Assembly (NCBI RefSeq): GCF_000147075.1
Contig: NC_014484.1
Location: 1,195,501 to 1,259,500 of the forward strand
Length of the DNA: 64,000 bases
Direction: 5' to 3'
DNA from: Spirochaeta thermophila DSM 6192
GTDB taxonomy: Bacteria; Spirochaetota; Spirochaetia; Winmispirales; Winmispiraceae
Part shown: in pieces, positions 1-64,000 of the stretch
How positions within the stretch are numbered: position 1 is the first letter of the stretch
How the letters are laid out: each line of letters starts with the position of its first letter
Program-made: the position numbers and the translations under genes
Notes under the pieces: model-generated
Databases searched by the model: none
Told to the model about the DNA's origin: nothing
The model's input: the letters and a program-made list of their open reading frames with translations, nothing else

Positions 1-181
1 TTCCCTCGTGGTCCTCGAATATCCTCAAGTGGGCCACTTTTGTCGCAAGATAGGCCACGTCTTCCTCCGTGTCACCGATGGCTACTCCCAAGAAGACTGC
101 GATCCCTGTTTCGATCGATGCCACTACCCTTCCCTCGACCTCAATGACACCTCGATGGACTCGCTGGACCACGGCTCGCAC
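1..181 (-). CDS. dtd: D-aminoacyl-tRNA deacylase, 5' part only
   Basis: The gene runs off the left edge, so only the first 60 codons are present. It starts with GTG at 181, one base after the TGA of the upstream TPR gene, with GGAGG just upstream. The translation opens VRAVVQRVHRG and continues through FLGVAIGDTEEDV to AHLRIFEDHEG, which matches the N-terminal half of Dtd in order and spacing. Dtd family enzymes hydrolyse D-amino acids from mischarged tRNA in the cytoplasm. The catalytic SQFTL-type motif would lie outside the window, so activity cannot be judged. The assignment rests on the strongly conserved N-terminal block. Confidence 0.9.
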   Translation of the reverse strand, partial: MRAVVQRVHRGVIEVEGRVVASIETGIAVFLGVAIGDTEEDVAYLATKVAHLRIFEDHEG

Positions 182-182
182 G

Positions 183-1277
183 TCAGTCCTCCAACCATCG
201 GAGAGAGTGGCATCGAACCAGGAAGCCTATCGGCGAATGTTCGTCGATCGTGATCTCTCCCACGATCTCATACGCCCGTTCGGGATCGATCGTCACGGGA
301 AAAGGAACCTCTACGGGGACGATCCCCTCCAGAATCCGCCTCGTGTGGTAACCCACCAGGAAGTCGAAGGTGATCGCATCGGGTCCGACCTCGAGGTTGG
401 AGATTCTTCCTTTCCATTGGATTCCCACTCCCGCATAGAGAGGAGGATCTTTCATCACTTCAGCGAATCCCACGCGAGTTTTCAATGTGCCGAATTCGGG
501 GGGGTGGAGATGGGGGATGAGCCCTTCCACTTTCTTTTTTACTTCCGGAGCTACGTTCGAGAGAAGGATCTTGTTTATAGAGATACGGGCTCGATTGTCG
601 TCGAAGGCCACGAGGGCCTCCTGGATCTCGTGGAGAAGTTCCTGCGCCTCCCGGCTGGTCAGTACGTATCGGAACTCCCCTTCTTGGGAGAAGAGAGCCC
701 CATTGTATGCCTCGATTTCGCGGAGGATTTGCCGGGTTTCGGGCGAGAGTGCGTCCTCTCTCTCCCTCCCGTGTATGGTGAACACGATGAGACCTCCGAT
801 GAGGAGGATCCCTGCGAAGGACGTGAGGAAGAGCACGGGAGCGAGTCGACGCCGTTGGAAGCGCATCCTGGGGAAGAGCTTCCTGAATCGGGGAGAGGTG
901 ATGAGGTCTTCCAGATCATCGTCGGTTCTACACGTACGTACCATGTCGAGGGCGTGTCTGGCAGGAGCATAGTGCGGATGGTCCTCGAGTATTTCCAGCC
1001 ATCGTTGGATGGCCAACGAGGAGTCCCCCCGTTTCAGGTAGATGAGGGCAAGGCCGTGGATGATCTCGGGGCGTTCCGGCCGAAGGTGATGGGCTCTGAG
1101 GAGAAAGGTCTCCGCTCCCCCGTAGTCCCCGACATGCAGGCAAGAGAGGCCGAGGAGGGCATAGAACGTGAAACTTTCCCTGTACTCGAAGATCAACGGT
1201 TCGAGCAGGCGTATGACATCTCCGTAACGACGTCGTGCGAACAATTTCTGGGCCATACGGAGATCTGATTCCTTCAT
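183..1277 (-). CDS. TPR protein with one central membrane helix
   Basis: A 364-residue protein. Residues about 1-115 form three TPR-like helical pairs. They are followed by a basic stretch (FQRRRL) and one membrane helix at about residues 147-168 (LFLTSFAGILLIGG). A ~195-residue C-terminal domain follows that I do not recognise. The basic residues before the helix predict a cytoplasmic TPR part and a periplasmic C-terminus. I chose ATG 1277 (MKESDL) because GAGGAGAGG lies directly upstream; an in-frame ATG at 1313 has no such site. It lies between another TPR gene and dtd on the same strand. The function is unknown; an envelope scaffold is only an inference from topology. Confidence 0.85.
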   Translation of the reverse strand: MKESDLRMAQKLFARRRYGDVIRLLEPLIFEYRESFTFYALLGLSCLHVGDYGGAETFLLRAHHLRPERPEIIHGLALIYLKRGDSSLAIQRWLEILEDHPHYAPARHALDMVRTCRTDDDLEDLITSPRFRKLFPRMRFQRRRLAPVLFLTSFAGILLIGGLIVFTIHGREREDALSPETRQILREIEAYNGALFSQEGEFRYVLTSREAQELLHEIQEALVAFDDNRARISINKILLSNVAPEVKKKVEGLIPHLHPPEFGTLKTRVGFAEVMKDPPLYAGVGIQWKGRISNLEVGPDAITFDFLVGYHTRRILEGIVPVEVPFPVTIDPERAYEIVGEITIDEHSPIGFLVRCHSLRWLED

Positions 1278-1359
1278 CCTCTCCTCACCACGATGTCTGA
1301 GTGTGTCCTCCATTGTAGCCCATGGAATGTCCGATGGGAAGACCGAAGACTCCCTCGAA

Positions 1360-2151
1360 TTACCGTGAGGACTCGTTCGTCTGTTGTCTCAGGCGTGAGA
1401 GCTCTGCCTCGAGTTCCTTGATTCTGGCTTTGAGAGCCTCGACCTCTTCGAGGGAAGGGACCTGATTGAGTTTTTGCTGGTAGATGGAGAGTGCTTCCTT
1501 GTAGGATCGTTCTTTCTGGTTGAGTTCTTCAGCGAGTTTCAAATATTCTTCATGACTCCATTTGAGGAGTCGGAGCAGTTCCTCCTCTCTCATCGCATAC
1601 TCGATGAGTTCCATCCTGTAACGTGCCGCCTCTGCCTTTGGTGAAGACCGGTAGTTCTCCACGATATGCTCGTAGAGCGGTCTCGCTTCGGTGAAGTGGC
1701 CGAGTGAGAAGAGTGATTCCGCGGACCAGTAGAGGGCGTTGGGAACGAATTGGGATGTAGGATACGAGGCGAGGAAAGCGTTGAAGTGGGAGATACAGGA
1801 TTGGTAGTCACCCTCGAGGTAGAGGAGCCTTCCCTTCTGATAGAGGGCTTCCTCGTAGAGGGGGTGGGACCCCCCTCTCAGCAGGAAGGCCTCGAGGGAT
1901 TCCCGTGCCTCGTCATATTCCCCCAGGGTGAGACAGATCTTCCCGTACCAGAAGAGCGCCTCCAGGTAGACGGGAGAATCGGCTGAAGAGAGGAGCCGGC
2001 TGAACACCTCCTTCGCCTGGATGTACTCCCCGGCCTTCACCAGGACGAACGCATGTCGCAGCAGGGCTTCGTCTCCGTTTTCTTGGGCGCCGAGAGGGGA
2101 AGAGAGAATATACATCACGAGCACGATGACGGCGGTGACTCTGGATCTCAT
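1360..2151 (-). CDS. Exported TPR protein with C-terminal coiled coil (CpoB/YbgF-like layout)
   Basis: About 263 residues with an N-terminal signal peptide (hydrophobic VIVLVMYILSS, then SPLGAQ). Several TPR units follow up to about residue 200 (for example YEEALYQKGRLLYLEGDYQS). The C-terminus is a charged coiled coil (EVEALKARIKELEAEL). TPR plus coiled coil in the periplasm resembles CpoB-type proteins, but the usual order is reversed, so I do not assign a symbol. The start is uncertain: ATG 2151 gives the better signal peptide, while ATG 2178 adds nine residues; neither has a Shine-Dalgarno site. A TATAAT lies only 3 nt before ATG 2151 on this strand, with TTTTCA 17 bp further up. Confidence 0.8.
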   Translation of the reverse strand: MRSRVTAVIVLVMYILSSPLGAQENGDEALLRHAFVLVKAGEYIQAKEVFSRLLSSADSPVYLEALFWYGKICLTLGEYDEARESLEAFLLRGGSHPLYEEALYQKGRLLYLEGDYQSCISHFNAFLASYPTSQFVPNALYWSAESLFSLGHFTEARPLYEHIVENYRSSPKAEAARYRMELIEYAMREEELLRLLKWSHEEYLKLAEELNQKERSYKEALSIYQQKLNQVPSLEEVEALKARIKELEAELSRLRQQTNESSR

Positions 2152-2220
2152 GCGATTATATTGTCGACACTTTTTCATGAAAATGAACGGTTTCTTTGGT
2201 GGGAGCGTGAGGGCACTTCA

Positions 2221-2248
2221 TTGACTATTATTCCGTAAGTGGTATAAT
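2221..2248 (+). promoter_or_regulatory. Sigma-70 promoter of the TPR-greA operon
   Basis: TTGACT at 2221-2226 and TATAAT at 2243-2248 are separated by 16 bp. They point at the GTG start at 2281, with AGGAG at 2272-2276 as ribosome binding site. The region is divergent from the minus-strand TPR gene. Confidence 0.85.
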
Positions 2249-2280
2249 AGAAAAAACTTCTATCACTTTTCAGGAGAAGT

Positions 2281-3216
2281 GTGGACAACGATATATCCAT
2301 GCTCCACAGGTTTGTAGAAGAGGGCTATGAAGCTCTCAGGAGAGGATTGTGGGAGGAGGCTTTTCACTCCTTTCATCAGGCCTTTCTCCTTGATGGAGAC
2401 GACAGGGGAATCCTCGCTTCCTTGAAGTGTGTGCAGTACTGGAAAGAAATGGAAGAAGAGGTGGATCATGAGTGGTCGGCTGAAGAGAAAGGCGATTTCT
2501 ACATGGAACGATGGAAGCATTTCGTCTCATTTCTCGAACATATCGGAGGTGCAGAGGAACGGTGTGTCTTCAGTTGTAAGACGTATGTATTCGGCTCGGC
2601 TCTGAGGTGGTATGAGTCTGCTTCGGAGGGGAAGGAAGGAGAGAGTGAGCTCATGTTCAAAAAGGGGGTTTGCGAGAAGTCTCTCGGCGATTATGAACCA
2701 GCCCGGCAGACCCTTGAGCGGGTTGTGAGAGAGTTCCCTCGGCGATCCTTTTTTCTCTCGCAACTCGCGGACACGTATGCCCTGATGGGAGAGGTGCACC
2801 TCGCGAAGGTATTCTTCCGCGAGGCCTTCTTTCACAACCCCGCCGAGATCGAGCTCGCCTTCCTGGAATCCGAGATGATCAACAGACTGATTTCTCGGGT
2901 GAAGGAGCTCGGGTACGAGCCTCCCCTCCTTCAGGAGTGGCTTCCTGTGTATGGTGTACTCTATGGAGTCTTCACGGTGAAGCGGGAACTCAAATCGCTC
3001 GAATATGGGAAACTCCGGCAATCCATCTATGCCTTGGAAGGAGAACTCACGGACGAACACGCGGACAGAAGAACGATCATCCCCCGCCTGCTCAACAGGT
3101 ATTTCTGGCTCATGGACCATTACAGGATCAACAATGAAGAACCTCTCAAGATCCAGGATACGCTCTACAAGATACGACTTCTGGATGAGAAGATCTATGA
3201 ACTTTATATCCATTGA
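2281..3216 (+). CDS. Cytoplasmic TPR protein upstream of greA
   Basis: A 311-residue soluble protein with no signal peptide. TPR-like repeats are visible at about residues 8-40 (EEGYEALRRGLWEEAFHSF) and 120-200 (KKGVCEKSLGDYEPARQ, LADTYALMGEVHLAKVFF). The last ~100 residues are helical and without recognised motifs. GTG 2281 is chosen over ATG 2299 because AGGAG lies at 2272-2276, and the promoter at 2221-2248 fits it. The stop is 11 nt before the greA start, so both are probably co-transcribed. The function is unknown; linkage to a TPR-GreA fusion suggests a shared role at RNA polymerase or a common partner, which is inference. Confidence 0.85.
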   Translation: MDNDISMLHRFVEEGYEALRRGLWEEAFHSFHQAFLLDGDDRGILASLKCVQYWKEMEEEVDHEWSAEEKGDFYMERWKHFVSFLEHIGGAEERCVFSCKTYVFGSALRWYESASEGKEGESELMFKKGVCEKSLGDYEPARQTLERVVREFPRRSFFLSQLADTYALMGEVHLAKVFFREAFFHNPAEIELAFLESEMINRLISRVKELGYEPPLLQEWLPVYGVLYGVFTVKRELKSLEYGKLRQSIYALEGELTDEHADRRTIIPRLLNRYFWLMDHYRINNEEPLKIQDTLYKIRLLDEKIYELYIH

Positions 3217-3227
3217 GGAGAGGATGT

Positions 3228-5924
3228 ATGTCTGACGCACTACGAAAGGAACTCCAGGAAAAACTCAACGAAGAGAAGTGGACGCGAGCGGCGCTCACCA
3301 GCTATTCGGTGACCCAGTTCAAAGAACTCGATGACCTCATCGAGAGGATACGAAAGGCAGGATGGTCCACCGAGGCGCTCCAGATATGCGAGGAGCATCT
3401 GGAGCACACGAAACACAGCATCGTGGCCCTCTATATTTCGGGGATTCTCAAGATAGAGAAACGCGCAGTGGACGACGAGCACCTCGTGTCGCTCATCCAG
3501 CTGTTCATCGATCAAAGAAAGTGGAAGATCGTCGAATACCTCTGTCAGAGGGTTCTCGAGTACGGAGAGAATCGGTTTGCACTCAAGACCCTGGCCCATT
3601 GGTACGAGACGGAGGGACGGGAGGCCGATAAAGTCGCCATATGGGAACGGCTCATAAAAGTTGATTATGAAGAAGCAGATCTCGTGAAGACACTTGCGGA
3701 AAAAAAGCTGGAGCAGGGGGCCACGGAGGAAGCCGTCGATCTCTACAAGAAGGCCCTCCATCGGTATATCGGGAAGGGGGATTTTCCCAATGTAAAGGAG
3801 ATCTGGGAGCGGCTGCTCACCCTGGCTCCCCAGGACATCAGCTTTTTCGATCACGCGAAGTCGAAGATCGTGACGATGCTCGGAGAGGAGAAGGCCATTC
3901 AGCTTCTCTATCTCCTCTATGAGGCTCACAAGGATGCCGAAGACCAGGACATCCCCATATCGATCCTCAAGCAGATCCTCTCCTACGACCCGCGGGACAC
4001 CCGGGCTCGAAAGGCCCTGGTGGAGGCGTACAGGAAAAAATATGCGGGACACAGCAATCTCGAGGAGTATCTCAAGATCTCGAACCTCACGCAGAACTGG
4101 CGGAACGTCCATGAAGCCATAGAGGATTTCGAACGCCATATCGCATTCGACGAAGGCAACTTCGTCTACCACAGGACGTGGGGAGTGGGGAGGATACGCT
4201 CCATCAAAGGCGATGAGGTCGTCATAGATTTTGTGAAGAAACGCGGCCACAAGATGTCGCTTCAGCTCGCCATCGACTCTCTCCAGGTTCTGGACAAGCG
4301 CCACATATGGGTGTTGAAGGCGGTGTCTTCGAAGGAAAAACTCAAGAAGATGTTCCTCTCGAACGTGAGATGGGGTCTCGAGGTGGTGATCAAGAGTCTC
4401 GAAAACAATGCGAGTATCCGGGACATAAAAAGCGAACTCGTCCCATCCATCCTCTCCTCCCGGGAGTGGATGGAGTGGAGTGAACGGGCCAGGGAACTCC
4501 TCAAGACGGACCCCATGTTCGGTAACGTTCCCAATCGATCCGACAGGTACATGGTGAGGAGCCATCCTGTAAGCTTCGAAGAGAAGATCTATCTCCGTTT
4601 CAAGGCCGAGAAGAGCTTTTTTGCCCGTCTCAAGACCATGGAGGAATACCTTCAGCAGGGAGAGCCGGACAGCGAATTCTTCAACGAGATGTTGGAGTAT
4701 TTCATTTCCTTCCTGAAAGGCGAGGAGATCACGGAGACCACGATCTGTTCCGGACTCTTTCTCTCACGCCTCCTCAAACAGTACCCCTATCTTGGGGAGA
4801 GGATCCAGGTGGATCTTCTCGATCTCTTCTCCAGACTCGACGACCCTCGCACGATGAAGGATGTCTTCGCAAAGATACAGGATCAGGACTACAGACGACT
4901 CTTCCTCGAATTCGTGAAGCACAATCTTCCCGGATGGCCGAGAATCTTCAAGGATCTCTTCCCACAGTATCTGAACCGTTACATCATCGAGTCGCTCCGG
5001 GATGCGGGTAGGACCGATGTCCTCCAGGAGCTCGTGGACGACCTCTTCGATCGATACAAGGAGGAGAGGGAAGCCTTCATATGGCTGATACGGAACTATC
5101 TCGATGAAGAGTGGTTCAGGAAGACGTTCGAGCTCTCTTTCGAGCGCATCCTCATCAATTTCCTCCATCTGCTCGATATCACGTATCGGGAGATAGAAAA
5201 CTCGAAGAACGTGGTTCACAACAGGAAGCTGAACAAACAGGTGTATGCCTTCCTCTTCCAGGAGCAGCGGCTGGAACAGTACCTTCTCCATGCATCGGAA
5301 GAAGAGGTGATACGCATCTACAGTCTGGTGGAGGATGTGGAAGGGCTCGATCCCGCCACGAAGATAGAGTTGCGGCATCTCATCATGGAACACTTCCCCG
5401 GGATCAAGTTGCCTGGCAGAGAGGAACGCGAGGTGGTCGTTCCACGGGGTATCATGGTGACCCCTGCGGCGTATGCGGCCAAGCAGAAGGAGCTGAAATA
5501 TCTCCACGAGGTGGAGGTGCCCAAAAACTCGAAGGAAATCAGCCAGGCCCTGCTCCTTGGGGATCTACGCGAAAATGCCGAGTACAAGGCAGCCAAGGAG
5601 CGACAGGAAATGTTGAACAGCACGATCGGAAAGCTCAAAGAAGAACTGGAAAGGGCCCAGATCGTGCGGCCGGACGAAGTCGATGCGAGTCAGATCTCAT
5701 TCGGGACCAAGGTCACACTCCTCAACAAGGAGACCAAGAAGAGAGAGACCTACGTGATCCTGGGGCCCTGGGAGTCGAATCCGGACAAGGGGATAATCTC
5801 CTACCTCTCGCCTTTCGGCTCGGAGCTCTATGGGCACAAGGAGGGGGAGGAACTCGAATTCACCATAAACGAGCGAACGTATCACTATGTGGTGGAGAAG
5901 ATAGAAAAAGCCGACATGTCGTGA
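3228..5924 (+). CDS. greA: Transcription elongation factor GreA fused to a large helical-repeat domain
   Basis: An 898-residue protein. Roughly residues 1-730 are TPR-like helical repeats with an embedded module near 310-350 (WGVGRIRSIKGDEVVIDF). Residues about 745-898 are a complete Gre factor: an antiparallel coiled coil with the tip motif LGDLRENAEY (Asp779 and Glu782 are the Mg-binding acids expected in GreA), then the FKBP-like C-terminal domain. Gre factors enter the RNA polymerase secondary channel and stimulate cleavage of backtracked RNA. Ordinary GreA is ~158 residues; this long fusion is known from spirochaetes such as Treponema and Borrelia. ATG 3228 follows GAGGAGAGG; the frame stays open to a TTG at 3213 without added support. 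Confidence 0.93.
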   Translation: MSDALRKELQEKLNEEKWTRAALTSYSVTQFKELDDLIERIRKAGWSTEALQICEEHLEHTKHSIVALYISGILKIEKRAVDDEHLVSLIQLFIDQRKWKIVEYLCQRVLEYGENRFALKTLAHWYETEGREADKVAIWERLIKVDYEEADLVKTLAEKKLEQGATEEAVDLYKKALHRYIGKGDFPNVKEIWERLLTLAPQDISFFDHAKSKIVTMLGEEKAIQLLYLLYEAHKDAEDQDIPISILKQILSYDPRDTRARKALVEAYRKKYAGHSNLEEYLKISNLTQNWRNVHEAIEDFERHIAFDEGNFVYHRTWGVGRIRSIKGDEVVIDFVKKRGHKMSLQLAIDSLQVLDKRHIWVLKAVSSKEKLKKMFLSNVRWGLEVVIKSLENNASIRDIKSELVPSILSSREWMEWSERARELLKTDPMFGNVPNRSDRYMVRSHPVSFEEKIYLRFKAEKSFFARLKTMEEYLQQGEPDSEFFNEMLEYFISFLKGEEITETTICSGLFLSRLLKQYPYLGERIQVDLLDLFSRLDDPRTMKDVFAKIQDQDYRRLFLEFVKHNLPGWPRIFKDLFPQYLNRYIIESLRDAGRTDVLQELVDDLFDRYKEEREAFIWLIRNYLDEEWFRKTFELSFERILINFLHLLDITYREIENSKNVVHNRKLNKQVYAFLFQEQRLEQYLLHASEEEVIRIYSLVEDVEGLDPATKIELRHLIMEHFPGIKLPGREEREVVVPRGIMVTPAAYAAKQKELKYLHEVEVPKNSKEISQALLLGDLRENAEYKAAKERQEMLNSTIGKLKEELERAQIVRPDEVDASQISFGTKVTLLNKETKKRETYVILGPWESNPDKGIISYLSPFGSELYGHKEGEELEFTINERTYHYVVEKIEKADMS

Positions 5925-5932
5925 ACATGAGG

Positions 5933-5954
5933 GGGGAGGGGCTCTCCCCTCCCC
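5933..5954. terminator. Bidirectional terminator between greA and the HEAT-repeat gene
   Basis: A perfect 9-bp stem (GGGGAGGGG, 5933-5941; CCCCTCCCC, 5946-5954) with a CTCT loop sits between two convergent stops at 5924 and 5977. The T tract is short, so efficiency is uncertain. Confidence 0.6.
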
Positions 5955-5976
5955 TTCTCCATCCGTATGGCGGAGA

Positions 5977-7343
5977 TCACTTCAATCCATCGAGTGCCGC
6001 CTGGGCATATTTCTTGAGGGTATTGTTCTTGGAAGTGGCGAGGATTTCCTCGAGTCGGGGGATGAAGGAGGTGAGGCGGTTCCGACGGATGCCTTCTATC
6101 CCGTAAATCTGGATGATGAAGTTCGCGTGTCCGAGCATTCGTTCGTATAGAGAGGAAAGCCCCGGATCAGACTTCAAAGAGAGTTCTTTGCAGATGGTGA
6201 GGAGCAACTGAGAGTTCTCCTTCTCCCACTCCTGAGCCATGGCTTTTTCTATCGTTTCAGCAACAGAGGAGAAGTGTCGGTCGATGAGTTCTTTTGCGAT
6301 CACCGGACGAAGTTGGAATGAGGTCCGTTCGCTCAGGAGGAGATCCTCGAGAAAGCCGACAGCTTCTCTGGTCCCGATGCTGGAGAGGGCTTTCACGGCG
6401 GCCTGCCGCACCTGGAATTCGGGATCCTTTTCCGCCTTGTATTTCAGGATGGGGATGCTCTCTCGACTCCCCTTTTCTCCCAGGACCTCACACGCCGCGA
6501 CCCTCGTCCTCCAGAAACTGTCCCGAAGGGCGTCCTGAAGTGCGACTTCGATCTCCTCGGTATCAGGAAAGCGGGAGAGCGCTCTCACTGCTGTGGCCCT
6601 CAGGTAGGGGTCGGTCTGATCCTGGAGCGCCTTGAGAACGAGAGGGAGCGTAGAGGGATCCGCCAGGAAACCGATGGCCTCGCAGGCCGCTCGTTTGAGT
6701 CCTTTCTCTTCCGTATCGAAGACTTCTCGGAGGGTTTCGAGTGCCCCGGGGTCCTTCATCTTTCCCAGCGCCTTGAGGGCCTCCATCCTGATACGTTCGG
6801 ATGCTGTATCGTCTTCTGCGATGGAACGGATTCGCTCGAGGTGTCGCGAAAGCTGGAGATCGCCCGCTATCCTCACCAGGGTGGTTTTGAGACCCTCGTC
6901 GTTGAGGGAGAACAGTGCATCGAATGACGTGGCGAGCACCTCCTCGCAGTCCCGGGGAGACACCTCTTTGAGGTACTCCAGGACATCACCGAGGAATGCA
7001 CCTCCGAAAGTATCGAACGCGTCCTCGTAGGCGTCGAGGGTCTCCTTCGCCTCCGGGACGAGGTCAGGAAGCCCATTCTCCGAAAAATAGGCGAGCACCG
7101 CTGTCTTGAGTTCCTTTGAAGTGGTTTGTCCGTAGAGCGCTATGAGTGGCTCGATGTAGGAAGGATCGGGTTCGGTCTTGATCCTGTCCAGCACATCGAT
7201 CACCTCGGTTTCTATACCGTAGAGGAGGACTTGCTTCCGTTCTTCCACGATGGATGTCGTCTCGGATCCTCCCTGCTGCTGGCCCGCCGCACTCAAGGGA
7301 AGGAGAAGGAAGATCAGATACAGGGATGGTCGCGTATGCCGTC

Positions 7344-7347
<4 letters not shown>
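5977..7347 (-). CDS. Exported HEAT-repeat protein
   Basis: A 456-residue protein with a signal peptide (SLYLIFLLLPLSAAGQ). Nearly the whole mature part consists of HEAT/PBS-lyase-like repeats of about 30-37 residues, for example RIRMEALKALGKMKDPGALE, LKRAACEAIGFLADPST and FWRTRVAACEVLGEKGS. Such repeats form solenoids that bind other proteins; nothing indicates an enzyme. The ATG overlaps the murJ TGA in ATGA (7344-7347), so translation is probably coupled. It is the last gene of the lptF-lptG-tgt-murJ run. The location with murJ and lpt genes suggests an envelope role, but the partner is unknown. Confidence 0.88.
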
Positions 7348-11134
<3,787 letters not shown>

Positions 11135-11138
<4 letters not shown>

Positions 11139-12409
11139 CGTCGAACCTTCCTGACAAGAAAGAGCGTGAGCGCCACGAGAGTTATGAGGATATTGGGAAG
11201 CCACATCGCCAGCGAAGGAGAGAAGGACGTCCTGAGTCCCAGCATCTGTCCCGCCACGAGCATCCCCCAGTACAGGATGGAGAGGAAGATCCCTATACCG
11301 AAGCCGGCTGCTCTCCCACCCTTGAGGTTGAAGAGTCCGATCGCGATGGCGAGCAGCACGAAAGGTATACAGGAGAACGGGATGGAGAACTTCTTGTGGA
11401 ATTCGAGCGTATAGATCTGGAGGGTCCTGTCCTCGATCGTGATCCGTTCTTTCTGTCTGAGACGTTGAAGCGACGAGCGAAGGCTCCCCAGGAAGCGGCT
11501 CCGGATCGATTCGTTCGACAGGGAGAGGGTGGTCAGATAGAGACGGCTCACACTACGACGCAAATCATCACGCTCCTTCTCGTGAGACCTGCGTTTCTGC
11601 TCGAGCACCTGCTCTCGTTCCTTCATTACGCGATAGACATCCACTGAGGACATCTCTCTCGGCCCCGGATTCCTGAGGGCTATGTTGATGTCCTTTACGA
11701 GGATCGTATACGTAAGTGTTTCCGCGGAACTGTACTCGTAATCCCCTTCCCTCTTCACGAGCGAGAGAAACACGTCGTGGAGTTCCAGAGCAAGGGCTGT
11801 TTTCTCATTCCTTCCCGGAACTATGTCTCCTTCGCGAGCCTGAAGGATTCTCGTTCCCTCTTCCGTCTCCTCTATGATCAGCAGATCGTCGATGTGGGAT
11901 TGGTTCACCTTCCCCGGGATGAGGATGGTATTCTGGTACTCCTTGATGGCATACGATTCGAGTTCGATCTCAGGAGTGGTGTAGAGGATCTGGCGATAGA
12001 GTTTCGCGAAGTTGAGGGTGCCGAGTGGAAGGAAATAGTCGTTGGCGACGAAGGACACCGAGGAGAGCAGAAGGCTGAATACGACCATAGGAAGAAAGGC
12101 ATGGACGAGGGAGATCCCACCCGCCTGGAAGGCGAGGAATTCGTTGTCGGAGCTGAGCCGGGTGATACTCATGAGTGCAGCGGCAAGCGAAGCAAAAGGT
12201 ACGGATATGGCGACGATCGAGGGAAGCGCATAGATGATGAGGAGGATCACATCGAAGAGAGGAGCCCGTTTCGACAGGATCTGTTCAGCCATGAGGAGGA
12301 ACTGGTTGATGAGGAAGATGACAAAGAAAAAAAGGAAGGAGATCACAAATGAAAGTGCAATCTCCTCTCCAACATATCGGTACAGGGTAAGATAACTTCT
12401 CCGTGTCAT
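11135..12409 (-). CDS. lptF: LptF-type lipid export permease (YjgP/YjgQ family)
   Basis: 424 residues with membrane helices at about residues 18-40, 50-85 and 95-125, a periplasmic domain to about 330, and three C-terminal helices (FVLLAIAIGLF, FLSILYWGMLVAG, WLPNILITLVALTLFLV). A charged, coiled-coil-like insert (RVMKEREQVLEQKRRSHEKERDD) is longer than I expect for LptF. ATG 12409 directly follows the T tract of the pnp terminator and has no Shine-Dalgarno; a TTG at 12418 is possible. Expression therefore needs read-through or an unusual start. Partner of lptG downstream. Confidence 0.85.
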
Positions 12410-12410
12410 A

Positions 12411-12441
12411 CAGAACAAAAGGATCGCCCCGGAGGGCGATC
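12411..12441 (-). terminator. Rho-independent terminator after pnp
   Basis: On the minus strand GATCGCCC (12441-12434), loop TCCG and GGGCGATC (12429-12422) are followed by CTTTTGTTCT. It begins 4 nt after the pnp stop and ends at the lptF start. Confidence 0.8.
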
Positions 12442-12445
12442 ACTC

Positions 12446-14575
12446 CTACCTGCGACGAGTCCGGGGCGGTCTCCGGGAGTAGCTCTGCGCCTTCTCCTTC
12501 GCCTTGCTCTCGTCTATGAGCATGGTGAGATTCACCCTCCCCAATCGATCTATCTCGAGGATCCTCACGGGGACCTCCTGATTCAGCTTCACCACATCGT
12601 GGGGCGATCCGATCCGATCGACCGACATCTGGGAGATATGACAGAGGCCTTCCCTGCCCGGCAGGAATTCTATGAATGCTCCGAAATCCACGATCCGTTT
12701 CACTTTCCCCGTGTAGACCTTTCCCACCTCTGGTTCCTCAAGCATCTTGTCGATGTAGGCCTTCGCCTGCTCGGCGTTCTCCTTCTGTTTGCTGTAGATG
12801 ACGATGCTCCCATCATCGTCGATGTTGATGGTCACATCGAAACTCTCCGAGATCTGCCTGATCGTCTTACCGGCGGAGCCGATGATGAGGCCTATCTTCT
12901 CGGGATCGACGGCGAACTTGATGATTCGGGGAGCATACTGGGAGAGTTCCGGGCGCGGTTCGGAGATGGCCTGATTCATGATCCCGAGTATGTGGAGCCT
13001 TCCCCTACGGGCTTGCTCGAGGGCCTTCCGCATCGTGGCCGGATCTATGTTCTTGATCTTTATGTCCATCTGGAAGGCCGTGATACCGTCTTCCGTACCG
13101 GCCACCTTGAAGTCCATGTCACCGAAATGATCCTCTTCGCCCAGGATGTCGGAAAGGATCACCGTGCGCTCTCCGTCCGTCACCAGTCCCATCGCGATCC
13201 CGGCCACGGGTTTCTTGATGGGGACCCCTGCATTGAGCAGGGAGAGGGTGCTTCCACAGACCGTCGCCATCGAGGAAGAGCCGTTCGATTCGAGGATCTC
13301 CGAGACCACGCGGAGAGTATAGGGGAAGTCGTCTTTCGAGGGGAGCACAGCTTCCAACGCCCGATGTGCGAGATGACCGTGGCCTATCTCACGTCGGCCC
13401 GTGTAGAGCCTCCCCACCTCACCTACCGAGAAGGGGGGGAAGTTGTAGTGGAGCATGAAGTTTTCCCGTTTGTCGCCTTCGAGATCGTCCATTATCTGCT
13501 CGTCGAACACGGTCCCCAGTGTGGTGATCGCGAGGGCCTGGGTCTCGCCTCTCGTGAAGAGAGCGGATCCATGCGTTCGAGGAAGGACACCGATCTCACA
13601 GGTGATGGGGCGTATGTCCTCCGGTCCCCTTCCGTCCGTCCGGATCCCCCGTTCCAGAATCGAGGAACGTACGATCTCCCGTTCGAGCTCTTCGATCACC
13701 GCATTAAAGGCACGTTCCTGCTCATCGGGAATCCGTTCTCCGAAGTAGGTTCTGACCTCTTCCCGCGTCTTCTTTATGGCCTTTGCCCGTTCGAGTTTTC
13801 CCTTGACGAAGCATGCCTCTTCGAGTCGGGGACGGGCGTATGCTATCACTTCATCCTTGAGCGGGAAGCTCTCCTCTTCCAGGAGGGGAAGCTTTTCCTT
13901 GCCTGCGCGTTCGCGAAGCTCCAGCTGCGCCTTGCAGAGCGAAACGATAGCGCCACGGGCGATTTCGATCGCCTCCACCAAGGTGTCCTCGGAGACCTCT
14001 TTCGCCCCGCCTTCCACCATGGTGATGCCTTCCAGGGTTCCCGCCACTACGATATCGAGAGCCGAGGCCTCCAGCTGCTCCAGGGTGGGGTTGATGACGA
14101 ACGTGCCGTCTACGAGCCCCACTCTCACCGCCCCCACCGGCCCATCGAAGGGGATGTCGGAGACGGTGACGGCAGCAGAGGCCGCCACGATCGCCACCAC
14201 ATCGGGCGTGTTGATCTGATCAGCGGATACCGTGGTGGGGATGATCTGGATCTCCCTCTTGAACGCCTTCGAGAAGAGGGGTCTCATCGGCCTGTCGATG
14301 AGACGCGAAACGAGGATCTCCTTCTCCCGTGGACGCCCTTCCCGCTTGAAAAATCCTCCGGGGATCTTGCCTGCAGCGTAGTATTTTTCGTTGTAATCCA
14401 CAGAGAGGGGGATGAAATCGAGGTCTTCCTTCACATCGCTCCCGCAACAGGCAGTTGCGAGGACGCACGTGCCTCCGTACTGGGCGAAGACCGCTCCATT
14501 TGCTTGACGGGCCATCTTTCCTGTCGTGAGAACGAGTTCCCGTCCTCCTACGTCTATTGTCACTGAATGTTCCAT
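12446..14575 (-). CDS. pnp: Polyribonucleotide nucleotidyltransferase (PNPase)
   Basis: 709 residues, the normal PNPase length. Two RNase PH domains (about 1-220 and 310-540) are followed by a KH domain (GLIIGSAGKTIRQIS) and an S1 domain (GKVYTGKVKRIVDFGAFIEFLPG...). Phosphate-site residues are visible in FTRGETQALA and in GTEDGITAFQMD. It degrades RNA by phosphorolysis in the cytoplasm. It lies 7 nt behind rpsO, the conserved rpsO-pnp order, and is followed by a strong terminator. Confidence 0.97.
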   Translation of the reverse strand: MEHSVTIDVGGRELVLTTGKMARQANGAVFAQYGGTCVLATACCGSDVKEDLDFIPLSVDYNEKYYAAGKIPGGFFKREGRPREKEILVSRLIDRPMRPLFSKAFKREIQIIPTTVSADQINTPDVVAIVAASAAVTVSDIPFDGPVGAVRVGLVDGTFVINPTLEQLEASALDIVVAGTLEGITMVEGGAKEVSEDTLVEAIEIARGAIVSLCKAQLELRERAGKEKLPLLEEESFPLKDEVIAYARPRLEEACFVKGKLERAKAIKKTREEVRTYFGERIPDEQERAFNAVIEELEREIVRSSILERGIRTDGRGPEDIRPITCEIGVLPRTHGSALFTRGETQALAITTLGTVFDEQIMDDLEGDKRENFMLHYNFPPFSVGEVGRLYTGRREIGHGHLAHRALEAVLPSKDDFPYTLRVVSEILESNGSSSMATVCGSTLSLLNAGVPIKKPVAGIAMGLVTDGERTVILSDILGEEDHFGDMDFKVAGTEDGITAFQMDIKIKNIDPATMRKALEQARRGRLHILGIMNQAISEPRPELSQYAPRIIKFAVDPEKIGLIIGSAGKTIRQISESFDVTINIDDDGSIVIYSKQKENAEQAKAYIDKMLEEPEVGKVYTGKVKRIVDFGAFIEFLPGREGLCHISQMSVDRIGSPHDVVKLNQEVPVRILEIDRLGRVNLTMLIDESKAKEKAQSYSRRPPRTRRR

Positions 14576-14582
14576 GGTTCTC

Positions 14583-14852
14583 CTATTTCCTCAGACCTAG
14601 TCTCTTGATGAGTTCTCGATAGCGATTGAGATCCTCTTTCTGAAGGTAACGCAACAGCGCGGTCCTCTGCCCCACAAGCTTGAGGAGCCCTCGGCGCGTA
14701 CTGAAATCCTTCTTGTGCACCTTGAGGTGCTCGGTAAGCAGGTTGATCCGCTCGGTGAGGAGGGCAACCTGGGCCTCCACGGTTCCGGTGTTCTTCTCAG
14801 AACCACCGAACTCCCGTATTATTTCCTGCTTTCTTTCTTTGGTAAGTGCCAT
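14583..14852 (-). CDS. rpsO: 30S ribosomal protein S15
   Basis: 89 residues, exact family length. The sequence contains the S15 signature [18 protein letters not shown] and ends [11 protein letters not shown]15 binds the three-way junction of 16S rRNA helices 20-22 and starts platform assembly. It sits 3 nt after ribF and 7 nt before pnp. In E. coli S15 represses its own mRNA; no such structure is evident here, and the gap upstream is too short for one. Confidence 0.97.
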
Positions 14853-14855
14853 CGT

Positions 14856-15647
14856 CTATTCTCCTTGTTTATGTAGTATCATCACCTCCAGAGAGGAGGA
14901 ATCCCTCTCGTCGAGGGGGCTGATCCAGATCTCGGAAGGATGTATCGAGATACGAAGGGGCTCTCCTCCCGTACCCCTTCCGGCATACTCCCCTGGGGGC
15001 GGAAGGATCTGAGGAATCTTCCATCTGGGAATACAAAGGGTTCCTCTCCCCTCCCCCACGAGCCCCCGGAGATCGAGCGTATGGGGTCGTCCCAGCATCT
15101 GTTCCGCAGCGTCGAGTTCCCCTTCGAGAATCCTCTTTCTGATCTCGGTACTGCTCACGCGTGTACCATTCTGTGTCACGTCCTCCATCACCACGAGCTC
15201 TACTCCCCTCCTCGCGCATAGCTCCTCCGCTTCTGCTATCCCAACGGCTCCTCCCCTCCCGCACCTGAAATCCTTTCCGACGAGAAGTCTTTTCATACGT
15301 GTGACATCGATCACACGCTCGAGAAACTCCCGTCCTTCGATTGTACTAAAATCACGGGAAAAGTCAATAACGAGTACATCGGGTATTCCCATCTCACGTA
15401 TCCTCGAGACTTTCTGTCGAAGGGAAGTGAGACGTTCGTAGCGCTTGTCGGGTGAAAAGAGTTCCTCCGGATTCTTGTCGAAGGTGATCACGAGGGGGTG
15501 GAGCGAGGATGAGAGGAGCGTTTCGAGGAGTTCCTGATGCCCTAGGTGTACACCGTCAAACACTCCTATGGTCACTGCGGAGTCTTCCGGATTCCGAGGA
15601 AGGGAGAGAAACTCAGCCCACGTGAGCCTGTCTACGGAAGCACACAT
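14856..15647 (-). CDS. ribF: RibF-type FMN adenylyltransferase with a shortened, degenerate kinase domain
   Basis: 263 residues, against ~305-315 for bifunctional RibF. Residues 22-185 are a good nucleotidyltransferase domain: TIGVFDGVHLGHQ, TFDKNPEELF, LLVGKDFRCGRG and NGTRVSSTEIRK. It should join AMP to FMN to give FAD. The riboflavin kinase part that normally follows, with its GFPTAN motif and about 125 residues, is reduced to ~75 residues (GRPHTLDLRGLVGEG...) and the motif is not recognisable. I infer loss of kinase activity. ATG 15647 overlaps the truB end by 16 nt; an upstream extension to 15749 is antisense noise. Confidence 0.88.
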   Translation of the reverse strand: MCASVDRLTWAEFLSLPRNPEDSAVTIGVFDGVHLGHQELLETLLSSSLHPLVITFDKNPEELFSPDKRYERLTSLRQKVSRIREMGIPDVLVIDFSRDFSTIEGREFLERVIDVTRMKRLLVGKDFRCGRGGAVGIAEAEELCARRGVELVVMEDVTQNGTRVSSTEIRKRILEGELDAAEQMLGRPHTLDLRGLVGEGRGTLCIPRWKIPQILPPPGEYAGRGTGGEPLRISIHPSEIWISPLDERDSSSLEVMILHKQGE

Positions 15648-16498
15648 ATGTAGCGATACCTCTCTTCCGCCTTTTCGATGAAGGCCAGAACCCTGCCATC
15701 TCGAGTCACCACGGTGTAGTACCCTTGTGCCTCTGGAGGGGTGTCCCACATATGGTCCGAAAGAGGGATTCCATGGGCTATTCCCCTCTCATGAGAAGGT
15801 TTGACTGTCAAAGGGGGGGCTGTTTCGGGATATGCGTTCAGGAACGCTTCCGGGGTGAGCACATCCTCGCCGGTAACCTTGTCGGGATGAACCGCGCCGT
15901 CGGATGGAATCGGACCGATCGCAGTGCGTTTCAGTTCGGTCACATAGGCACAGGTCCCGAGGCTGGATCCGATGTCGCGGGCGAGAGCCCGTATGTAGGT
16001 TCCTCCGGAGCAGGAGACCCGTACGGTCGCATAGGGAGGCCTCCATTCGAGGAGGGAAAGTGCGTATATTTCCACACGTCTGGGGGCCAGATCCGGCTCC
16101 TCCCCCCTTCTCGCCAGGTCGTGTGCCCGACGCCCTCCCACCCGCAGGGCCGAATAGGCGGGAGGAATCTGTTCGTATGTCCCGAGGAATCTTCCGAGCG
16201 TCTCCCTGAGCGCCTTTTCTTCGGGAACAGGGCCCACCTGAATGATCCTGCCTTCGGGGTCGAGGGTGTCGGTCTCCTTGCCGAATTCGATGACGGCTTC
16301 GTATTCCTTGGATAGTGAATGGAATATCGGTGTGAGTCGGGTGCATCGACCCGTGAGCAGGATGAGAAGCCCTTGGGCGAAACGGTCGAGGGTGCCGGTA
16401 TGACCGGTACGAACGCCCCCGAGACGCCTGCGCACTCGTTCCACCACTTCGAAGGACCGTATACCGGGAGGTTTATGACAGAGGAGTATTCCGTTCAT
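15632..16498 (-). CDS. truB: tRNA pseudouridine-55 synthase
   Basis: 288 residues. TruB makes pseudouridine 55 in the T loop of tRNAs. The motif GHTGTLDRFAQGLLIL carries the catalytic aspartate (TLD), although the usual PLATG after it reads RFAQG. Further family signs are YEAVIEFGKETDTLD and VSCSGGTYIRALARDIG. The ATG overlaps the rbfA TGA (TGATG at 16500-16496), indicating coupled translation. The rbfA-truB-ribF-rpsO-pnp order is conserved across bacteria. Confidence 0.95.
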   Translation of the reverse strand: MNGILLCHKPPGIRSFEVVERVRRRLGGVRTGHTGTLDRFAQGLLILLTGRCTRLTPIFHSLSKEYEAVIEFGKETDTLDPEGRIIQVGPVPEEKALRETLGRFLGTYEQIPPAYSALRVGGRRAHDLARRGEEPDLAPRRVEIYALSLLEWRPPYATVRVSCSGGTYIRALARDIGSSLGTCAYVTELKRTAIGPIPSDGAVHPDKVTGEDVLTPEAFLNAYPETAPPLTVKPSHERGIAHGIPLSDHMWDTPPEAQGYYTVVTRDGRVLAFIEKAEERYRYICVLP

Positions 16499-16884
16499 CA
16501 GCTCTCATCGCCCCCCTGCGGGGGAGATGAGGCGTCCGAGGGGAAGAGGGCTTCGATCTTTTTGGAAATCTCGAATCCTTCCTTGATCGAGGAATCCGGA
16601 AGGAAGCGGAACCTGGGCACTGTCCTGGTGGTGAGTTTCTTTGCAAAGACGGTGCGGATGAAACCCGCCGCATGATTGAGCGCTTCCACGCCCTCTTCGA
16701 CCGGAAGGTTGGGATCGTAGCTGGAGACGTAGACCTTCGCGAACGAGAAATCCTTCGAGAGCTTGACGTGATTTATCGATAGAGAGCAGTGGATGCGCGG
16801 ATCCTTGAGCTCTCCCGAGACGAGCAGGCGGGCGAGTTCTTCCTGTATGAGATGTGCAAGTCGTGTCAGTCGTTCCTCTTTCAC
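16498..16884 (-). CDS. rbfA: Ribosome-binding factor A
   Basis: 128 residues with the KH-like fold expected for RbfA: RLTRLAHLIQEELARLL, then KDPRIH, FAKVYVSSYD, and RTVPRFRFLPDSSIKEGF near the C-terminus. RbfA assists late 30S maturation, in particular 16S rRNA 5' processing. It lies 12 nt after infB and overlaps truB by one base, the standard nusA-infB operon order. The C-terminal tail (SSPPQGGDES) is short and not conserved. Confidence 0.94.
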   Translation of the reverse strand: MKEERLTRLAHLIQEELARLLVSGELKDPRIHCSLSINHVKLSKDFSFAKVYVSSYDPNLPVEEGVEALNHAAGFIRTVFAKKLTTRTVPRFRFLPDSSIKEGFEISKKIEALFPSDASSPPQGGDES

Positions 16885-16896
16885 CTCGCCCTCTCC

Positions 16897-19242
16897 TCAT
16901 AGTTTCTTGGCTATTTCTCTACGCTCAATCACTTCGAACTGATCTCCGACTTTGATATCCTGGAAGCCCTCGAGGCCTATTCCACACTCGTATCCTGCGT
17001 CCACCTCTCTCACATCCTCTTTGAAGCGCTTGAGGGAATTTATCCTGGTGCTGTGGATCACCACCCCGTCGCGGATCACGTTCACCTCTGCGTTTCTCTT
17101 CACCTTCCCCTCGAGGACATAACACCCCGCCACGGTGCCGATCCTGGGTACCTTGAAGGTCTCTCGGACCTCCACGAGTCCCACGACTTCTTCTTTGATT
17201 TCGGGCTGCAACATGCCTTCCATGGCCGCCTTGATGTCGTCTATCACCTCGTAGATGATGGTGTAGCGTCGGATCTCCACCTTCTCCTTCTCTGCGAGGG
17301 TGCTCGCCTGGGAGGTGGGACGGACGTTGAAGGCTACGATGATTGCATTGGAGGCCGAGGCGAGACGTACGTCGCTCTCGTTGACCGCACCGGCTGCGGC
17401 GTGGATGATGCGCACACGGATCTCTTCGGTGGAGAGGCGCTCGAGTGCGGTCCTGATCGCTTCGGCCGATCCGTGCACGTCCGCCTTGATGATGATCTTC
17501 AGATCCTGGACCTCCCCCTCCTGGATCTTCTGATAGAGGTTGTCGAGGGTGACCTTCTGGACGTTACGGGCTTCTTCGAGCTTCTTGAGTTCCTGTCGCT
17601 TGGAGGCCACTTCACGCGCATGTTTCTCGCTTTCGGTGACCTGGAACGGATCTCCTGCTTCCGGAAGGCCGTCGAATCCGAGGACCTCCACCGGGGTGGA
17701 TGGAGTGGCCTCTTCCTCTCGGTTGCCCCATTCGTCGAACATGGCCCGCACCTTCCCGCTGTACACCCCGGCCACGAATGGGTCGCCTATCCTGAGGGTT
17801 CCCCTCTGGACGAGCACGGTGGCGACGATGCCGCGGCCATGTTCGATCTTCGACTCGAGGATCTTCCCCTCCGCTCGACAGGAGTAGTTCGCCTTGAGTT
17901 CGAGGACCTCCGCCTGCAGGAGGATGGCCTCGAGGAGTTCCTGGATCCCCTGTTTCTTGAGGGCCGAGACTTCGCAATAGATGGTGTTCCCACCCCATTC
18001 CTCGGGGATGAGTCCGTACTCCGAGAGCTGCTGCTTCACCCTGTCAGGATTGGCATCGGGCAAGTCCACCTTGTTGATCGCCACGATGATGGGGACGTTG
18101 GCCTCCTTTGCGTGGTTGAGTGCCTCGACGGTCTGAGGCATCACCCCATCGTTTGCCGCTACGACCAGGACCACGATATCGGTGACCTGCGCACCTCGAG
18201 CACGCATGAGGGTGAAGGCCTCATGGCCGGGGGTGTCGAGGAAGGTGATCTTCCCCTGGGGGAGCTCGACCTGGTACGCGCCGATGTGCTGGGTGATGCC
18301 TCCGTATTCTCCTTCGGCGACGTTGGCGGACCGTATGGCGTCGAGGAGTTTCGTCTTTCCATGGTCCACGTGTCCCATCACCGTCACCACGGGAGGACGA
18401 GGACGGAGGTCTTCTTCGGAGTCCTCCTCGCGTTCGATCACCGTCTCGTCGTAGAGGGACACGACGTTCACCTTGCAGCCGAACTCGTCTGCGAGGAGTG
18501 TGGCGGTGTCGGCGTCTATCTGCTGGTTGATGGTCACCATCATGCCCATGCTCATGAGCTTGGCGATGAGGACCGATGCCTTAAGATTCATCTTCTTTGC
18601 GAGTTCCGCTACCGTGATGGCTTCCGTGATGTCGATCTCCTTCGGCACAGGATTCGTCTCGATCTTCTTTTTCCGCTTGACCTGGTTGAGGATCTTCTCT
18701 TCCTGTTCACGCTCCTTCTCCAGGTAGAGTTCCCTGCGGCGCTCTCGCTCTCGTTCCTTCTGCTGTCTGGCCCTCGCCGCTTCGGGGGTCTCGCCTGCAG
18801 GTGGAACGGGAGGGGCTCCCGTCTTGGGAGTGATCCTCAGCCTGGGCTTCGTACGGTCCGCTCCCTGGTCCCGGGACGGGGGGCCTCCCGGTTTCGGCCC
18901 TCTGTTCCGCTGGGGCCGGGGGGGACGCCTATCCCCCCGAGGCCGAGGGGGTCGTGAACGATCCCGCGGTCCTTCCTCGCGGGCGGGCTGCCGGGGAGTC
19001 GAAGGGGGCGAAGTGGGCTCCGAGGTTTTCGCTTCCGGCCCTTGGGGCTGCGGGGATTCCGTGGGTGGGGCCTCCTCCGGGGTATCCGTCTTTACGACGG
19101 CTACTACCTTCTTCGTCTTCTTCACCACCACCCGTTTCTTCTTGACGGGTACCGCAGGAGTGGGAGGCGCCTCCTCCTTGGGCTCGGTGTCCTGGTGTTT
19201 GATGAGCGTGACTTTTGGTTTTTTTTCCTGTTCCTGTGCCAT
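16897..19242 (-). CDS. infB: Translation initiation factor IF-2
   Basis: 781 residues. The first ~190 are a charged, proline-rich disordered region ([17 protein letters not shown]) followed by a long basic helix. An IF2-N domain lies near residues 205-255 ([15 protein letters not shown]). The GTPase domain starts near 285 with [13 protein letters not shown], then DTPGHEAF and NKVDLP. Domains II, III and the tRNA-binding C-terminal domain follow. IF-2 places fMet-tRNA on the 30S subunit. It lies 8 nt after nusA in the rimP-nusA-infB operon. Confidence 0.97.
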
Positions 19243-19250
19243 GATGTATC

Positions 19251-20717
19251 CTAGTTCTCCTCTTCTTCATCTGTAAACACGAGCTCCACCCCACACTGTG
19301 GACAACGATCCATTCCCGGAGTCACCTCGGCGGAACATTCGGGGCAGAGGTATGTCTCGACATACTCTTCTTCTCCCTCCTCCGTAATCCCCTGCGCCGT
19401 CTCCTCTTCTTCTACGATTTCGACGGCGTCCTCGAGGATCTTGCCGATGAGTTGCCTGTCCTCTTCGGTGAGCTCGGGGATGTGCTCGAGTCCGTTGTCC
19501 TGATAGGCGAAGACGAGATCCTCTATCTCCTCGTATCCCTGACGGGAGAGGATCTCCACGATATGTGGGGGAAGACCCGGGAGTTCTTCTATCCTCGTGA
19601 TCTCCTCCACTTGTTCATCGAGGTCGCTGAAGACGGCGGAGACCGCTTCCATGGCCTCCTTTCCGATACCCATCTCTTCGACCTGTTTGGCGGTCTTCAC
19701 GTCGATGTTCCAGTCGACCAGGCGATTGGCGAGGCGGACGTTGAGCCCCTGCTTTCCGATGGCGAGTGAGAGCTGGTTGTCCTTCACCACTGCGAGGGCG
19801 TGTTTCTTGTTGCGGTCGAGGATGATGACCTGCTCCACCTCAGCGGGAGAGAGGGAGTTCTTGATGAAGGCGACCGGGTCGGGGTCATAGCGGATCACGT
19901 CCACGCGTTCCCCCTCCAGTTCGTTCACCAGGGCCTGGATGCGCACGCCTTTCACCCCCACGCACGCACCCACCGGGTCCACCCCTTCTTTCCTCGAGTA
20001 GACGGCGATCTTGGTGCGATATCCCGGTTCGCGTACGATCTTGAATATCTCGACAGTCTTGTCGTAGATCTCAGGGACTTCCAGTTCGAGTACCTTGCGC
20101 ACGAATTCCGTGTGGGTGCGGGAGAGGATCACCTGGAGGCCGGAGGGGGTCTTGTTGACTTCGTAGATGAGGGCCTTGATCCTGTCGTTGGGACGGTAGA
20201 CCTCTCTCGGGGACTGGTATTTCCGCGGCAGTATGCCTTCGATCTTGCCGAGGTCCACGTAGATGTTGCCGTTCCGTTCCCGCTGGTAATACCCGATGAT
20301 GAGTTCTCCCACCTTGTCCTTGAACTCGGAGTAGAGGGTGTCCCTCTGTATCTCCTTGAGTTCCTGTTGGGCGCGTTGTTTCGCCACCTGCACCGCCCCG
20401 CGGTCGAAGCTCTTGGGGTCCACCTCCATGAGCAACTCATCGCCTGGTTCGGCCTCGGGCGCGAGTTTCCTGGCCTCGGAGAGGGGGATCTGGAGCACTT
20501 CGTCTTCGAAGTCTTCGTCCGCCACCACCTGCTTCTTCGCGTAGAGGGTCACTTCGGTGCCGTCTTCGGAGAACTCCACGTGGGCGTTCTCCGCTGTGCC
20601 GAATCTCTTCTTGTACGCCGCGAGGAGGAAGTCCTCGATGGTCTTCTGGACGAGCTCCTCCGGTATGCCGCGCTCCTGGACGAGCATCTGAATGGCTTCT
20701 TTGAGATCAGTGGCCAT
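19251..20717 (-). CDS. nusA: Transcription factor NusA with a C-terminal zinc-ribbon-like tail
   Basis: 488 residues. The order is an N-terminal RNA polymerase-binding domain (1-130), S1 ([16 protein letters not shown]), KH1 and KH2 ([30 protein letters not shown]), and a helix-hairpin-helix ([15 protein letters not shown]). It then departs from the usual pattern: an acidic linker leads to CPEC (458-461) and CPQC (472-475), a zinc-ribbon arrangement. NusA binds RNA polymerase and promotes pausing, termination and antitermination. The start overlaps rimP by 11 nt. The tail is absent from E. coli and B. subtilis NusA; whether other spirochaetes have it I cannot tell here. Confidence 0.96.
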
Positions 20718-21189
20718 AGGGGGTAGTCTCCTCTTGGGTGAAGTCTAATTTCGCTTTTCCTATGGAGTCAATAGGGATGGACCGGCGCTCCGCTCCCTTC
20801 CGGAGCACGACGTGGTCTTCGGTGACGGCCTCGAGAATGCCCCCCTCCCACCGCTGGCTACGCGTGTCGAGGAGTTTCAGGCCTTTCCCGACGAAGAGTG
20901 CGAGTTCATCCCTGTTCTTGAGCACACGGTCGATACCCGGCGACATGACCTCCATGTGGAGGTCGGCAAGGTCGAGGAGCAGCTGTGCCTTGGGTTTGAG
21001 GAGTCTGAGGACACGGGCACAGTCGTCGACGGAGAGGTGTGCGCCGTGGATGACTATTTCGAGGGCCGCTCCTCCTCTACGATACCTGAGGTGCAGTTCA
21101 ACGAGGGCGTAGCCCATCTTCTCAAGGAGCGGCACGAAGTGCTGATACAACTTCTCTTCTTCCGGAGTCCGGATCGCTCTGGGTAACAA
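20707..21189 (-). CDS. rimP: Ribosome maturation factor RimP
   Basis: 160 residues from TTG 21189. It has the RimP two-domain layout: LLEKMGYALVELHLRYRRGGAALEIVI, then DDCARVLRLL, MEVMSPGIDRVLKNRDEL in place of LEVSSPGLDRPL, and a C-terminal SH3-like domain. RimP acts in 30S assembly. TTG 21189 has GAGGAGG seven bases upstream and gives the normal family length. The frame is open further up to ATG 21255, which also has a good ribosome site (GAGGAAG); that would add 22 residues encoded across a terminator hairpin. First gene of the operon. Confidence 0.9.
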   Translation of the reverse strand: MLPRAIRTPEEEKLYQHFVPLLEKMGYALVELHLRYRRGGAALEIVIHGAHLSVDDCARVLRLLKPKAQLLLDLADLHMEVMSPGIDRVLKNRDELALFVGKGLKLLDTRSQRWEGGILEAVTEDHVVLRKGAERRSIPIDSIGKAKLDFTQEETTPYGH

Positions 21190-21210
21190 GGGCGTGCCTC
21201 CTCGCCGGGT

Positions 21211-21241
21211 AAAAAAAGAGAGTCGAGGAGTCTCGACTCTC
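21211..21241 (-). terminator. Intrinsic terminator/attenuator in the rimP leader
   Basis: A perfect 10-bp stem, GAGAGTCGAG (21241-21232) with CTCGACTCTC (21227-21218), 4-nt loop, followed by seven Us (21217-21211). It lies downstream of the promoter at 21272-21300 and upstream of the rimP TTG, so it can stop operon transcription as well as that of the kinase gene. Confidence 0.85.
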
Positions 21242-21271
21242 TGCTGCCCACTCATCGTCTTCCTCGGGTAT

Positions 21272-21300
21272 AAGGTAGCAGGGAAGGCTCCGTGTGTCAA
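21272..21300 (-). promoter_or_regulatory. Promoter of the rimP-nusA-infB operon
   Basis: On the minus strand TTGACA (21300-21295), a 17-bp spacer and TACCTT (21277-21272). The -35 box overlaps the stop codon of the sensor kinase gene. Predicted start about 21265, giving a leader of about 76 nt before TTG 21189. Confidence 0.75.
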
Positions 21301-23138
21301 TGGGAGGTGTCGGTAGACCATTCGAAAGCGGACAAAGGGATGCGGGTTTCGAGTTCCACCTTCCGGGGAGAGAGGGGGGTGTGGGTGAAGACGACCTGTC
21401 CTCCGAGCTGGGGGAGGAGCCCCTTGACGAGGAGGGATCCCAGGATGCGTTTCTCGAATTCCTCCGCCCTGGAGGGAGAGAAGACGGCTCTCATGGTGAG
21501 GATGTACCCTTCCTCATGCGCACGGAGTTCGAGCGTGGAAGGGCTTGAGGGGGATGCGTAGGAACGGAGTGCTTCGAGGAAATAGGAGAGGAGGATGCCG
21601 TAGGGGATGGCGGATGCGAGGGGTACGTGGGGTGAAGCGGAGGGATGGTAGGAAAGGGAGAGACCGGTGGTCCTGTAGAGGGAGACGATGTGGTCGAAGA
21701 GTTGGGCGAGGTCGATGCTGGTGAGCGATGGTTGGGTGTAGGCCATGTCGTGGACCAGGGCTATGGTGTGGAGGAGTTGTCGTATGAGGTGGAGGGTGTC
21801 TTTCACCCGTCCCGAGGGGAGGGGTTCCATCTCCAGGGTGAGGATGCTCACCATGGTCTGGAGGTTGTTCTTGACTCGGTGGTCGATCTCCTTGAGGAGG
21901 AGTTCCCGTGCCGCGAGGTGCTGGAGGACTTCTTCGTGTTGCTGGTCGAGTCGTTGCTTGAGGTCGATGAGGGCGCGGGATATCTCCCCGAGCTCGTCGG
22001 TTCGCTGGGAGAGGGTCAACAGGTCGGCGGGTATGGCCTCCTGGAGCCTCAGGACCCTGGTGTGGTGGGTGAGGAGGTCGAAGTGCCGGGCGATGTTCCT
22101 CGAGGAGAAGAGGGCGATCATTACGACCACGGCCATGAGGAGGAGGATGGTCAAGAGGGCGGCGAGCTGGGCACGGCGGAAAGGCGCGGTGAGGGAGTCT
22201 CTCGGGACGGCGGTGAGGAGGTGGAAGGTCGTGGACCGGGAGGTGAGGATGTGCTCCTGGAGGTAGACCGGGATGCCGTCCAACTCGGTGAGGGTGATGG
22301 TCTCGGGATGGTGGCGGGTGAGGGGGTCATCCCGGGAAGGGGTGCCGGATCCCTCCCGGGAGTCCAGGGGGGTGAGGAGGCGGTATGGCGGCGGCGCAGG
22401 AGCTGCGGCGAGGAGGTGGTGTGAGTCGTCGAAAAGGTAGCACCGGATGTCGAGGGGGGTCGTGAGGGTCTCGAGGATGCGGGAGAAGTGGAGGAGTTCT
22501 ATGGTGACGGTGCTCACACCGATCGTGCGGTCTCCGACTCTGATCGGGGTGCTCACGGCCATGGCGGGGGCGTCGCTCGAGGCGAGGCGGTAAGGGGGGG
22601 ACCAGATCATGGTGCCGGCGTCGAGGGCCGCGGTGTACCAGGGACGGGTGCGGGGGTCGTAGCCGGCTACACGCTGGAGCTCGGTGCCGGGGGAGAGGGA
22701 GGGGGTGGAGAAGAATGTGAGGTCCCCTTCCCTGCCTGCCGGTCGGTAGCCGTACCTGATTCCTTGCGGGAGTCGTTGGACTTCCACGTAGGTTCCGTCT
22801 TCCATGCCTGCGGCCACGATGGAGATTTCAGGGTGGGATTCGATTTCCTTGAGAAAGAGGGCGTGGATCTTTTCGGTGGGGAGGGAGGGGTGGAGTGAGA
22901 TGATGTGGGCGTTGATGAGGGCGAGGTCGGCGGGTGGGTCGAGAAGGGCGTGGAGCTCGGAGGTCACGGCGCGTTCGATGGCGGTGAGGTATTTCTCGGC
23001 GGTGGTGTGGGCTATCTGGGGGAGGGAGAGGTACATGAGGAGTCCGCCCGCGGCGAGGGCCCCTATGCTCGCGACTATGACGGGGATGAGGATGCGGTCG
23101 ATGAGGCGGGCGGAACGGGAGGAGTGGGGGTGTGACAT
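21297..23138 (-). CDS. Membrane sensor histidine kinase-like protein, HisKA_2 type, with degenerate ATPase domain
   Basis: 613 residues. Membrane helix one is about 15-38. A periplasmic dCache-type sensor domain follows to about 300 (YDPRTRPWYTAAL is characteristic), then membrane helix two (LAALLTILLLMAVVVMIAL), a HAMP-like linker and a HisKA_2 dimerisation domain with an intact H box, EIDHRVKNNLQ (His420). The following domain keeps the fold pattern, but the N box reads YFLEALRSY instead of ELVTNALKH and no DxGxG is present. ATG 23138 lies 11 nt below a TATACT box. No response regulator is adjacent. The ligand is unknown. Confidence 0.85.
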   Translation of the reverse strand: MSHPHSSRSARLIDRILIPVIVASIGALAAGGLLMYLSLPQIAHTTAEKYLTAIERAVTSELHALLDPPADLALINAHIISLHPSLPTEKIHALFLKEIESHPEISIVAAGMEDGTYVEVQRLPQGIRYGYRPAGREGDLTFFSTPSLSPGTELQRVAGYDPRTRPWYTAALDAGTMIWSPPYRLASSDAPAMAVSTPIRVGDRTIGVSTVTIELLHFSRILETLTTPLDIRCYLFDDSHHLLAAAPAPPPYRLLTPLDSREGSGTPSRDDPLTRHHPETITLTELDGIPVYLQEHILTSRSTTFHLLTAVPRDSLTAPFRRAQLAALLTILLLMAVVVMIALFSSRNIARHFDLLTHHTRVLRLQEAIPADLLTLSQRTDELGEISRALIDLKQRLDQQHEEVLQHLAARELLLKEIDHRVKNNLQTMVSILTLEMEPLPSGRVKDTLHLIRQLLHTIALVHDMAYTQPSLTSIDLAQLFDHIVSLYRTTGLSLSYHPSASPHVPLASAIPYGILLSYFLEALRSYASPSSPSTLELRAHEEGYILTMRAVFSPSRAEEFEKRILGSLLVKGLLPQLGGQVVFTHTPLSPRKVELETRIPLSAFEWSTDTSH

Positions 23139-23148
23139 CCTATCAGGT

Positions 23149-23177
23149 AGTATAGTGCAGACGGGCGGGAAAGGCAA
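23149..23177 (-). promoter_or_regulatory. Promoter of the sensor kinase gene
   Basis: TTGCCT (23177-23172), 17 bp, TATACT (23154-23149) on the minus strand. The ATG follows 10 nt after the -10 box, so the predicted leader is only about 4 nt. Confidence 0.7.
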
Positions 23178-23215
23178 AGGAAAGGGGGATCGTGCGGGTG
23201 CGGTGGGGAGGTGGG

Positions 23216-23926
23216 TCAGATGTCGCGGGCGAGGGCGAGGGCGTAGACGATGGAGACTCCTCCGGTCCGCAGGATGTGTGCACACTCCCCTATCGTGGCT
23301 CCCGTGGTGACTACGTCGTCCAGGAGGATGACGGTGCGGGGGGGATCGGCGGGGGAAGGGGCGGCCCGGTAGGCGCCGAGGACCGAGGTGAGGCGAAGGG
23401 CGCGGGGGAGGTGCTTCTGGGGGTGGTAGCGGGTGGGGTTGGTGTGCTGGAGGCGGAGGGGGGATCGGGGACGTCGGGTGAGCCGGGTGAGGTGACGGGC
23501 GACGAGTTCGGTGTGGCCGAATCCGAGGGCGCGGAGGCGGCGGGGGTGGGTGGGGACGGGAATGAGGGGGGCGTCGGGAGGGAAGGATGCGAGGGCGGGG
23601 AGGAGGAGGGCGGCGATGAGGCGCGCGAGATGCCGCTGTCCGTGATGTTTGTAGGCGAGCAGGAGACGGGGGATGGTGTGATGGTAGAGGAAGGGGGCCT
23701 GGAGTGCGTCCACGGAGGGGGGGATGCAGCGTGGGCATGGGGAGGCGGGCGTAGGGAGGGGTTGGCTGCAGCGGGGGCAACGAGGGGGGAGGATCGGGAT
23801 GAGACCGGCGAGGCAGCGGGGACAGAGGGGATGGAGGGGATGCGGGCGGGGGATGAAGGTGCCGCATACCTGGCAATGGAGAGGCGCGAGCAGATCTAGG
23901 ATCGCTTCGAAAGGAGTCGTTTCCAT
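23216..23926 (-). CDS. comF: ComF-family phosphoribosyltransferase-like protein
   Basis: 236 residues. The N-terminal third carries four zinc-binding-like knuckles (CQVC, CPRC, CPRC, CPRC). The C-terminal part is a type I phosphoribosyltransferase fold with the PRPP loop VILLDDVVTTGAT. ComF proteins act in uptake or processing of single-stranded DNA during natural competence; no other competence gene is in the window. ATG 23926 lies inside the mutS 3' end (31-nt overlap). The coding strand is very C-rich, mostly CTC, CCC and CAC codons, unlike mutS. Confidence 0.88.
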   Translation of the reverse strand: METTPFEAILDLLAPLHCQVCGTFIPRPHPLHPLCPRCLAGLIPILPPRCPRCSQPLPTPASPCPRCIPPSVDALQAPFLYHHTIPRLLLAYKHHGQRHLARLIAALLLPALASFPPDAPLIPVPTHPRRLRALGFGHTELVARHLTRLTRRPRSPLRLQHTNPTRYHPQKHLPRALRLTSVLGAYRAAPSPADPPRTVILLDDVVTTGATIGECAHILRTGGVSIVYALALARDI

Positions 23927-26502
23927 CGTGCTATGGCATTGAGGGCTTCGAGTGGGGTATGCCTTTCCACGTCGAAATGCGAGAGTTCTTCCGCGAGGAG
24001 TTCGTATGGTGAGAACAGTTCGGGCTGCTCGTCCCTGGAGTCGGCCGGGGGGATGGAGGGGCCCCCTTCGGTTCCAGTGAGATCTTCCTCCCTCCGGCTC
24101 AGAGCCTCTTCTATCGCGCGGGCCCGCTTCACCACAGCCTCCGGGACACCGGCCAGTCGTGCCACGTGTATGCCGTAGGATTTTTCCGCGGCCCCTGCCC
24201 GCACTCTTTTGAGGAAGACGATTCCATCCCGATCTTCCCTTACCGCCATACTGAGATTGAAGACCGCGGGATGTGTGATCTTCGTGAGCTCGTGGAAATG
24301 GGTGGCGAAAAGCGTGCGGGCTTTCACCCTCTCCAGGAGATACTCCACCACAGCCCATGCAATGGAAAGCCCGTCTATGGTTCCGGTGCCCCTCCCTACC
24401 TCATCCATGATGATCACGCTCCTCGGAGTGGCGTGATGCAGGATGTAGGCGGTTTCGTTCATCTCCACGAGAAACGTGGATTCCCCGCGGGCGATGTTGT
24501 CGCTCGCTCCCACGCGGCAGAAGAGGCGGTCCGCGATCCCTATCACCGCTTCCTTCGCAGGGACGAACGACCCCATCTGGGCCATCAGCACGATGAGGGC
24601 GTTTTGTCTGAGAAAGGTGGACTTGCCTGCCATGTTCGGTCCGGTGATGACGGCGAGGGTCCTGCGGGGGGGATCGAGGAGGAGGTCGTTGGGGACGAAA
24701 CTCCCTGTGGGAAGATGGGCCTCCACCACGGGATGACGCCCCTCCTTCACGTCGAGCACGAGTTCGGTAGTGACGACGGGTCGGGTGTATCCGTATCGGG
24801 TCGCCGCATAGGCGAGCGACTGGAGACAGTCGATGGCTGCAACGCTCTTTCCGAGTGCGAGCAGTCCTTCAAGATGTGTCTTGGTTCGTTCGCGCAGATC
24901 CATGAAGATCTTCCGCTCCAGCTCGACGAGTCGTTCCTCCGCCTCCGCGAGCTGGGATTCGAGCTCGATGAGACGTTCCGTGGTGAATCGCTGTGTCTGA
25001 ACCAATGTCTGACGGGGTATGAAATAGGAGGGGACCAGATGGGCGTTCGCTCGGGTGACCTCGAAGAAGTAGCCGATCACCTTGTTGTATTTGAGTTTGA
25101 GCGAGCTTATCCCGCTCCGTTCACGTTCCTCCTGGAGATAGCGATCCAGGATCTCCTGGCTGTGATCCCGAAGTGTTCGGCAGCGGTCGACTTCCGGATC
25201 ATAGCCTTCTCGTATGATGTTGCCCTCATTGAGGGAGGTGGAGGGGTTATCCATGAGAGCAGGAAGGAGCGAGTCGGCGAGGGTCGACAGCGTCTCGAAG
25301 AGATCCATGGGGAGGAGGAAGGAGGAAAATGCTTCGATCCCGGAGAGGAGTGCAAAAGCCTCTTCATACGCCTCAATGGTACCGGCTATGGCGAGGAGGT
25401 CCTTCGCGTGTGCCTTGTCCAGGGCGACCCGCGTGGCGAGGCGTTCGATGTCCAGCATGGAAGCGAACAGCTTTCTCAGTGTCTGGAGAAGGTGCTGATC
25501 CCGATAGAGGTGCTCCACGGCTTCGAGCCGCGCCTCTATGTCGGCGGGTGTGACGAGTGGATAGAGGATCCATCGTCGGAGGAGGCGGGCTCCCATGGGG
25601 GTGGTGGTGTGATTGAGCACTCGATAGAGTGTGAAGTGCTCCCCCCCGTCCTGGATATTCTTCACCAATTCGAGATTCCTGATGGTCGTTTCATCGAGAA
25701 GGAGCGCGTCTTCCTCCCGGTAGGGATGGATGGAACGGACGTGGGGAAGAAGGGTGTGGCACGTGTCTTCGAGGTACTGGAGAAGAGGACCCGCGGTGAT
25801 GAGTTCTGGAGAATCCTCTTCGAGCCCGAATGCCTTCAGGTTCACACTCCTGAAGTGTCGTACGAGCCGTTCGAAGGAGGTGCGGGGATCGAAATACCAG
25901 TCGGGGAATCGGTTGACATAGATCTCGCCATGGGCGTCGAGGACTTTCTCGATCTCGGGTTCCTCCATCGCAGACTCCGGGAGGATGAGCTCGGAGGGAG
26001 AGATGCGGGCGAGTTCCCGTGCGAGGATCTCGGCAAAGGATCCGGGGGCGGTGCCGGCAAGGAATTCCCCGGTGGACAGTTCCACGCAGGAGAGGGAGAC
26101 CCTCTCCTTGCCGGCGGGAGCTGCTGCGAGAAGGAAGTTGTTCTTCTGTTTTTCAAGGAGCTCCTCATCCGTGACTGTGCCGGGGGTGATCACTTCGATC
26201 ACTTCCCGGCGGGCGAGTCCCCTCCCCTTCTCCGGGACTTCCACCTGTTCACAAATTGCGATCTTCTTTCCCGCCCGGAGGAGTCTTGCGATATAGTTCT
26301 GAGCGGCGTGGAAGGGTATCCCACACATGGGAATCCCATTCCTCTGGGTGAGGGTGATGCCCAGTATCCGGCTTGCTTCCTTTGCATCGTCTGCGAACAT
26401 CTCATAGAAATCACCCAGACGAAAGAAGAGGATCTCCTCCCTATAACGCTTCTTGAATTCCCAGTATTGCTGCATCATAGGGGTCTGGAGATCCTGCATC
26501 AT
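23896..26502 (-). CDS. mutS: DNA mismatch repair protein MutS
   Basis: 868 residues, typical of MutS1. The mismatch-binding domain is at the N-terminus with FFRLGDFYEMFADDA, containing the F-x-E mismatch reader (usually GDFYElF). Core and clamp helices follow. The ATPase domain shows Walker A GPNMAGKSTFLRQ, the LVEMNET signature and Walker B IIMDEVGRGT. MutS recognises mismatches and recruits MutL; mutL is not in the window. It lies 37 nt after skp and overlaps comF. Confidence 0.97.
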   Translation of the reverse strand: MMQDLQTPMMQQYWEFKKRYREEILFFRLGDFYEMFADDAKEASRILGITLTQRNGIPMCGIPFHAAQNYIARLLRAGKKIAICEQVEVPEKGRGLARREVIEVITPGTVTDEELLEKQKNNFLLAAAPAGKERVSLSCVELSTGEFLAGTAPGSFAEILARELARISPSELILPESAMEEPEIEKVLDAHGEIYVNRFPDWYFDPRTSFERLVRHFRSVNLKAFGLEEDSPELITAGPLLQYLEDTCHTLLPHVRSIHPYREEDALLLDETTIRNLELVKNIQDGGEHFTLYRVLNHTTTPMGARLLRRWILYPLVTPADIEARLEAVEHLYRDQHLLQTLRKLFASMLDIERLATRVALDKAHAKDLLAIAGTIEAYEEAFALLSGIEAFSSFLLPMDLFETLSTLADSLLPALMDNPSTSLNEGNIIREGYDPEVDRCRTLRDHSQEILDRYLQEERERSGISSLKLKYNKVIGYFFEVTRANAHLVPSYFIPRQTLVQTQRFTTERLIELESQLAEAEERLVELERKIFMDLRERTKTHLEGLLALGKSVAAIDCLQSLAYAATRYGYTRPVVTTELVLDVKEGRHPVVEAHLPTGSFVPNDLLLDPPRRTLAVITGPNMAGKSTFLRQNALIVLMAQMGSFVPAKEAVIGIADRLFCRVGASDNIARGESTFLVEMNETAYILHHATPRSVIIMDEVGRGTGTIDGLSIAWAVVEYLLERVKARTLFATHFHELTKITHPAVFNLSMAVREDRDGIVFLKRVRAGAAEKSYGIHVARLAGVPEAVVKRARAIEEALSRREEDLTGTEGGPSIPPADSRDEQPELFSPYELLAEELSHFDVERHTPLEALNAIARWKRLLSKRS

Positions 26503-26539
26503 CCCTCCATGGGTCGCACGATGGGACTGCCTGATGACG

Positions 26540-27064
26540 TCAGCGAGCGCTTCCCATGAGCCGTTCGATCACGAGATCCGTGATGTCCACTTCCTTGTGC
26601 CACCAGAGGAGATCGGGATCCGTACTCTTGAAGATGACGCTGAAACCGTGTGTCTCGGCCACGTATTCCAGCGCGTTTTTCAGCTCCTGGAGGAAGGTGG
26701 ACGATTCTGTGAGCTTTCTCTGCCGCTCTTCGAGTTGCTGGGTTTTCACTCGATAGTAATCCCTCAGATACTGGGTTTTCTGGTAGATCTGCTGATCGAG
26801 GGTCAACGCCCGCTCCTCGTTTCCCGCTTCCTGTGCCTGAAGTTTCTGCTCCTGGAGGGCCTTTATTTCGGCGGTAAGTCGGTTCACCTCCTCCTGGATC
26901 TCTGTCTTGAAACGTTCTATCTCTCTCACCGCCGAAGAGTTTCGGAAAAAGGCCATCGCCACCCTGTTGATGTCGACCACGGCCACTGTGATGAGCTCCT
27001 CTCCAGGGGCGATCGTGCTTCCGAGTAAGAGAAGTCCTGTCACGAAGATGAGTATACGCTTCAT
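26540..27064 (-). CDS. skp: Skp/OmpH-family periplasmic chaperone
   Basis: 174 residues with a signal peptide (RILIFVTGLLLLGS) and a mature part that is mainly one long coiled coil (about 45-130), as in Skp. The start of the mature protein (VAVVDINRVAMAFF) matches the OmpH beta strand. Skp holds unfolded outer-membrane proteins and delivers them to BamA, whose gene is 14 nt upstream. Length is close to the family average (~160). The gene order tamB-bamA-skp supports the call. Confidence 0.9.
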   Translation of the reverse strand: MKRILIFVTGLLLLGSTIAPGEELITVAVVDINRVAMAFFRNSSAVREIERFKTEIQEEVNRLTAEIKALQEQKLQAQEAGNEERALTLDQQIYQKTQYLRDYYRVKTQQLEERQRKLTESSTFLQELKNALEYVAETHGFSVIFKSTDPDLLWWHKEVDITDLVIERLMGSAR

Positions 27065-27078
27065 GGGTCCCTCCCGCT

Positions 27079-29667
27079 CTAATAGAGGTCATATCCGATG
27101 GTAAACACGAAATCCAGACCCAGCGAGTCGGGGAACAGACTCCCCTCCTGCCATTCTATCTTGTCGTCCACCACCTTGAAACGCTTGGCTATGTAGAACC
27201 GGAGAGGGAACTGAGGGATGACGAACCGGATCCCTCCTCCTACCCCGAACCGGTAGTTTTCCAGGGGAATGTCCCAAGGAGCCGTCACATCCACCGAAAA
27301 CGCGGGAAAATCGAAATAGAAGTCCCACCACATGATCTGTTCGATAAGGGGCATTCGGAGCTCTATCCAGTTGTCCCAGAGGGTCCTCCCCCCTCCGATG
27401 GGTTCTCTTGGCCATCCTCTCCCCACAAAGAAACCGTCGACATAGAGTTGATCCAAAGAAGTGGCTTGATAGGTGGCACCTTCAGGAACCCAGAACTGGT
27501 CCAGGTTATACGTGAGCCTCGTGTGAGCGGCGAGCACCCACTTGAAGTTCCAATTCTCGGCTACGGGAATGTCGAAGAGGGTGAGATACCCTTCCATCTT
27601 TGTGGTAGGCTGGATATAGTGACGGCTTCCCCCCAGGAACCCTCCCACGAAGAGGAGCTGTTGGCTGAGATAGTATCCCGAGCTGGGACTGTAGAAGATA
27701 TCCCGCGTATCGAGAGAGACTCCGAGGTTCCATTTGTTGACAAACAACCACTTCCCTCTGTTTTCCCGCGTCGTGGGGTCGAAAGGACGATATCTGCTCG
27801 CATCGTAGTCGAGAGTGGTGAGTGAAGTGGAAAAGTAGGTACTGGGAGTGAGTCTCCCCACAGGTGTATAAAAACGGTATCCCGTATTGATTCCGAAAGA
27901 GATCGCCCATGTTTCGTAGCTCATGAGATATTCTTCAGGTATATTGAAGCCGTTTCTCCGTGCGTACTCGTAATCGGTTATCACGTCTCCGGCGTCGATC
28001 TGTTCCTGGGAAGGGTTGGGCACGATCTCTCCAGTCTCCGCATCCACCCATTGCCCTGTATAGAGGCCATTGTCAGGAACGGCGTTGTCCTCATTCCCGG
28101 TGAAGATTATCCCATCTATAGCAGTGTCCTGGGGAATTGTCTTCCCGGTATCCTTGTGAGAGATGCTCAAACTCACTCCACCCGTCCACCGTTTCCCGAA
28201 AAGCCATCTGTCAGTGTAGTTGAATCCGAGGGTTTGTTCATTTGGTGCCGCCGTCAGGTTCACACCGAAGTCGAGCCCATAGCCCAGGAAGTTCTGATCA
28301 CTCCAGGCCACGGTCGCCGCTACAGGGAAATCGCTGCTCCCCCCGAAGTTCACCCCGAACTGGATATTGGCGGTGGGCGCTTCCTCGACATTGATCACCA
28401 GGTTCATGAGCCCCTCGGTGCTTCCGGCAGGGGTTTCGGGGGCGATGGAGGTGAAATATTGGAGATTATAGAGATTGCGCAGACCTTCTACGATCTTGGT
28501 CTTGCTGAAGACGTCCCCTTCTTCTATGGGGAGCTCCCGGAGGATCACGAAGTCCTTGGTCTTGGTGTTTCCCCTGAGGATGATGTTCTCTATGTGCGCC
28601 CGCCCGCGTTCCTCTATCATCACGTGGTAGGAGACGAGATGCTGTTCGGAGTCCTTCTCTTCCCTGAGGTCGATCCGGTTGAAGATGTAGCCGTTCTCGT
28701 AGTAAAGGTCGAGGAGCTTCTGGTAATCCCGGCTGAAGGCGGTGCGGTCGAAGATATCTCCTTCTTCGAGAGAGAAAAGCTCCCGGAGCCGTTCGGTGGA
28801 AAAGATCTTGTTGCCTTCGAAAGTGATTCCTCCGAACCGGTACTGTTCCCCTTCCGAGAGATAGATGGTGATGTGGAGGTAGTGACGATCCCCCTCTATC
28901 TCCTCGGTCTTTTCCACGTGGGTGATCCGTGCGTCGATATAGCCGCGTTGGGCGTAGTAGTCTTCGATCTTCCTGAGATCCTCCTGGAATGTCTGTTCGT
29001 TGTATACTCCACTCACGAGGAACCCTTGTGGTTTGGTCTTCATGAGTCCCCGGAGCGTCTTTTCAGGATAAAGCAGGTTGCCCGAGAAGGTGATGGACCT
29101 CACGATGATCTGGGGACCTTCCGAGATCACGAAGACCACCTCGGTCCCCCGGTCCCCTTCCCGCAGGACTCCTTCCACGGAGGCCTCGGGAAAACCTTTC
29201 TCATGATAGAGCTCTATGATGGCACGCTCGTCGGCTCTGAGTTTCGCCTGGGTGACCATGTCGCCCCGTTTCAGGAGTATGGTGTCGAGGAGTTCCGAGT
29301 CCCTGACCCTCTGATTCCCTTCGAAGGTGATCCGATCCACAGAAGGGAATTCTTTCACCTCGAAGTGGATGATCACCGCTGAGTAGTTTTCATCGGCGGG
29401 TTGTGCGCTGGGGATGATTTCATCGAAATATTCCAGGGCGTAGAGCTTGCTCTGGATCTCCCAGAACAAATCGTTGGTGAAGATCTTCCCCACATAGGGC
29501 CTGAGAATCCCCCGGATCTCGTTTTCAGACACGGCCGAGAGCCCTGAGAACGAGAACTCTTTTATCGGTTTGCCGAGATACCAATCGGGAGGAGGTTCTT
29601 GAGTGAAGAGCGGAAGAGAGATCACTACCGACAGGAGGAGGATGATAAAACGACGCGTTACTCTCAT
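27079..29667 (-). CDS. bamA: Outer-membrane assembly factor BamA
   Basis: 862 residues. A signal peptide (FIILLLSVVISLPLFTQ) is followed by five POTRA domains to about residue 440, each opening with a repeat such as ITFEGNQRV, ITFSGNLLY, ITFEGNKIF or IILRGNTKT. A 16-strand barrel completes the protein; GRGW in FFVGRGWPRE is the conserved loop-6 VRGF/Y-type motif, and the protein ends in an aromatic residue (GYDLY). It inserts beta-barrel proteins into the outer membrane. ATG 29667 is chosen because AAAGGAG lies upstream; ATG 29685 lacks a site. Confidence 0.97.
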   Translation of the reverse strand: MRVTRRFIILLLSVVISLPLFTQEPPPDWYLGKPIKEFSFSGLSAVSENEIRGILRPYVGKIFTNDLFWEIQSKLYALEYFDEIIPSAQPADENYSAVIIHFEVKEFPSVDRITFEGNQRVRDSELLDTILLKRGDMVTQAKLRADERAIIELYHEKGFPEASVEGVLREGDRGTEVVFVISEGPQIIVRSITFSGNLLYPEKTLRGLMKTKPQGFLVSGVYNEQTFQEDLRKIEDYYAQRGYIDARITHVEKTEEIEGDRHYLHITIYLSEGEQYRFGGITFEGNKIFSTERLRELFSLEEGDIFDRTAFSRDYQKLLDLYYENGYIFNRIDLREEKDSEQHLVSYHVMIEERGRAHIENIILRGNTKTKDFVILRELPIEEGDVFSKTKIVEGLRNLYNLQYFTSIAPETPAGSTEGLMNLVINVEEAPTANIQFGVNFGGSSDFPVAATVAWSDQNFLGYGLDFGVNLTAAPNEQTLGFNYTDRWLFGKRWTGGVSLSISHKDTGKTIPQDTAIDGIIFTGNEDNAVPDNGLYTGQWVDAETGEIVPNPSQEQIDAGDVITDYEYARRNGFNIPEEYLMSYETWAISFGINTGYRFYTPVGRLTPSTYFSTSLTTLDYDASRYRPFDPTTRENRGKWLFVNKWNLGVSLDTRDIFYSPSSGYYLSQQLLFVGGFLGGSRHYIQPTTKMEGYLTLFDIPVAENWNFKWVLAAHTRLTYNLDQFWVPEGATYQATSLDQLYVDGFFVGRGWPREPIGGGRTLWDNWIELRMPLIEQIMWWDFYFDFPAFSVDVTAPWDIPLENYRFGVGGGIRFVIPQFPLRFYIAKRFKVVDDKIEWQEGSLFPDSLGLDFVFTIGYDLY

Positions 29668-29686
29668 GAACACTCCTTTCCTCATG

Positions 29687-32600
29687 CTAATAAGTAAATC
29701 GCCACTTCAAAGAAATCGTCTGATCGGGGATGAAGAGTTCTTCCGGATGCTCGGGAGCGAACTTCCAGGAGAGGAGGAAGAACGGAGTATCCCATTCAAC
29801 CGTCACCTCTACATTCACCTCGAACCCTCCGAAGCTTCGAACCTCCGAAGCGAGGGGGTTCTCCGCTGCAATCTGGAAGAGGGATTCCAGAAACACATCG
29901 GAGCCAAGATACTTCCCCACCAGGATAGTGGTATTGTCGAGATACTTTCCAAGAGATGGCGATTGCCTGTCAAGAGGGTACTCAGGGGACTGGAGGGCGC
30001 TCTCGAGAACGTTCTGGAAGAGGTGTGTCCGTACCGAAAAGACGTCCAGCCCGAAGGTCTTCTTCACCGAGGTCTCGAACTCCCTCATGAGGGCGAACTG
30101 GCTCACGAGGTCGGTGGTGAGTCCTACGAGGGAGACCGGACTGAGGAATCCCTCGGCGAACTCCTCGTTGAACCGCTGACCGAGTACGATGTTGAGATCC
30201 TCAGGAGGAAGCGGAGGATCCGACTCGAAACGGGGTGAGAACTGGGAGAGCGGGGTGTTGTAGGAGACGAGATAAATCCTTATGGGGTCTCCCTTGTAGA
30301 AGTCCCTCATCTCGGCTCGAACGGTGATCCGGGGATCGAATTTGTCCTGGTTTTCCTGAAAGAGGATGCTGCCTTCCCTCACATAGAAGCTTCGTTCGAA
30401 GTAGAAGACTTCCCCCCCCCGCAATCCGATATTCCCCTCCAGGGAGAAGCTCCCCTCACCCCCGTGGGCGGTGTACCGGAGTCTTTCCCCGGTATCGGCA
30501 TAGAGTCGGAGGATCGGCAGGGTCCTCGTGGGCCACACGAACTGCACATCGGGACCCGATTGGATTCGGAGATCTATCTCGAGGGGAACGGGTTCCCCTT
30601 TTCCCGGGGCCTCAGTCCTCCTTTGAGCAAGTGTCACCACCGTGGACTCGGCCAAGATATCTCCAGCGATGGAGAGGTACTGGGGGGTCTGTTCGATGGT
30701 CACGAACCCTGCCGCATAGCCGTCTACCTGAAGGGTTCCGAAATCGTAGAGGATGTGGAGTCTGTTGGGGGAAAGGGTGGCGATGGAGATCTGGAAGAAC
30801 GGGAGACTCCATGCCTCTCTCGTGAAAGCACCCGAGAGGATCACGGTGGCGTCTCCTGCAGTGATTCTAGAGGGGAGGATCTGGAATCCTTCTCCCTGGA
30901 ACTCCAACTCCAGACGTTCGGACGAGATTTCTTCGGGTACGAGGAAGAACACACCCCTGAGGTCTCTGCCCTCGAGGTTCCCCGTGAGGGTCGGATCTCG
31001 GGGGTCTCCCTCGAGGGAAACCTCACCGGTGAGGATTCCCTCGCGAATCCTCACCACGCCCAGATCGAAGAGCGGTTGAAACGATTTCACGTCGATTCGC
31101 GAGAATGCCAGGGTGAGTGAAAGATGCTCTTCACGGATCGTTCCTTTGATACTCCCCTGCAGAGGAAGGGGTGAACTGAAACTCGCATCGAGTGTTCCTT
31201 CCTCGAAGGAAAAGGCAAGGCTCGCTGCGTTCGACGGACCGCCTCTGAGCGTGACACCCGCACGCGTATAGGCGAACAGGAACCTCCAGACGGGTTGTCC
31301 CTCTACGAGTGAGACCTTGTGTAGGACGAGCGACCCGGTACAGGAGAGTGAAGGAAGAGAGTGGAGGAAGAGGGAGAGATCTTCGTACCGCTGTTCCACC
31401 GTACCGTACAGACTCACCGGAGTGCTCTGTGTCGTCCTGCCTACTGCGAGAGAGAGATCCGTTTCCCCTCTGAAGGTGCCCGAGGAAAGATCGTAGGTCA
31501 GATGGAAACCGCTGAGGCGGTGCTGCGCGAGGAGGAGTTCCGAGAGAGAGATGCTCATGGTGGAGGAGCGTTTCTCGAAAGATCCGTTTGCGGCCAGCGG
31601 GATGCCGTTGATACTCCCTTCTATCAAAGTGACCGTTCCTTCGAGATCTGGATCGTTCCAGGGCCCCTCGAGGTTTACGGTGGCGGTCAGTCTTCCCCGT
31701 GCCTTCTCCCGTGTCCACCTCCCGAGCGGGGCCTCTCTTGCGTGCACGGTGAGGTCGATACGTGAAGAGGAGATGTCTGCCTGAAGGCCGTAGCGTTCCC
31801 TGCTCGTCTTCGATTGCAGGACGATCTCTCCTGCCAACCGTCGGCGGGAGAGGAGTCCCTCCAGACCCTCGGGCAGGACCAGGCTCATACTTCCTTCGAG
31901 ATTGGAGTACGAATCGCCGTAGGAAAGATCGAAGGCTTCGATTCCCGATGGATCGATGGCAATGCGGCCGCTCAGATTCCCTCGAACAGAGGGCAGGAGA
32001 AAGAGATCAGTCACCCTCAGATAGGGGACGTAGATCCACCACTCCTCTGCGGTGTGGAACTCGCCCGAGAGGTCGACACTCACCTGCGGAGGGGACTGAC
32101 CGGGCATCATCGGCAGAGGAAGAGTTCGCGTCTTCCCTCGGAAGACCCATCTGCCCTCTTTCTCCTCCAGGAGAAACGTCAGATTGTCTCCCGACAGGGA
32201 GAACCTGTTCTCCCGTAGGATACCCGAGAACCGATAGAGGATATTCTCGACCAACAACTCGCCGGAGAATCTCTGTGTATCCCGAAGCATCAGGGAGAAG
32301 GTCCCTTGGAAGGGCACGGTATAGAGGGTGCCCGAGGAAGAAAGGGAGAGCTGATCGGGGGTGAGAGAGAGGGAGAGGGATGCATCCGCCTCCTCAGAGA
32401 TCGAGAGTACGATGTCCTCCATGCTGGAGACACGATATCGTGACGCGTCGAAATCGAATTCGAGCGCGCCTCTGATGGTGGCCTGCTCGGGGATGAGCGG
32501 ATGCCACCGTCGTTGCGATCCGGAGAGGGCGAGGGTGAGATCGGACAAGGAGAGATCGCGGAAGAGGAGGAGTCCCTGCCCTCTGAGGGACGACGGACCG

Positions 32601-34057
32601 GAGGTCGGGAAGAGGTGGGTTTCCCCATAGACATACCCCTCACCTTTCCGGGGGAGGAGGAGCACGTTGAGCGCGTATTCCTGTCGTACGATATCCCCTT
32701 CAAAAGAGAGCTCTGCTCTCGAGAGCTCGAATCCCCCCCATGACGCGTCTCCGGAAAAGGCATACCCTTTTATCGCCTCCTTCGATCCCGAGATGTTCAC
32801 ATTGAATCGTCCGCTCATGCGCTCGAACGACGACATCCCCGGAGGTCGGGCCTCCGATATGTGCAACCTGCCCTGGAATGAGAAGGGATGGATGTCGACC
32901 AGTCCTTCCATGGAGGCCCTGCCGTATCGGGTGAAGGCAGTAAGATAATCCAGGTGAATCCGGGAATTCTCCCCATCGAGCGAAAAGGCTATCGAATGGA
33001 GATCCTTCGAGAGGAACGAAGCCGAACCGCTTCCCGTATAGCGGAGAGTGCGGGAGGGGAGATGATATGAGATTTGAAGGTGGGTCGAATACGTGGCCTC
33101 GAGGAAAAATTTCAGATTCGCGGGCATGCTCTCGAGGAGAGATCCCCTGAGTTGGGAGCTCGGTTGAAAGTCCTCGGTGAGCACCATGACGTTGAGTGTG
33201 GAGGACGACCATTCATATTCTCCAAGGAGGTCGTATGGGACCGATGCCTGGAGGTTCTGGAAGGAGATGGCGTCGTTTTTTATGGACAACAGAAACCGTT
33301 GGGTGGAGAGTTCCATCCTGGTTCCCTGCAACGAGCAGGAAAGCTCCATCTCCATGCTCGGTATGTCCGGGGAAAACGTGCCCCTCGCCCGTATCGGTAC
33401 GAAGAAGGTCCTCTCCGGGAGTACTCCCTCGTAGTATGCGGCGGTCTCATGAGAGACGTCCAAGAAGAGGGAAGCGCTCAGCGAGTATCGTGCGGATCCA
33501 TCGTTGCCGGGAGCGATGTCGACACGAAGGTCCCGACCCATGATACGAGACTGGTCAGGGAGTACCATCTGAAAGGTCCCACGACGGATGAGGACCTCGG
33601 AAGGTAGTGAAGAGAGTACTCGTTGGAGGGAAAGAGAAGAGGTGAGCCTGGAATGAGACGAGGCAGCATCCTCCGTGGGAGGTGTTTCGCCTGCATTCCA
33701 GAACACATGGACATCGGTGAGCTCGATTTTCTTCACCAGGGAGGAGACGTCCCCTCTGAGCAGGGCGAGCGCACTATAGGTGAGTACCCCCTCTCCCACG
33801 TATACGACGAACCTCTCTTGGGGGTCTCTCAATTCCACATGTTTGATTTTCACGAAAGGAAAGATGTAGGGCTCGATCGCGCCATAGGAGACTTCGATAT
33901 CCCATCGGGATTCAAAGTCGTGCACGACCTGGGTGACGAGAAATTGGAGACTTGGTGTTGCACTGTGCCTGAGGGTTAACGAAACTGCCCACGACAGCAC
34001 AAGAAAGGAGGTCACAAAAATGAGGAGCAGAAACGATGAGGGCAGTCGCTTCGTCAT
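29687..34057 (-). CDS. tamB: TamB-family translocation/assembly protein (DUF490/AsmA-like)
   Basis: 1456 residues. One N-terminal signal anchor (FLLLIFVTSFLVLSWAVSL), a long run of beta strands forming the AsmA-like groove, and a C-terminal TamB domain (for example FERSFYVREGSILFQEN and RITVRAEMRD) ending in a barrel-like strand, SLKWRFTY. TamB proteins span the periplasm and are linked to autotransporter assembly and phospholipid transport. It lies 19 nt before bamA rather than next to tamA, consistent with the view that TamB works with BamA in phyla without TamA. ATG 34057 precedes the anchor directly. Confidence 0.9.
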   Translation of the reverse strand: MTKRLPSSFLLLIFVTSFLVLSWAVSLTLRHSATPSLQFLVTQVVHDFESRWDIEVSYGAIEPYIFPFVKIKHVELRDPQERFVVYVGEGVLTYSALALLRGDVSSLVKKIELTDVHVFWNAGETPPTEDAASSHSRLTSSLSLQRVLSSLPSEVLIRRGTFQMVLPDQSRIMGRDLRVDIAPGNDGSARYSLSASLFLDVSHETAAYYEGVLPERTFFVPIRARGTFSPDIPSMEMELSCSLQGTRMELSTQRFLLSIKNDAISFQNLQASVPYDLLGEYEWSSSTLNVMVLTEDFQPSSQLRGSLLESMPANLKFFLEATYSTHLQISYHLPSRTLRYTGSGSASFLSKDLHSIAFSLDGENSRIHLDYLTAFTRYGRASMEGLVDIHPFSFQGRLHISEARPPGMSSFERMSGRFNVNISGSKEAIKGYAFSGDASWGGFELSRAELSFEGDIVRQEYALNVLLLPRKGEGYVYGETHLFPTSGPSSLRGQGLLLFRDLSLSDLTLALSGSQRRWHPLIPEQATIRGALEFDFDASRYRVSSMEDIVLSISEEADASLSLSLTPDQLSLSSSGTLYTVPFQGTFSLMLRDTQRFSGELLVENILYRFSGILRENRFSLSGDNLTFLLEEKEGRWVFRGKTRTLPLPMMPGQSPPQVSVDLSGEFHTAEEWWIYVPYLRVTDLFLLPSVRGNLSGRIAIDPSGIEAFDLSYGDSYSNLEGSMSLVLPEGLEGLLSRRRLAGEIVLQSKTSRERYGLQADISSSRIDLTVHAREAPLGRWTREKARGRLTATVNLEGPWNDPDLEGTVTLIEGSINGIPLAANGSFEKRSSTMSISLSELLLAQHRLSGFHLTYDLSSGTFRGETDLSLAVGRTTQSTPVSLYGTVEQRYEDLSLFLHSLPSLSCTGSLVLHKVSLVEGQPVWRFLFAYTRAGVTLRGGPSNAASLAFSFEEGTLDASFSSPLPLQGSIKGTIREEHLSLTLAFSRIDVKSFQPLFDLGVVRIREGILTGEVSLEGDPRDPTLTGNLEGRDLRGVFFLVPEEISSERLELEFQGEGFQILPSRITAGDATVILSGAFTREAWSLPFFQISIATLSPNRLHILYDFGTLQVDGYAAGFVTIEQTPQYLSIAGDILAESTVVTLAQRRTEAPGKGEPVPLEIDLRIQSGPDVQFVWPTRTLPILRLYADTGERLRYTAHGGEGSFSLEGNIGLRGGEVFYFERSFYVREGSILFQENQDKFDPRITVRAEMRDFYKGDPIRIYLVSYNTPLSQFSPRFESDPPLPPEDLNIVLGQRFNEEFAEGFLSPVSLVGLTTDLVSQFALMREFETSVKKTFGLDVFSVRTHLFQNVLESALQSPEYPLDRQSPSLGKYLDNTTILVGKYLGSDVFLESLFQIAAENPLASEVRSFGGFEVNVEVTVEWDTPFFLLSWKFAPEHPEELFIPDQTISLKWRFTY

Positions 34058-34116
34058 GTCCGTTGTATCACTCCGGGAAATTGCGCTTCGCTTGTTTATC
34101 GTATAAATTCTATCAC
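34058..34116. promoter_or_regulatory. AT-rich divergent promoter region between tamB and tmk
   Basis: Only 59 bp separate the two divergent starts. On the plus strand TATAAA (34102-34107) lies 9 nt before the tmk ATG; no good -35 box or Shine-Dalgarno is seen. On the minus strand there is a TG-extended TACAAC close to the tamB ATG, also weak. Confidence 0.45.
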
Positions 34117-34764
34117 ATGTCATCTCGTAAAAAAAGCAGCGGCAGGACGATCCTTTCCCGTTTCGTCGTGTTCGAGGGTATAGACGGTGCGGGAACCACG
34201 ACACAACTCGGCAAGGTGGCTTCCTCCCTGAAGGGACGTGGTCACACCCTGTGGGAGACACGGGAACCGACCGACGGTCCTGTGGGGACTTTCATCCGGG
34301 AATGTCTTGCGAGCGGTCTCTCCTTCCCTGCTTCCGTCTATGCGTACCTGTTCGCCGCTGATCGAGATCTTCACGTCTTCGGAGAAGACGGGGTCATGGT
34401 TCGGGTGGGACGGGGGGAAATCGTACTCTGCGACAGGTATCTCCACTCCTCGCTCGCCTATCAGAGCGATTCCGCTCACACGAGGGAATTGGTAGAGGAT
34501 CTCAATCGCAGGTTCCCGCTCCCGGAGGTGGTGATCTATCTGGATACGCCCGTGGAGGAATGTCTCAGACGTCTTTCCTCGAGACCCCGGAAGGATCTTT
34601 TCGAGCAACGGGAGGTGCTCATGAACGTGGCTTCCCGATACAGAGAGGTGCTCCGGACATACGAAGCAGAAGGTGGCAAGGTTCTCTATGTGGATGGCAC
34701 ACAGCCGCCGGATCTCATCTTCCGGGAGATCTTGAAGTTTTTGGAAAGAACACTCGATATCTAA
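34117..34764 (+). CDS. tmk: Thymidylate kinase with a variant P-loop
   Basis: 215 residues. It should phosphorylate dTMP to dTDP in the cytoplasm. The N-terminal motif reads FEGIDGAGTTTQ: the P-loop lysine of GxDGxGKTTQ is Thr here. The rest is typical: TREPTDGPVG, CDRYLHSSLAYQ (DR-Y/H motif), IYLDTP and a LID with several basic residues (SSRPRKDLFEQR). ATG 34117 is the only reasonable start; the upstream in-frame ATG 34036 runs antisense into tamB. No ribosome site precedes it, so a leaderless or nearly leaderless mRNA is likely. Confidence 0.92.
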   Translation: MSSRKKSSGRTILSRFVVFEGIDGAGTTTQLGKVASSLKGRGHTLWETREPTDGPVGTFIRECLASGLSFPASVYAYLFAADRDLHVFGEDGVMVRVGRGEIVLCDRYLHSSLAYQSDSAHTRELVEDLNRRFPLPEVVIYLDTPVEECLRRLSSRPRKDLFEQREVLMNVASRYREVLRTYEAEGGKVLYVDGTQPPDLIFREILKFLERTLDI

Positions 34765-34777
34765 CTTAGAGTAAGGT

Positions 34778-35389
34778 ATGAAGCAAGGCCGGCATAGGAC
34801 GGTGGTTTCTCTCCTCCTCTTTCTCGTGAGCATCCTTCCCCTCCACGGGTACAAGGTGCTCTACGCTGAACAATGGTACCGGCTCTTTCACCTCCACTTC
34901 TATCAATACCCGGAACGGTGCGCCGAGAATATCTACTATCTCGAGCAGGCCTTGCGGGCAGACTTCGCCAATCCTCTGAATGCCCTTGCGAGGATCGGGA
35001 ATCCCACCGAATGGGAGTACTACCGCTACCTCTTCTCCATGCACGTGAGTCTCAAGCTTGTGGAGCAATACCTCCTCTGGGGCTCCAAATACGACAAGCA
35101 GGTTGCCTATTTCTACAACGCTCCGTGGAAAGAACAGAATCTCGAGAGTCTGGACAAGGCCGAGGCCCTCTATCGGTACGCACTGGTATACTGGGAAGAA
35201 GCGAGGAGATGGGCGGAAAAGGCGGAGCCCTTATCGTATCTCTTCCTTCCCGAGATACAGTACTGGGCCGATGAGCGGGCCAGGATAGCGAACGGGGAAC
35301 TCGATTACCGACAGATCATCGGCGAGCATCTCGCCCGCCTCCAATCGGTACGCGAGGCCTTCCTCGCCATGGACGAGGATACCTACTGA
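34778..35389 (+). CDS. Small exported protein of unknown function
   Basis: 203 residues with a clear signal peptide (TVVSLLLFLVSILPLHGYK). The mature part is helical and rich in Tyr and Trp (EQWYRLFHLHFYQYPERCAENIYYLEQAL; WEYYRYLFSMHVSLKLVEQYL is a representative stretch). No enzyme motif is visible. It starts 13 nt after tmk and ends 4 nt before the convergent queA stop, with no terminator between. Homologues in other spirochaetes are likely but cannot be confirmed here. A periplasmic location is inferred from the signal peptide. Confidence 0.8.
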   Translation: MKQGRHRTVVSLLLFLVSILPLHGYKVLYAEQWYRLFHLHFYQYPERCAENIYYLEQALRADFANPLNALARIGNPTEWEYYRYLFSMHVSLKLVEQYLLWGSKYDKQVAYFYNAPWKEQNLESLDKAEALYRYALVYWEEARRWAEKAEPLSYLFLPEIQYWADERARIANGELDYRQIIGEHLARLQSVREAFLAMDEDTY

Positions 35390-35393
35390 GACC

Positions 35394-36407
35394 CTAGATG
35401 ATGAGCATGGCGTCGCCATAGGAAAAGAATCGATAGCGGTGCTCTATCGCCTTCCTGTAGGCTTCAAGAAGGAGGTCCTTGCCAAGGAAGGCAGAGACCA
35501 GAAGGACCAGGGAAGAGCCAGGGGTGTGGAAATTGGTGAAGAGTCGGTCGATCACTCTGAAAGTATACCCTGGATAGATGTAGAGCGAGGTTTCTTGCCA
35601 TCCACGCTTGAGTCTCCCATGCTCCCAGGCGGACTCGAGCGCTCTTGTCGTTGTCGTCCCCACTGCGCACACAGGGATGTGCTGGCTCTTTGCGCCCTCT
35701 ATGACCCGTGCGGTTTCTTCTGGGATATAGAACCTCTCCTTATGCATTCTGTGCTCCTCCACGTTTTCGGTCCTCACGGGCTGGAAGGTACCCAGTCCCA
35801 CGTGGAGGGTGAGGAAGGTTACGGTGTGACGCGATTTCAATTCATCCATCAAAGCAGGGGTGAAGTGGAGTCCCGCAGTGGGGGCGGCCGCTGATCCCGG
35901 GTGCCGGGCGAAGACCGTCTGGTATCGTTCCTCATCCTCAGGGAGGTCCGATCGTTTGATATACGGAGGAAGAGGGACGTGGCCATGTCGATCGAGATAG
36001 ACCTCGTCGATGGGGGGAGAGATGCGGACAAGACGAAGCCCCTCCTCCATGCCTACGATTTCCGCTTCCCGTCCACCAGGAAGCTCGTAGACCACACCTG
36101 GCCGTTGTCGTCTGGCCCGTGAAACCACCGCCTTCCACAGAGAGGGCTCGACTTCCTCGAGGAGGAGGATCTCGACCTTTCCTCCGGAATCCCTCCTCGT
36201 GGCCAGGAGGCGACTCTTTCTCACCCGGGTATCGTTGAATACCAGGCATGAGGGAGGAAGTATCCAGGGAAGCTCCCTCACGTGCGCGTGTTCGATCCGT
36301 CCCGTTTCCCTGTGGACCACCATGAGGCGGGCATCTTCCCTTCGCTGAGCCGGGTGCTGGGCGATGAGCTCTTCAGGAAGATCAAAATAGAAGTCTTTGA
36401 GTTTCAT
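35394..36407 (-). CDS. queA: tRNA preQ1(34) S-adenosylmethionine ribosyltransferase-isomerase
   Basis: 337 residues. QueA transfers and rearranges the ribose of SAM onto preQ1 in tRNA, giving epoxyqueuosine, the step after Tgt (8890-10035). Signatures: FDLPEELIAQHPAQRREDARL, VFNDTRVRKSRL, HPGSAAAPTAGLHFT and FTNFHTPGSSLV. ATG 36407 overlaps the ruvB end by 26 nt. The final gene of the yebC-ruvC-ruvA-ruvB-queA operon. The ruvB-queA pairing is common in bacteria. Confidence 0.96.
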   Translation of the reverse strand: MKLKDFYFDLPEELIAQHPAQRREDARLMVVHRETGRIEHAHVRELPWILPPSCLVFNDTRVRKSRLLATRRDSGGKVEILLLEEVEPSLWKAVVSRARRQRPGVVYELPGGREAEIVGMEEGLRLVRISPPIDEVYLDRHGHVPLPPYIKRSDLPEDEERYQTVFARHPGSAAAPTAGLHFTPALMDELKSRHTVTFLTLHVGLGTFQPVRTENVEEHRMHKERFYIPEETARVIEGAKSQHIPVCAVGTTTTRALESAWEHGRLKRGWQETSLYIYPGYTFRVIDRLFTNFHTPGSSLVLLVSAFLGKDLLLEAYRKAIEHRYRFFSYGDAMLII

Positions 36408-37410
36408 CGTCGCTGTCTTTTCCTCTGGGCTGGATGTTGAGATGGTCATATCCTCGAGGCGTGACTATGCGTCCACGAGGGGTCCTCTGGAGGAAACCGC
36501 ACTGAATCAAGTAGGGCTCATAGAAGTCCTCGAGAGTATCTACACTCTCTCCAAGGGCGATGGCGAGGGATTCCGCACCTACCGGGCCTCCGTCGAACTT
36601 CGTGATGATGGTGTCGAGTATGCGCCTGTCGTGTGCCTCGAGACCGGCCTCATCGATGCCCAGGCGATCCATGGTGAGTCGTACGATCTGAGGGGTGATC
36701 ACGCCTTTCCCGTAGACCTCTGCGAAGTCCCGCGCCCTCCGGAGCATCCTATTGGCGATCCGAGGGGTGCCACGGGAACACGAAGAAAGGAGATCGAATG
36801 CGGGTTCTTCCACCTGCAGCCCGAGGATACGGGCGGAGCGGCGGAGAACCTTGATTATGTCCTCTTTTTCATACAAGTTGAAGTGAAATGTTATGCCGAA
36901 TCGTGAGACAAGGGGCGTCGCCAGTTTCCCGGCCTTGGTCGTGGCCCCCACGAGGGTGAACGGGGGCACGGGTATCCTCACGGTCCGGGCCGAAGGACCT
37001 TGGCCTATGATCCAGTCGATGACATAATCCTCCATCGCTACATAGAGCATCTCTTCAATGGCCGGTTTGAGCCTGTGTATCTCGTCGATGAAGAGCACGC
37101 TTCGGGGACTGAGAGTGGTGAGTATCCCTGCCAGATCCTTGGGTTTCTCGAGAGCAGGGGCGGACGTGATCCTGAGTTCGACCCCCAACTCGTGGGCGAT
37201 GATGCTCCCAAGGGTGGTCTTCCCAAGACCGGGCGGCCCACTGAGGAAGACGTGATCGAGAGCTTCCCCACGTTGTCTGGCGGCATGGATGAAGACCCTG
37301 AGGTTCTCCTTGATCTCCTCTTTGCCCTGGAACTCCGAAAGAGAGAGAGGACGGAGACGCTCCTCCTGCGCATCCTCCTCCCGTTTCAACGGTGAGAGGG
37401 TGTGGTCCAT
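36382..37410 (-). CDS. ruvB: Holliday junction branch-migration helicase RuvB
   Basis: 342 residues. AAA+ motor of the RuvAB complex. Walker A is GPPGLGKTTLG, Walker B is LFIDEIHRL, sensor 1 is LVGATTKAGKL, the arginine-finger region is PLVSRFGI, and the winged helix carries GGPVGAESLA. Length and motifs are standard. It starts 49 nt after ruvA and overlaps queA. It drives migration of the four-way junction for RuvC cleavage. Confidence 0.97.
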   Translation of the reverse strand: MDHTLSPLKREEDAQEERLRPLSLSEFQGKEEIKENLRVFIHAARQRGEALDHVFLSGPPGLGKTTLGSIIAHELGVELRITSAPALEKPKDLAGILTTLSPRSVLFIDEIHRLKPAIEEMLYVAMEDYVIDWIIGQGPSARTVRIPVPPFTLVGATTKAGKLATPLVSRFGITFHFNLYEKEDIIKVLRRSARILGLQVEEPAFDLLSSCSRGTPRIANRMLRRARDFAEVYGKGVITPQIVRLTMDRLGIDEAGLEAHDRRILDTIITKFDGGPVGAESLAIALGESVDTLEDFYEPYLIQCGFLQRTPRGRIVTPRGYDHLNIQPRGKDSDDETQRLLF

Positions 37411-37459
37411 ATCCCCATCCTACCCCGTGTCTGAAGGTACGACAAGCCGATCCTCCGGG

Positions 37460-38053
37460 TCATTCACTCAACCTGATGATCGCTCTTCGCAGTATCTCCT
37501 GCTCTTTCCCCTCCACGCCCTCCCCTTCGGACACTTCCCGGATGATATCGGGGAGTACGCGCTCGGCGCGCGCTCTGTCGAACCCCATTTCCACCAAGGC
37601 TTCCACGAGTTCTCGATGCGGTCCGGCTTCTTCCGTGTCACCCGTCCCCTGTCTCACGTAACTGCCCTTCAGGGTGAGAAGCAGTTTCTGAGCCGTCTTT
37701 TTCCCTATTCCCGGGGTCTTCGCCAGTCGAGCGAGATCCTCTTTCTGAATGATTTCCCGGAAGAGCGGAACCGGGACGGAGGAGATGATCCGCAGCGCCT
37801 GTCGGGGCCCGATCCCTTGTACCTTGAGGAGATCCAGAAAGAGCCTGCGCTCCTCCCTCGATGCGAAACCGATCAGGGAAAGGACGTCCTCCCTATGGTA
37901 GAGGTACACATGGAGGAGGAGCGAATCCCCGGGGTCGGGGAGCTGCGAGAGAAGACTGCTCGGCACGTCTATCTCCCAGGTGAGTCCCCCGGTTTCGATG
38001 AGCACCTTTTCTCCTTCGATGCCCCTATAGACACCACTCAGACTATAGAGCAT
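37460..38053 (-). CDS. ruvA: Holliday junction-binding protein RuvA
   Basis: 197 residues. The N-terminal OB domain ([20 protein letters not shown]) is followed by tandem helix-hairpin-helix motifs (LLKVQGIGPRQALRI and LAKTPGIGKKTAQKLLL) and a C-terminal RuvB-binding domain. It forms tetramers on the Holliday junction. ATG 38053 sits inside the ruvC 3' end (11-nt overlap); an upstream extension to 38122 is only ruvC in another frame. Confidence 0.96.
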   Translation of the reverse strand: MLYSLSGVYRGIEGEKVLIETGGLTWEIDVPSSLLSQLPDPGDSLLLHVYLYHREDVLSLIGFASREERRLFLDLLKVQGIGPRQALRIISSVPVPLFREIIQKEDLARLAKTPGIGKKTAQKLLLTLKGSYVRQGTGDTEEAGPHRELVEALVEMGFDRARAERVLPDIIREVSEGEGVEGKEQEILRRAIIRLSE

Positions 38054-38552
38054 CTTCTCCCCCCTGGATGGCGAAGGGTGTGCCATGCTGGTGCACGTGG
38101 CAGAGTGCGATGGCCAAGGCATCGGAGGCGTGATCCGACATCTTGGTGTCCGGAAGGTCGAGCAGGAGCCTGAGGAAACGTTGGATCTCCGCCTTGTCCG
38201 CTCTGCCGTGGCCTACGATGGCTTGTTTCACCATCTGGGGTGCATAGGTATAGACGGGGATGTCCTCCATGGCCGCGGCGAGCGACACCACACCCATGGC
38301 CTGGGCCACATAGAAGGCGCTGGTGGTATTACGGGCGAAGAAAAGCTCCTCCATGATGATGGCCTCGGGCGCATACTTCAGGAGGAGCTCCTGCACGTGG
38401 CGGAAAATCTTCAGCAACCGTGCGGACTGGGTGTGGCTGGAGGACGTCCTGATGGTACCGGCGACGATGTATTTATGTCCTCGACCGTCGGTCTCTATCA
38501 CTCCGTAGCCGGTAGTGGCAAGGCCGGGATCGATCCCCAGGTAACGCTTCAT
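38043..38552 (-). CDS. ruvC: Holliday junction resolvase RuvC
   Basis: 169 residues. RNase H-like endonuclease; the catalytic acids are visible in [14 protein letters not shown] (Asp7), IIMEELFF (Glu) and the C-terminal [14 protein letters not shown] (two Asp). It resolves Holliday junctions by symmetrical nicks. The start overlaps the yebC stop in ATGA, and the end overlaps ruvA by 11 nt. Confidence 0.97.
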
Positions 38553-39289
38553 TCCACAGTCAGGTCGTCGGGGAGTTCCAGGTTCGTGGAGACCGATTGG
38601 ACGTCATCGTTGTCCTCGAGCGCCTCGATGAGCTTGAGCACCTTCTCCGCCGTCTCCTTGTCCACGGTGATACGGGCGTCCGGGATGAGGCTGATCTCGG
38701 CGGTCTCATATTCGAACCCTTTCTCCGTGAGGCCCTGCTGGACTTCCTCGAAAGACGAGGGGTCGGTGAGCACCTCTATCACCTCCCCGTCGGAGGAGAC
38801 GTCCTCGGCCCCTGCTTCCAACGCTGCCTCGATGATCTCATCCTCGGTGTATTTCGTCGCATCGAAGGTGATGAGGCCGCGCTTCTTGAAGAGGTAGGAC
38901 ACACACCCGGTTTCTCCCAACGATCCACCGTGCTTGGACAGGATGTGCCTCACCTCCGAGGCCGTGCGGTTCTTGTTGTCGGTGAGGGCTTCGATGATGA
39001 TGGCCACCCCCCCCGGTCCGTAGGCCTCGTAGACGATTTCGGTGTAGTCCGCTCCTTCGAGTTCACCCGTCCCTTTCTTGATGGCCCTCTCTATGTTTTC
39101 CTTGGGCATGTTGGCGGCTTTTGCCTTGAGGATCGCCGTGCGGAGTCGTGGATTGGCCTCAGGATCTCCACCTCCTGTCCGAGCTGCTACCGAGATCTCC
39201 TTGATGAGCTTTGTGAAGACCTTGCCACGCTTGGCGTCCATCGCGGCCTTCTTGTGCCGGATCGTCGCCCATTTGCTATGTCCTGACAT
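38549..39289 (-). CDS. yebC: YebC/TACO1-family protein
   Basis: 246 residues with the family start [16 protein letters not shown], then [13 protein letters not shown] and [18 protein letters not shown]. YebC proteins were long listed as transcriptional regulators; recent work links members to relieving ribosome stalls, notably at proline runs. Both views are family knowledge, not readable here. It is the first gene of the ruv-queA operon with its own promoter; an AACAGGAG ribosome site precedes ATG 39289. Confidence 0.96.
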
Positions 39290-39318
39290 CGTGACTCCTG
39301 TTGGATGTGATGAAGTTC

Positions 39319-39334
39319 ATTCGTAGAAACGAAT
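39319..39334. promoter_or_regulatory. 16-bp palindrome in the yebC-ruv leader
   Basis: ATTCGT (39319-39324), AGAA, ACGAAT (39329-39334) is a perfect 6-bp inverted repeat just downstream of the predicted transcription start. It could bind a repressor or form a small hairpin. It matches neither the E. coli nor the B. subtilis LexA box as I know them. Confidence 0.45.
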
Positions 39335-39347
39335 CTCTGTGATGATC

Positions 39348-39376
39348 ACCATAACACGAGTGCCTCTTCCTGTCAA
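39348..39376 (-). promoter_or_regulatory. Promoter of the yebC-ruvCAB-queA operon
   Basis: TTGACA (39376-39371), 17-bp spacer, TATGGT (39353-39348) on the minus strand, with a predicted start near 39341 and a ~50-nt leader. Confidence 0.8.
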
Positions 39377-39389
39377 CGTGGCCTCGATC

Positions 39390-40622
39390 TCAGGGCCAGA
39401 GCGGTTTCCCTATCTGCTTTTCCCAGATGAGGATAGGTAGAGCCTTGAGGAGAGAATCCAGGATGTCGAGTCCGTGTTCCGAGAGTCGTATTCCGCTCTC
39501 CCCCATCTCGGCCGCCCCCCACCCGCACCAGCGCCGTCCCACCTCCCCCAGCACCTCCTCCACCCCCACACCCCACACCCTCCGGAACCGCTCCCCCTCC
39601 ACCCCCTCCCTCGTACGCAACCCCATCATGAACCACTCCAGGAGAAACGCCTGCGGGCCGATCACCTCCACCTCCTCCCACACACCCCCCTCTGCCACGA
39701 ACCGCCCCACATCCCGCACCTGCCGCACCCGCACGGGCCCCTCCTTCCCCGGCAACGTCGAAACAGCCGAGGGCCCCACCCCCAGGTACGGCTCCAGCCT
39801 CCAGTACCGCAGGTTGTGGAGGCACTCCTCGCCCGGCAACGCAAAGTTCGACACCTCATAGCGTACGAACCCCCGCTCTCCGAACCACCTGCAGATCGCC
39901 TCCCACTCCCCCGCCAGCTCCTCCTCATCCGGCATCACCACCTCCCCCCGTCGCACCATCGCCCCCAGCACCGTCCCCTCCTCCACCGTGAGCCCGTACA
40001 CCGACACATGCCCCGCCCCCCACCCGCTCACCTCCTCGAGCTCCCGCACCACATCCCCACTCATCCCCCTCGGCCTCCCTGCCAGAAGATCCACACTCAC
40101 CCGCCCCCCCCAGCCCGCGAGCACCTCCACCGCGCGCTCCACCTCCCTCCTCCCCGCCCCCCTTCCCATGAGCCGGAGGAACCCCTCATCCAACCCCTGC
40201 ACCCCCAGACTCACCCGCGTCACCCCCCCCTCTCCGAGGACCTCCACCTTCTCCTCATCCACCCACTCCGGATTCACCTCCACGGTCCACTCCACAGGCC
40301 TTCCCCACACCTCCACCCGCTCCCGAATCCCCTTGAGGAGCCGCTCCCACAACCGCAGGGGGAGCACGTTCGGCGTCCCCCCACCCACGTACACCGTGGG
40401 AATCTCCGACGGCCGGAGGAGGGCGAGCATCTGCTCCAGCACCTCCAGCACCCGTTCCACGTACCCCTCCATGACCCTCACACCCGCCCCCGCCACGCTG
40501 AAGAAGTCACAGTACCGGCATCGCCGGGCACAGAACGGCACATGCACGTAGACCGAGACCGGATATCCCCCCCTCCCCTCGAGGATGGCCCTCACCGCCT
40601 CCATATCGAGGAAAGGCTTCAC
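39390..40622 (-). CDS. hemW: HemW-like radical SAM protein (HemN-related)
   Basis: 410 residues from a GTG start that overlaps the stop of the upstream gene in GTGA (40622-40619), with GGAGGGGGGG before it. The radical SAM cluster motif is CARRCRYC (Cys31, 35, 38) followed by DF, the HemW pattern without the extra cysteine of HemN. YVGGGTPN and RVSLGVQ are further family blocks. HemW proteins are heme chaperones, often misnamed coproporphyrinogen oxidase. The coding strand is strikingly G-rich, with many GTG, GAG and GGG codons, unlike the upstream lepB genes. Confidence 0.9.
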   Translation of the reverse strand: MKPFLDMEAVRAILEGRGGYPVSVYVHVPFCARRCRYCDFFSVAGAGVRVMEGYVERVLEVLEQMLALLRPSEIPTVYVGGGTPNVLPLRLWERLLKGIRERVEVWGRPVEWTVEVNPEWVDEEKVEVLGEGGVTRVSLGVQGLDEGFLRLMGRGAGRREVERAVEVLAGWGGRVSVDLLAGRPRGMSGDVVRELEEVSGWGAGHVSVYGLTVEEGTVLGAMVRRGEVVMPDEEELAGEWEAICRWFGERGFVRYEVSNFALPGEECLHNLRYWRLEPYLGVGPSAVSTLPGKEGPVRVRQVRDVGRFVAEGGVWEEVEVIGPQAFLLEWFMMGLRTREGVEGERFRRVWGVGVEEVLGEVGRRWCGWGAAEMGESGIRLSEHGLDILDSLLKALPILIWEKQIGKPLWP

Positions 40623-41335
40623 TCCTCCCCCCCTCCTCGGATCGGCGCCCACATCACCATGGCACGTATCCGCCACCGCTCGAAAGGCCCGAAGATCCGG
40701 GAATCCGCCACCAGGCGCCGGTTGTCTCCCACGAGGAAGTACTCACCCTCGCCGAGCACCATCTCCTCCTGGAGGGCCGGGATCACCCTGTCGAACGGAG
40801 GCGGCCCCTCACCGCCACCCCGCAGCCGCGTCATCCCCGGGAGGAGCACCTCCTCCGAGACCCACCCCCTCTCGTCAGCGCCTCGCACGTACACCACATC
40901 GTCGCGCACCCGTATCCGCTCGCCCGGGAGCCCCACCACCCGGAGCACCACATAGTGGACCCGCCAGCCGGGCCCCGGTATCCAACGCCCGCCCGTCACA
41001 TAGTCGAGGAGCCGCAGCCCTACACCCGCAGCCCCTTCCGGAGGATCCCAAAAGGGGGACACCGCCACCACCACATCCCCCCGGGCCGGCTCGCGCCAAC
41101 GGGGAAGCGGGACACCGAGCCAGTCCAGATCGAGCCCATAGGCGAGGGGGGTCGCCACGAGAAAGGCCCCCCGGTGGTACAGAGGCGCCATCACCTCGGA
41201 GTCGAGCCGGTAGGTGCGCAGGGCACACATCTGGAGGAGATTGAACAACACCGCCACGAGGAGGAGACGCTTGATCCAGAGGATTTTCATCTGCCGTCTT
41301 CGCTCCTGACGCGAAGCGAAGATCCGCTCTCTCAC
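40619..41335 (-). CDS. lepB: Signal peptidase I paralogue lacking the catalytic lysine
   Basis: 238 residues, S26 family. One N-terminal membrane helix (about 18-38) precedes box B with Ser46 (DSEVMAP), box C (ARGDVVVAV) and box E (LVGDNRRLVADSR). In box D, where active enzymes have K-R-x-V-G-x-x-G-D, it reads VLRVVGLPGE: the general-base lysine is Leu131. It is therefore probably inactive as a classical Ser-Lys peptidase, or uses another base. GTG 41335 overlaps the stop of the active-looking paralogue (GTGA). It is followed by hemW with the same overlap type. Confidence 0.85.
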   Translation of the reverse strand: MRERIFASRQERRRQMKILWIKRLLLVAVLFNLLQMCALRTYRLDSEVMAPLYHRGAFLVATPLAYGLDLDWLGVPLPRWREPARGDVVVAVSPFWDPPEGAAGVGLRLLDYVTGGRWIPGPGWRVHYVVLRVVGLPGERIRVRDDVVYVRGADERGWVSEEVLLPGMTRLRGGGEGPPPFDRVIPALQEEMVLGEGEYFLVGDNRRLVADSRIFGPFERWRIRAMVMWAPIRGGGEE

Positions 41336-42339
41336 CTCACCCCTCCGATCCTCGCAGGCGGCCAGAAGCGGAAGATCGGCCGCCCGAGCACCTTCCTGAG
41401 CGAGACCGTCCCGAAGTACCGACCATCCCTCGAGTTGTCCCTATTGTCACCCAGAGGGAGGAGCCTTCCCGGCGGGATGTACCACCCCATCGCCCCCTGC
41501 CACCAGATGCGCGCATAGTCGCGCTCCTCGGGGTGAAGCCGCGCACGTTCACCCATCTGGTAGAGCTCAAATGCATAGTAGTCGACGAGTTCGTTACTGT
41601 CCGCGATCCGCTGATAGGCGGCCCGCCCTTCGAGATCGGGCGTGAACCCTTCCGAGAACCAGACCACCGCCCGGGCCGCCTTCTCCAAGAGAGGGTACAT
41701 GTCAGGAGACACCAACCGCTGGGGACGATAGGAGAACCTCACCCCCTTTCCGAGGAGAGCCCGCTCGGCGATCCATCCCCCCTCGCCGGGAAACCAGTAG
41801 AAGACCTCCCCCTCTTCGAGCCTCACCCTGTCACCCGCCGTACCCACCGCCCGTTTCACGAGGAGCTGAGCACGGGGATTGCCCTGTTCGTCGCGGTTGA
41901 TGTCCACCAGACTCAGCGTCATCATGTAGATGAACCGGTGGAGAATCTCGAACGCCACCCCCGGACTGATGTACGAGGGGTTTTCGAACACCACGATGTC
42001 ACCCCGCTTCGGCGAGCTCAGACCCGGCAGCTTCCCCACGGTAGGGAGGATCTCCGGACCGAACGTGAGCTTGTCCACCATCACCCTGTCGCCGATCATG
42101 AGCGTCTTTTCCATGGAACCGGAGGGGATCACGTAGGCCTGGATGAGGTACTGCTGGATCACCAGAACGATGAGCACCGTCTCCACCAGTTCCCTGAAGA
42201 GCCCCCCCAGTTTCTTGAGGAGCGTATTCCGCCGCGCCCTGACCGCAGCCTCCCGCTGTTTCTTCCTCGCCTTGCGTCGCGCCCTCCAGGTGAGGACCGC
42301 CTCGGTCTTCTCCACGAGCCAGGATGAGAACTCCTTCAT
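41332..42339 (-). CDS. lepB: Signal peptidase I
   Basis: 335 residues, longer than typical. A basic N-terminus leads to one membrane helix (about 52-70). The catalytic pair is intact: Ser75 in IPSGSMEKTL and Lys162 in LVKRAVGTAGD. Box C is KRGDIVVFEN and box E is PLGDNRDNSRDGRYFG. An insertion of about 120 residues between boxes D and E explains the length. It removes signal peptides from exported proteins at the inner membrane. ATG 42339 has GGGGTG upstream; ATG 42366 is less likely. Confidence 0.92.
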   Translation of the reverse strand: MKEFSSWLVEKTEAVLTWRARRKARKKQREAAVRARRNTLLKKLGGLFRELVETVLIVLVIQQYLIQAYVIPSGSMEKTLMIGDRVMVDKLTFGPEILPTVGKLPGLSSPKRGDIVVFENPSYISPGVAFEILHRFIYMMTLSLVDINRDEQGNPRAQLLVKRAVGTAGDRVRLEEGEVFYWFPGEGGWIAERALLGKGVRFSYRPQRLVSPDMYPLLEKAARAVVWFSEGFTPDLEGRAAYQRIADSNELVDYYAFELYQMGERARLHPEERDYARIWWQGAMGWYIPPGRLLPLGDNRDNSRDGRYFGTVSLRKVLGRPIFRFWPPARIGGVR

Positions 42340-42399
42340 CGGCACCCCTTTTCTAAGTCCGTGCAATATCGAAACCTACCCTATCACAACCCCCCAGCG

Positions 42400-42428
42400 T
42401 TGACAAGCGGTAGCCTCACACCTATACT
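42400..42428 (+). promoter_or_regulatory. Promoter of the PEGA/FGE-like gene and smpB
   Basis: TTGACA (42400-42405), 17 bp, TATACT (42423-42428). The ATG is 7 nt after the -10 box, so the start of transcription and translation nearly coincide. Confidence 0.85.
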
Positions 42429-42435
42429 GCGGAGG

Positions 42436-44088
42436 ATGAAAAAGTCCAGACGACCGAAGCGTGCAGCACAGACGCCTCCTGCAGCCCCCACCCCGGACGA
42501 GATCCAGGTGAGACTCAAGCCCCTCCTCGGCATCCCTCCCACGATCTATGTCCCGGTGGTATGGACACTCCTCATCGTGTTCGTGCTCTTCGTGCTCCTC
42601 CTCCTTCCCGGGATACTCAACCCGGGAGCGTACCTCACGGTGATCACCGCCCCTGCCCGGGCCTCGGTATACCTCGACGACGGATTCGCGGGAACGAGCC
42701 CGTGCACGGTCTTCCTCCCTGACGGAGTCCACACCCTGCGAGTCCGGAAAGCCGGATGGGATACGGCAGTGGAGAGCGTAGAGATACGGGGAAGACGCTT
42801 CGCCACCCTCTTCTTCCCGCATCATGTGGAGATACGGACACCCCTTTCCCTCGAAGAGCCGGCCGTTCCCGTGAACCAGGTGCTCGCATCTCTCTCCTCC
42901 TGGAGCCTCACCACCCCCCCCATCTCCACCTACGCCCTCCCCCCCCTCCTCACCTGGCTCGCCGACGACGCCCGCACCACCCCCGCACCGGATCACCGGG
43001 AGCGACTCACAGAGGCCGCGGCTCACGCACTCGCGCACGCAGTCCCCTTCCTCTCCCACACCGATCAGGCCGTGGACCTCGCACGAGCCATCCTCGTGCT
43101 CTCGGAGGCCCGCACAGGACCCACCCCCTCCGCACCCCTCGCCGCCCTCCGCATGGCGCTCTCTCTCCTCCAGGAGCATCCCGGACTCCTCTCCGTGCTC
43201 CCCGCGCTTCTTCCCTCCGCCCCGGCGGACGCCTACCAGGAGAACGCCTTCTACCATACCCACGTCGAACGGCGCCTCTCCTCGCTCTCACCCTACCGCA
43301 TCACCACTCCCGCCCCCGCGCCCGACACCCTCGGCCATGGCCCCTTCGTCTTCAGGGCACTCCCGGGTGGAGAGCTCTACCCCAGCAGTCGGGAAGAAGA
43401 CCTCGACGGAGGGAAAGCCCGGGTCCTCTCTCCCCGGCCGTGGCGCATCGCCCCCTTCTACATCCTCGACCGTGAGGTCACAAAGGGGATGTATGCCCTC
43501 TTTCTCCAGGCACATCCCGAGTGGTCACCACAGGCCAAGGCCGCCCTCGTCGAACAAGGCCTCGTCGACGGGACCTACCTGTACGACTACGCCACCCTCG
43601 AGGAAGACGCTCCGCTCCCCTACGTCTCCTGGTATGCGGCCCAGGCCTTCTGCAGGTGGCTGGAGGACTACCTTCCCCCCTCCATCACGGCGCACTACGA
43701 AGTACGACTCCCCGCCGAGCAGGAGTGGGAGTGGGCAGTGCGCCTCTCCGGCCTTGCAGAGATCTCCCAGAGCAGCCGCCCCCGGCCTCCGGAGCCCTTC
43801 GCCGGGGCAGCGAAAGACAAGAGAGGCATCGCCTCACTCCTCGGTAATCTGTGGGAATGGACGGCCGGCCCCTACTATTCGCTCTATGCGCTCGCTCCAC
43901 CTGTCGATGAGGTGCTCAGCTGGCATACGATCGAAGCAGGCGTGGACGAACCGGCCTCCCGGACCGTCCGTGGGGGGAGCATCCTCCAGGCCAGGTTGGC
44001 GCCTCCCATGCGGGGTGTGCTCCACCCCTCCTGGACCAGCCCCGTGGTGGGTTTCAGACCCATCCTCATCCGGAGGCACGATGGCTAA
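42436..44088 (+). CDS. Membrane-anchored PEGA plus FGE/sulfatase-modifying-factor-like protein
   Basis: 550 residues. A short cytoplasmic tail leads to one membrane helix (about 37-60, WTLLIVFVLFVLLLLPG), then a PEGA domain (about 68-115: APARASVYLDDGFAGTSPC). A helical middle region follows, and a C-terminal domain of the formylglycine-generating-enzyme fold (about 330-548: YILDREVTKGMYALF, SWYAAQAFCRWLE, NLWEWTAGPYY, TVRGGSILQ, GFRPI). The cysteines that make FGE active are not present after RGGS, so this is likely a binding domain, not an enzyme. It overlaps smpB by 8 nt. Function unknown. Confidence 0.85.
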   Translation: MKKSRRPKRAAQTPPAAPTPDEIQVRLKPLLGIPPTIYVPVVWTLLIVFVLFVLLLLPGILNPGAYLTVITAPARASVYLDDGFAGTSPCTVFLPDGVHTLRVRKAGWDTAVESVEIRGRRFATLFFPHHVEIRTPLSLEEPAVPVNQVLASLSSWSLTTPPISTYALPPLLTWLADDARTTPAPDHRERLTEAAAHALAHAVPFLSHTDQAVDLARAILVLSEARTGPTPSAPLAALRMALSLLQEHPGLLSVLPALLPSAPADAYQENAFYHTHVERRLSSLSPYRITTPAPAPDTLGHGPFVFRALPGGELYPSSREEDLDGGKARVLSPRPWRIAPFYILDREVTKGMYALFLQAHPEWSPQAKAALVEQGLVDGTYLYDYATLEEDAPLPYVSWYAAQAFCRWLEDYLPPSITAHYEVRLPAEQEWEWAVRLSGLAEISQSSRPRPPEPFAGAAKDKRGIASLLGNLWEWTAGPYYSLYALAPPVDEVLSWHTIEAGVDEPASRTVRGGSILQARLAPPMRGVLHPSWTSPVVGFRPILIRRHDG

Positions 44089-44542
44089 ACAGAACGATAT
44101 CAAGGTGCTCGGCGAGAACAAACGCGCCCGCTTCGACTATCTCATAGAGGACACCCTCGAGTGCGGTATCGAGCTCAAGGGATCGGAGGTCAAGTCCGTC
44201 AAGGAAGGACGGGTGTCGTTCGGGGACGCCTACGTACGGGTGAAGAACGACGAGCTGTGGCTCATGGGACTTCACATCACCCCCTACAGCCATGCCACCA
44301 TAGAGAACCACGATCCTCTCAGACCCAGGAAACTCCTCGCCCATGCAGAGGAGATCCACCAGCTCCGTCGGAAGACCGAGGAACGCGGCTATACCCTGGT
44401 GCCGTTGAGGTTCTACGTGAAGAGGGGCCTGGTCAAGGTGCTCGTGGGTATCGCGAAGGGGAAGAAGAAGCACGAGAAGCGAGAGGCCATCAAGGAACGG
44501 GACATCAAACGTGAGATGGACCGGGAGCTCAGGCGATACTAG
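44081..44542 (+). CDS. smpB: SsrA-binding protein SmpB
   Basis: 153 residues. SmpB delivers tmRNA to stalled ribosomes; the tmRNA gene lies 690 bp downstream on the same strand. The OB-barrel signature is clear: NKRARFDYLIEDTLECGIELKGSEVKS, then ITPYSHATIENHDP and RKLLAHAEEI. The C-terminal basic tail (GKKKHEKREAIKERD) is the segment that enters the empty mRNA channel. ATG 44081 follows GGAGG and lies inside the 3' end of the upstream gene. Confidence 0.96.
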   Translation: MAKQNDIKVLGENKRARFDYLIEDTLECGIELKGSEVKSVKEGRVSFGDAYVRVKNDELWLMGLHITPYSHATIENHDPLRPRKLLAHAEEIHQLRRKTEERGYTLVPLRFYVKRGLVKVLVGIAKGKKKHEKREAIKERDIKREMDRELRRY

Positions 44543-44580
44543 TCCGGAGGGATCACCCTTTATTTTTCAGGAAAATACAG

Positions 44581-44586
44581 TATATT
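44581..44586 (+). promoter_or_regulatory. -10 box of a probable leaderless TPR gene
   Basis: TATATT lies exactly 6 nt before ATG 44593, so transcription starting 7 nt after the box would begin at the A of the start codon. No Shine-Dalgarno is present in that gap; the -35 region is weak. Confidence 0.5.
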
Positions 44587-44592
44587 GATTGT

Positions 44593-45177
44593 ATGAGCAC
44601 TCATCAGGAATGGGATTTCTCCGAGATCGATGCCCTCCTCCAGCAGGGGCGTTATGAAGAGGCGATCCCTCTCCTCCAGAACATCCTCTATGAAGAGCCC
44701 GATCACGCCGGGGCCCTCCACAGACTCGGAGTGGCATTCACCGAGTCAGGCAGGCAGGCGGAGGCCATCAAGACCCTGTCCTTCGCCCTCAAGAAAGAAG
44801 AGAAAGACCCCGACATCTGGGAGGCGTACGGATGTGCCTGTTATCGGACAGGCAAGCTCGAAGAGGCCAAGGAGGCCTTCGAGAAGGCGGTGGAACTCTT
44901 CCCCTATCATGCTTCGGCCCTCAGGAACCTCGGCGTCACCCTTCACGTGATGAAGGATTTCAAGGCGAGTTACCGCTGTCTCGAGAAGTCGAGGGAGATC
45001 AACCCTGAGGATTACCTCACGCTCTTCGCCCTCAGCAACGTGTGCATCCATCTCAAGGACTTCGATCAGGCACGGGAAGTCCTCTATCAGCTCCTCCAGC
45101 TCGACATCCCTGAGGAAATACGAAAGCAGGCCGAAATCACCCTGCTCAACGTCGAGCTCTACAGCAAGCATCCGTAG
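44593..45177 (+). CDS. Small cytoplasmic TPR protein
   Basis: 194 residues, made almost wholly of four to five canonical 34-residue TPR units, for example DHAGALHRLGVAFTESGRQAEA and PDIWEAYGCACYRTGKLEEAK. No signal peptide or membrane helix. It is placed between smpB and ssrA on the same strand, but has its own -10 box next to the ATG. TPRs mediate protein contacts; a link to trans-translation is suggested only by position. The stop is 55 nt before the mature tmRNA 5' end. Confidence 0.85.
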   Translation: MSTHQEWDFSEIDALLQQGRYEEAIPLLQNILYEEPDHAGALHRLGVAFTESGRQAEAIKTLSFALKKEEKDPDIWEAYGCACYRTGKLEEAKEAFEKAVELFPYHASALRNLGVTLHVMKDFKASYRCLEKSREINPEDYLTLFALSNVCIHLKDFDQAREVLYQLLQLDIPEEIRKQAEITLLNVELYSKHP

Positions 45178-45232
45178 ACCACTTGACGATTCAGTGAACC
45201 GGATGCATTGTTACAGTAGACATGAAAACGAA

Positions 45233-45578
45233 GGGGGTGTACAGGATTCGACTGGGAAGGGTCGTGTCTATAGGTTGCAGGTGGAGCGGCACCTCCTAAA
45301 ACTGCCACGGCAATAGGTGCCAACGACGAACTTGCTCTGGCTGCCTAAGTAACGCAGCCACGGGCAGCCCGGGCGCAGCCCTGAGCACGGGAGTGTCCGA
45401 CAGAAACCAGGGCTCACCGTACGGCGTGTCCGGCCGCCGTGCGGGACACCACACGCCGGACTGGGAAGGAAGAGGCCGGTGCCGGGCCTCCTTTCTTCCG
45501 AGATAGCAACCGGCACCTAAACCTGTAGAGGCCTATAGGCCGCTTCTCAGGACGCGGGTTCGATTCCCGCCACCTCCA
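45233..45578 (+). ncRNA. ssrA: tmRNA (SsrA)
   Basis: The 5' end GGGGGTGTACAGGATTCGAC and the 3' T-arm GCGGGTTCGATTCCCGC with CACCTCCA are diagnostic. The acceptor stem pairs over 7 bp and holds a G3-U70 wobble, the alanine identity element. CCA is not encoded. The tag reading frame starts with GCC at 45319 and ends with TAA at 45346-45348, giving ANDELALAA. TAG two bases before the resume codon matches the E. coli layout. It works with SmpB, encoded just upstream, to free stalled ribosomes. A -35-like TTGACG is at 45183. Confidence 0.97.
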
Positions 45579-45587
45579 GCATAATAA

Positions 45588-45609
45588 AGAGGCCCGAAGG
45601 GCCTCTTTT
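45588..45609 (+). terminator. Terminator of ssrA
   Basis: AGAGGCCC (45588-45595), GAA loop, GGGCCTCT (45599-45606), then TTT. It begins 9 nt after the mature 3' end. Confidence 0.85.
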
Positions 45610-45705
45610 GTCGTATGGGCAGGGACGTGCAACCGATGATGACCTCGAAATCGGATGAGGATGTCTTCGAAAGTGTACGCCTCCTACCTGCCTGTGTCCT
45701 CTTTT

Positions 45706-45948
45706 TCATACATGCTGAAGTAACTTCTTGACCTCCTCCACCTCCGGTACCTTCCCCTCGAGCTTCACCTTGCCGTTCACCGCGAGAGCCGGCGTCATCA
45801 TCACCCCGAACGACATGATCTCCTGCGGATCGGTCACCTTCACCAGCTCGTACGAGAGCCCGAGTTCGCGGGCCGCCTGCTCTGCCCGTTCGGTGAGTTT
45901 CTGGCACTTGGGACATCCCATGCCGAGGATCTGGATCTTCATCTTCAT
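45706..45948 (-). CDS. Small thioredoxin-like redox protein (redox-active disulfide protein type)
   Basis: 80 residues, a minimal thioredoxin fold. It has a CPKC active site (Cys12, Cys15) preceded by ILGMG, and the cis-proline region MMTPALAVNG. Proteins of this type often follow ArsP/DUF318 permease genes. It lies 33 nt downstream of the permease on the same strand. It probably handles thiol chemistry for the permease or its substrate; this is inference from context. No signal peptide, so cytoplasmic. Confidence 0.9.
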   Translation of the reverse strand: MKMKIQILGMGCPKCQKLTERAEQAARELGLSYELVKVTDPQEIMSFGVMMTPALAVNGKVKLEGKVPEVEEVKKLLQHV

Positions 45949-45981
45949 ACCATACCTCCGAGTCGATGTACCTCGAGCGTG

Positions 45982-47283
45982 CTATACCAGCACGCCAAAG
46001 AGCATACCGGTTATGGTGGCCATCACCACCACGAGCGACACGAACACCACGGTCTTCCTGGTACCCAACACGCTTCGGATCACCAGCATGTTGGGAAGGC
46101 TCAGTGCAGGCCCTGCGAGGAGGAGGGCAAGGGCAGGACCGTTCCCCATGCCGTTACCGAGGAGTCCCTGAAGGATGGGCACCTCGGTGAGCGTGGCGAA
46201 GTACATGAAGGCCCCCGAGAGGGCGGCGAAGAAGTTCGCCCAGATCGAGTTGCCCCCCACCGCCCGGTACACCCATGTCGCAGGGATGACCCCCTCGTGT
46301 CCCGGCCGCCCGAAGAGGAATCCGGCGACGAGCACACCCCCGAGGAGGAGGGGGAGTATCTGCTTGGCGAATCCCCAGGTGGCGGAGAACCACTCACCTG
46401 CCTGTCCCTTAGAGGTGGCGGTGATGAGGCCGAGACCGATCGATCCTCCGGCGAAGGCCACCTCCGGATGCCGGGGGAAGGCGAGTGCAAGGATGCCGGT
46501 CGCGAGGGCCACCGATCCCACCTTCCACCAGGCGAGTTCGAACCACACCACGAGCATCACCCCGAGCCCAAGGGCGAACGCCGAGGTGAGGAGCCACTTC
46601 GCCCGATAGATCCCGGCCCACAGCCCCCCGTCCCCTGAAGGAGAGGCCCAGTTCGCGCTCACGAGTATCCCCACAAGGGCGGCGAAAAAGAGCACCTCCT
46701 GCCAGAGGGGACGCCCCTCCTCCCCCTCGTACCCAAAGGCCGCCTCCATCCGCGACTTCTCGTCCTCGTCGTGCCTGAAGAAGAGGTGCATGAGCAGCCC
46801 TATCACGATACTGAAGACCACGGCCCCCAGTGCCCGGGCGAGGCCGATGGGCATCCCCAGGACCCTCGCCGTGAGGATGATGGCGAGCACGTTGATGGCG
46901 GGTCCGGAGTAGAGAAACGTGACGGCAGGTCCCAGCCCTGCTCCCATCCGGTAGATCCCCATGAACAGGGGGAGCACGGTGCAGGAACAGACCGCAAGGA
47001 TGGTTCCCGAGACCGAGGCCACACCGTAGGCCAGCACCTTGGGGGCAGAAGGGCCGAGGTAGCGCATCACCGAGGCCTGACTCACGAAGACCGAGATGGC
47101 CCCGGCTATGAAGAAGGCGGGGATGAGACATAGGATCACGTGTTCCCGCGCATACCACTTCGCGAGCGAGAGCGCCTCATATACCGCGGTATCGAACCTC
47201 TCCTGCCCCACCGGCAGATAGTAGAAGACCAGAAAGAGACCTGCGATCCCTACGAGATATTTCCATTCCTCTTTCCAGTTCAT
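45982..47283 (-). CDS. Permease of the ArsP/DUF318 family (SO_0444-like)
   Basis: 433 residues with about ten membrane helices. A conserved block carries a metal-binding-like Cys-x-Cys: TILAVCSCTVLPLF, followed by GPAVTFLYSGPAINV. The second half repeats this with GALAL... type helices (GPALALLLAGPALSLPN). Family members export methylated arsenic(III) or are implicated in Cu/Zn/As resistance. ATG 47283 overlaps the arsR TGA in ATGA, so it is under ArsR control. The substrate is not known; the CxC points to a soft metal or metalloid. Confidence 0.88.
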   Translation of the reverse strand: MNWKEEWKYLVGIAGLFLVFYYLPVGQERFDTAVYEALSLAKWYAREHVILCLIPAFFIAGAISVFVSQASVMRYLGPSAPKVLAYGVASVSGTILAVCSCTVLPLFMGIYRMGAGLGPAVTFLYSGPAINVLAIILTARVLGMPIGLARALGAVVFSIVIGLLMHLFFRHDEDEKSRMEAAFGYEGEEGRPLWQEVLFFAALVGILVSANWASPSGDGGLWAGIYRAKWLLTSAFALGLGVMLVVWFELAWWKVGSVALATGILALAFPRHPEVAFAGGSIGLGLITATSKGQAGEWFSATWGFAKQILPLLLGGVLVAGFLFGRPGHEGVIPATWVYRAVGGNSIWANFFAALSGAFMYFATLTEVPILQGLLGNGMGNGPALALLLAGPALSLPNMLVIRSVLGTRKTVVFVSLVVVMATITGMLFGVLV

Positions 47284-47630
47284 GACCTCTCCCCCTCGTA
47301 TCCACGGCGAACACGAGCGCCCGCCATCAGCTTGCGTCCCCGGTCGGCCATCACCTCCTCCACGCAGGAGAGAAAACCTATCACACATGGGGTGGTGAGC
47401 CTGTAGTAGACCTGTCTCCCCTGCTTCTCATCCTCCACGAGACCTGCCCCCTTCAAGATCGAGAGGTGTTTGGAGACCGTGGAGAAATCCACGTCCAGGG
47501 CGGCCACGAACTCACAGACGCACTTCGGTCCCTTTGCGAGCTCCTCCACCATCCACAGCCGGGTCGGATGGGCGAGCGCCTTGAGTACTGCCGCCTTCGT
47601 CTTGTAGGCGTCCTTGTTGGGCCTGTTCAC
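47280..47630 (-). CDS. arsR: ArsR/SmtB-family metalloregulatory repressor
   Basis: 116 residues, winged helix-turn-helix. LKALAHPTRLWMVEEL is the family start. The sensor motif CVC (Cys37 and Cys39) lies at the position of the ArsR alpha-3 metal site, followed by the recognition helix DFSTVSKHLSILKGAGLV. GTG start at 47630 with AGGAG upstream. It represses until thiophilic metal or arsenite binds. The operator at 47653-47676 overlaps the promoter of this arsR-permease-thioredoxin operon, which implies self-repression. Confidence 0.92.
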   Translation of the reverse strand: MNRPNKDAYKTKAAVLKALAHPTRLWMVEELAKGPKCVCEFVAALDVDFSTVSKHLSILKGAGLVEDEKQGRQVYYRLTTPCVIGFLSCVEEVMADRGRKLMAGARVRRGYEGERS

Positions 47631-47652
47631 GGCGTCTCTCCTGTTTGATTAG

Positions 47653-47690
47653 ATATTTGGCAATATAACCAAATATTTTTACCGCGTCAA
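47653..47690 (-). promoter_or_regulatory. Promoter and ArsR-type operator
   Basis: TTGACG (47690-47685), 17 bp, TATATT (47667-47662) on the minus strand. A perfect 8-bp inverted repeat, ATATTTGG (47653-47660) and CCAAATAT (47669-47676), brackets the -10 box, the usual place for an ArsR operator. Confidence 0.88.
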
Positions 47691-47719
47691 CCCCTGTTCC
47701 CTTTCACACCCTCACCGCC

Positions 47720-47725
47720 TATACT
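47720..47725 (+). promoter_or_regulatory. -10 box of a probable leaderless OmpA-like gene
   Basis: TATACT ends 6 nt before ATG 47732; the gap CTTTTC contains no ribosome site. TTCCCT, 17 bp upstream, is a weak -35. Confidence 0.5.
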
Positions 47726-47731
47726 CTTTTC

Positions 47732-48976
47732 ATGCGGGTTCTCTTCTTCTTTCTCATCCTCCTGGGGCCGACACTCCTTTCGGCCGAGCCCGCCCTCCTG
47801 CCCATCGTGAGGGTGGTGGAAAAACACAACTACGCCCTCACCAGGAACGGGAGGTACCAGGGCCACCTCTACAGGGAGATGAGGGGACGGCTCGAAGTGG
47901 AGCCCTCTCCCCACGGCCCCCACTACCGCGGCACGGCCTTTCTCCTCGAACGCTTCACCCATCTCGCCCCCTCCGTTCCCCGAAGGGTCGACGAGGCCAT
48001 CGAGGTGGATCTCTACCCCTTCGCCCCTCGATCGGCGGCGCTCCCCTCCTCGCCGTTCCCTTCCCACCAGGGTATCCCCCTCATCCCGGAAGACGGGATC
48101 CCCATGGAGGGGTCCTGGCAGGGACCGGGCACGGTGTACGTGGACCCGGAAGGCAAGGGGACGCCCACCCGGGTGGATGTCCTGGTGGAGTACCGCTTCC
48201 AGGGCACCACCTGGTACGAGGACGAGGAGGTGCTCGTCCTGTGGGCCAGGTTCGGGCTTCGCTATAGGGGAGACGATCCCGGAGGAGACCCCAAGCTCGC
48301 GAGGAGCGAGGGGAGCCACGTGCTCACCATCTACCTCTCGAAGGAAGGGGTGCTCAGGTTCATGAAGGACACCTTCGACGACCGGTTCCTCTACAGAGAC
48401 GGCACCGTCGTTGCGGCGAAGGGTTTCAGCCTCATCTGGTATCGGGAGGTGGTGCCGTTCCAGCCCGGTACCACCATCACCCTCCTCTCGGAGCGTCTCT
48501 CTCCCCTCCTCTCCTCCCCGCCTTCCCCTGCGCCCGAGGCTTCTCTCCCGCCCAGCGCTCCGTCTCTCGCCGCACCGGGCGAACGCATCCCCTCACTCGG
48601 CGAGGAGAACTCGGTGGAAGAGGTCCCCGAGGGGATCAAGATCACCCTGCGGACCCTCCACTTCCTCCCCGATCAGGCCGTCCTCCTCCCGGGGGAAGAG
48701 GAGAAGCTCGACCTCCTCGCAGAGGCCCTCAACGCGATCCCTGATAGGACGATCCTGGTGGTGGGCCACACCGCCGACGTGGGCAAGCCGCGCGGACAGA
48801 TGGCCCTCTCCGAGGCGCGGGCGAAGACCATCGTGGAGGAGCTGGTGAAGCGCGGGGTGAAGCCCGAAAGGCTCATCTATCTCGGCAAGGGAGGCACCGA
48901 GCCGGTGGCCCCGAACGACACCGAGGAGGGACGCCGCCTCAACCGACGGGTGGAGATCTTCGTGCTCGAGGACTAG
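47732..48976 (+). CDS. Exported protein with OmpA-type peptidoglycan-binding domain
   Basis: 414 residues with a signal peptide (VLFFFLILLGPTLLSA). A ~235-residue N-terminal domain of mostly beta structure is followed by a proline-rich linker (about 255-290) and a C-terminal OmpA domain (about 300-414). The latter shows LHFLPDQAVLLPGE, VGHTADVG, LSEARAKTIVEEL and GRRLNRRVEIFV, with the diaminopimelate-binding Asp/Arg pattern. It likely anchors to the cell wall from the periplasm. Its TAG stop shares CTAG with the convergent DUF429 gene. Confidence 0.88.
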   Translation: MRVLFFFLILLGPTLLSAEPALLPIVRVVEKHNYALTRNGRYQGHLYREMRGRLEVEPSPHGPHYRGTAFLLERFTHLAPSVPRRVDEAIEVDLYPFAPRSAALPSSPFPSHQGIPLIPEDGIPMEGSWQGPGTVYVDPEGKGTPTRVDVLVEYRFQGTTWYEDEEVLVLWARFGLRYRGDDPGGDPKLARSEGSHVLTIYLSKEGVLRFMKDTFDDRFLYRDGTVVAAKGFSLIWYREVVPFQPGTTITLLSERLSPLLSSPPSPAPEASLPPSAPSLAAPGERIPSLGEENSVEEVPEGIKITLRTLHFLPDQAVLLPGEEEKLDLLAEALNAIPDRTILVVGHTADVGKPRGQMALSEARAKTIVEELVKRGVKPERLIYLGKGGTEPVAPNDTEEGRRLNRRVEIFVLED

Positions 48977-49674
48977 TACCAGATCTCCATGGGGAGGCCG
49001 CAGGAGTCCCGCTCCTCCTCGGGGGGGAGCCTCTCGGCCGTCCCTTCCACGATGCGCAACGCACTCCAGAGGGCTGCGCACGCATCCACCACGTGCTCGC
49101 GCCATGCCGCAGGAAGGGGGCCCAGCACCTCCTCCATCCTCCTCCCGCACCGCGGGAGGAAGAGGGCCTCGTCGAGGAGCGAGATGCGGCACCGGATCCC
49201 TTCCGGCGTGTGCTTGCTCTGCTCCATCGGCCTGCCCCCGTTCATCGCCATGAAGGAGAGCTCGGGATGCACCTCCTTCACCCAGTCCCGACGCGAGGGG
49301 TCCTCCCGCATCCAGTCGTCGAGCTCCCGGAGTGCGGGAAAGAGCCCGAAGCACTGGACCGAGATCCCCCCTCCTGCCTCCCGGTTTATCCCGAGTGCCT
49401 CCCTGTAGGTGGCCGCGGAAAGGCTCTCCCGCACCGGAGGGCTGAAGACGCACACGCCCCTCCTTCCCAGGCGCCTCCTCGCCTCCCTGTCGGCCCGCCT
49501 TCCGCCGGGCTCCCTCCTTGAGGGAAGGCCGATGGGCATGTCGATCCCCACCACGGACGGGCTCAGGGGGATCACCTCTCGGAGAGAGCGACACCTCTGG
49601 ATGCGCACGCTCCTCCCCTCCCATAGCGCCACCGTCCACGCACCCCCGCCTCCATCAATGCCCGCTACCCGCAT
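48973..49674 (-). CDS. DUF429-family protein
   Basis: 233 residues, similar to DUF429 proteins, which have an RNase H-like fold with unknown role. Recognisable blocks: MRVAGIDGGGGAWTVAL (first strand with Asp), VVGIDMPIGLPS (second acidic motif), and VKEVHPELSFMAMNGG. ATG 49674 begins the conserved strand; ATG 49695 is less fitting. It is convergent with the OmpA-like gene, and their stops overlap. No operon partner. Confidence 0.8.
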   Translation of the reverse strand: MRVAGIDGGGGAWTVALWEGRSVRIQRCRSLREVIPLSPSVVGIDMPIGLPSRREPGGRRADREARRRLGRRGVCVFSPPVRESLSAATYREALGINREAGGGISVQCFGLFPALRELDDWMREDPSRRDWVKEVHPELSFMAMNGGRPMEQSKHTPEGIRCRISLLDEALFLPRCGRRMEEVLGPLPAAWREHVVDACAALWSALRIVEGTAERLPPEEERDSCGLPMEIWY

Positions 49675-49739
49675 GATAAGGTAAGGATACCACATCCCCT
49701 CATGGGGTGCACACCGGCCGTGGAGCGGAATGGTTACCT

Positions 49740-49763
49740 GAGTAAAATAGTAGTATATTACTC
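49740..49763 (+). promoter_or_regulatory. Inverted repeat at the sugar dehydrogenase promoter
   Basis: GAGTAA (49740-49745) and TTACTC (49758-49763) flank a TATATT (49754-49759), which partly overlaps the right arm. It may be a promoter with operator; there is no good -35. Confidence 0.35.
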
Positions 49764-49780
49764 ATAGTAGGGAGCAGAAA

Positions 49781-50908
49781 ATGACGCTTCGCACTCTCAT
49801 CTCGGTGGGTCTTCTCATACTGGGGGGCGTGGTTCTCTCTGCAGAGGAAGGCCGTGTGGTCCGTTCGGAGGAGGAGACGTTTCTCCTGGTGGAGACGCCG
49901 CACACCTTCTCGCACCCGTGGGGCATGGCAGTCCTCCCCGACGGAAGTCTGCTCATCACCGAGCGGGAGGGGAACCTCTGGCTCGTGCAGGGGGGGAAAA
50001 AGGTGCGGATCACCGGCGTTCCGGCCGTGAGGGCCACAGGCCAGGCCGGACTCCTCGATGTAGAGGTGGATCCGGCCTTTCCGGAGGAGCCGTACCTCTA
50101 CCTCACCTTCGCCGCCCCGGGGCCCGGCGGGACCTCTGGCACCGCCCTTGCGCGGGCCCGTCTCTCGGGGACGCGCCTCGAGGATGTGCGCATCCTCTGG
50201 GAGATGGAGCGGAAGACCTCATCCGGAAGGCACTTCGGGTCCCGGCTCGCCTGGGCCCCCGACGGCACCCTCTTCGTCTCCACCGGCGAGCGGGGCGAGC
50301 GGAACAGGGCCCAGGACCCCTCCGATACCGCCGGTAAGATCCTCAGGTTCAACAAAGACGGCACCATCCCCCGGGACAACCCCTTTGTGGGGAGAACGGG
50401 CTTCCACCCCGCGCTCTACTCCCTGGGACACAGGAACGTGCAGGGCCTCGCCGTCCATCCGGAGACGGGCATCCTCTGGGCCCACGAACACGGGCCGTTC
50501 GGGGGAGACGAGGTGAACATCGTCCTCCCGGGAAGGAACTACGGGTGGCCGGTCATCACCTACGGCAAGGAGTACGGGACTCAGGCACCCATAGGAAAAG
50601 GGACCCACGCACCCGGCATGGAACAGCCGGTGGTCTACTGGAGCCCCTCCATAGCCCCTTCCGGGATGCTCTTCTACACAGGAGAGGCCTTCCCCCGCTG
50701 GAAGGGCAACCTCTTCATCGGGGCCCTCGCGGGCACCCACCTGAGGCGCCTCGTCCTCGAAGGGGATAACGTGGTACACGAAGAGGTCCTGCTGAAGGAC
50801 ACGGGGGGAAGGGTGCGCGACGTGGCCCAGGACCACGCAGGCCGCATCCTCCTCATCACCGACCACCCCAACGGCAGACTCTACGTGCTCGAGCCGCCCG
50901 CACGATGA
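49781..50908 (+). CDS. PQQ-dependent-type sugar dehydrogenase (soluble GDH/YliI family)
   Basis: 375 residues with a signal peptide (TLISVGLLILGGVVLSAEE). It has the six-bladed propeller pattern of soluble aldose dehydrogenases: HPWGMAVLPDGSLLITER, GLLDVEVDPAF, GRHFGSRLAWAPDG (with the catalytic-type His), SLGHRNVQGLAVHP, GGDEVNIVLPGRNYGWP and SPSIAPSGMLFYTG. It would oxidise aldose sugars in the periplasm using PQQ. No PQQ synthesis genes are in the window, so the cofactor supply is open. A good ribosome site (AGGGAG) precedes ATG 49781. Confidence 0.9.
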   Translation: MTLRTLISVGLLILGGVVLSAEEGRVVRSEEETFLLVETPHTFSHPWGMAVLPDGSLLITEREGNLWLVQGGKKVRITGVPAVRATGQAGLLDVEVDPAFPEEPYLYLTFAAPGPGGTSGTALARARLSGTRLEDVRILWEMERKTSSGRHFGSRLAWAPDGTLFVSTGERGERNRAQDPSDTAGKILRFNKDGTIPRDNPFVGRTGFHPALYSLGHRNVQGLAVHPETGILWAHEHGPFGGDEVNIVLPGRNYGWPVITYGKEYGTQAPIGKGTHAPGMEQPVVYWSPSIAPSGMLFYTGEAFPRWKGNLFIGALAGTHLRRLVLEGDNVVHEEVLLKDTGGRVRDVAQDHAGRILLITDHPNGRLYVLEPPAR

Positions 50909-50959
50909 GCCGCTTCGAAGGCTCGCTTCCGATCATGTGGATCACCGTCTCTCGTTTCC

Positions 50960-50988
50960 TTGACAGGGAAAGACCCGGGGAGTATGGT
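50960..50988 (+). promoter_or_regulatory. Promoter of the orphan nucleotidyltransferase gene
   Basis: TTGACA (50960-50965), 17 bp, TATGGT (50983-50988). Transcription should begin near 50995, ahead of ATG 51021 and its GAGGAG. Confidence 0.8.
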
Positions 50989-51020
50989 GAAATTCCCAGA
51001 GGGTGGAACATGAGGAGAGT

Positions 51021-51506
51021 ATGCTTCCTGCCCTGTATCGCGAAGTTCTCCTCCTCATTGAGGAGCGACTGAGAGATATACCGCATCCCTGGGTGATCAC
51101 GGGTAGCCTGGGGATGGTTCTGCAGGGGCTTCCGCTCGACATACACGATATCGACATCCAGACTAACGCGGAAGGCGCCTACGAGATTGAAGCCCGCCTG
51201 AGCGAATACGTCACGAGACCGGTCGAGTACATCAGATCGGAGCGCATCCGCTCTCATCTGGGTGCGTGCATGATCGACACCGTCAAAGTCGAGATGATGG
51301 GGGCGATCCAGAAACGACTCCCTGACGGCACATGGGAGCCTCCAGTGGACGTGACACCGCATAGATGCTGGATCACCTTGGACGGCAGGAAGATCCCCGT
51401 ACTTTCCCTGGAATACGAATACCATGCGTATCGAACCCTCGGGAGACTCGAGAGAGCGGCGGTGATAAGGGAATGGCTGGAAACACACCCGCCGACCTGC
51501 AGGTGA
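51021..51506 (+). CDS. Small nucleotidyltransferase-fold protein (orphan, AbiEii/MNT-like)
   Basis: 161 residues. The motif WVITGSLGMVLQGLPLDIHDIDIQT holds the Gly-Ser (28-29) and Asp-x-Asp (43, 45) of the polymerase-beta nucleotidyltransferase fold. The C-terminus (LEYEYHAYRTLGRLERAAVIREWL) matches the helical tail of related proteins that often act in toxin-antitoxin or abortive-infection pairs. No HEPN or other partner gene is adjacent. ATG 51021 is preferred to GTG 51003 because GAGGAG precedes it. It has its own promoter and lies next to tRNA genes and a dead IS. Confidence 0.75.
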   Translation: MLPALYREVLLLIEERLRDIPHPWVITGSLGMVLQGLPLDIHDIDIQTNAEGAYEIEARLSEYVTRPVEYIRSERIRSHLGACMIDTVKVEMMGAIQKRLPDGTWEPPVDVTPHRCWITLDGRKIPVLSLEYEYHAYRTLGRLERAAVIREWLETHPPTCR

Positions 51507-51565
51507 GTCATGCGTTTCCAGAAGGTGCTTTCCTGATCGTTGGGACCTTTTCGCTTTCAGAGAGG

Positions 51566-51592
51566 AAAACGTGTGTCTCGCGGTTCACACGT
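51566..51592 (-). terminator. Possible terminator downstream of tRNA-Pro
   Basis: A 7-bp stem, ACGTGTG (51592-51586) with CACACGT (51575-51569), a 10-nt loop and a short T run on the minus strand. It lies about 100 nt past tRNA-Pro. Confidence 0.4.
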
Positions 51593-51692
51593 CAAAGGCC
51601 CGCCTTCCCCCCCTCTCGTTCCCATTCGTCTACCGCAGATTGAGAGATGAGGTCATACCTCGTAGTTTGTTGCCGTGACATCGTCCACGTCT

Positions 51693-51765
51693 TCGGGCTG
51701 GCGGGATTTGAACCCGCGGCCTCTTGGTCCCGAACCAAGCGCGCTAGCCCCTGCGCTACAGCCCG
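51693..51765 (-). tRNA. tRNA-Pro (CGG anticodon)
   Basis: 73 nt cloverleaf. Acceptor CGGGCTG pairs with CAGCCCG, the first base is C as in bacterial tRNA-Pro, D arm TAGCGCAGGGGCTAGC, anticodon stem CTTGG/CCAAG with loop TTCGGGA, T arm GCGGGTTCAAATCCCGC. CCA is not encoded. Confidence 0.93.
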
Positions 51766-51768
51766 ATG

Positions 51769-51791
51769 AAAAAAAGCCCCTTTCGGGGCTT
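51769..51791 (-). terminator. Terminator between tRNA-Asp and tRNA-Pro
   Basis: AAGCCCC (51791-51785), loop GAAA, GGGGCTT (51780-51774), then T to 51769 (seven Ts in all). It starts directly after tRNA-Asp and ends 3 nt before tRNA-Pro. Confidence 0.85.
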
Positions 51792-51866
51792 CGGGAGCGA
51801 CGGGACTTGAACCCGCGACCTCCGGATTGACAGCCCGGCGTTCTAACCAAACTGAACTACGCCCCC
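51792..51866 (-). tRNA. tRNA-Asp (GTC anticodon)
   Basis: 75 nt cloverleaf. Acceptor GGGGGCG pairs with CGCTCCC (one G-U), discriminator G, anticodon loop CTGTCAA, T arm GCGGGTTCAAGTCCCGT. CCA is not encoded. Confidence 0.93.
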
Positions 51867-51879
51867 ACGTGACGCGTGG

Positions 51880-51908
51880 ACTATACACAAAAAGACGCAC
51901 TCTGTCAA
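51880..51908 (-). promoter_or_regulatory. Promoter of the tRNA-Asp/tRNA-Pro unit
   Basis: TTGACA (51908-51903), 17 bp, TATAGT (51885-51880), a near-consensus promoter ending 13 bp before tRNA-Asp. Confidence 0.9.
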
Positions 51909-51968
51909 GCAGACCTTGAATAGGGGCCTGTAACATAGAGTGTTGAAAAACGCGGGAAAAAAAGATAA

Positions 51969-52016
51969 GGGGTATCTCCCATCTCAAACCACCATCACCT
52001 AAGGAGGAGATACCCC
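51969..52016 (+). repeat. Inverted repeat that can mask the transposase ribosome site
   Basis: GGGGTATCTCC (51969-51979) and GGAGATACCCC (52006-52016) are a perfect 11-bp inverted repeat with a 26-nt loop. The right arm begins inside AAGGAGG (52001-52007) and ends at the base before ATG 52017. Confidence 0.8.
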
Positions 52017-52427
52017 ATGAAGCGCGGCAAGACACGCGCACTAGGTGAGAGACAGCAGACCCTCTCTGACCTAAGGAAGAGGCAGAGAAGGCCCCTGAGA
52101 GGCTGAAAGGAAGGGGGATCCCGTGCGCTGGTGATGAGCGCCGTGTTTTTGTGGCGGAAGGACCGACTGTTCTCCTATCTGGAGCTGCCCTATGAGTGGA
52201 AGGAGAAGGTGAGGACGAACGCCCTTGTGGAGAACCTCTTTCGGCACATGAGGACATTTCTTCGACGGTATCCTGGGTATATGAGCCGTGCCCATGCGGA
52301 TGAGGCGGTAGGCCTCTACGTGGTGGGCATGCAGATACACACGCAGTGTGGGAGACGCACCCCTTATCAACTCCAGCTCAATGTCAACAACTCCTCCTTG
52401 ACACTTCCTGGAAACCTCTACAATTGA
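52017..52427 (+). pseudogene. Transposase fragment with in-frame TGA
   Basis: ATG 52017 has a strong ribosome site (AAGGAGG). The frame reads 29 codons (MKRGKTRALGERQQ...) to TGA at 52104-52106, then continues in the same frame without another stop to 52427. The second part resembles the C-terminal end of DDE-type transposases: RTNALVENLFRHMRTFLRRY, then SRAHADEAVGLYVVGMQIH. At about 136 codons it is far shorter than a working transposase, so a large internal deletion is likely. IS family not determined. The downstream promoter -35 box overlaps its last codons. Confidence 0.6.
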
Positions 52428-52452
52428 CAGCCCAAGATACTCGTGCTATCGT
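52424..52452 (+). promoter_or_regulatory. Promoter of the parvulin-type foldase gene
   Basis: TTGACA (52424-52429), 17 bp, TATCGT (52447-52452). The -35 lies at the edge of the IS remnant. AAAGGGA precedes ATG 52496. Confidence 0.7.
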
Positions 52453-52495
52453 GAGAACGCTTTCAATAATCTGACCAGCAAGCAAAGGGATACGT

Positions 52496-54001
52496 ATGGC
52501 AAAGAAGGTAAAGGAAGAGCAGAGAGACTCGCACAGGAAGAGAGGGGCTCTCTATTGGGGCAGTATCATCGTATTCGCCATCATCGTGGTGTCGTTCATC
52601 TTCGTGGGAGTGCCCTCCGCAGGTGTGGGATCGCAGACGAAGATCGTGTACGGAAAGTACGCAGGGATGCCCGTGGAACAGCTCCCCCAGATGCCCTACA
52701 CCTATTTTCAGCGTGAAATCGAACGGCTTTCCGATCAGATCCGTCAGCAGAACGTCACGGCCGAGCAAAGTCAGTTTCTCACCTATCAGATACTCAGGAC
52801 CGCTTTCAACAATACGGTATTCCACCTCGCCGCACTGAAGCTCGCCCAGGACGCAGGGCTCCATGTGTCTTCGAAGGCCCTCGATCGTGCGGTGATGAGA
52901 GAGTACACGGAAGACGGGGAATTCAGCGAGGATCGCTATCTGGCCACTCCACCGGCCGAACGGTATCAGATCCGCAAGTTCTACCGGGAGACCATCCTCT
53001 CCCAGCAAGTGGTGAACGACCTCGTGTTCGGGAGTGTGGTTTCAGAGGCCGAGCGCTCGTTCATAGCCGGGATGAACTATCCACAACGCAAGATCCGCTA
53101 TCTCGTCTATGATTTCGACGAGTATCCCGAGACCGAGGCGAAGGCATACGGAGAGGCTCATCCCGATCTCTTCAGGACCATGGAGCTGAGCCGCATCACC
53201 ATCACCTCGAGCCAGATAGAAGCGGAGAAGCTCTACCAGACCCTCCTCAAGGAGCCCGAACGGTTCGAAGAGCTCGCACGCGCCTCTTCACGGGATCCGA
53301 ATGCCTCGCAAGGCGGGAAGATGGGTGTGGTCCGGTATGCCGACCTCAAGGATCTCCTCTCGGAGGATGACCTTGCCACCATCTTCTCGATGAAGAAGGG
53401 AGACATCCTGGGCGTCTTTACCACGCTTTCCGGGGCGTGGGTGATCGTGCGTTGCGACAAGGAAGCCGAGGCCCCCGATCTGACGAGGAAGGATACCCTC
53501 GACTATATCAAGAACTACCTCCTCAGCTACGAGCGGAACATCGTGGAGGAGTACTTCTCCACCAAGGCCTCGGCGCTCCGCGTGGCACAGTCCCTAGACG
53601 AATTCGAGGCCATGGCACGGGATCAGGGCAAGACGCCGGGATCCACCGGCTACTTTGCGATCAACTACGGGAATCTCGAGATGTTCCCCTCGCCTGTGGC
53701 GAACACCGATGACGGGAACATCCTTCAGGCGGCCGCCTACAGCGAGACCTTTTTTGAACGCGTGTTCTCCACCCCCGTGGGAGGCGTGACGGACCCGGTG
53801 AACCTTCAAGGCGGGCTTCTCGTCGCCTTCATAGAAGCCGAAAAGACAGAACCAGAAGACGATGATACCTTCTCCCGCGATTTCTACTCGTACTTCGCAC
53901 AGCGCTTCATGCAAGGAGACGTGGTGAACCTCCTCGTGGACAAGGATCTCCTCGAGGACAGGTTCAACGAAGTGTTCGTGCGCTATTTCCAGAGCCAATG
54001 A
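52496..54001 (+). CDS. Membrane-anchored PpiC/SurA-type peptidyl-prolyl isomerase or chaperone
   Basis: 501 residues. A basic N-terminus and one membrane helix (about 20-42, YWGSIIVFAIIVVSFIFVG) anchor a large periplasmic part. Residues about 60-200 are a SurA-N-like helical chaperone domain. A parvulin-like domain follows near 235-325 (ELARASSRDPNASQGGKMGVV and IFSMKKGDILGVF). A further ~170 residues resemble a second, divergent repeat (FERVFSTPVGGVTDPV). The layout is like PpiD/PrsA. It would assist folding of exported proteins, fitting the bamA/skp set elsewhere in the window. The stop overlaps the next ATG in ATGA. Confidence 0.85.
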   Translation: MAKKVKEEQRDSHRKRGALYWGSIIVFAIIVVSFIFVGVPSAGVGSQTKIVYGKYAGMPVEQLPQMPYTYFQREIERLSDQIRQQNVTAEQSQFLTYQILRTAFNNTVFHLAALKLAQDAGLHVSSKALDRAVMREYTEDGEFSEDRYLATPPAERYQIRKFYRETILSQQVVNDLVFGSVVSEAERSFIAGMNYPQRKIRYLVYDFDEYPETEAKAYGEAHPDLFRTMELSRITITSSQIEAEKLYQTLLKEPERFEELARASSRDPNASQGGKMGVVRYADLKDLLSEDDLATIFSMKKGDILGVFTTLSGAWVIVRCDKEAEAPDLTRKDTLDYIKNYLLSYERNIVEEYFSTKASALRVAQSLDEFEAMARDQGKTPGSTGYFAINYGNLEMFPSPVANTDDGNILQAAAYSETFFERVFSTPVGGVTDPVNLQGGLLVAFIEAEKTEPEDDDTFSRDFYSYFAQRFMQGDVVNLLVDKDLLEDRFNEVFVRYFQSQ

Positions 54002-55515
54002 GGAACGCGGGAGAGAGGGACCTCGAGATCGTTCCCACCGACGAGGGGGAGAGTCTCAGATACAGAGGTGTTTCTCTCTATCACCCTGAAGCACCGAAGA
54101 GCCGCGCCGGGGAGAAAGCCCGGCGCGTTCCTCTCTCTCCACATACCCTCTATGTGATCATCTCACCGCTCTTCTGGTACGGTGTAGAGGAACTCGTCTC
54201 GCGTCTCCCTCCAACGAGTACCCTCGTTGCCCTCGAGGCCGACCCCCTCCTCCGTTCCCTCGCTGCCTCCCGCCGCCCTCCCTCCCTCTCCCACATCCCC
54301 CTCCTCGCCCCGGACGACCCCCTCCCCCCCGCCCGCTTCCGCGCCATCCAGCCCGTCCACCTCTCCTCCGGCTACCGCCTCGCCCCACGCACCTACACCG
54401 AGTGGCTCGAGCACCACCGCCGGGAACTCCACCGTGCATGGCAGAACCGCCTCACCCTCATCCGGCTCGGCCCCCGCTACCTCCGCAACCTCATCCTCAA
54501 CCTCCCCTCCCTTCCCCACACCGTCCCCTATCCCCGCCCCTCCCGCCCCGTACTCGTCGCCGCAGCCGGTCCGAGCCTCCCCCTCGCCCTCCCGGCCATA
54601 CGCCGGCACCGCACCTCCCTCTTCCTCCTCGCCGCCGACACCGCCGCCCCCACCCTCCTCTCCGCCGGCATCACCCCCGACGCCGTCCTCCTCCTCGACC
54701 CCCAGGCCTTCAACGCCCTGGACCTCGCCGGCATCCCCCCCGGGATCCCCCTCTTCTTCGACCTCGTCGCCCATCCCTCGGCCATCCGCCACTTCCACGG
54801 CCCGCGCCACCCCCTGTGCTCCCGGTTCCTCCCCTCCCGGCTCTTCGACCTCCTCTCCGAACACCTCCCCCGCCTTCCCCTCGTCCCGCCCATGGGCTCC
54901 GTCGGCACCCTCGCCGCCCTCCTCGCCCTCCTCCTCTCGGACGGCCCCGTCATCCTCGCCGGCCTCGACCTCTCCTTTCCCCCCGGCCTCACCCACAGCC
55001 CCGGGACCCTCCACCACACCCTCCAGCTCGCCGCCCGCACCCGCACCACCCCCTGGCCCTCCCTCACCTATCCCCCCGGCCACCGCCCCCTCCCTTCACA
55101 CCCCCGGCTCCACACCACCCCCCCGCTGCGCACCTTCGCACGCCAGCTCGAAGACCTCGCACACATCCATCCTCGAATCCACACCCTCACCCCCATCCCC
55201 CCCTGCCCCCACATCCCCCTCATCGACTCCGAAACCATCCCCTCCCTCGCCGCATCTCCCGCAGCACCCCCCTACACCCCCCCCGAGCCCTGGACCGTTG
55301 CCACCCTCCTCACCCGCCTCGAGGAAGAACTCGAGCACACCCTCAGCACCCTCTCCTCCGGCACCCCCACCCTTCCCGACTACCTCGAACCGCTCCTCCC
55401 CGGCATCCAACCCGACCCCACCCACCCCGGCACACGGGCGGCCGCCCACGCCATCCTCGCCGAACTCCTGCGGAGCACGAAGATCGCGCGGACCATCCTG
55501 GAACGACCCACCTGA
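53998..55515 (+). CDS. DUF115 (MptE-like) family protein
   Basis: 505 residues. The central part has DUF115 hallmarks: PVLVAAAGPSLPLALPAI, then FLLAADTAAPTLLSAGI with PDAVLLLDPQ, and MGSVGTLAALLALLLSDGP with IILAGLDLSF-like VILAGLDLSF. Family members include a 6-hydroxymethylpterin pyrophosphokinase in archaea and motility accessory factors tied to flagellin glycosylation in bacteria; which applies here is unknown. The start overlaps the upstream foldase stop (ATGA). From about 54230 on, the coding strand is extremely C-rich (CTC, CCC, ACC codons), unlike the upstream gene. Confidence 0.82.
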   Translation: MRNAGERDLEIVPTDEGESLRYRGVSLYHPEAPKSRAGEKARRVPLSPHTLYVIISPLFWYGVEELVSRLPPTSTLVALEADPLLRSLAASRRPPSLSHIPLLAPDDPLPPARFRAIQPVHLSSGYRLAPRTYTEWLEHHRRELHRAWQNRLTLIRLGPRYLRNLILNLPSLPHTVPYPRPSRPVLVAAAGPSLPLALPAIRRHRTSLFLLAADTAAPTLLSAGITPDAVLLLDPQAFNALDLAGIPPGIPLFFDLVAHPSAIRHFHGPRHPLCSRFLPSRLFDLLSEHLPRLPLVPPMGSVGTLAALLALLLSDGPVILAGLDLSFPPGLTHSPGTLHHTLQLAARTRTTPWPSLTYPPGHRPLPSHPRLHTTPPLRTFARQLEDLAHIHPRIHTLTPIPPCPHIPLIDSETIPSLAASPAAPPYTPPEPWTVATLLTRLEEELEHTLSTLSSGTPTLPDYLEPLLPGIQPDPTHPGTRAAAHAILAELLRSTKIARTILERPT

Positions 55516-55678
55516 GACACCGCACACGCACCACCGGACGCACACCCTTTCCCGCCCTTCCGGGCACCCGCCCCTGGGACGACACCCCGCACCCGCACAA
55601 AGGCCGCCCCTGCACCACGGCCCGTCACACGGGCACCCCCTCCCTCACCATCTGCATACCCGGACGGCACCCCTGGAC

Positions 55679-57493
55679 CTACTCCTCACCCTCCCCCGCC
55701 TTGAGCGCCGCGAGAAACGCCCGTTGCGGCACCTCCACCTCGCCGATCATCTTCATCCGCTTCTTCCCCTCCTTTTGGCGCTCGAGAAGCTTCCGTTTCC
55801 GGGTGATATCCCCGCCGTAACACTTCGCCGTCACATCCTTCCGCAGGGCCGGAATCGTCTCCCGTGCGATGATCTGGCTCCCCACCGCACCCTGGATGGG
55901 TATCTTGAACTGATGTCGGGGGATCTCGTCCTTGAGCTTCCTGCAGATGGCCCGGGCACGGGTGGCCGCATTCCCCCTGAAGACGAGCTGGGACAAGGCA
56001 TCCACCGGCTTGCCGTTCACCAGGATATCGAGCTTCACCACATCGGTGGGACGCAACCCCAGGATCTCGTAGTCGAACGAGGCGTATCCCCTGCTTATGG
56101 ACTTGAGCTTGTCGTAGAAGTCGAAGAGCACCTCGGCGAGCGGCATCTCGTAGATGAGCTCCACCCGTTTGCTGTCCAGATAGATCATGGAAGTCTGCAC
56201 CCCCCGCTTGTCCATGCACAGCTTCATGATGGGCCCCACATACTCGTCCGGGGTGATGATCGTGGCCTTTATGTACGGCTCCTCCACCTCCTCGATCCTG
56301 GAAGGATCGGGATACTCGTCCGGGGTCTCTATGGTCACCACCTCACCGTTCCGAAGCCTCACCCGATACTGCACCGAGGGGGCCGTGAAGACCACCGAAA
56401 GCCCGAACTCCCGCTCGAGGCGCTCCTGCACCACCTCCAGGTGGAGCAGACCGAGGAATCCACACTTGTATCCGAACCCCAGGGCCGAGGAGGACGTCTT
56501 CTCGTACACCAGCGAGGCATCGTTGAGCACCAGTTTCTCGAGCGCCTTCCCCAGCTCCTCGTAGTCGTTGCTGTCCACCGGGAAGATGGAGGAGTAGACC
56601 ACCGGCTTCACCGCCCTGAACCCGGGCACCGCTTCGGCGGCCGGACGCGCGGCCGAGGTGATGGTATCGCCCACCCTCACGTCCCGGATGGTCTTCACGC
56701 CGGCGATGAGGTATCCGATGTCCCCCGCCTCGAGACGATCCACGGGAAGCCCCCGCATCCTGAGGATACCCACCTCCTCCACCCCGTAGCGGGCGCCGGA
56801 GGACATGAGGAGCACCTCGTCCCCCCGACCCACCGACCCCTCGAAGACCCTGATGTAGAGCACCACCCCGCGGTAGGGATCGTAGTGCGAGTCGAAGACC
56901 AGGGCCTTGAGCGGCCCCTTGGGATCACCGGACGGAGGAGGGATCCGATCCACGATCGCCTCGTAGAGACGCTCCAGACCCGTCCCCATCTTCGCCGAGA
57001 TGGACACCACCTCATCCGCCGGGAGCCCCAGCTCGTGCTCGATCTGTTCCTTCACCCCCTCCACGTCCGCGGCGGGAAGATCTATCTTGTTGATCACCGG
57101 GATGATCTCCAGATTGTACTCGAGGGCCATGTACATGTTCGCGAGGGTCTGCGCCTCCACCCCCTGCGTGGCATCCACCAGGAGAAGGGCACCCTCGCAC
57201 GCCGAGATGGCGCGCGAGACCTCGTACGAGAAATCCACGTGGCCGGGCGTGTCCACCAGATTGAACCGGTAGAGCGTACCGTCGGAAGCCTCGTAGGGGA
57301 GATTCACGGTCTGTGACTTTATGGTGATCCCCCGTTCGCGTTCGATGTCCATGGTATCGAGCATCTGGTCGTGGAACTCCCGATCGTCCACGATGTGCGC
57401 GCGCTGGATGAACCTGTCGGCGAGCGTCGATTTCCCATGATCGATGTGGGCGATGATACAGAAATTACGCAGAGTCTGCTGGCGTTCGGTCAT
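55679..57493 (-). CDS. lepA: Elongation factor 4 (LepA)
   Basis: 604 residues, standard length. GTPase motifs are [21 protein letters not shown] and NKIDLP; G-domain, domain II, EF-G-like domains III and V and the LepA-specific C-terminal domain ([23 protein letters not shown]) are all present. LepA acts on translocating or assembling ribosomes. It is third in a run after a response regulator and a hybrid kinase, 33 nt behind the latter. The 163 bp to the convergent DUF115 gene contain no clear terminator. Confidence 0.97.
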
Positions 57494-57526
57494 AACCTTC
57501 TTCTTGGAGGGGATATACGGAGAGAG

Positions 57527-59425
57527 TCAGGACTCCAGTACCTCTCTCACCTTGCGCAGGAGTGTATCAAGATCGAACGGTTTTTGCAATAAAGGCTCCT
57601 CCGGAGAGAGGGAGAACCGCTCCCCTATCATGGAGGGAGGATACCCCGAGATGAAGAGCACCTTCGTCTCGGGCCTCGCCTTCCTGAGCCGTTCGACGAG
57701 GCGCTTCCCGTCGATATAGGGGAGGATGAGATCCGTGATCACCAGGTGGATGGGACCCTTGTACTCTTCGCTCAGGAGGAGGGCCTCCCCGGGATTCCCC
57801 ACCACCAGCATCCGGTACCCCCTCCGCTGGAGACTCCGGTGGATGAAATCCCTCACGTGATCGTCGTCTTCCACTACCAGGATGGTCTCCGACCCCCCGG
57901 CCGGGTGCGGCTCCTCCCTCACTTCCTCCGGCTTCCGCGCCTGCCGGTCCGTGAGAGGAAGGTAGAGCGAAAAGGTCGTCCCCCTGCCCGGTGTGGACGA
58001 GACGTCCACGAACCCCCCTGCGCCGGTGATCACCGCGTAGACCGTGGACAGTCCGAGGCCCGTACCTTCGTCCTCCCTGGTGGTGAAGAACGGCTCGAAA
58101 ATCCTGGGGAGAATCGCCGGAGGGATCCCCGATCCCGTATCCGAGACATCCAACACCACGTACTCGCCTGGAGGCACGGAGACGAGGGCCCCTTTTCGTT
58201 CCTCCCGCAGGACCTCGTTTCTCGTCTGTATGGTGAGCATGCCGCCGTCCGGCATGGCGTCCCGCGCATTCACTGCGAGGTTCACCACCACCTGCTCGAA
58301 CTGGGCCGGATCGACGTAGACCCGTGCAGATCCCGCCAGGCAGGAAAGCGTGAGGGCGATATCCTCGCGGAGGACCCTCCGGAGGAGGCGCTCCATCTCC
58401 CGGAGGAGCTCGTTCAGGTCCACCACCTCGGGCTGTGCCATCTGGTGGCGGGAGAAGAGGAGGAGCTGACGTATGAGGTGCGAGGAACGGAGGGTGGCAC
58501 GTTGTATCTCCTGTACATCGCTCCTGAGGGGGGAATCGGCCGGAAGTCCCTGGAGGATGAGCTTCGAATAGCCCATGATGACAGTGAGGAGGTTGTTGAA
58601 ATCATGGGCCACTCCGCCGGCGAGACGACCCACCGCCTCCATCTTCTGTGACTGGAGGAGCTGTCGTTCCCGTTCCCTGAGCTTACTCTCCGTCTCCATC
58701 CAGTGGGTGAAGTCGTGAAACACGTGGACCTTGCCGAACGACTCTCTCGGTACGTCCCACACCAGATCGGTCTCGGAGTACTCCACGAGGCGATCGCCCA
58801 GGACGAACATCCCCTCCCGCCGTTCCCCCTCCTCCTCGTACGGCGAGAGACGCACCACCTCCTCGAACTTCCGTCCCGACACCTCTGACTCCGACCGTCC
58901 CAGCAGGGCCTCCCCCGCCCTGTTCACGAAGCGGATTCTCCCCTCGGCATCGGTGATGACCACCCCTTCCCTCAGGCTCTGGAGAGTGGTCGAGAAGAGT
59001 TTCTCCCGCTCCTTGAGCTCGGAGGCGACACGGTGTCTGTAGAGGGCGAGCTCTATGGCACCCTTGAGCTCCCGCTCGTCGAAGGGCTTGAGGATGTAGG
59101 CGAAGGGCTCCACCTCCTTCGCCCGTTCTATGGTGTGCTCGTCCGCATATGCGGTGACGAAGATGAACGGGAGATCGCTCTGTTCCTTGAGGTGCCGGGC
59201 CGCCGAGATCCCGTCGATGGCCCCTTCCAGCTGGACATCGATGAGGATGAGATCGGGATCGTATTCCTGCCAATGGGAGAGGAAGGCTTCGGCCGAGGAG
59301 AAGACCGCCGGGACCCTGTAGCCCATGTGCTCGAGGTGCAACTTTATGTCGAGGGCCACGACCGGCTCGTCTTCAAGCACGAGGACGGTGAAGACCCCGA
59401 CCGACTCCTCCTTTTTCAGCACCAT
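57527..59425 (-). CDS. Soluble hybrid histidine kinase (REC-PAS-HisKA-HATPase-REC)
   Basis: 632 residues, no membrane helix. Receiver 1 (about 13-125) has Asp63 in [12 protein letters not shown] domain follows (about 145-240). The HisKA H box is [11 protein letters not shown] (His274). The ATPase domain is complete: N box [14 protein letters not shown]1 [10 protein letters not shown] box FEPFFTT and G2 GTGLGLSTV. Receiver 2 (about 520-632) has Asp565 in VITDLILP. It can therefore both sense upstream phosphorylation and pass phosphate on. ATG 59425 has GGGAG upstream. It is 26 nt after a single-domain response regulator. Confidence 0.93.
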
Positions 59426-59451
59426 GGTCTCCCATCCTTGGTGGTTCCCCC

Positions 59452-59853
59452 CTAGTCCACCGGAATCCCCAAGGAGACGAGCTCTGCGTACAGACGCTCC
59501 TTGCGTATGGGTTTCACGAGATATCCCTGCGCCCCTCCCTCGTGGAAGGCCTGGATCACGTTCTGGGGATCGTTGAGCGCGGTGGTCATGAGCACCTTGG
59601 TGCTCGTGAAAGGATCCACCCCTTTGGAACGCTCGAACTCCCGGATCCTCCTGAGCGTCTCCTGTCCATCCATGCGCGGCATCATGATATCGAGGAACAC
59701 CACGTCGAAGCGCTCCCCCCCCTCCCATGCCTCGACGAAGGCCTCGAAGCCCTCGATCCCGTCCTCTGCCACCACACATTCTCCGATACGTTCCAGATAC
59801 TTGGTGAGCACCACTCGAGCGGCGATATCGTCTTCCACGATCAAAAACCTCAT
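59452..59853 (-). CDS. Single-domain response regulator (CheY-like)
   Basis: 133 residues, only a receiver domain. The acidic pair is in VEDD (8-9), the phosphorylation site is Asp55 in VVFLDIMMP, and the conserved Lys is in LVKPI near 111. No output domain, so it signals by protein contact or serves as a phosphate shuttle, probably with the hybrid kinase downstream. ATG 59853 follows GAGGAGG. An upstream extension to 59934 covers the promoter and is not coding. Confidence 0.92.
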   Translation of the reverse strand: MRFLIVEDDIAARVVLTKYLERIGECVVAEDGIEGFEAFVEAWEGGERFDVVFLDIMMPRMDGQETLRRIREFERSKGVDPFTSTKVLMTTALNDPQNVIQAFHEGGAQGYLVKPIRKERLYAELVSLGIPVD

Positions 59854-59872
59854 TCCGTATCCTCCTCTTTCA

Positions 59873-59900
59873 ATGATAATCCCTTCCCCAGAATTATCAA
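59873..59900 (-). promoter_or_regulatory. Promoter of the response regulator-kinase-lepA run, within an inverted repeat
   Basis: TTGATA (59900-59895), 16 bp, TATCAT (59878-59873) on the minus strand. A perfect 7-bp inverted repeat, TGATAAT (59874-59880) and ATTATCA (59893-59899), overlaps both boxes. Confidence 0.6.
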
Positions 59901-59918
59901 GGGATCCGGTCGAAAATA

Positions 59919-59947
59919 TTGACACCGACCACATCTTTTTGTACTAT
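59919..59947 (+). promoter_or_regulatory. Promoter of tRNA-Gly
   Basis: TTGACA (59919-59924), 17 bp, TACTAT (59942-59947). It is back to back with the response-regulator promoter; the two -35 boxes are 18 bp apart. Confidence 0.88.
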
Positions 59948-59967
59948 GTGCATCGCCCGGGAAATCG

Positions 59968-60041
59968 GCGCCTGTCGTACAATGGTAGTACCTCAGCCTT
60001 CCAAGCTGATGATGTGGGTTCGATTCCCATCGGGCGCTCCA
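59968..60041 (+). tRNA. tRNA-Gly (TCC anticodon)
   Basis: 74 nt including an encoded CCA (60039-60041). Acceptor GCGCCTG pairs with CGGGCGC, anticodon stem TCAGC/GCTGA with loop CTTCCAA, T arm TGGGTTCGATTCCCA. Confidence 0.95.
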
Positions 60042-60045
60042 GGCA

Positions 60046-60079
60046 CGTCCTGCAGGACCTCTCCTGCAGGACGTTTTTT
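60046..60079 (+). terminator. Terminator of tRNA-Gly
   Basis: CGTCCTGCAGG (60046-60056), 6-nt loop, CCTGCAGGACG (60063-60073) and six Ts. Confidence 0.93.
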
Positions 60080-60170
60080 GTGCCGGAGGACATCCCCCTC
60101 GTCCCTCGGAATGCTGTCGAATCATGACAAATACAGTAATATATAACAGACGCCACGAAGGAGGATCGAC

Positions 60171-61091
60171 ATGGGTTCAACGAAGTTCATCGTGGGGCTC
60201 TACCTCATCCTGCGCGTGCCGATTCTCGCGGGCCCCTTTCTCGTCACCTCCTCCCCTCCTCCGGAGGAACCCACACCTCCTCCCTTCCCCGAACTCTCCG
60301 TGCTCAGGAATGCGTATCCCGATCTCACCTTCGATCCGGTCTACGATCATGAGCAGGGGGACTGGCGTCTGGTCGTGAGCGCAGGGGGGCGCACCGGGGT
60401 CTTCTACCGCGCCGGGGGTCGGTTCCTCCCTCCCGATCGGGTCGGAGACCAGGATCGGTACCGCATGCTCATCTACCGCTATGCGGAACAGATCCCCGAT
60501 CCCGGCAGGTTCACCGAGGAAGACATAGAGAGAATCGTCCGATTCGCCTCCCCGGAGAACCGCAGCTCAGGACGGGTGACCCCCACCTTCTTCTTCGACC
60601 TGGTCTACGATTCGGCCTCCATGGAACAGGTGGAGCGGCACATCGTCCAGGTCTCGTTCCTGGGCAAGAAGGTGAAGGTCCACGAGCGGATCGTGGAGCC
60701 GCTCGCCCGCATCGAGGCCGCCCTCTTGCGTCTCGCGGAGGAAGACCCCGAGACCGCGGGATTCATACATACCCTCGAGGTCGTCGAAGGCTATTCCTGG
60801 CGCACCATCAGGGACACCTCCGGAAGGTCGTTCCACAGCATGGGGATCGCCCTCGACCTCCTCCCGGCGGGATGGCAGCGTAAGACCCTCTACTGGTACT
60901 GGGAACGCAACAAGGGTAACGACCGCTGGATGCTCATCCCCCTCTCCGAACGCTGGATGCCGCCTCTCAAGGTGATAGAGGTCTTCGAGGCACACGGATT
61001 CATCTGGGGGGGGAAGTGGCCGGTGTGGGACAACATGCACTTCGAATACCGGCCCGAGCTCATCGAGGGAAGAAGTCTCTTTACGGACTGA
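60171..61091 (+). CDS. Exported M15-family (VanY/endolysin-like) peptidase
   Basis: 306 residues with an N-terminal hydrophobic segment (FIVGLYLILRVPILAG) that is either a signal peptide or anchor. The M15 zinc site is visible as SFHSMGIALDL (His222, Asp229) and NMHFEYRPE (His290). Such enzymes are D-Ala-D-Ala carboxypeptidases or L-Ala-D-Glu endopeptidases that trim peptidoglycan. The long N-terminal region (30-200) is not recognised. AAGGAGG precedes ATG 60171. It ends 3 bp before the stop of the convergent neighbour. Confidence 0.85.
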   Translation: MGSTKFIVGLYLILRVPILAGPFLVTSSPPPEEPTPPPFPELSVLRNAYPDLTFDPVYDHEQGDWRLVVSAGGRTGVFYRAGGRFLPPDRVGDQDRYRMLIYRYAEQIPDPGRFTEEDIERIVRFASPENRSSGRVTPTFFFDLVYDSASMEQVERHIVQVSFLGKKVKVHERIVEPLARIEAALLRLAEEDPETAGFIHTLEVVEGYSWRTIRDTSGRSFHSMGIALDLLPAGWQRKTLYWYWERNKGNDRWMLIPLSERWMPPLKVIEVFEAHGFIWGGKWPVWDNMHFEYRPELIEGRSLFTD

Positions 61092-61094
61092 CTC

Positions 61095-62831
61095 CTATCC
61101 CCTCTCCCGCGACTCGAGATCGAGCGACTCCCTGAGCAGCCCCGCCATGAGTGCGATGCCACGCTGCACCTCGGTGAGCGACTTCCTGAGGCGCCGGTGT
61201 TCCCTCACGTCGAGGTCCTCCAGGTTGGAAAGGGTGTCGAAGGGTTCTCCGCTCCTCCCCCACAGGATGCCGCCGAGCACCTTCCCCAGGAGATCGGCCG
61301 CCTCCTGGAGGGAAGAGAGCCAGCGTCCTATCCGCTTTTCCTCCTGTTCCATGACCACCTCGAGTCGACGCCGCTTGAGTGGCTTGATGATGGACTCCTG
61401 TTCCACCATGCGCCGCCTCCTGCCTATCTCCCCTTCGGGAGAGAAGCGCAGGGCCAGATCCGCCAACACCTCCCTCATGCCGGTGAGCACGGTGAAGGAA
61501 TCCACGAGCTGGATCCGGTTCTCTTCCTTGTAGAAGGCCCCGTCGATCATGATCACGTTGAGCCAGGTGAGGTACTGCGGGAAGAACAGTTTTTCGGCGA
61601 ATTCCACCGTGAAACGGAGTGAGAGGGCGAACTTCCCGGGGAAGAACTCGTCGTCGATGAAGTATCCATAGTAGGGAAGCGGAGAGAGATCCTCCACTCC
61701 GAGGAAGGAACACATCCTCTCTTCCAGGTCCTCCTTCTCCCTGCGGATGACGAACCGGTCGAAGGACTCCTGCAGCACCTGGTCCCAGTAGCGCCGGACA
61801 CGGACGAGCCACTCCTCTCCCCCTGCGAAGGGCGAGGGAACGAAGACCGGGTTTCCCGACACGACGCGTGCCACGTCCAGGAGCGGCAGCCGGTGTACCT
61901 CCTCCGTGAGCTCCTGTATGACCCTGAGGAGCGAAGCCTCCACATCGGTTCCGGAAGAAGGAACCCCGTCCTCTTCCCGGAGGCCCTCCAGGTAGAGAGA
62001 GAGGAAATGGAAGAACCCCCTGGGAGGGGGCTCCACCTCAGCATAGAGGAGACTCGCCATCTCGAGAAGACGCCTCTTCAGATCGGGATTCTCCCATCCG
62101 GGTGAGGAGATCTTGCCCTTTCCCTCCCAGAACGAGAGGATCGTCGCATAGGGGAACTCGCACACTTGCTTGAGATATGAGAGGAGTCGGGCGGCTCCCT
62201 GCATCCTCTTCCGGGTCGTGGTGGGAATATAGGAGAAGATCCGTTCCATGCCCTCCGAGAGTCGCCTCTTTATCTCCTTCCGCCTCTCGGGAAATGCAAG
62301 TCCCGGCGCCTCACGTTCGACCCTTTCCTCCATACGATCCACGAGGAGAAGCTGTTGCAGTTCCGTGTCGACCTCGGGGCTCACGAAGGCGAAGAGGGCG
62401 GCGAGGAAGGCATCTTCGTGGTCCCTCGTCCAGAGGGGGCCGAGCTCTTCCCTGAGGATGCTCGTCTTCCGGGCGATCTCCCGGATCCTCTCGTAGAGCC
62501 TCACCCCCAGGCGTTTCTCCGGAAAGTGGAGGAGGAGGGGGTCCTTCCGCTGGATACGCCCCCGCACCTTCCTGAGAAGATACTGTTTGATGGAGAGCTC
62601 CCGTGAGATGCCCGTGAAGAGTTCCTTGAGGAAGACCAGGAACTTCTGGATGAGGGAGAGCCGGTCCCACACCTCCTCATAGTTCTGATCCTCCAGGTGG
62701 AGCTCCTCCTCCGTGGCACCCAGGGGAAGATCCTCGGGGTGCGTCTGCTCGTCGAGGAGCTTCTTTCTCAGGGCTTCACGTTCTTCGGCCGAGAGTTCTC
62801 TCACCAGGCGGGAGAAGACGCTCGCTTCCAT
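61095..62831 (-). CDS. Spirochaete-type protein of unknown function (DUF5312-like)
   Basis: 578 residues, mainly helical, soluble, without signal peptide. From memory it resembles the spirochaete-restricted DUF5312 family; this needs a profile search. Notable segments are LSLIQKFLVFLKELFTGISRE near the N-terminus and VIMIDGAFYKEENRIQLVD in the C-terminal half; no enzyme motif is apparent. ATG 62831 is chosen because the upstream frame to 62981 is antisense to EF-G and covers the promoter. A TATACT box (62843-62838) lies 6 nt before the ATG. Divergent from EF-G. Confidence 0.75.
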   Translation of the reverse strand: MEASVFSRLVRELSAEEREALRKKLLDEQTHPEDLPLGATEEELHLEDQNYEEVWDRLSLIQKFLVFLKELFTGISRELSIKQYLLRKVRGRIQRKDPLLLHFPEKRLGVRLYERIREIARKTSILREELGPLWTRDHEDAFLAALFAFVSPEVDTELQQLLLVDRMEERVEREAPGLAFPERRKEIKRRLSEGMERIFSYIPTTTRKRMQGAARLLSYLKQVCEFPYATILSFWEGKGKISSPGWENPDLKRRLLEMASLLYAEVEPPPRGFFHFLSLYLEGLREEDGVPSSGTDVEASLLRVIQELTEEVHRLPLLDVARVVSGNPVFVPSPFAGGEEWLVRVRRYWDQVLQESFDRFVIRREKEDLEERMCSFLGVEDLSPLPYYGYFIDDEFFPGKFALSLRFTVEFAEKLFFPQYLTWLNVIMIDGAFYKEENRIQLVDSFTVLTGMREVLADLALRFSPEGEIGRRRRMVEQESIIKPLKRRRLEVVMEQEEKRIGRWLSSLQEAADLLGKVLGGILWGRSGEPFDTLSNLEDLDVREHRRLRKSLTEVQRGIALMAGLLRESLDLESRERG

Positions 62832-62837
62832 AGGGAC

Positions 62838-62843
62838 AGTATA
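62838..62843 (-). promoter_or_regulatory. -10 box of a probable leaderless gene
   Basis: TATACT on the minus strand, six bases (GTCCCT) before ATG 62831. No ribosome site fits in between; the -35 region (TGTATT) is weak. Confidence 0.5.
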
Positions 62844-62916
62844 ACCGAGTATCGAAAGGAAATACAGGCCTTCTCTTTTCCCCCGGAATATGCTACGATC
62901 GGTCGCACGAGGAGCT

Positions 62917-64000
62917 ATGGACAGGACGAGAATTCGCAACATAGGGATCATCGCACACATCGATGCCGGCAAGACGACCACGACCGAGCGGATCCTCTAC
63001 TATACGGGGAAGACCCACCGTATCGGAGAGGTGGACGACGGCCAAGCGACCATGGACTGGATGGAGCAGGAACAGAACCGCGGTATCACCATCACGGCGG
63101 CCGCCACCACCTGTTTCTGGAAGGATCATCAGATAAACATCATCGACACCCCGGGCCATGTGGATTTCACCGTGGAGGTGGAACGCGCCCTCCGGGTGCT
63201 CGACGGCGCGGTGGTGATCTTCTGTGCCGTGGGGGGAGTGGAACCGCAGTCCGAGACGGTGTGGCACCAGGCCGACACCTACGGGGTGCCGAGGATCGCC
63301 TACGTGAACAAGATGGACCGCATGGGGGCGGATTTTTTCGCCGTGCTGGAGGAGATGGAGAAGAAACTCGGTGCGCATCCGGTCCCCCTCCAGATCCCCG
63401 TGGGGAAGGAACAGTCGTTCCGGGGGGTGATCGATCTCATAACGATGAGGATGATCGAATGGAACCAGGAGGTGCAGGGGGCGGAATACCACTACCTGCC
63501 GATCCCCGAGGACATGGAGGAGATGGCCGCCGCGTGGCGTGAACGCCTGCTCGATTCCCTTTCCACCTACTCTGACCGGATCACCGAGCTCTTCCTCGAG
63601 GGCAAAGAGATACCGGAGGACCTCATCCTGCGCACCATACGTTCGTGCACGCTCGCACGTCAGATCACACCGGTGTTCTGCGGGAGCTCTCTCAGGAACA
63701 TGGGCGTGCAACCTCTTCTGGATGGGGTGATCTCGTACCTCCCCTCACCAGCCGACCTGCCGCCCATCAAGGCCTATCATGTGAAGAAGGAAAAGGAGGT
63801 GGAGATACCGCAGGAGGAGTCGAGTCAACCGCTCGGCCTGATCTTCAAGATCCATGCGGACAGGGATGCGGGGAACCTGTGCTTCGTCCGAATGTACGCC
63901 GGAAGCATCAAGACGGGCACCACGGTCTACAACGTGGCGAAGAAGAAACGCGAACGGATCACCCGCATCTTCCGGATGCATGCGAACCGTACCGAGCCGC
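62917..64000 (+). CDS. fusA: Elongation factor G, 5' part
   Basis: The first 361 codons are present; the gene continues beyond the right edge. ATG 62917 follows CGAGGAG. G1 is [13 protein letters not shown], switch [13 protein letters not shown]3 DTPGHVDF and G4 [10 protein letters not shown]. The G' subdomain and the start of domain II ([19 protein letters not shown]) follow. Spirochaetes usually carry two EF-Gs, one for translocation and one for ribosome recycling (shown for Borrelia); which one this is cannot be settled from this part. TTCTCT and TACGAT with 17 bp between form a possible promoter upstream. Confidence 0.95.

What the first reader, a model, noticed from the sequence alone, without database searches (positions are those of the whole stretch)
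34117..34764. Thymidylate kinase P-loop with Thr instead of Lys
The loop reads GIDGAGTTTQ (codons GCG GGA ACC ACG ACA), where the Walker A lysine is expected. The rest of the enzyme looks sound, and it is probably essential. Basic residues in the LID (SSRPRKDLFEQR) might supply the missing charge.
Basis: partly seen in the sequence, partly recalled or inferred. Interest (0 to 1): 0.5.

Follow-up and report, generated by a model that had tools for sequence, protein, structure and literature searches.

The report
Thymidylate kinases lacking the P-loop lysine
An enzyme needed for making DNA lacks a lysine that is usually treated as indispensable in its class, and this is not a flaw of one gene but a trait found across much of a bacterial class, in many myxobacteria, some cyanobacteria and some viruses.

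Summary
The protein at 34117-34764 is a thymidylate kinase (Tmk) with Thr27 (ACC, 34195-34197) where the Walker A lysine belongs. It is the only Tmk found in its one-contig genome; a sister species has the same codon, so a sequencing error is very unlikely. The trait is not peculiar to this gene: 95 of 112 genomes of the class that I read have Thr; of 52 readable Myxococcota 39 have Thr, 4 His, 4 Ser, though 9 of these also carry a lysine-bearing Tmk-like protein. Thr also occurs in 15 of 29 genomes of a cyanobacterial family, two Bacillus genomes (apparently in the normal tmk place), a haloarchaeon, other phyla and 21 viral contigs. The tree needs about 8 K/non-K changes, 5 forced. The model has the Tmk fold (Z 26.0). 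No new basic residue clearly replaces the lysine; a LID arginine is kept in 275 of 279. Best reading: an active type II dTMP kinase working without the lysine, relying on LID Arg156, Arg107, Mg2+ and loop amides. Activity and mechanism are inferred. Ten searches of an open-licence library showed no description of it.

The parts
34117..34764 (+). tmk, thymidylate kinase, 215 aa, Walker A lysine replaced by Thr27
   Evidence: the open frame extends upstream to an ATG at 34036, so the start codon is not certain
34177..34206 (+). P-loop GIDGAGTTTQ (residues 21-30)
   Evidence: D23, G24, G26 and T27 invariant in alignment A1 of 93 Thr-type sequences
34195..34197 (+). codon ACC, Thr27, at the Walker A lysine position
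   Evidence: same codon in the sister species
34432..34440 (+). Asp106-Arg107-Tyr108, the DR(Y/F) motif
   Evidence: Arg107 invariant in A1, Asp106 and Tyr108 nearly so
34570..34605 (+). LID segment RLSSRPRKDLFE (residues 152-163)
   Evidence: conservation
34582..34584 (+). Arg156, aligned to the catalytic LID Arg153 of E. coli Tmk
   Evidence: 90% or more in A1; E. coli residue numbers from PMC3169407 passages; the alignment of the two LIDs is my inference

Best explanation
This is the cell's only dTMP kinase, a type II thymidylate kinase with threonine in place of the Walker A lysine, and it is active. Phosphoryl transfer without the lysine is carried by parts that type II Tmks already have: the backbone amides of the glycine-rich loop, Mg2+ held by the next hydroxyl residue (Thr28; general P-loop knowledge), Arg107 of the DR motif, and the LID arginine Arg156, which closes over the ATP phosphates. 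Shown here: the substitution, its conservation, the single copy in this genome, the predicted fold, retention of these residues, and repeated changes between Lys and Thr/Ser/His in the family. Inferred: catalytic activity, essentiality, and that Arg156 takes over part of the lysine's charge role.
For: Single PF02223 match over cut-off in a 99.99% complete genome; ThyX found and ThyA not, so dTMP is presumably made by ThyX and needs a kinase (inference). Constraint against the sister species: dN 0.027, dS 0.159. Each of the 32 Thr-bearing genomes of the class listed has one match only at E 1e-5. Thr in 95 of 112 class genomes read. In Bacillus kwashiorkori and Bacillus PS06 the Thr-type gene is followed by yaaQ-, yaaR- and holB-like ORFs, the usual tmk place as I recall it, and the only other PF02223 match in each is a 27-29 bit dNK-like protein. 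Cyanobacterial K- and T-bearing Tmks are up to 66% identical, and some share a neighbouring ORF, as L381 (K) with L388, L390 and L392 (T). K/non-K changes: 8 fewest on the tree, 5 forced by starred branches, shuffled mean 34. Fold matches AMPPCP+TMP-bound A. aeolicus Tmk, Z 26.0, rmsd 1.6 over 189 residues. Arg in LID residues 153-159: 275 of 279 non-K, 65 of 89 K. All six other lysine-less Tmks scanned (cyanobacterial, Myxococcota, Bacillus, haloarchaeal, spirochaete, viral) pass the TIGR00041 cut-off.
Against: No activity measurement was found or made. The Walker A lysine is described as universally conserved in P-loop enzymes (PMC8517177, abstract). The LID-Arg link is not significant once relatedness is counted: 5 independent pairs on starred branches, median p 1. 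At exact column 156 the link is weaker: Arg in 245 of 279 non-K and 29 of 89 K rows, and the LID varies in length. Four lysine-less sequences have no Arg in 153-159 (L038, L039, L215, L318). Arg156 is not the only enriched candidate: His86 is 97% in non-K against 58% in K, weighted. Nine of the 47 lysine-less Myxococcota genomes also carry a Tmk-like protein with the lysine, one of them (G453) a good-scoring ordinary-length Tmk too, so there the Thr form need not be the sole dTMP kinase.
Confidence: 0.6

Rival explanations
1. A cation, another residue or a different donor replaces the lysine: a monovalent ion or second metal sits in the space freed by Thr27, or His86 helps, or the enzyme prefers another phosphoryl donor than ATP.
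For: No Lys or Arg column is special to the lysine-less set: those over 80% are 61, 83, 107, 152 and 156, and all but 156 are about as common in K-type enzymes; His86 is enriched, 97% against 58%. Thr or Ser, which could coordinate an ion, make up 275 of 279 substitutes (271 Thr, 4 Ser, 4 His).
Against: No direct evidence of an ion site or of another donor. His86 is also present in the Lys-bearing relatives nearest to the Thr forms. His at the lysine place occurs in four sequences. The state changes between close relatives, which argues against a changed donor.
Confidence: 0.22
2. The protein is a weak or non-catalytic Tmk and another enzyme phosphorylates dTMP.
For: The Walker A lysine is generally held to be catalytic (PMC8517177, abstract). 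Nine lysine-less Myxococcota genomes have a second Tmk-like protein with the lysine, as do two of the 16 genomes (L330, L331).
Against: No second Tmk in this genome; one match only in each of 32 class genomes and in each of 29 cyanobacterial genomes, 15 of them Thr; 38 of 47 lysine-less Myxococcota genomes have no second match at E 1e-10; D23, R83, R107 and R152 invariant in A1; constraint; the Bacillus locus.
Confidence: 0.1
3. Local sequencing error or degraded gene.
For: None found.
Against: Same codons in the sister species G041, a two-base difference from either Lys codon, and Thr in 95 of 112 class genomes read.
Confidence: 0.005

Closest known systems
Type II thymidylate kinases (E. coli, A. 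aeolicus, T. maritima, T. thermophilus; PF02223, TIGR00041)
   Same: Fold, Asp-Gly in the P-loop, DR motif, LID arginine; Z 26.0 to A. aeolicus 4s35_B, 25.5 to T. maritima 3hjn_A. That all four are type II is partly recalled.
   Different: Thr instead of the Walker A Lys; Leu161 where E. coli has Arg158 (my alignment; residue names from PMC3169407 passages)
Type I thymidylate kinases (human, yeast)
   Same: Fold (human 1e2g Z 25.2) and reaction (inferred)
   Different: Type I carries an Arg in the P-loop after the Asp (PMC3169407 passages); here Gly24, and the Arg is in the LID
T. thermophilus Tmk K16M (PDB 5x8j), an engineered mutant
   Same: Lacks the same lysine (sequence, title) and gave a crystal structure
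   Different: A laboratory mutation in one enzyme; here a natural, conserved state. Its activity was not seen.

Membership tests
dTMP kinase (PF02223 / TIGR00041) | Profile score over the curated cut-off | tested here: met
   118.3 bits vs 27; 134.4 vs 83.25
dTMP kinase (PF02223 / TIGR00041) | Thymidylate kinase fold over the whole chain | tested here: met
   AF2 pLDDT 95.3; Z 26.0, 189 residues aligned to 4s35_B, model range 15-214
dTMP kinase (PF02223 / TIGR00041) | DR(Y/F/H) motif | tested here: met
   Asp106-Arg107-Tyr108; Arg107 invariant in A1; the motif's name is recalled
dTMP kinase (PF02223 / TIGR00041) | dTMP kinase activity | not testable with these tools
   Needs purified enzyme or complementation
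P-loop NTPase with canonical Walker A, GxxxxGK(S/T) | Lysine after the last glycine | tested here: not met
   Thr27; so it is filed as a lysine-less variant, not as a canonical Walker A enzyme
Type II thymidylate kinase | P-loop Asp followed by Gly | tested here: met
   D23-G24; criterion from PMC3169407 passages
Type II thymidylate kinase | Arginine in the LID at the catalytic place | tested here: met
   Arg156 at the place of E. coli Arg153 by my alignment; 90% or more in A1; its catalytic role here is untested

The most novel reading that the evidence does not exclude
A natural, repeatedly evolved group of P-loop kinases has dispensed with the Walker A lysine in an essential reaction, using a rewired charge scheme (LID arginine, bound cation, or both), so the lysine is not a universal catalytic requirement even in nucleotide kinases.
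Probability: 0.5. Interest if true: 0.75.

Novelty: new variant of a known kind. Interest (0 to 1): 0.58.

Why it matters
The Walker A lysine is widely used as a diagnostic of activity and is mutated to make 'dead' P-loop enzymes (general knowledge). A kinase of an essential pathway lacking it in many lineages, with relatives that keep it (cyanobacterial pairs up to 66% identical), is a ready natural experiment on what the lysine does. It also warns against calling P-loop proteins inactive because the lysine is missing.

Tried and rejected
Sequencing error: rejected. Second tmk in this genome: not found (the six other hits at E up to 1 are 10-14 bits and cover only query positions 3-44, the P-loop end). 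A new Lys or Arg elsewhere standing in for the lysine in all members: not found; His86 and Arg156 are the enriched basic columns. LID Arg as a proven compensation: seen in raw counts but not significant after relatedness. One single loss: not supported; the tree needs 8 changes with 5 forced by starred branches (quick method, 48 of 112 inner branches open); FastTree gave 7. Direction of change was not inferred. These patterns see only exact Thr loops, not Ser or His. Ten paper searches listed nothing that I recognised as describing natural lysine-less Tmks; I saw listings, and passages of three papers only, and the library holds open-licence papers only, so this is weak evidence of absence. 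The activity of the K16M mutant was sought and not found.

Rows dropped or not read: Myxococcota, 53 of 58 genomes had a match; 50 were read first, G427 and G448 later (both Thr), and G420 is cut before the P-loop. Of 399 Tmk sequences over 150 aa, 368 distinct ones entered the alignment. A1 holds P0001 and 92 of 189 picked sequences; the picks were ordered by likeness to P0001, and all rows of A1 are Thr-type. Two class genomes gave no Tmk match at E 1e-5 (G246, G362). In the phylum sample, 11 of 198 genomes had no match.

Change made on checking: the second Tmk-like proteins of Myxococcota were fetched and read; they carry Lys, apart from one Arg form, and I raised the 'another enzyme' rival from 0.08 to 0.10 and lowered the best explanation from 0.62 to 0.60; the cation/residue rival rose from 0.20 to 0.22 because His86 had been left out.

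Full report
Observation. Window 34117-34764 (+) encodes a 215-residue thymidylate kinase whose P-loop reads GIDGAGTTTQ. Thr27, codon ACC at 34195-34197, stands where the Walker A lysine is expected. Pfam and NCBIfam both place the protein well over their dTMP kinase cut-offs. The three solved Tmks whose alignments were shown carry Lys at this place; the engineered T. thermophilus mutant 5x8j has Met (titled K16M mutant).

The genome. The window lies in a one-contig genome of 2,472,645 bases, 99.99% complete. The size matches what I recall for Spirochaeta thermophila DSM 6192; no call names it. PF02223 has one match over cut-off, the gene itself. ThyX is found and ThyA is not. Upstream, on the other strand, is a TamB-family ORF; after tmk come a 203-residue ORF without a Pfam match and, on the other strand, queA- and ruvB/ruvA-type genes.

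Not an error. The sister species (G041) has the same GGA ACC ACG ACA codons at the loop; 12 of 215 residues differ, dN 0.027, dS 0.159.

Distribution in the phylum. A DNA pattern for the Thr form of the loop hit 162 of 392 genomes of the phylum; the reversed control pattern hit 2. The pattern misses some loop variants, so I read the Tmks themselves. Of 112 genomes of the class (own, genus, family and class rows) 95 have Thr, in 17 families, and 17 have Lys (9 in f4, 6 in f49, 1 each in f51 and f53). Of 53 genomes from other classes 42 have Lys and 11 Thr. These are the genomes I fetched, not a random sample. Small genomes suggest that f4 is Borreliaceae (my inference). In one search the 32 Thr-bearing class genomes each have one match.

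Beyond the phylum. The scan of named genome contigs for EGxDGxGT..Q stopped at its limit with 117 stretches; 115 contain the motif in an ORF that matches a Tmk profile, some cut by the end of the stretch. By record title those classed as Thr include 55 Spirochaetota and 35 Myxococcota, and also two Microcystis, two Bacillus, Salinarchaeum, Conexibacter, a Gemmatimonadota, two Planctomycetota and others. All 21 viral stretches hold a Tmk-like ORF with Thr. In the family of Microcystis, 29 of 30 genomes have a match, one each: 15 Thr, 14 Lys. Elsewhere the Thr loop is rare: 4 of 146 and 1 of 199 genomes in samples of the phyla of Microcystis and of B. kwashiorkori, centres included.

Myxococcota. 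Of 58 genomes 53 have a match. Of the 52 whose loop can be read, 39 have Thr, 4 His (EGIDGSGHTTQ), 4 Ser and 5 Lys. Ten genomes have further matches. In nine lysine-less ones these carry Lys: a Tmk-like protein with an open frame of about 570-610 residues in each, and in G453 also an ordinary-length Tmk (EGIDGAGKTTQ). The tenth, G414, has Lys in its main Tmk, and its two further copies have Lys and Arg. So in nine of 47 lysine-less genomes the odd enzyme is not alone; in 38 no second match reached E 1e-10.

Other genomes. Among 16 genomes outside the spirochaetes, 11 have a single PF02223 match; the second matches of the other five carry the lysine and look to me like deoxynucleoside kinases (3) or about 600-residue Tmk-like proteins (2).

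A replacement in Bacillus. In B. kwashiorkori and Bacillus PS06 the Thr-type gene is followed by yaaQ-, yaaR- and holB-like ORFs, the usual tmk neighbourhood as I recall it; the seven other genomes of the B. kwashiorkori family that are held have Lys. In the tree both fall inside a starred group (SH-aLRT 99) made up otherwise of cyanobacterial sequences and one viral one, so a transferred gene probably replaced the resident one.

History. On a tree of 115 representatives, with the trait column masked, K versus non-K needs 8 changes, 5 forced by starred branches, against 34 in shuffles. Lys-bearing sequences sit among Thr-bearing ones in the f49 family and in cyanobacteria; L240 (Gemmatimonadota) is a Thr form among canonical Lys forms. 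Gain and loss cannot be told apart, and 48 of 112 inner branches are weak.

What replaces the lysine. In 93 aligned Thr-type sequences the invariant residues are E20 D23 G24 G26 T27 E50 P51 G57 D82 R83 H86 R107 S111 Y115 R152, with R61 and R156 among the nearly invariant ones. In the 368-row alignment, weighted, two basic columns are enriched in non-K rows: 156 (Lys or Arg 86% against 52%) and His86 (97% against 58%). His86 is also present in the Lys-bearing groups nearest to the Thr forms, so it is less telling. Arg156 aligns with E. coli Arg153, named the catalytic LID arginine of type II Tmks (PMC3169407, passages). Arg within 153-159 occurs in 275 of 279 non-K and 65 of 89 K sequences. Of the eight cyanobacterial K enzymes with Lys24 in the loop (EGIDKAGK or EGIDKSGK) six lack a LID Arg there, a layout like type I with its basic residue in the P-loop. 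That fits a LID arginine that matters more when the lysine is gone, but five independent comparisons are too few to show it.

Fold. The AF2 model (pLDDT 95.3) matches the AMPPCP+TMP complex of A. aeolicus Tmk at Z 26.0 and rmsd 1.6 over 189 residues. The fold does not by itself show activity.

Literature. PMC8517177 (abstract and passages) speaks of universal conservation of the Walker A lysine and of its structural role; the present set is an exception. PMC9599734 (passages) describes arginine fingers in Tmks. In the listings and passages that I saw from ten searches no natural lysine-less Tmk is described.

Verdict. A real, conserved and recurrent absence of the Walker A lysine in an enzyme that is very likely active; the mechanism is plausible but untested. 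New variant of a known kind.

Noticed in passing
L335, L340, L353, L357 (Myxococcota phylum sample): Tmk with His at the Walker A lysine position (EGIDGSGHTTQ); L405, L413, L414 and L416 have Ser, and a further copy in G414 (L431) has Arg (EGSDGSGRSTH).
   Followed up: partly
L375, L379, L382, L383, L386, L387 (cyanobacterial family): Lys-bearing Tmks with an extra basic residue in the P-loop (EGIDKAGK or EGIDKSGK) and no Arg in LID residues 153-159, a type I-like layout among type II relatives.
   Followed up: partly
L224, L228 and cyanobacterial Tmks: The Asp of the DRY motif is Thr or Pro (TRYYFSS, PRYYFSS) in these Tmks, with or without the lysine.
   Followed up: no
L228 and L224 (Bacillus kwashiorkori, Bacillus PS06): The resident tmk seems replaced in place by a cyanobacterial-like, lysine-less gene.
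   Followed up: partly
L293-L313 (viral contigs): 21 viral contigs carry a lysine-less tmk.
   Followed up: partly
L422-L429, L432 (Myxococcota phylum sample): Second Tmk-like proteins with Lys (EGIDGSGKT), open frames of about 570-610 aa, beside a Thr-type Tmk; function of the extra part not examined.
   Followed up: partly
window 34778-35389 (+): 203-residue ORF just downstream of tmk, with a signal-like start (by eye) and no Pfam match.
   Followed up: no
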